From Saccoglossus kowalevskii (Eukaryota; Hemichordata; Enteropneusta; Harrimaniidae), in assembly GCF_000003605.2 (NCBI RefSeq), contig NW_003156237.1, positions 276,486 to 313,391 on the forward strand: a stretch of DNA of 36,906 bases, written 5' to 3'. Made by a program: the position numbers and the translations under genes. Numbering within the stretch: the first letter of the stretch is position 1; each line of letters begins with the position of its first letter. Below, piece after piece: positions 1 through 36,906 of the stretch. The notes below the pieces were generated by a model that saw only the letters and a list, made by a program, of their open reading frames with translations, was not told the DNA's origin and made no database searches.

Positions 1-1160
1 CCCTGAAATAAATTCCAGTGAATATGCCATTTCCCTCATACTATATGAGACACAGCGCAGTGAAAATTAGATTCACATGTAATGCTTGAAAACATGTCAG
101 CAAAAATAAATTAAGTGAAATTCTACGTGACTTCATAATAGTTGGAAATGAACACATTACACCCGACCCTACCACTCCATATACAATGTAAACTACACCC
201 CAAAACATCCTTTCACCCACAGTTACTACCGTGTTTCACCAGTGTATTCTATTTGACGTCAGGAGAAATTGAAATAAACAATAATTTCAGCCTCTAGTTT
301 ACCACTGATTAAATAAACTACCTCGTCTTTATGTCAACTTGCAGTTATTCGTTGCCTACATCAGTGACTTCAAAATATATGTTTCAATCCCAGGAATTTC
401 ACTCGCTGTTAATTGCATGGGAGTGGCAGTCTTTAATGAATTTCTATTGTCATGTCAATTTCTTGCGATTACTCGAACATTAAGCTGTAACCACATACCG
501 CCTAGGTGCTGTAATTAAATCCTGGTGTAAGCACCATATGAACTATGAACAATGCATGTGAAGCCAGCTGTGGGGTATATTCAATCCTATAGATTTCTCA
601 TTGTTTGGTAACTATTTGCTGCAAATGCAACAAAAATCAATATAAAAAATATTACCCACACAGTATTCTACAGGTTACTTGTTGGGATTAGAACCAGTTG
701 GTTGGAATTATGGTCTTTCAAATGTGTTTTTACGCCAGTAATAGAAGTTCAACAAATGCAGTGCCAAAAATACAATGACTTGTATCAGTTATCGTCCCAC
801 CGCTGTTTTGACCTCCATTTTCATGGTCGAGCCGACATATTTGATCCCAATTTTAAGATTTTCGGGAACTTTAGCAACATGTAGAGCGTCATTAGCGAAA
901 AATGTTATAGTCAAAAAGCGCACTCAAGGTCAATCTTTCAACTGGCTGCAAAGCACTCCCACACAAAATGCAGGTGTCCCCCGTGACGGGGGGGGGGGTC
1001 GCTGTTTTCGGACTTGGCGACTATATTGAAATACAACTAACTAATTAACTCCGAGAAAGCAAGCCTCCGCCACAGTTACAAAGTACTAACCCCTACATTG
1101 ATAATCATTTAAATAATAATAATAATCATTTCAAATAACCCGGACTTGCTTTTCTTACAG
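1..1160 (+). other. Intron (partial) of the plus-strand GH9 gene
   Basis: No GH9 exon is visible here on the plus strand. The next exon upstream, expected to end in a motif like SWGDKRPAV, is absent, although in the minus-strand paralogue the equivalent intron is only 249 nt. Open frames in this stretch show no recognisable domain. A run of ten G lies near 991-1000 and a short AAT repeat near 1105-1125. The segment ends in a good acceptor, TTTTCTTACAG, just before 1161. Its assignment as intron is inferred from the phase of the following exon. Confidence 0.6.
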
Positions 1161-1347
1161 CTACTGCTGTACAAATTTCTCAAGGAGAAGGATATTCTAT
1201 CGACTGCAGAAAAAGACATGATGAAGAAAGCCCAAAGCAAGATAGTTATTTACATGAACACATGGATGCATGTTGTGGCCTCTGCACCTGGTGGTCTTCG
1301 AGTAAGGGACATGGTCAATGGCGACTGGGGATCAAATCGTTATGCAG
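1161..1347 (+). CDS. GH9-A exon: PGGL / DWGSNRYA segment
   Basis: It begins after TTTTCTTACAG in phase 0 (LLLYKFLKEK) and ends TATGCAG|GTATAA in phase 1. It holds the helix before the conserved PGGLRVRD and the GDWGSNRYA motif. The length of 187 nt equals the minus-strand exon at 7530-7716. Confidence 0.88.
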
Positions 1348-3218
1348 GTATAATTAATATACAACTTGTAGTTTTTAGTGTCACGTGGTATATTTTTTTC
1401 TGAGTACGCAATGAAATCCGCAATTGTATTACAACTTTTCCGCAGTTAGTTTTATAATAATTTCATCTTTAGTCGTCTAAATGTATATCACACAATTACT
1501 TGACATGTTAATGTTTCATTCGCAATAGCGCGTTAAAAGGGTTAAAGTTAACCAACGAGCATACACATCGGCAAGTTAAACGAATATGAGGTACACCGGG
1601 AACTCATAAGTGGTAAACTTCTCTGGCCACAATAGGCGATCGTTTTATCTATTCAATTGCAGTACAAAACACATTTATAATATCTTATAACGTTGCACAT
1701 CACAATAAAACCCATACAATGGTCAATTTGTTAAACTAACCACATTTGGTCGTTTTCTACAGGTATCCTACACAAAATACTCTCTTAACCAGTGCGAGCC
1801 ATTTTCTATTTGTATCGCAACCGACTTCTTACAAATTGCAAGTCATTATTGATAATCGTTTTGTTTGTCGGAATGTGTTTTTAACATCTCCCTTCTTACC
1901 ATGTGTAGCGAACAGCGCGTTTGTTGCGCTTATGGCCGCCCATTACAGTTTGAAGATGACGTACAATTCACGAGAATACTCATTCTATGAATGGAGACGT
2001 TTTGCTATTGAGCAAATCCACTATATGCTAGGAGATCATGGACAATGTTATGTTGTCGGGTTCGGAGACAACTGCTGCAAACGTCCACATCACAGGGGAA
2101 GGTAAGTTTCCAAGAAATTGTGTGAAGTTTCTGGTGGGTGTTATTGATTGGTTGGTTCAAGTGTGCGGGTAGGTGCGTTACATCAGCCAAGCTCATACAG
2201 AGAGTACTGAAGCGGCGAGAAGGAGTGACACTTACAGTCGCCAACGTGTTGCGCACAGCACTATTTACACGTTATACATTTGTATGGTGTAAGTTTACTG
2301 GGTTATTTTAAAATAGTGGTTTAAACATTCAATATAGCTTTATTACATTTATTTAATTCATTATGTGGTCAATTCTAAACAGTCATTTCCCACCTACCAA
2401 TCAAGATTTGTAGCCAATATCTATTAAATACAAAATTGTGGAAACAAAATATAAAAGTACATAAACATGATGCACAGAAATGCTGGTGGGGAAAATATAG
2501 GGTTCAAAAAGTTTAGCGTCACAGTTGTCGTACAGCGCATGCTCGAAATTCGTGTAAACGACTTTGTACACATATCAAACATGAGACGGTGTAACGACTG
2601 TGGTGGCGCTGTCTTTTTACAAACAACGCTTGCAATTGACGATAAACTAATTTTATTTCTTTGACTTGGCGCATTGCAGCTCTTGTCCAAAATCAGATAC
2701 TTGTGGCATGACCTATCTCAATATGAACGCTGACAATCCAAATAGATTAGATGGTGCATTATGTGGAGGACCTGACATAAATGGAGTGTACACAGACAAT
2801 AGAAGTGATTACTTTCACAACGAGGTGACGTGTGATTACAATGCTGGTTTCCAGAGCTCAATAGCAGGTACGCTGAATTAGTAATATCCACTGTCTCATT
2901 CGTGGATGATTAAAAACAGACAATAATGTTGATAACGTTGATTAGTTTTGAAAATGTTTGAATAATTTAAAGTATTTCAAAGTGCATACTCACTAGCGTT
3001 TTTATACTGCATCGACTGAACACTGCATTTTTTCGGTCAAAACATCGTTTTATTTACAATAATCATATAGTTCCATCAAATTCAGTATGTTATTCCATGA
3101 AATGCATCAGGCCATTATTACCGAATAGTCAATAATCTGAAAATGTCACGTGTATATTTATTTCGTAGCTCTGAAGAGTTTGCAGATGGCTGGATTACTA
3201 GACACACTTCATGACTAA
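1161..3218 (+). CDS. GH9 endoglucanase (cellulase), 3' part of gene, paralogue A
   Basis: This is the C-terminal part of a glycoside hydrolase family 9 enzyme, a family of secreted endo-beta-1,4-glucanases that hydrolyse cellulose-type glucans. Coding exons are 1161-1347, 1909-2101, 2680-2867 and 3169-3218, giving 618 nt, 205 residues and a TAA stop. Visible family landmarks are PGGLRVRD and GDWGSNRYA, the VVGFGDN...RPHHR active-site signature, GALCGGPD, and DNRSDYFHNEVTCDYNAGF with the general-acid Glu. All three introns match the minus-strand paralogue in position and phase (1, 2, 1), and the first three exons have identical lengths (187, 193, 188 nt). Cysteines sit where many GH9 enzymes have Ser or Pro (QCYVV, DNCCKR, SSCP). 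The N-terminal half with the DAGD aspartates is outside the window. I see no frameshift or stop, so the gene looks intact. Confidence 0.88.
1909..2101 (+). CDS. GH9-A exon: NSAFVAL to RPHHR signature
   Basis: The acceptor is ATGTGTAG before CGAACAGC and the donor is GGAAG|GTAAGT, phase 1 in and phase 2 out. It encodes NSAFVALMAAHY, the helix SFYEWRRFAIEQIHYMLGD, and the GH9 signature CYVVGFGDNCCKRPHHR. The conserved Gly and Asn of that signature are kept here, unlike in the minus-strand copy. Confidence 0.9.
2680..2867 (+). CDS. GH9-A exon: catalytic Glu segment
   Basis: The acceptor is GCATTGCAG and the donor is ATAGCAG|GTACGC, phase 2 in and phase 1 out. It completes RPHHRGSSCP, then encodes GALCGGPD and YTDNRSDYFHNEVTCDYNA, which fits the GH9 second signature (aromatic-x-D-x4-aromatic-x3-E-x-T-x3-N-A). 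The Glu of NEV is the expected general acid. Confidence 0.9.
3169..3218 (+). CDS. GH9-A terminal coding exon
   Basis: The 50-nt exon follows TTATTTCGTAG. The split codon gives Ala, then LKSLQMAGLLDTLHD and TAA. I found it by matching the phase-1 donor at 2867 and the 53-nt terminal exon of the paralogue (GLSVLKSEGKLPYLELS). It extends the conserved AGFQSSIA helix by one turn, as in other GH9 C termini. Confidence 0.7.
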
Positions 3219-3395
3219 TTATTGAAATCAATTCTCACAATCATTGTGATCAAGAACCCAAGTTGTGTTGTAAGCTTTCTAGTCAGTGAATATCCTGAAC
3301 ATACCAATAGCATGATATGTTAGATATATGAATTTCCCAGAAAATGTTACAATAGCCTAATGTGATACTAGTTTACAAGTAATATGTTTCTTGGA

Positions 3396-3401
3396 AATAA
3401 A
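3396..3401 (+). promoter_or_regulatory. Polyadenylation signal AATAAA for GH9-A
   Basis: This is an AATAAA hexamer on the plus strand 178 nt after the stop codon at 3216-3218. The position suits a short 3' UTR. It could be chance in AT-rich DNA. Confidence 0.45.
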
Positions 3402-3699
3402 ACCCTTTACTACATCATGAAAACAACCGACTCGAATTGTTTATATAGGAAGAATTTGATTGGTCGCCGTAATTCATGAATAAGAGACGTGTTTCCTGAT
3501 TGAATGGGGACAAGATACCTTACTGTGTATATTGCATAACGGACGCATTCATTATTAGCAATTGTATTTTGGTTTCTAAAGCAGACTTGTGATTAATTTG
3601 AGAAAATTTGCCTCTCAAACAGCGTTCTATCTTGTCCCATCATCAAGTTCAAAATACCATGATAAACAAAATCAACAGTAGATTCGATCAACGGGCGAC

Positions 3700-3940
3700 A
3701 ATTGATCTCCGCGGCCATTTACGTGTACGGTTTAGTGTACAGGCTGCACATATTAAATCAGGAATCCCAGAATTGTTAGACCCGTCTGCTAAAGCGGGAG
3801 GGTCGCTACCTGCGCACGCGCGGGAATTAAACCCCAAGCGACGATAACAACACAGGCCAAAAACGCAAAGGCTAATGGGTAGACGCTTGTTTGTAAACAA
3901 TGACACGCTATGGCCATCTGACGCATGCGCAGGTGACGAC
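3700..3940. promoter_or_regulatory. CpG-rich patch with NRF1-like motifs
   Basis: In otherwise CpG-poor AT-rich DNA this stretch has CCGCGGCC, CTGCGCACGCGCGG (3810-3823) and GACGCATGCGCAG (3920-3932). The last two resemble the NRF1 consensus TGCGCATGCGC. It could be a promoter or enhancer for an unseen transcript, or part of a repeat. No gene start is visible beside it. Confidence 0.25.
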
Positions 3941-5249
3941 TCCACGCTTTAATACAAACTGTTGGCTCCATATGTACATTTCTGTCTGTAAATCAACTAA
4001 AAGTGAGTCTGAAACCATTTCACGAACAAGGATGTCAGCATTCTATATATATTGTTTTGTAGCGTACCGTCTTGCAAAACAACTGTGGACATTTAGTAAT
4101 CAAGGATAAATAATATTTTTCTATAAATCGCGCATTCTAGTGACGTGATGTAACGATTAAAAAAATGCGGTAACTACGTCTACATTGTTTTCACCTGTGC
4201 TCGTCCGTCAAAAAAAAATATTATTTTGAGATACTACAATATTGTAAATAATTAACGACTACACCGCCAAACTCAGTTGGTACCTTTAACGACATTGCGT
4301 CCATCTATCCACGTCATTGTGACGTCATAGGAGCACCTTACCGTTAGAGGGCGTGATTTATAGCAAAGGCGTATTGTTTAATGGTTAAAGAGGCATAATT
4401 GCAAATAAGGTGTTTAGGAATGTTTACTTTTTCGCTACATCAAGTTAAAATGGTTTTTTATATTTTTAAAATGATAACCTATGGGAGTCAGTTCAAGTGG
4501 AATCGCTGTATTTAATGTTCCAAATTCCTTCTGTGACGTAAATTTTGTTTAATGTTGCAGTGATGTATTATTCCTTTCACACATAAAGTCTACATAAATT
4601 ACGCCATTCTGGAAACAGGAAAATACTGACTAGTACCTCTCGTTTTACTGTGACCAGTCACATCACATATGGTGTGTTATAGAAATAATAGTTGTCAGCT
4701 TTTCATGTGGGAATATTCATCTACATGGTCAGTCTAATGTGTTCAATATGTATACATACCTTAAAACTAGCAATTGATTGCTTGACGTGTTAAAACTGTT
4801 CTGACGTATGAATGCAAGATTTATTCTTGGAAAATATGACACATGATATAGAACCATCAAAAACTTATTCGACCGGTGATGTAATTGTGAGTGGGCTTTA
4901 ATTTGCTTTACTTTAATTTGTTCGTTTGTTTGTAATTTGTTTTAGAGTGATTTTATACCCCACTGAGTATACCATTTTATTCCACGACGATTCATGGCGG
5001 TTCATTTGTCCCAAGACACGTATAACACGCGGGTAAAATACATTGTTTGTTTACATAAACGATTGTACCGCTTCAATTTTATGGACCGGTGTCTCTGTAT
5101 CTGGGTTCTCTTGCAGATGAATTTGAAACGTAGTAGGTAGTGCACTGTGCCATTGTTGTTTACTGGATATCAGTCATTTTGGCAAAAAATAAACGAAATT
5201 CCGATATGGTATAGCGCTCGTTAACAAGTACATTTAATATTGGCTTGCG

Positions 5250-5255
5250 TTTATT
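5250..5255 (-). promoter_or_regulatory. Polyadenylation signal AATAAA for GH9-B
   Basis: TTTATT on the plus strand reads AATAAA on the minus strand, about 157 nt beyond the TGA stop at 5412-5414. It is the closest good hexamer downstream of the gene. Confidence 0.45.
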
Positions 5256-5411
5256 AGAACCATGTGAATGTGACACCACATTACATGTTGAGGGCGCCAT
5301 ACATACTGCATTACTCCAAATATAAGAAACAGACGTATTTGGAATGCAAATCGAAATTTAATGCTTCAAATCTGAGCTAAAAACTGTGCTAATTCATCAC
5401 CAATACATAAT

Positions 5412-21654
<16,243 letters not shown>

Positions 21655-21731
21655 TTTGGAAGCCAGGAAACAATCTTGCTCAGTAACTGCAATGTGGTCT
21701 CTGTCACCAAAGTCATACGTGCTTGTAGCTC

Positions 21732-21741
21732 AATATATATT
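21732..21741 (-). promoter_or_regulatory. TATA-like element upstream of GH9-B
   Basis: On the minus strand it reads AATATATATT about 78-87 nt before the ATG at 21654, which would place transcription start near 21705 and give a 5' UTR of about 50 nt. AT-rich background makes this tentative. Confidence 0.3.
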
Positions 21742-23464
21742 ACAATCACTACGTAGTCTCAATCGATTGTCGAATCAGCATCGGGATCAGGTATTTGTCT
21801 AATTAATGGAATTGCAGGTGGCGTGTCGTCTTTGTTGTTAGTGTATATTGGCTCATATTGAAAGCCTAACTGAAACTCTCACGAAATGCAATCAACAAGT
21901 TCATTTCCGTTGATGGTTTACACTACGTTGCATTGTTGGATGAAACACGACATCATTCATTGTTTACATCAGTTATTGTGGTAAGATCGATCGGTCGTAT
22001 TGTTAACTATGAATAAAACATGAATAAACATGTGAGAATTATTTGTTGCTATTCAAACTTAAAAAGTTCCAGTTAAGGTAGATATTTTGCTGATGTCATC
22101 ACAGTGCGCGTCAAGTTATGTGTTCAGTCTCTTGGCGGTTTGTGTTACACTCAAAATGTTGGTTACTGCGAAAAATTGAAGTAAGCTATGAAAGCAGTGT
22201 GAACTAACTAAAATATTACAACTTTGCGGCGCGCCACGCTTTGATAAGCATTAAATGACAGTAGATGGCGCCGTTTCACGTTGACATCGCTCGGGCTTTG
22301 CGGCACATGTCGTTAATTAATCTCTTGGAATTTCCTAAAAAAATGCTCAAATAACTGCTTAATTAACTGCTTAATTACTCTACTTGGAACCTATTTCAAA
22401 AGTTATCGTTTATTCATTTTATGTTTTAGTTTTTAGTTTCTCCAGTATATATCTAATTTTGAAAAAGATACAAGTGTTTCATGGCGATAATTACTGTGTA
22501 TGTATTACAGGCCACTCAGCTCATTTTGTTAAGGTTGTAATGCTATATTTTTCTGTTATTGGAGGTGGTGCAATGTAATCCGATATACTGCAGTTGCTGA
22601 TTATTTCAAATATGTTTTCGTAAATGTAAATTTGGCAACTATCATCCAAATCGTACAGTGAATAATGGTTAGGACGACGGTATATGTATAGCGTAAAGCG
22701 CCTCACTTTGCCTACCGTATCGTGTTCGGTGTGCGTGGGTCTCATGCGACGGACCCAAATACACAAATGAACTATAGGAATCACATGTATGATATAATAT
22801 ATAGTAATCGTTGTCCTAAGCATGGAAGGTACTGATTAGTACTGGTTTCTGCTTTCCATGTACTAAGTAACTATTCAAAATAGCTAGACGTTTCGAAAGC
22901 GTTGTTTTTACACACAATTTCAACGTTAGCGATCCCGGCAACACCTTTACAAATAAAAATAGTAAACTACTTAAAAATTGGGGTGTAAAATTTGACACTT
23001 TTGACCATCAATGTATTTGTCATAGTTATTTCGTGAATGAATTTCATTCTTACAAGGAGGAGGGTGATGCGGGGATCATCATGGTAGCGATTATATTGTC
23101 CAACACACAAACAAAACCATGTTTTTATTTTATACGATGTAAACTGTTAAGACTCGCATAAATACTAGTATCCCCCATTGCTTGATAACGGCCCGTCCCT
23201 AAATTACACACAGATCTCTATATCCATTGTATTGCAATTCAATTAAACCTCTATTACTTATCAATTCATATTGAAGATGTTTTTTTTTTCGATTCGTGTA
23301 TTTCAACAAAGACCCATTCATGCTCCCCATTCAATGTATTTGTACCAATAATGGCACAGTTTGGAAATGTTTGTTGATCGCATGTGTCACGAGTGAAAGG
23401 ACAAACAGAGACATTCACGTGCATGTTCTAGTCAAATTAGGATATGTATTTTCAGTTCAATAGC

Positions 23465-23547
23465 CTATTCTATTCTATTCTATTCTATTCTATTCTATTC
23501 TATTCTATTCTATTCTATTCTATTCTATTCTATTCTATTCTATTCTA
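23465..23547. repeat. (TATTC)n pentanucleotide microsatellite
   Basis: More than 16 uninterrupted TATTC units. The open frame through it, a repeat of LFYSI, is an artefact of the repeat. Confidence 0.97.
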
Positions 23548-23710
23548 CTATAAAAACGAAAAAGTAACGAATTTTAGTCCAAATAGGGCAACATTAGTAC
23601 GGGAAACAGTATATTTTTATATGTATATACTATGCACGGTAAACACGAAGACGCTGCGCTCAATGTCACCACGTCGTGTGAATATGCCGAACACAGCGGC
23701 AAAATTTCAT

Positions 23711-23731
23711 TAATAATAATAATAATAATAA
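23711..23731. repeat. (TAA)n microsatellite
   Basis: Seven perfect TAA units. Confidence 0.9.
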
Positions 23732-26181
23732 CTTTATTGCATTCCTAGAAATATAATTTTTCTATCAGTTAGTAGAAAAGTCGTGATAACTACTACTACA
23801 AAAAGAAAGTTAGTTGTTAATGGGATAAAGCAAGTTTTACATATCAAATTGCATTTTCATTTCTTGATTGAAATGAGTTATGAATATAGTTACCAATCTT
23901 TTTTATGATTACATCATCTTTTGAAGTCATCAAGAAATTAAATTATACATGAATCTATTTGATGAACTTGAAAGAAAAGAAAAATGATTATATTTTGAGT
24001 TTATAGTTCATACTTAAGTTCATCACAGGGCTTTCCGCCATTGCTGGCCTACATGTTCACGGTGAATGATTTAATGTGCAGAAAGAAACGTAACACGCAG
24101 AACGCTGTATGTGAATCTGTGATATTAGACTGTTTGTATTGCTCTCCGTTCCCGGCATAAACATATAATTGCTAGACAAACGAGTTCAAACAATCATATC
24201 ATGAGATTGTGAGACCACACGTCGAGTCAGTGCTTTGCTACCTGTATGGAACAAAATCATATTGGAAGTATCGTTATGCATCTTAGAATCCATGCTAATT
24301 AGTATATTTGTCCCGAATAAAACACTTTCCGTACCATATTGTAGTGCAATATTTACCAAATTCGCGAACACGTTGACAAGTTTGGTGTCCTAAGATAACA
24401 TATCACCTGACGTCAGAGGTCATCACCGTCAGAATGTAAACAAACACTACCACTATTATGAGAGTTAATTTCTCTTGGCAATATATGAACTTTTTTTAAT
24501 ATTATAGAATATTCAGTCACAACATCAATCATTTATGTTTGTATGACGATGAGACAAGATGAATAATTGGCACAAGGGGAGGCAAATATTGATGTGCCCT
24601 GAAGATTGAGTCTGAAATTTATTTTTTCACCCCACCTCAGATATTTAATTAAAACAACCCTGACACAATTCGCAATCGCGTGATAACAGATAATCTAATA
24701 GTTCTATTTAATAAAGTTTTGTAAATTTTATAAGAGTTCATTACTGCAAACATACTTATTTGTCTCTTTCAAAAGATGCACAGCAAGTCGCAATACTTAC
24801 TCTAGACATTGCTACTCTGGTAGAAAATGTCAAAGCTCTTGCGGTGCATTTCTGTTGTGGCAATAAATTGGCCAACGTACCCTCTACCGGCTACAATAAA
24901 CATATAGCGAACACACGACACTTACTGTCACTCACGTACTCGATGCTTGTCACAAATTTTTTGGATAAATGCGTTGTCAAACTTGCTAAATCGGGAAAAA
25001 TTTAACGCGGGAATTTCGGCGGTTGATATGATATTAAAATTTAATCGTTTCAACTTGCAGGCGACACAAACGTGTTGACATGCATTTCCAAGACTATAAT
25101 GTAATACTTAATAATTTAGTATGACTAATTTGACAAAATAAAAAAATGTCAATGACACAGGTCGAGGCATTTTAGTGTCGATAGATCGTTGGAGGTTGCT
25201 GGGAAAGTGAAGTTAAACTTGACAAAGCAGTATAGAGCCATACGAAAAGTACTGCTTTTTTTAGTTCGAACATCAGTAGGGTAAAACTAACCAGTCTCAC
25301 GGCGGTCTGATCCCAACTATAACATTTTAAGCGGTTTGGGCTGTATAACTGAGTAATTATATCCAAATTTATTAATAATGCACATGTACTGTGGGTGTTG
25401 TATATGTGCTGCGCTGTATTAATCACATATCCATTTTACAACAGACATAATATCTGGTAACTAATTACAATAAGCATTGTTAACCTTACATATACAAAAA
25501 CTCAACATTTAATTGGGTCATATTGCATAAATAACTTACGAATATCTTTTACTACATTTTGAACGTGACAAGGTTCGTAAGCCGCCAACTGATCTGATAT
25601 TTACTTTTGAGCTAGGCTTTCGTACCCATGTAGAGCCGTGGGTCGTCCATATCTTCAAACAAGTGGTAATTTCTATAAATATATGAAGGTCACAAAACAG
25701 TCACCGTCTTGGCAAGAGTGTCGAATTTGTATGTAAATGCGGGCGAGTGAGTTCTAGCTATTGCCTGCGGGCAGGGATTTATATGGATAATGCCGGCAAT
25801 GGGACAATCGACAGATAATGTTCCACGAGAAGTACTGCAACACCTAAAGCAATGAGTAAAATTGCCAGAAACAGATATGTATTGCAAACACCAAACATGT
25901 TCATGAGCCATAGACAGGGAAAAAGAGGGTGTTGGTTAGTTTTAATTTTTTGTGTTCTGAATTTTCCAATGACCACTTTCAGAGGTTTCTGCTTCTGGCA
26001 ATTCCACTATAATGATCTAGTTTCTAACACCGCAGAACAACGAAGTACCAGAATAACGGGCTTGTTCTCTTTGATTAAAAATAACGATACACATACAAAT
26101 ATTAGTCTCAAAGTGTGGCACGTGATACGTAACTGTTTGTGTGTGTAGATGAATTTATAGAATGATAGCGGATAACACGAC

Positions 26182-26232
26182 CAGGATGATTTCCCTGCGG
26201 ATATACTGAACCTGTCATACAATCAATCATTT
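26182..26232 (+). pseudogene. Leucine-rich-repeat-like remnant, copy 1
   Basis: The frame reads QDDFPADILNLSYNQSF, which resembles the first repeat of LRR ectodomains (P-x-D-x-P-x-D...LxLSxNQ). A TAA lies three codons upstream in frame and a stop follows soon after. Identity is supported mainly by the second copy, which differs largely at third codon positions. Confidence 0.3.
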
Positions 26233-26665
26233 CACCGTGGGAGATCGAGTTGAGATTTGAGTTTGTCCGACACCTCTGGCCAGTCCTATCAAAACCACCC
26301 GAAACATCGGGAGTCGTTAATATTGGGAGCCGTCCTCAATTTCCAGTGACCGAAACGAGTTTGTTATAATTCATTATTTCTTTGTTATATCCCCGTCCGT
26401 TGCATTCCTAATCGTTAACGGGCATTATCGACCACTTCGGGGCTCCCAGCCCCAAACTTTTACAAGACCCTGGCCGTTGATTCCCATAAACGTGCTTGTA
26501 AGGCTACGATAATTACTAGTTAATTGCGCGAGAAGTTGTGCTATGTAGCGACAATCTGACGAAAACACAAAACATGTCCATCAATGATGATTTAATAGGT
26601 AATTATTTTATAACAAAGTGTTTCTCCCACAACAAACTATTTCCTTTTACCGACGTTGTAAGGGG

Positions 26666-26716
26666 CCTGATGATTTTCCCGCTGATATAGCATATCTGTC
26701 TTACAACCAGTTATTA
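26666..26716 (+). pseudogene. Leucine-rich-repeat-like remnant, copy 2
   Basis: The frame reads RRCKGPDDFPADIAYLSYNQ (from 26651), with a Cys shortly before P-D-D-F-P as in LRR N-terminal caps. It is too short and isolated to call a gene. It may be a scrap of a Toll-like or similar LRR receptor. Confidence 0.3.
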
Positions 26717-28097
26717 ATCTCTAGTATACACACAAGTTACCGTAGTACATGGAACCGCCACAATTCCGACTTGGCGGTGGTGCATGCAAGTTGAAAAAAT
26801 AATATGATGGTAATATTATACATTTATACATTTTTTGTCAAGTCAATAAAACAAAATCTACACTCTGACCAGAACATAATGCCGAATGATCTTGTTACGA
26901 CAACCCACCAATTCTATCTGCCTCAGGCCGAGGATATTTTTAGAGACGAGTGACGAAAACACAATCTTTATATATCCTTCGGGATGGTATGTGCCACACA
27001 CGCCAGTCATTAACAGAGTGTTATAAATGTTTACAAGTAATTGTGTTTAGAAATCTAAATAAAACCCTATCAAAAGTTGACACCCGTGCCATACCTGGAT
27101 ATGAATGCAATAATTAGATATTGCACTGCCCTGCAATCCTACGAATACTATCCCGAAAACAAATATGTCAGATATTGAGAAGACGTCTTCCGCATTGGTG
27201 TTGATGGTATGAATTAAAGTGACAACGTACAAAACAGATTGAAAAAAATGGCATATTAGAGCTCTCATAAAACGTATACAAAAGGCGTGTCATTTCGTTG
27301 TTATAACCCAGTCTTTGTGCAAGCAAATACAAAAAATAGTTAGTTATGGCTCTCTCAAAAGTCGGGCGCAACTGGCCCCCTCGAAGGTATGTGATGTTAC
27401 CAAACATAATCGATACTGTATACAAAATTAGAATGATCAGAAATCATCAATACGACCACGCTGTTTACGATTACCGGTGTTTTGGCCTTTAAAAGTTGGG
27501 AAATAGAAACATGAGATGAACAGGGCAACTGGATTATCCTGCAATATGTATTGCAAGAACAAATTTCTGAACAATACGTGTAATAAATTTTGACATTGAA
27601 AAAGTATTCTGTTGTTATGAGATAATGGAAAGAAAATATTCCCACGGTAAAATGTTGTCTTGTAATCACGGTTTTATATGTATAGACTTGAGTCCTACAT
27701 TCAGTGGGTTTAAATATTGTCTTGATTCTGATAAAGTGAATGTAAGCTTATTCGGGCTTGAAAATGTTACAAATCAGCTCAATATATTGATGCATGGCTA
27801 TTTATACTAATAAAGGTACAAGACAACTTTGTGTAATTAAAACCAATGTATTAGGTCGTTGTCGCTGCACAGCGCGTGTTCGAATTTCGTGACAAACAAT
27901 GCTGTTTACACGGGTTGTATACGTTGCTATGAGAACCATATACATGTAGAACAGGGCGCACCACTACGACTGAAGCGTTTTAAACAGTAACGTTCAATGT
28001 GGTACAAAGCTAGGCAAATACGTGAACCCCCGATCTAAAGAAGTACAACCCAGCCATGCATTGTAACTAGGCTAATATAGTTATCAAATTATTGAAT

Positions 28098-28141
28098 TCA
28101 CGGGTCAACGTGCATATAGAGCGGGTTCAAGCTCCCCGTGA
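28098..28141. other. Nested hairpin
   Basis: TCACGGG (28098-28104) pairs with CCCGTGA (28135-28141), and inside it GAGC pairs with GCTC around GGGTTCAA. The GGTTCAA looks like a pol III B-box, but no tRNA fold or A box is visible upstream. Confidence 0.35.
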
Positions 28142-28366
28142 TGAAAAATATTACTAATTCTGTGTATACGTTGTCGCATGTTTTTCAATATTTCATATAG
28201 AGGATCTCCAATGATTGGTCGAGCGATATTAGATTTATTAAACAAATGTATTCTAATTATTTGTATGCATTGCATACCCATATTCGTTTGACTTAGTGAT
28301 ATACGCATGTCTCTCACACGGATCCATTGTCATAAAAACAGTTCACAAGCATCAATTTTTATAATT

Positions 28367-28372
28367 TTTATT
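28367..28372 (-). promoter_or_regulatory. Candidate polyadenylation signal for the IQ gene
   Basis: It reads AATAAA on the minus strand about 1.46 kb beyond the stop of the IQ gene. Other hexamers exist nearer, so the true 3' end is not fixed. Confidence 0.2.
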
Positions 28373-29834
28373 ATTAAGACAATGCTCGTGTAATGAAAGC
28401 AGACTGTATTGCACTACATACATAACTTAACATTGTTATTATACTTATAAAGTTAACTTATCGGTAAAAAAAAAGTGAAAAAAGTTCAACTAACTTCTTT
28501 GATTGGCACCCAACATTAAGTAAATTGTTTTCTAAGATTCTAAGTTTCAGTTTTGACAATTGTGTTCCAGTAAAACTGGAAAATGGTTGAAAAATTGGGT
28601 GCCTGTAAAACATCATTTATGCCATATTGACAATTACAAGGAATCAATGGTGATAGTTCAACATTCCGGTATCAGAACAACACAAAGTATGTAAATAATA
28701 TACAATATAAACTACATCAGTCTATCTGTTAAATTCTGTATTGTGGCTTCTCCAAAGATTGAAAGTTTGTTTTTTGTGGACTATGGTTAAGCACATTTAA
28801 TATAACACCTACAACTACAAAAACGAACTATTTTGACAGGCAGGTATTTCAATAGAGCACGAATTGTTAACAAAAGAAGTCCATATTCACCCTATACAGA
28901 ATGTTTTACTAAATTACTATCTCTTTGCATACGAACTTTCATCGAAGCGATATACAACCAGCAATTTAGATTTTCTTAGTTTCTTTAGTTTTTTCTAGTT
29001 TTTTTAATGTAGCTTCCAATAGAGTTGACAAAATAAGACAACTGCTTTTCTTCCACCTTCTGTTCAGCCCAAAGTCCTTTGTAATGTGTTGACTTGTTTC
29101 ATAAGCATCTTTCTTTGCCTTGTGCATCTTCTATCAATCTTCTTAGGCTTAATTCTCAGCTGTTGAATAAAAAAGGGATGTTAAGGTAAACAGTATTTGA
29201 AATAATCCTCTGCTTTTGGTTCCTGCTAATAAAACAATGTCATTAATGTGAATTAATATTGAGACATGAATCAAGTGCATTAAGATTAATAGTCACTCTG
29301 AACACCCAGTTAGTCACTCAGTTAAACAGTAATACATGAGGGAAAATAATGAGTATGGGTACTGTGTCATTTAATTGCACTTAACAAAATACTCCAACAA
29401 GCATTCCAGCATAAATATTATGTAAATATCATACATATAAAACTCTGATATCAAAATGGCTACCTGAACAACCAGTCTAACAAAGCTAAATATCTATCTT
29501 TTTCACACAATAACTTTGCTCAATAACAGCTGACATAGTAGAGTAGTGAATTAATATCTTCCAGTCATATACCAGTGGTGTGTAAATTCAAGATCTGTAT
29601 ATTTTCACACTTTTATAAACACATTTTTTTTTAGTAACACATTTTGAGTATTATTTTAAAACACAATTATTTTATAATGAGTTATAGTAAGAAGTTCATG
29701 TATTAGCATAAGTGTCATTGAATACATATAGACAAGAAGATTATTTTCGGACCTAGAGAGAGAAAGAGCAAACATTAGACATGCTAGAGTGGGTGCAGTG
29801 ATGTACAACATGAGATTAGCACTCGGAATGAACC
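28373..29834 (-). other. Probable 3' UTR / downstream flank of the IQ gene
   Basis: AT-rich DNA after the stop at 29835-29837. No ninth IQ module is seen. A patch at about 28970-29160 reads partly like coding sequence on the minus strand (GLWAEQKVEEKQLSYF) after an acceptor-like ATTCAACAG, but an in-frame TGA interrupts it. Confidence 0.4.
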
Positions 29835-29995
29835 TTATTTAGGTGGCTCTTCTTTAGCTTTTTTAGCTCCAAACCCTTTCCTAGCTCGCATTCCTTTAAA
29901 CTGGGCTTGGATTTTCAGTGCTGCTTTCTCAGTTTCTGGATCATCCAAGTCAATGTCAATTTCTTCTTCTTCTGTTGGTGCTGGTTTTGGTGGTT
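29835..29995 (-). CDS. IQ module exon a (terminal, with stop)
   Basis: The acceptor is TTCAATTGTAG. It encodes EPPKPAPTEEEEIDIDLDDP, ETEKAALKIQAQFKGMRARK, GFGAKKAKEEPPK and TAA (29835-29837). The stop aligns with the CAA codon just before the donor of exon b, and a donor-like TAAG|GTTCAT follows it. Confidence 0.85.
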
Positions 29996-32900
29996 CTACA
30001 ATTGAATGCATTTGATGTGTGAGCAAAAAAGCTGTATGCTGTATGCTGCTGCTGCATTATAAGACAGGTATAGATATATCATGCTGGAACAGAAGGAGTA
30101 AACACACAGCAGCAAGTTTGTAAATATATTACTATTTTCTTGATTTTGTACCAGACGTTGACATATATTAGTTATGTTAGAAATATAGCTCAAACATTAA
30201 ACTACTAATGGTAAAATCAGTGAAATCAATAAAAATATGTTTCTTGAATCACACCAATTTATCAAATATGAGTGGGATACTTTCAATGTAGAAAATAAGA
30301 AAGAGTGAATTAATACCTAGGTTAGAGAAAATAGAAGATTGAGAGATGGTAGGATGGAATAGGGCAGAACAGGATAGAGTAGGATAGGATAGGTGATGGA
30401 ATCGTAACGTAGATATCCCTAAGAGTATTTGAATTATGATAGAAGTAGTCACAATGGCCACTGATTGGATGAATGAATTCAACCTTGTTTTGGAGGTTCT
30501 TCTGTGGCTTTCTTAGCTGCAGCACCTTTCCTAGCTTTGAAACCTTTGAACTGAGCTTGAATTTTCAGAGCTGCCTTTTCCGTCTCAGGATCATCCAAAT
30601 CAATGTCTATTTCCTCTTCCTCTGCGGGTTTGGGTGGCGCTAAAATCAAATTAATTGATTGGGTGAATGTCATAAAATGTAACATTTAAGTGCATCAACT
30701 CAATTCAGGCTTGATCAAAACGTGCTAAAAAGAAGTGCAGAGAATGTGAAGTGCTAGAATAGAAAGATGTATTATGTTAATAAAACATGAAATTTCATAA
30801 TAATAATTTCATATTGTCCTGCGATGGGGCTGTACTTTCAGTTGAAAAGCAGTATATACATAATCCACCAGATGGAGTTCCCAATGAGCCAACAAGTCAT
30901 GAATTGGGCCCCTTTTGAGCAAACACTAAAGACAAGCAGCCTGTCGGCTGAGATAGCTCCGCTGTTAGCATGCACATTTCAATTAAAGAACTGAAGACAT
31001 CATCAGAAAATGAACAATATGTATAGTATCAAAGCTATCGGACTTGCAGTTTTTAACAAGAAGTCGAAAATATCACTTTTTACCAAAAATGACAAAAATA
31101 TTCACCAAAATTAGAGAATTGAAGATATCAACATGAAATGAACAAACCTAAGCAGTCTACCCAAGGTACAGGTACACCAAGTATCAAAGCATTCAGGCTT
31201 GTAGTTTTCAAGAAGAAGTCGAAAAAGTAAAACATTGACACGGACGACGGACAACGGACGACGACGACGGACAATCACTCATATGATAAGCTCCGCTCGA
31301 CAAAGTCGACAGCGGAGCTAAAAAAGGGGTCTACAGTTTTCGCAAAATACTTTAAAGGGGTGTCTGTTTAAATAATGGTATTGCTTGAAGGAATGGTGAC
31401 ACAACCATATCATTTTCCCAGGATATTGCCCCCTCCACAAATGAAAATGCTACGATACTAAATATTGACACTTTCCTCACCAAAATGTGTGGGGATCTTT
31501 TGTTTTTACTAGGGTATAGCTATTTATTATTCACAGTACGGTGTATGACATTTAATTTCCGAAAGACAGTGAAACATTCAAATAGATGTAGCAGTACGTA
31601 CTAACTATATACTCGTATAGTGCTTGGGTGCTTTTGAAATCAGAAAAAAACTGCACATGCTGAAGAAGAGATGTGAAGTGATTTACAGAGCGACTGAGCT
31701 TAAATTGCATCTTAAGTAATCAACAAACATGCATATCTGAAACAAGTGTATAGCAAGCTTTTTTAAACCAATTGTCGAAGCTCTAAATTGTCATAATGAA
31801 TTTACACCTTTTTCAACAATGGGTTTAAATTATATGACCAGAATCTAAAAATATGATGACATGAATCAAAATATACCAGTGAAATGTGAGGACATATGTA
31901 AAGAGTCAGCTTTCGTATAGTAAATACAACCAAGACATCCACAAAACAAGACTATCAAGCCTATTTGTATTAGAATAAGTGCAACTTATTCTTCATTTTA
32001 GAGAAATCCTAGATTATTGTTTTTAGCTGACAATCTTCATTAATTCCAAAGCATAAATATATGTTTCAAGGATGTATATATTTGTCACAGACCACTATAA
32101 ACATAAATAACTCAACCTTCTTGAGGTTTTTCCTCCTTAACTGTATCAGCATTTTTAGTTACAAAACCTTTCCTAGCTCTCATTCCTTTAAACTGGGCTT
32201 GAATTTTAAGTGCTGCCTTTTCTGTCTCTGGATCATCAAGATCAATGTCAATTTCTTCTGCTTCTGTTTGCTTTGATGAGTCTGCAGAATGTGTAATGGT
32301 AAATAACGACAGGATAGGTGTTTACAAGCAATCAGCACTGGTAAAAGAATCGTGTACAGCACCACCATGAACAAATAGTAATAATTCATCTCCAGCCAAG
32401 TGCAGTTTATTGCCGCATTGCTGTCACAGCTCATAGCTAAAGCAATAATACTGGTAGCTTTCATATGTTTTCGTAAGTTAATCAAAACCCATGCATAATA
32501 TTGTTATCCATGAATTTTAGGTTTACTAATCGCCAGCTAAGGAAAAGGGAATATGGGTTTCATGCATTATTGGCAAGACCAGAGTCTGGGAAAGGAGCAA
32601 GAATGAGAAGCATGTCAGAAAATTTCCAAAAGAATTTCTCAAACAAAACCAAAAGCCTGTCCATAGATGTTTTTATAGCTACAAATTCTATCCCTGATAG
32701 TGTGTATCTCATTCTTGCACTGGGAGAAAATAAATAATTCAACTATAATTAAATATTAATGACAGTCATCTGAAATAAAATAAGAGTATTAGATAGAATG
32801 AACACTCGATCTGTTAGTTTAACTCCGCATCAGCATATAATAAAATTATGGACCTGGTTCTGGCTTGGGTTCTTCTTTTTGTTTTTCATCTTTCTTGGCT

Positions 32901-35900
32901 GCAAGATTTTTCCTTGCTTTCAAACCCTTGAAACTAGCTTGTATCTTAAGAGCTGCCTTTTCAGTTTCCGGGTCATCCAAATCTATATCTATCTCTTCCT
33001 CCTCAGGAGAAGATTTTGGTGGTTCAGGTTTAGGGGTTTCAGGCTTTTCAGGTGCTATACAATGGGACGGAAAGTTTAAACGAAAAATGTCATACAAGTT
33101 TTTTTTTATTTTGTTTATCAAATACTAGCAGTGAATGCCATAGAAATACGTTATCACATAGTTTGCCCAAGTGATTTAAGTATGCAACAGTTGTATATTC
33201 TATTGAAGATTTAACAGATACAAGTTGTTCTCCAAGCTTACTGTAAGACAATTAAAAAGTCATATTTTTACTTATTCTAGTCACTCTTCTGGTTATTATA
33301 ATACTTGTTTTTGGTAATCATTAACTGTGTTTACATGATATTATGTTCAGCAGGGTTATATTAATATTACAAGTCATAGTCATATTAAGGTCAATATAAT
33401 ATAATTCAATAATCCTGAAATGAAGAATTATAGAACAGAAAATACAAGGAGAAGATGTTACACATCAGCCAGTCTGCAACAGTTTTCAATCTTTCCGCCC
33501 AACTGCAGTCAATATCTGCTGAACAGAAACCTGGTGCAATGGTTATCTTTGTTGTTGTTGAATAGTTAAAATCGTGCTACTTCAAAACCAGTGTTAGTGT
33601 CACACAATAACGTTTTCATATGTTGGTTATAACCGCAACATAACAATGCACCTTTAGCCTTGACTTCTCTTCTTGTTTTCATGCCTTTAAAGCTGGCTTG
33701 GATCTTTACTGCAGCTTTCTCTACATCAGGATCATCAAGATCAATGTCAATTTCCTCATCTTGTGTAGTTTCAACTACTGTATAACAAGAGAGATTTACA
33801 TCATGACATTAATACATCATGCCCGGAAAGATCTTGTGGAATCCAATCAATACATTTACTCTCAAGGATGAATGTCTGTTAGTTGGCAGTTGCTTTGATG
33901 CCAATTCCATATTATTTCTGCCTTTTATTTGGTATACTTGTATTTGGCTGAACAGTATATGTACACAGATCCAACATTATTATTTTGAATGATTGAGCTT
34001 AATTGATGAGCCCTTAAGCAGTATTGAATAACATGTAGTGACGGTAGAAGCATTAATATTACCAGCAAAGCTAGTAAATTAGTAACAGCTTATGATGATG
34101 ATGTAAACCCTCTGATGCCATAGCGTTCAATTGACACATGAAATTAGTGTCAGATTCTTCAGCTGACAGTTCACAGCGACCACTCTGCGCTGAAGTGATG
34201 ATGGTTAATAGCTGCTACTTCAGATGAAACTGGTATCGTCATGATTTTGTTAGTTCCCGACTTTCAAGAATGTTAGCAGAGATGATGAACTTTTAGACTG
34301 CGGATTATAGATAAAGGCGGAAAGAAGCTGTTAATTTTGCTGTTTCTATAATGATGATGATGATGATGGTTGACACCTGCATTGTAGGCATTCGAATTAG
34401 CTTAAGCTAGTGAGTACGAAACAATGATTATTAGATACAGCTTTTAGTTTAATTTTGATAACTAGAAAATAAATCTATTTTAACCTGTAACAGTTTTACT
34501 TTTTTCCTCTTTAATGTGTCTACGTGCTTTCAACCCTTTGAAACCTGCTTGGATCTTAACAGCTGCTGCTTCTACTTCCGGGTCATCCAGATCAATATCA
34601 ATCACTTCTTCTTCTGAAGCTTCAACTGTAATATATACGTTGTAAAATTTGGAAGCTGACATTGAGTCTCTGTTAATCAGTTTTAGATTTGCTGTTGAAG
34701 TTAGAGTTCTGCGGCTTGATCACACACATGCTGATGGATTGATTATGGAGATATCCTGTTACTGTAATTCACAATAGTGCTTTATCCAAGTATTATTTTC
34801 TTCCCATAAATACACATTACTGTTAGATCAGAAAGATGTCTCCAGATTCCTAATACATATAGTTCCACGGCAGGTTGTTAGTAGATTGGTATTTTAGTAT
34901 CTTGTAGTCAGTTCACTCAACTCAACTCAATAACAAGGCAATGCAGTAGTTCATTAGAATACACTCATCACATGATCTAGTGCTTTGTTTATTTCTTTCC
35001 AGAATAAACATGATGGATGTCATTTTCAAGAAGTTAATATTGGGCTACTGTTACTGTACAACTGCAGTAGTGTTAGTTTTGTACATTAGTTATGCTGATC
35101 CTCATGGATTGTTTCTGCTCTAAAAATGCATGGCATCAGGAAATAAAATCTCAATTAGACATGCCATGTCGATAAACAATTCCAGTACGCTGTTATATTC
35201 AAGGTTTCTCATTTTATTTTCTGGGGATACCTTCTCAACAGCAAAGTTGTGACAGTATGTTATCTGCAAGTTCTGACCAGAATATATATGTCATACTTTT
35301 GACATTGTGTCATATATGTAAGTAGTTAGCATGTGTGAACATTCTAGGACTGATAAGGTAAGTGAGGGCGCCCATTACAGCTGACATAAATACAGAGTTA
35401 TGAGCTACATTTTCATAAAACTGGATAATTCGGGCCCCTGGGTGTTAAACCCGCAAGGATGACATTAATACAATACATTAACCAATGCACTTATAGATGG
35501 TTATGTTTACTGATAATGTGACTGGCTCTATACTAGGTATTCAAAATCTATTATTCAGAACCAGGTAATTATGGTAAGATGTATTAATAGGTGTAGGTAT
35601 AGGTTTTTTTAGATTTGAATGAGATTAATGTATATCAAAAGATCCATATATAATACGAATCATATTGATCTGAGTAAGCTGTGTGGTGTACTAGTCAGTT
35701 GTTGTTATTTGATTATTTTGTGAACTGTTTTGTGTTCTTAGATTTTTCTATGCGAGATCTATGATTGGGTATGTTATTTCTACTTCACACTTGCACCCAA
35801 TTTAGACCACATAACTATTGTTATTTTAGTAATTATTCAACATGATTAGCTGTTTATGACTGGAGACTGGAAGCTATTTTAACCTTTAACAACTTTACTT

Positions 35901-36574
35901 TTTTCTTCTTTAATTTGTTTACGTGCTTTCAATCCTTTAAACCCTGCTTGGATCTTGACAGCAGCTGCTTCTACTTCCGGGTCATCCAGGTCAATATCAA
36001 TTTCCTCTTCAACTTCAACTTTTTTTGTGACGACAACTGTTACAGCACCATCAAAAATATAGAACAACAATTCAAGCTCGTGGCCACACTCCAACTTTAA
36101 AACGACCGAGCAACACTATGAAAACTAGTATGTAGTAAAGTGTGCTCTTGTGTCAGAATTGTTCAACAAAATCAGTTCATAATTCAAATCGTTCATAAAA
36201 TAAAGAAAAAGTTTGTATATACATTTCTCTTGCTAATTATTATACTGTGGATTGCAACTTTAAGTTCAACAACAACTGAATATAAAAAATAACTATTTTA
36301 CACAAAAGCAATCCCCCCACATGTAAACATATATAATTCTACTTTCTATGTTGTTTGCTTTCTTTCAACATACCTCACATAACACCTGCAAAGAAAATGG
36401 AGAGATTAAAATGCTAATGTTCACCTTCCGTCTCTTTTTGCTGTCTGTGTTTCTTGGCTTGGAATCCTCTGTAACTGGCTTGAATTTTAATGGCAGCTTT
36501 CTTTGTCTCTGGGTCATCTAAATCAATGTCAATTTCTTCTAAACCAAATTTGATTTTAGTTCTTGGATCAACAG
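29835..36574 (-). CDS. Multi-module PEP-19/neurogranin-like IQ calmodulin-binding protein (3' part)
   Basis: Eight exons in transcript order: 36574-36425, 36036-35884, 34625-34485, 33777-33652, 33054-32854, 32281-32117, 30639-30484, 29995-29835. Each encodes one module: a variable acidic or proline-rich lead, the block EEIDIDLDDPE, then AA-x-KIQA-x-(F/Y)(K/R)G and a basic tail. This is the acidic-plus-IQ layout of vertebrate PCP4/PEP-19 and neurogranin, small proteins that bind apo- and Ca-calmodulin, but repeated at least eight times in one chain. All internal exons are phase 1-1 with lengths divisible by three, so any can be skipped. The visible part is 1253 coding nt (about 417 residues plus stop). 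The start lies off the right edge. The last module ends in TAA. An intracellular calmodulin buffer or scaffold is inferred. Drosophila igloo, with several IQ motifs, is the nearest known parallel I can name. Confidence 0.85.
30346..30392. repeat. Degenerate (AGGAT)n repeat
   Basis: Units such as AGGATGGAAT, AGGATAGAGT and AGGATAGGATAGG, in the intron between IQ exons a and b. Confidence 0.6.
30484..30639 (-). CDS. IQ module exon b
   Basis: The acceptor is TTTGATTTTAG and the donor CAAG|GTTGAA, 52 codons. It encodes APPKPAEEEEIDIDLDDPET, EKAALKIQAQFKGFKARKG and AAAKKATEEPPKQ. It is the nearest relative of the terminal exon. Confidence 0.85.
30954..31320. mobile_element. Non-autonomous repeat with TAGCTCCGCTGT ends
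   Basis: The left end TAGCTCCGCTGT (30954-30965) is the inverse of the right end ACAGCGGAGCTA (31309-31320), giving a 367-bp unit. The 3' end forms a stem (AGCTCCGCTCGAC with GTCGACAGCGGAGCT, 31289-31319). Inside are two diverged tandem units (about 30981-31070 and 31109-31226, each ending AAGTCGAAAA) and a GACGGAC-rich stretch (31241-31272). It is more GC-rich than its surroundings. No coding frame is seen. Confidence 0.7.
32117..32281 (-). CDS. IQ module exon c
   Basis: The acceptor is CATTCTGCAG and the donor GAAG|GTTGAG, 55 codons. It encodes DSSKQTEAEEIDIDLDDPET, EKAALKIQAQFKGMRARKGF and a Lys/Glu tail ending KPQE. It lacks an ATG, so a plain ORF scan misses it. Confidence 0.83.
32854..33054 (-). 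CDS. IQ module exon d
   Basis: The longest module (67 codons). The acceptor is CATTGTATAG and the donor CCAG|GTCCAT. Proline-rich lead APEKPETPKPEPPKSSP, then EEEEIDIDLDDPETEKAALK, IQASFKGLKARKNLAAKK and a Lys/Glu/Pro tail. Confidence 0.85.
33652..33777 (-). CDS. IQ module exon e
   Basis: Too short for a simple ORF search but clear by homology: acceptor TTGTTATACAG, donor AAAG|GTGCAT, 42 codons. It encodes VVETTQDEEIDIDLDDPDVE and KAAVKIQASFKGMKTRREVK. The donor is the weakest of the set. Confidence 0.8.
34350..34369. repeat. (ATG)n microsatellite
   Basis: About six ATG/GAT units in the intron between IQ exons e and f. Confidence 0.7.
34485..34625 (-). CDS. IQ module exon f
   Basis: The acceptor is ATATATTACAG and the donor ACAG|GTTAAA, 47 codons. 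It encodes VEASEEEVIDIDLDDPEVEA, AAVKIQAGFKGLKARRHIKE and EKSKTVT. It is the closest relative of exon g. Confidence 0.85.
35884..36036 (-). CDS. IQ module exon g
   Basis: The acceptor is GCTGTAACAG and the donor AAAG|GTTAAA, 51 codons. The lead is VVVTKKVEVEE, then IDIDLDDPEVEAAAVKIQAG and FKGLKARKQIKEEKSK. It is almost a copy of exon f, including its donor region. Confidence 0.85.
36425..36574 (-). CDS. IQ module exon h (most 5' visible)
   Basis: The acceptor is TTTTCTTGTAG and the donor GAAG|GTGAAC, phase 1-1, 50 codons. The lead is AVDPRTKIKFGL, then EEIDIDLDDPETKKAAIKIQ and ASYRGFQAKKHRQQK. Tyr-Arg replaces the Phe-Lys of other modules, and a Ser sits at the position of the neurogranin PKC serine. 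Confidence 0.82.
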
Positions 36575-36682
36575 CTACAAGAAAAGTTATGTGATATTTG
36601 CCTTCAAGACTATGTAAACATTGCATTTTTTTCACTCTACAATATATATATGTAGCTGAGATTTGAAAGTGAAATTAAAAAA

Positions 36683-36906
36683 ACTACAAAACTCCATACC
36701 ACAGCATGGTATATACTACAAAACTCCATACCACAGCATCATATATACTACAAAACTCCATACCACTACATGGTATAAACTACAAAACTTTATACCACTA
36801 CATGGTATAAACTACAAAACTTTATACCACTACATGGTATATACAACAAAACTCCATACCACTACATGGTATATACTACAAAACTCCATACCACTACATG
36901 GTATAT
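36683..36906. repeat. 32-bp tandem satellite, seven copies
   Basis: Seven consecutive units of exactly 32 bp (ACTACAAAACTCCATACCAC... and variants) fill the window end and evidently continue. Each unit has the dyad ATACCA...TGGTAT. It lies upstream of exon h, within an intron or flank of the IQ gene. Confidence 0.95.

Follow-up and report, generated by a model that had tools for sequence, protein, structure and literature searches.

An array of at least eight PEP-19-like modules downstream of a twitchin-type kinase region in Saccoglossus kowalevskii suggests a muscle protein with its own store of fast calmodulin

PEP-19 (PCP4) and neurogranin are small free proteins with a single module each, and Drosophila Igloo has several IQ motifs in one protein; to our knowledge, Igloo has no kinase or Ig part. 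In the available part of the source, Igloo, neurogranin, GAP-43 and PEP-19 are grouped as the "calpacitin" family (PMC9618489), and the positions of PEP-19 tied to Ca2+ tuning are given, in an excerpt of another, as the plug formed by Phe30, Ile32 and Met34, plus Pro37 (PMC5122967). Among the titin-family giants, the accessible portion of a description of mussel twitchin lists 24 Ig and 15 FN3 domains together with a kinase and PEVK-like parts, and places Ig domains after the kinase (PMC12040844). For obscurin, also a titin-family giant, the parts of two sources at hand report an IQ domain, which is presumed to bind calmodulin, and isoforms of which some contain kinases (PMC3859903, PMC12812942); the IQ domain is present in mammalian obscurin but absent from that of fly and worm (PMC12812942). 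That domain can be likened to the array reported here, although a PEP-19 module or array does not appear in these portions of the obscurin descriptions (PMC3859903, PMC12812942). At the level of titles and abstract openings, no PEP-19 modules were named in MLCK, twitchin or titin among the literature matches listed.

The window, i.e. the whole stretch of 36,906 nucleotides that was analyzed from the hemichordate Saccoglossus kowalevskii (contig NW_003156237.1, positions 276,486 to 313,391 of the forward strand), contains eight exons on its minus strand between positions 29835 and 36574, each of which encodes a PEP-19-like acidic block and one complete IQ motif. The limits of the span drawn in the original prediction are exactly the stop of M8 and the start of M1. 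The exons are as follows, with a slash at the donor border:

36425-36574, minus strand: M1, first module exon seen; phase 1-1; 150 nt; IQ core KIQASYRG; donor AAG/GTGAAC
35884-36036, minus strand: M2, module exon; phase 1-1; 153 nt; IQ core KIQAGFKG; donor AAG/GTTAAA, with a second phase-1 GT upstream
34485-34625, minus strand: M3, close relative of M2; phase 1-1; 141 nt; donor CAG/GTTAAA, with a second phase-1 GT upstream
33652-33777, minus strand: M4; phase 1-1; 126 nt; IQ core KIQASFKG; donor AAG/GTGCAT, with other phase-1 GTs downstream
32854-33054, minus strand: M5, with a Pro/Glu/Lys-rich lead; phase 1-1; 201 nt; donor CAG/GTCCAT
32117-32281, minus strand: M6, with the same protein core as M8; phase 1-1; 165 nt; donor AAG/GTTGAG
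30484-30639, minus strand: M7; phase 1-1; 156 nt; donor AAG/GTTGAA
29835-29995, minus strand: M8, last module exon; TAA at 29835-29837; donor-like AAG/GT overlapping and following the stop

The motif [EV]IDIDLDDP...KIQA.[FY][KR]G was present in eight separate open stretches of the minus strand, and a profile search of the window and its flanks identified no extra module between the eight or downstream of them within the window, so that both the number originally claimed (at least eight) and the consecutive order held. Eight is a lower bound, since the 5,367 bases that adjoin the window at contig positions 313392-318758 are all N and could hide more modules. The series is no chance likeness. 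A degenerate 20-base pattern for EEIDIDL matched exactly at 16 sites in 572 Mb, confined to three contigs, versus none for the reversed control; seven of the 16 were inside the window, with M3, which begins EEVIDI, escaping the pattern. All four single window modules submitted to Pfam exceeded the IQ cut-off, and a PDB sequence search with M1 and M2 joined gave Purkinje cell protein 4 as the top match (2n77, E 4e-6).

The likeness to PEP-19/PCP4 (and PCP4L1) lies in an acidic block and an IQ motif in matching register, each module sharing 14 to 18 of 30 residues with PCP4. The acidic block reads IDIDLDDP in all eight modules, which bears out its supposed near invariance and indicates strong constraint. 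The plug residues F30, I32 and M34 of PEP-19 are I, I and L in every module, and Pro37 is also present throughout (8/8); to the extent that these tuning positions are retained, the earlier suggestion of selection on calmodulin kinetics is supported. In contrast to PCP4, which has K where the IQ motif expects G, the IQ motif of the array is complete (IQ...[KR]G...[RK]), and the modules have an extra acidic residue at the position of PCP4 Ala36. Each module should hold one calmodulin through its complete IQ motif, the Ca2+-free state included. The array differs further from PCP4 in having eight modules in a row, within one frame spliced in silico, and in its probable attachment to a muscle kinase. 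The residue after KIQA is S in M1, M4 and M5, G in M2 and M3, and Q in M6 to M8; in neurogranin a serine at this position is the PKC site, and the KIQAS[FY][KR]G core of M1, M4 and M5 resembles that of neurogranin. However, the acidic block of the array is of the PEP-19 type instead of that of neurogranin and GAP-43, and five of the eight modules are missing the serine. M6 and M8 have 28 identical residues and nine different codons, synonymous in every case (codon counts were used in place of dN/dS by NG86, which was often saturated). The original comparison with single-module proteins alone was too narrow, because Igloo belongs to the same calpacitin family in the available part of the source (PMC9618489). 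The window array differs from Igloo in its phase-1 exons and in its position behind a twitchin-type kinase.

That kinase region had been missed in the original prediction. It is on the same strand as the array, 6.8 kb upstream and outside the window, and belongs to a giant kinase of the twitchin type, whose kinase domain, regulatory tail and Ig domain can be aligned over their full length to C. elegans twitchin (1koa/3uto, E 7e-102; 167 of 388 residues identical), with identity to the two solved twitchins being just 43% and 46%. Like twitchin and the titin-family giant kinases, the gene on the window contig combines Ig and FN3 domains with a kinase, its regulatory tail and a following Ig domain; PEP-19 modules after that Ig domain would set it apart from twitchin. 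With a single 67-residue kinase exon as query, four members of the family, the query included, reached E 1e-10 or better. The kinase tail was similar to a smooth-muscle MLCK peptide, at a score reached by 0 of 20000 shuffles, and the tail by itself had no match in the PDB. Assignment of the kinase as MLCK was rejected, as the kinase-tail-Ig stretch fits twitchin better than any MLCK listed. When spliced in silico, the 17 exons from the kinase to the TAA are joined by 16 GT-AG junctions with agreeing phases into one open frame of 815 residues, in which Pfam identified Pkinase (8.9e-64), I-set (6e-18) and IQ in eight stretches (E 1.5e-39). The join between the Ig exon, at contig position 319865, and M1 is inferred because the ~5.4 kb of N falls in this junction; joint splicing of the kinase region and the array across it is thus a prediction. 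Based on the sequence, we consider that the eight exons probably (at roughly 55%) encode the C-terminal end of a giant muscle kinase of the twitchin type, a tail that would form a row of fast, pre-loaded calmodulins. Set against this assignment is that such modules go unmentioned in the accessible portion of the mussel twitchin description, in which Ig domains follow the kinase (PMC12040844). The low identity to the solved twitchins also counts against it, as do the donors of the array and the stops behind them (below), since these donors look different from those of the kinase/Ig exons.

The modules also occur elsewhere in the genome, including within titin-like exons, a setting that the original prediction likewise did not take in. 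A genome search gave 28 module matches spread over three contigs, with 20 of them on the two contigs that have giant kinases. On the titin-like contig a module and an Ig domain share one open frame at 213 kb, at 189 kb, and in four copies read of the six at 394-407 kb, and in one such frame both IQ and I-set were above the Pfam cut-offs. Alongside its module, the exon at 189 kb encodes the latter half of a calmodulin site of the MLCK type; once its halves are spliced together across a GT-AG intron, this site is similar to peptides of smooth-muscle MLCK (E 1.9e-5). An Ig-module exon at 404-407 kb, read by eye, is phase 1-1, as are M1 to M7. PEVK-like acidic stretches were seen by eye ahead of modules on this contig. 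The module at 213 kb scored 18.2 bits for Pfam IQ, under the cut-off of 20.3. On C2531, the third contig, there are eight module matches (the weakest at E 2.6), five of them within one open frame, and because of this shared frame multi-module chains are probably made at least from this locus. No kinase or Ig exon was seen by eye there among minus-strand frames of at least 55 residues in the 28 kb upstream (of which 7.1 kb is N). The C2531 gene looks like a stand-alone igloo-like gene and would be the likely counterpart of Igloo in this genome. GH9 exons, which would fit a mollusc or annelid but are no proof of descent, were also noted. In a tree of 20 modules from the three loci, built without the weak C2531 copy at 53130 and seven C3771 copies, M6 to M8 grouped together, as did M2 and M3 and the C2531 modules 3-6, with a poorly supported base. 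It is possible, although we hold this tentatively, that the PEP-19 module is a recurrent part of titin-family muscle kinases in this lineage, serving as a built-in, splice-adjustable, fast-exchange calmodulin store; our estimate was lowered from an even chance because the module behind the MLCK-type site was without a match to Pfam IQ at E 0.1 and the four copies read at 394-407 kb have K where the tuning proline is expected.

Could the array instead be a separate igloo-like gene behind the twitchin-like gene, with its start in the N stretch or in the upstream frame of M1, that produces a free multi-module calmodulin sponge? The C2531 gene indicates that a stand-alone multi-module gene exists in this genome, the link to the kinase region is hidden by the N stretch, and an ATG is located upstream of the M1 acceptor within the open frame, so that M1 could be a first exon. 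A variant of this explanation would employ an internal promoter in the kinase gene, for which telokin, which arises from the MLCK gene, is the model. However, the phase-1 exons of the array resemble Ig-type exons rather than those of the C2531 gene, in whose four exons six of eight boundaries are phase 0 and none is clearly phase 1 (both comparisons by eye); the M1 acceptor is fair (11/15 pyrimidines) and joins the Ig exon in frame, for which the chance is 1 in 3; and module and Ig domain share one open frame on the titin-like contig. We therefore regard a separate gene as unlikely, though a serious contender. One short gene per exon is disfavored by the phase 1 common to the eight acceptors and seven donors.

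A different concern is whether the eight modules are present together in a transcript, or are mostly alternative or mutually exclusive cassettes, with one or few per transcript, so that the gene would supply different leads, tails and phosphorylation sites. All acceptors are phase 1 (8/8), and the seven inner exons, M1 to M7, have donors in phase 1 and lengths that are multiples of three, as cassettes would; the varied residue after KIQA is in keeping with this also. The donors of all seven have a perfect MAG on the exonic side and a weak intronic side, with G at +5 in 0/7 as opposed to 9/9 of the kinase/Ig donors, which is no better than the other MAG/GT sites on the same strand of the window (13/59). 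A stop is in frame within three codons behind six of the seven, versus 5/59 of those other sites (P 2.4e-6, a value that assumes independent exons, which paralogs are not). These stops raised the idea of alternative last exons, which is disfavored since within 400 nt behind the inner exons AATAAA was found in 0/7 and ATTAAA in 1/7; behind M8 the first polyadenylation-type signal is an ATTAAA 460 nt after the stop. The donor-like AAG/GT at that stop makes M8 look as if it were a former inner cassette. With the five-module open frame of C2531 also counting against it, a predominantly one- or few-module output seems quite unlikely. Nonetheless, a fixed chain of eight is made less likely by the weak donor sites, and transcripts with fewer than eight modules are possible because this weakness extends to 7/7 inner exons. 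The original claim of a single gene is supported by the one frame through all eight modules and the matching splice phases, but not as to all modules being in each transcript. Very improbable, in our judgment, is a role of the array as a structural spacer or as a lever that binds light chains, with its acidic blocks acting by charge like PEVK segments. The joined tail of 416 residues is highly charged (83 K+R, 102 D+E) with regular IQ-to-IQ spacing of 47-56 residues, and the PEVK-like stretches of the titin-like contig would suit such a role; yet the PEP-19-specific hydrophobic plug and the proline are invariant in kind across the array, and a spacer would need neither these nor the IQ core.

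If the array is the tail of the twitchin-type kinase, the protein would run from Ig/FN3 domains through the kinase and its regulatory tail to an Ig domain, followed by at least eight modules of the PEP-19/neurogranin type and then the stop. The complete IQ motif of each module would hold one calmodulin, even without Ca2+, and the acidic IDIDLDDP block would, as in PEP-19, speed Ca2+ exchange at the C-lobe of calmodulin. We speculate that the tail thereby acts as a sarcomere-fixed row of pre-loaded calmodulins, quick to load when Ca2+ rises, and that loaded calmodulins may be passed to the kinase tail or to neighboring targets. The number of modules is probably adjustable through splicing, because skipping any inner exon causes no frameshift.

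It is a long-standing question how calmodulin, being scarce, is supplied to muscle kinases quickly enough. A kinase with PEP-19-type modules in cis would, if the assignment is true, have a local calmodulin stock and quicker Ca2+ loading. PEP-19 chemistry, associated with neurons in vertebrates, would then also operate in muscle proteins of a different animal group, and the module would be more mobile than its small vertebrate forms imply. The array of S. kowalevskii thus suggests a muscle protein with its own fast-calmodulin store.

Each of eight exons on the minus strand between 29835 and 36574 was found to encode an acidic block centred on IDIDLDDP followed by one IQ motif, as the original prediction had described. 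These module exons were designated M1 to M8. All have an acceptor AG in phase 1, and M1 to M7 each have a phase-1 GT donor and a length divisible by three.

Module exons of the window (29835-36574)
M1: minus strand, 150 nt, phase 1-1
M2: minus strand, 153 nt, phase 1-1
M3: minus strand, 141 nt, phase 1-1
M4: minus strand, 126 nt, phase 1-1
M5: minus strand, 201 nt, phase 1-1
M6: minus strand, 165 nt, phase 1-1
M7: minus strand, 156 nt, phase 1-1
M8: minus strand, phase-1 acceptor, TAA at end

Other features of the window
1740-2878: plus strand, glycosyl hydrolase family 9-like pieces (by eye)
5769-10800: minus strand, glycosyl hydrolase family 9 exons of the cellulase type, two pieces of which score in Pfam (7.6e-19 and 1.1e-10)
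11384-14921: minus strand, retroelement remains, with a 267-codon ORF for an endonuclease/exonuclease/phosphatase (Pfam 9.1e-12) and further ORFs resembling reverse transcriptase (by eye)
15199-15588: minus strand, a single exon encoding a sushi domain (Pfam 6.8e-6)

The donor used is the sole phase-1 GT listed ahead of the in-frame stop in M1, M5, M6 and M7, and the choice is not forced for M2 and M3 (a second phase-1 GT lies upstream) or M4 (others lie further downstream). M8 appears to have once been an inner cassette, since a donor-like site directly follows its TAA, where M7 has CAA. Behind M1 (36365-36424, minus strand) an acceptor-like site is followed by 12 nt and then GTATGT; the 12 nt are a possible microexon, inclusion of which would bring in an in-frame TGA.

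According to the excerpt of PMC5122967, the IQ helix of PEP-19 binds apo-calmodulin, with the acidic sequence and a hydrophobic plug (Phe30, Ile32 and Met34) on the C-lobe. Judged by sequence, the window modules would be classed as PEP-19-like and not just as IQ motifs: all eight carry I, I and L at the plug positions, a proline at position 37 (the tuning proline) and a complete IQ (IQ...[KR]G...[RK]), although they differ from PEP-19 in an additional acidic residue at position 36. With M1 and M2 joined as the query, Purkinje cell protein 4 was the top PDB match by sequence search (E 4e-6). The predicted near invariance of the acidic block held, as the column count gave I, D, I, D, L, D, D and P in eight of eight modules. 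Over a 28-codon core, amino-acid identity between pairs of window modules was 61-100% and synonymous codon differences exceeded non-synonymous ones in 24 of 28 pairs (2 equal, 2 reverse, all four involving M1); M6 and M8 differ by 9 synonymous and 0 non-synonymous changes. Across 20 modules from three loci, a set that leaves out one weak copy at 53130 of contig C2531 and seven further copies of contig C3771, the invariant residues were D, I, D, L (columns 5-8), D (10), P (11), AA (16-17) and KIQ (19-21). The C3771 copies outside this set include one at 136 kb that reads EFEVDLEDPE and four read at 394-407 kb that have K for the proline.

The window occupies positions 276486-313391 of contig C4558. 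The region upstream of the array contains, on the array's strand, exons for FN3 and Ig domains, five exons for a kinase, two for a regulatory tail and two for an Ig domain. For the kinase, tail and Ig, the match to C. elegans twitchin covers 388 residues (E 7e-102, 43% identity) and that to Aplysia twitchin 314 (E 7e-87, 46% identity). By eye, the kinase has the catalytic lysine, the HRD-type aspartate (as YLDLK) and DFG. Within a kinase intron, at C4558:324288-324916 on the contig of the window, a tandem repeat (..GVLASKQVIFW..) keeps three reading frames open. When 17 exons were joined in silico, phases agreed at all 16 GT-AG junctions to give 815 residues and a stop, and a Pfam search of the product recovered Pkinase, I-set and IQ, the last in eight stretches. 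We infer the junction between the Ig exon and M1, because 5,367 of the bases between them are N; the chance of an accidental fit is one in three. The N stretch may hold further modules or Ig domains.

The original prediction of an eight-module chain is backed by one in-silico open frame with agreeing phases, but the donors of M1 to M7 argue against a fixed eight-fold chain and are the best evidence against it. G at +5 is present at nine of nine donors of the kinase, tail and Ig exons versus none of the seven array donors (Fisher p 9e-5), exon-side MAG at 7/7 array donors versus 1/9 of the others, and an in-frame stop within 3 codons behind 6/7 array donors versus 5/59 other MAG|GT sites (P 2.4e-6 if independent), with the qualification that the array exons are paralogs, so donor and stop counts are not independent. 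Among MAG|GT sites elsewhere on the same strand of the window, 13/59 have G at +5, and the array donors therefore do not exceed background on their intron side. One possible reading of this pattern is that splicing is weak and regulated and that the number of modules varies. Alternative last exons are spoken against by the rarity of poly-A signals close behind the inner module exons.

A protein search of the 572-Mb genome (E limit 10) gave at least 28 module matches, of which 26 reach E 0.0012 or better and two are weaker (0.008 and 2.6), on three contigs only: 8 on C4558, 8 on C2531 and 12 on C3771. On C2531, five modules share one 291-codon open stretch, with a further three on other exons; inspection by eye of the 28 kb upstream (7.1 kb of it N) revealed neither kinase nor Ig, and exon boundaries (by eye) are phase 0 in six of eight, phase 2 in one and unclear in one. 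These modules look like a stand-alone gene.

C3771 is titin-like: an initially read stretch of 70 kb holds two kinases and numerous exons for Ig and FN3, and another kinase exon lies at 22.6 kb. This content could belong to one gene or several. At 213 kb a module and an Ig domain lie within an open frame, and at 189 kb a single exon carries, in order, the second half of an MLCK-type calmodulin site, a module and an Ig.

Further modules of C3771
C3771:394906-407181: six module copies, 1.9-2.8 kb apart, each of the four read lying with an Ig in an open frame

The MLCK-type site, joined across one GT-AG intron, matched smooth-muscle MLCK peptides (E 1.9e-5), and telokin (E 4e-25) was one of many Ig proteins matched by the Ig behind it. 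The PEP-19 module is fused with titin-family parts in single open frames, regardless of how the window gene is spliced across its N stretch. Pfam gave no IQ match at E 0.1 for the 189-kb module and scored the 213-kb module below the cut-off (18.2 of 20.3 bits), so both, while still recognisable as relatives, may bind weakly. The four copies read at 394-407 kb have lysine instead of the tuning proline and so may bind calmodulin yet leave its Ca2+ exchange unaccelerated. At C3771:136052-136135, a divergent module forms the last part of an acidic open frame that is very long, with 1402 codons by the protein search and 836 in the portion read, and an Ig exon comes next.

The module itself is already known, and Igloo is a known multi-module relative. 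The calpacitin family to which Igloo belongs is named in the excerpt of PMC9618489, and obscurin is, in the excerpts of PMC3859903 and PMC12812942, a titin-family giant with an IQ domain in mammals, a domain that the latter excerpt gives as absent in fly and worm. Given these precedents, and since no PEP-19 module array in twitchin- or titin-like genes is named among the literature matches listed, what would be new is the arraying of PEP-19 modules in such a gene.

Most likely, each module would bind one apo-calmodulin and turn it into a faster Ca2+ sensor, and the module tail would serve as a local calmodulin reserve on which the kinase's own tail and thick-filament neighbours could draw. Only M1, M4 and M5 have a serine at what we take to be the PKC-type site, as in neurogranin, and this restriction may permit graded calmodulin release. 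If the host is a catch-muscle animal, such a local supply would matter for twitchin dephosphorylation, because the phosphatase that acts on twitchin in molluscan catch muscle depends, according to the excerpt of PMC12040844, on Ca2+/calmodulin.
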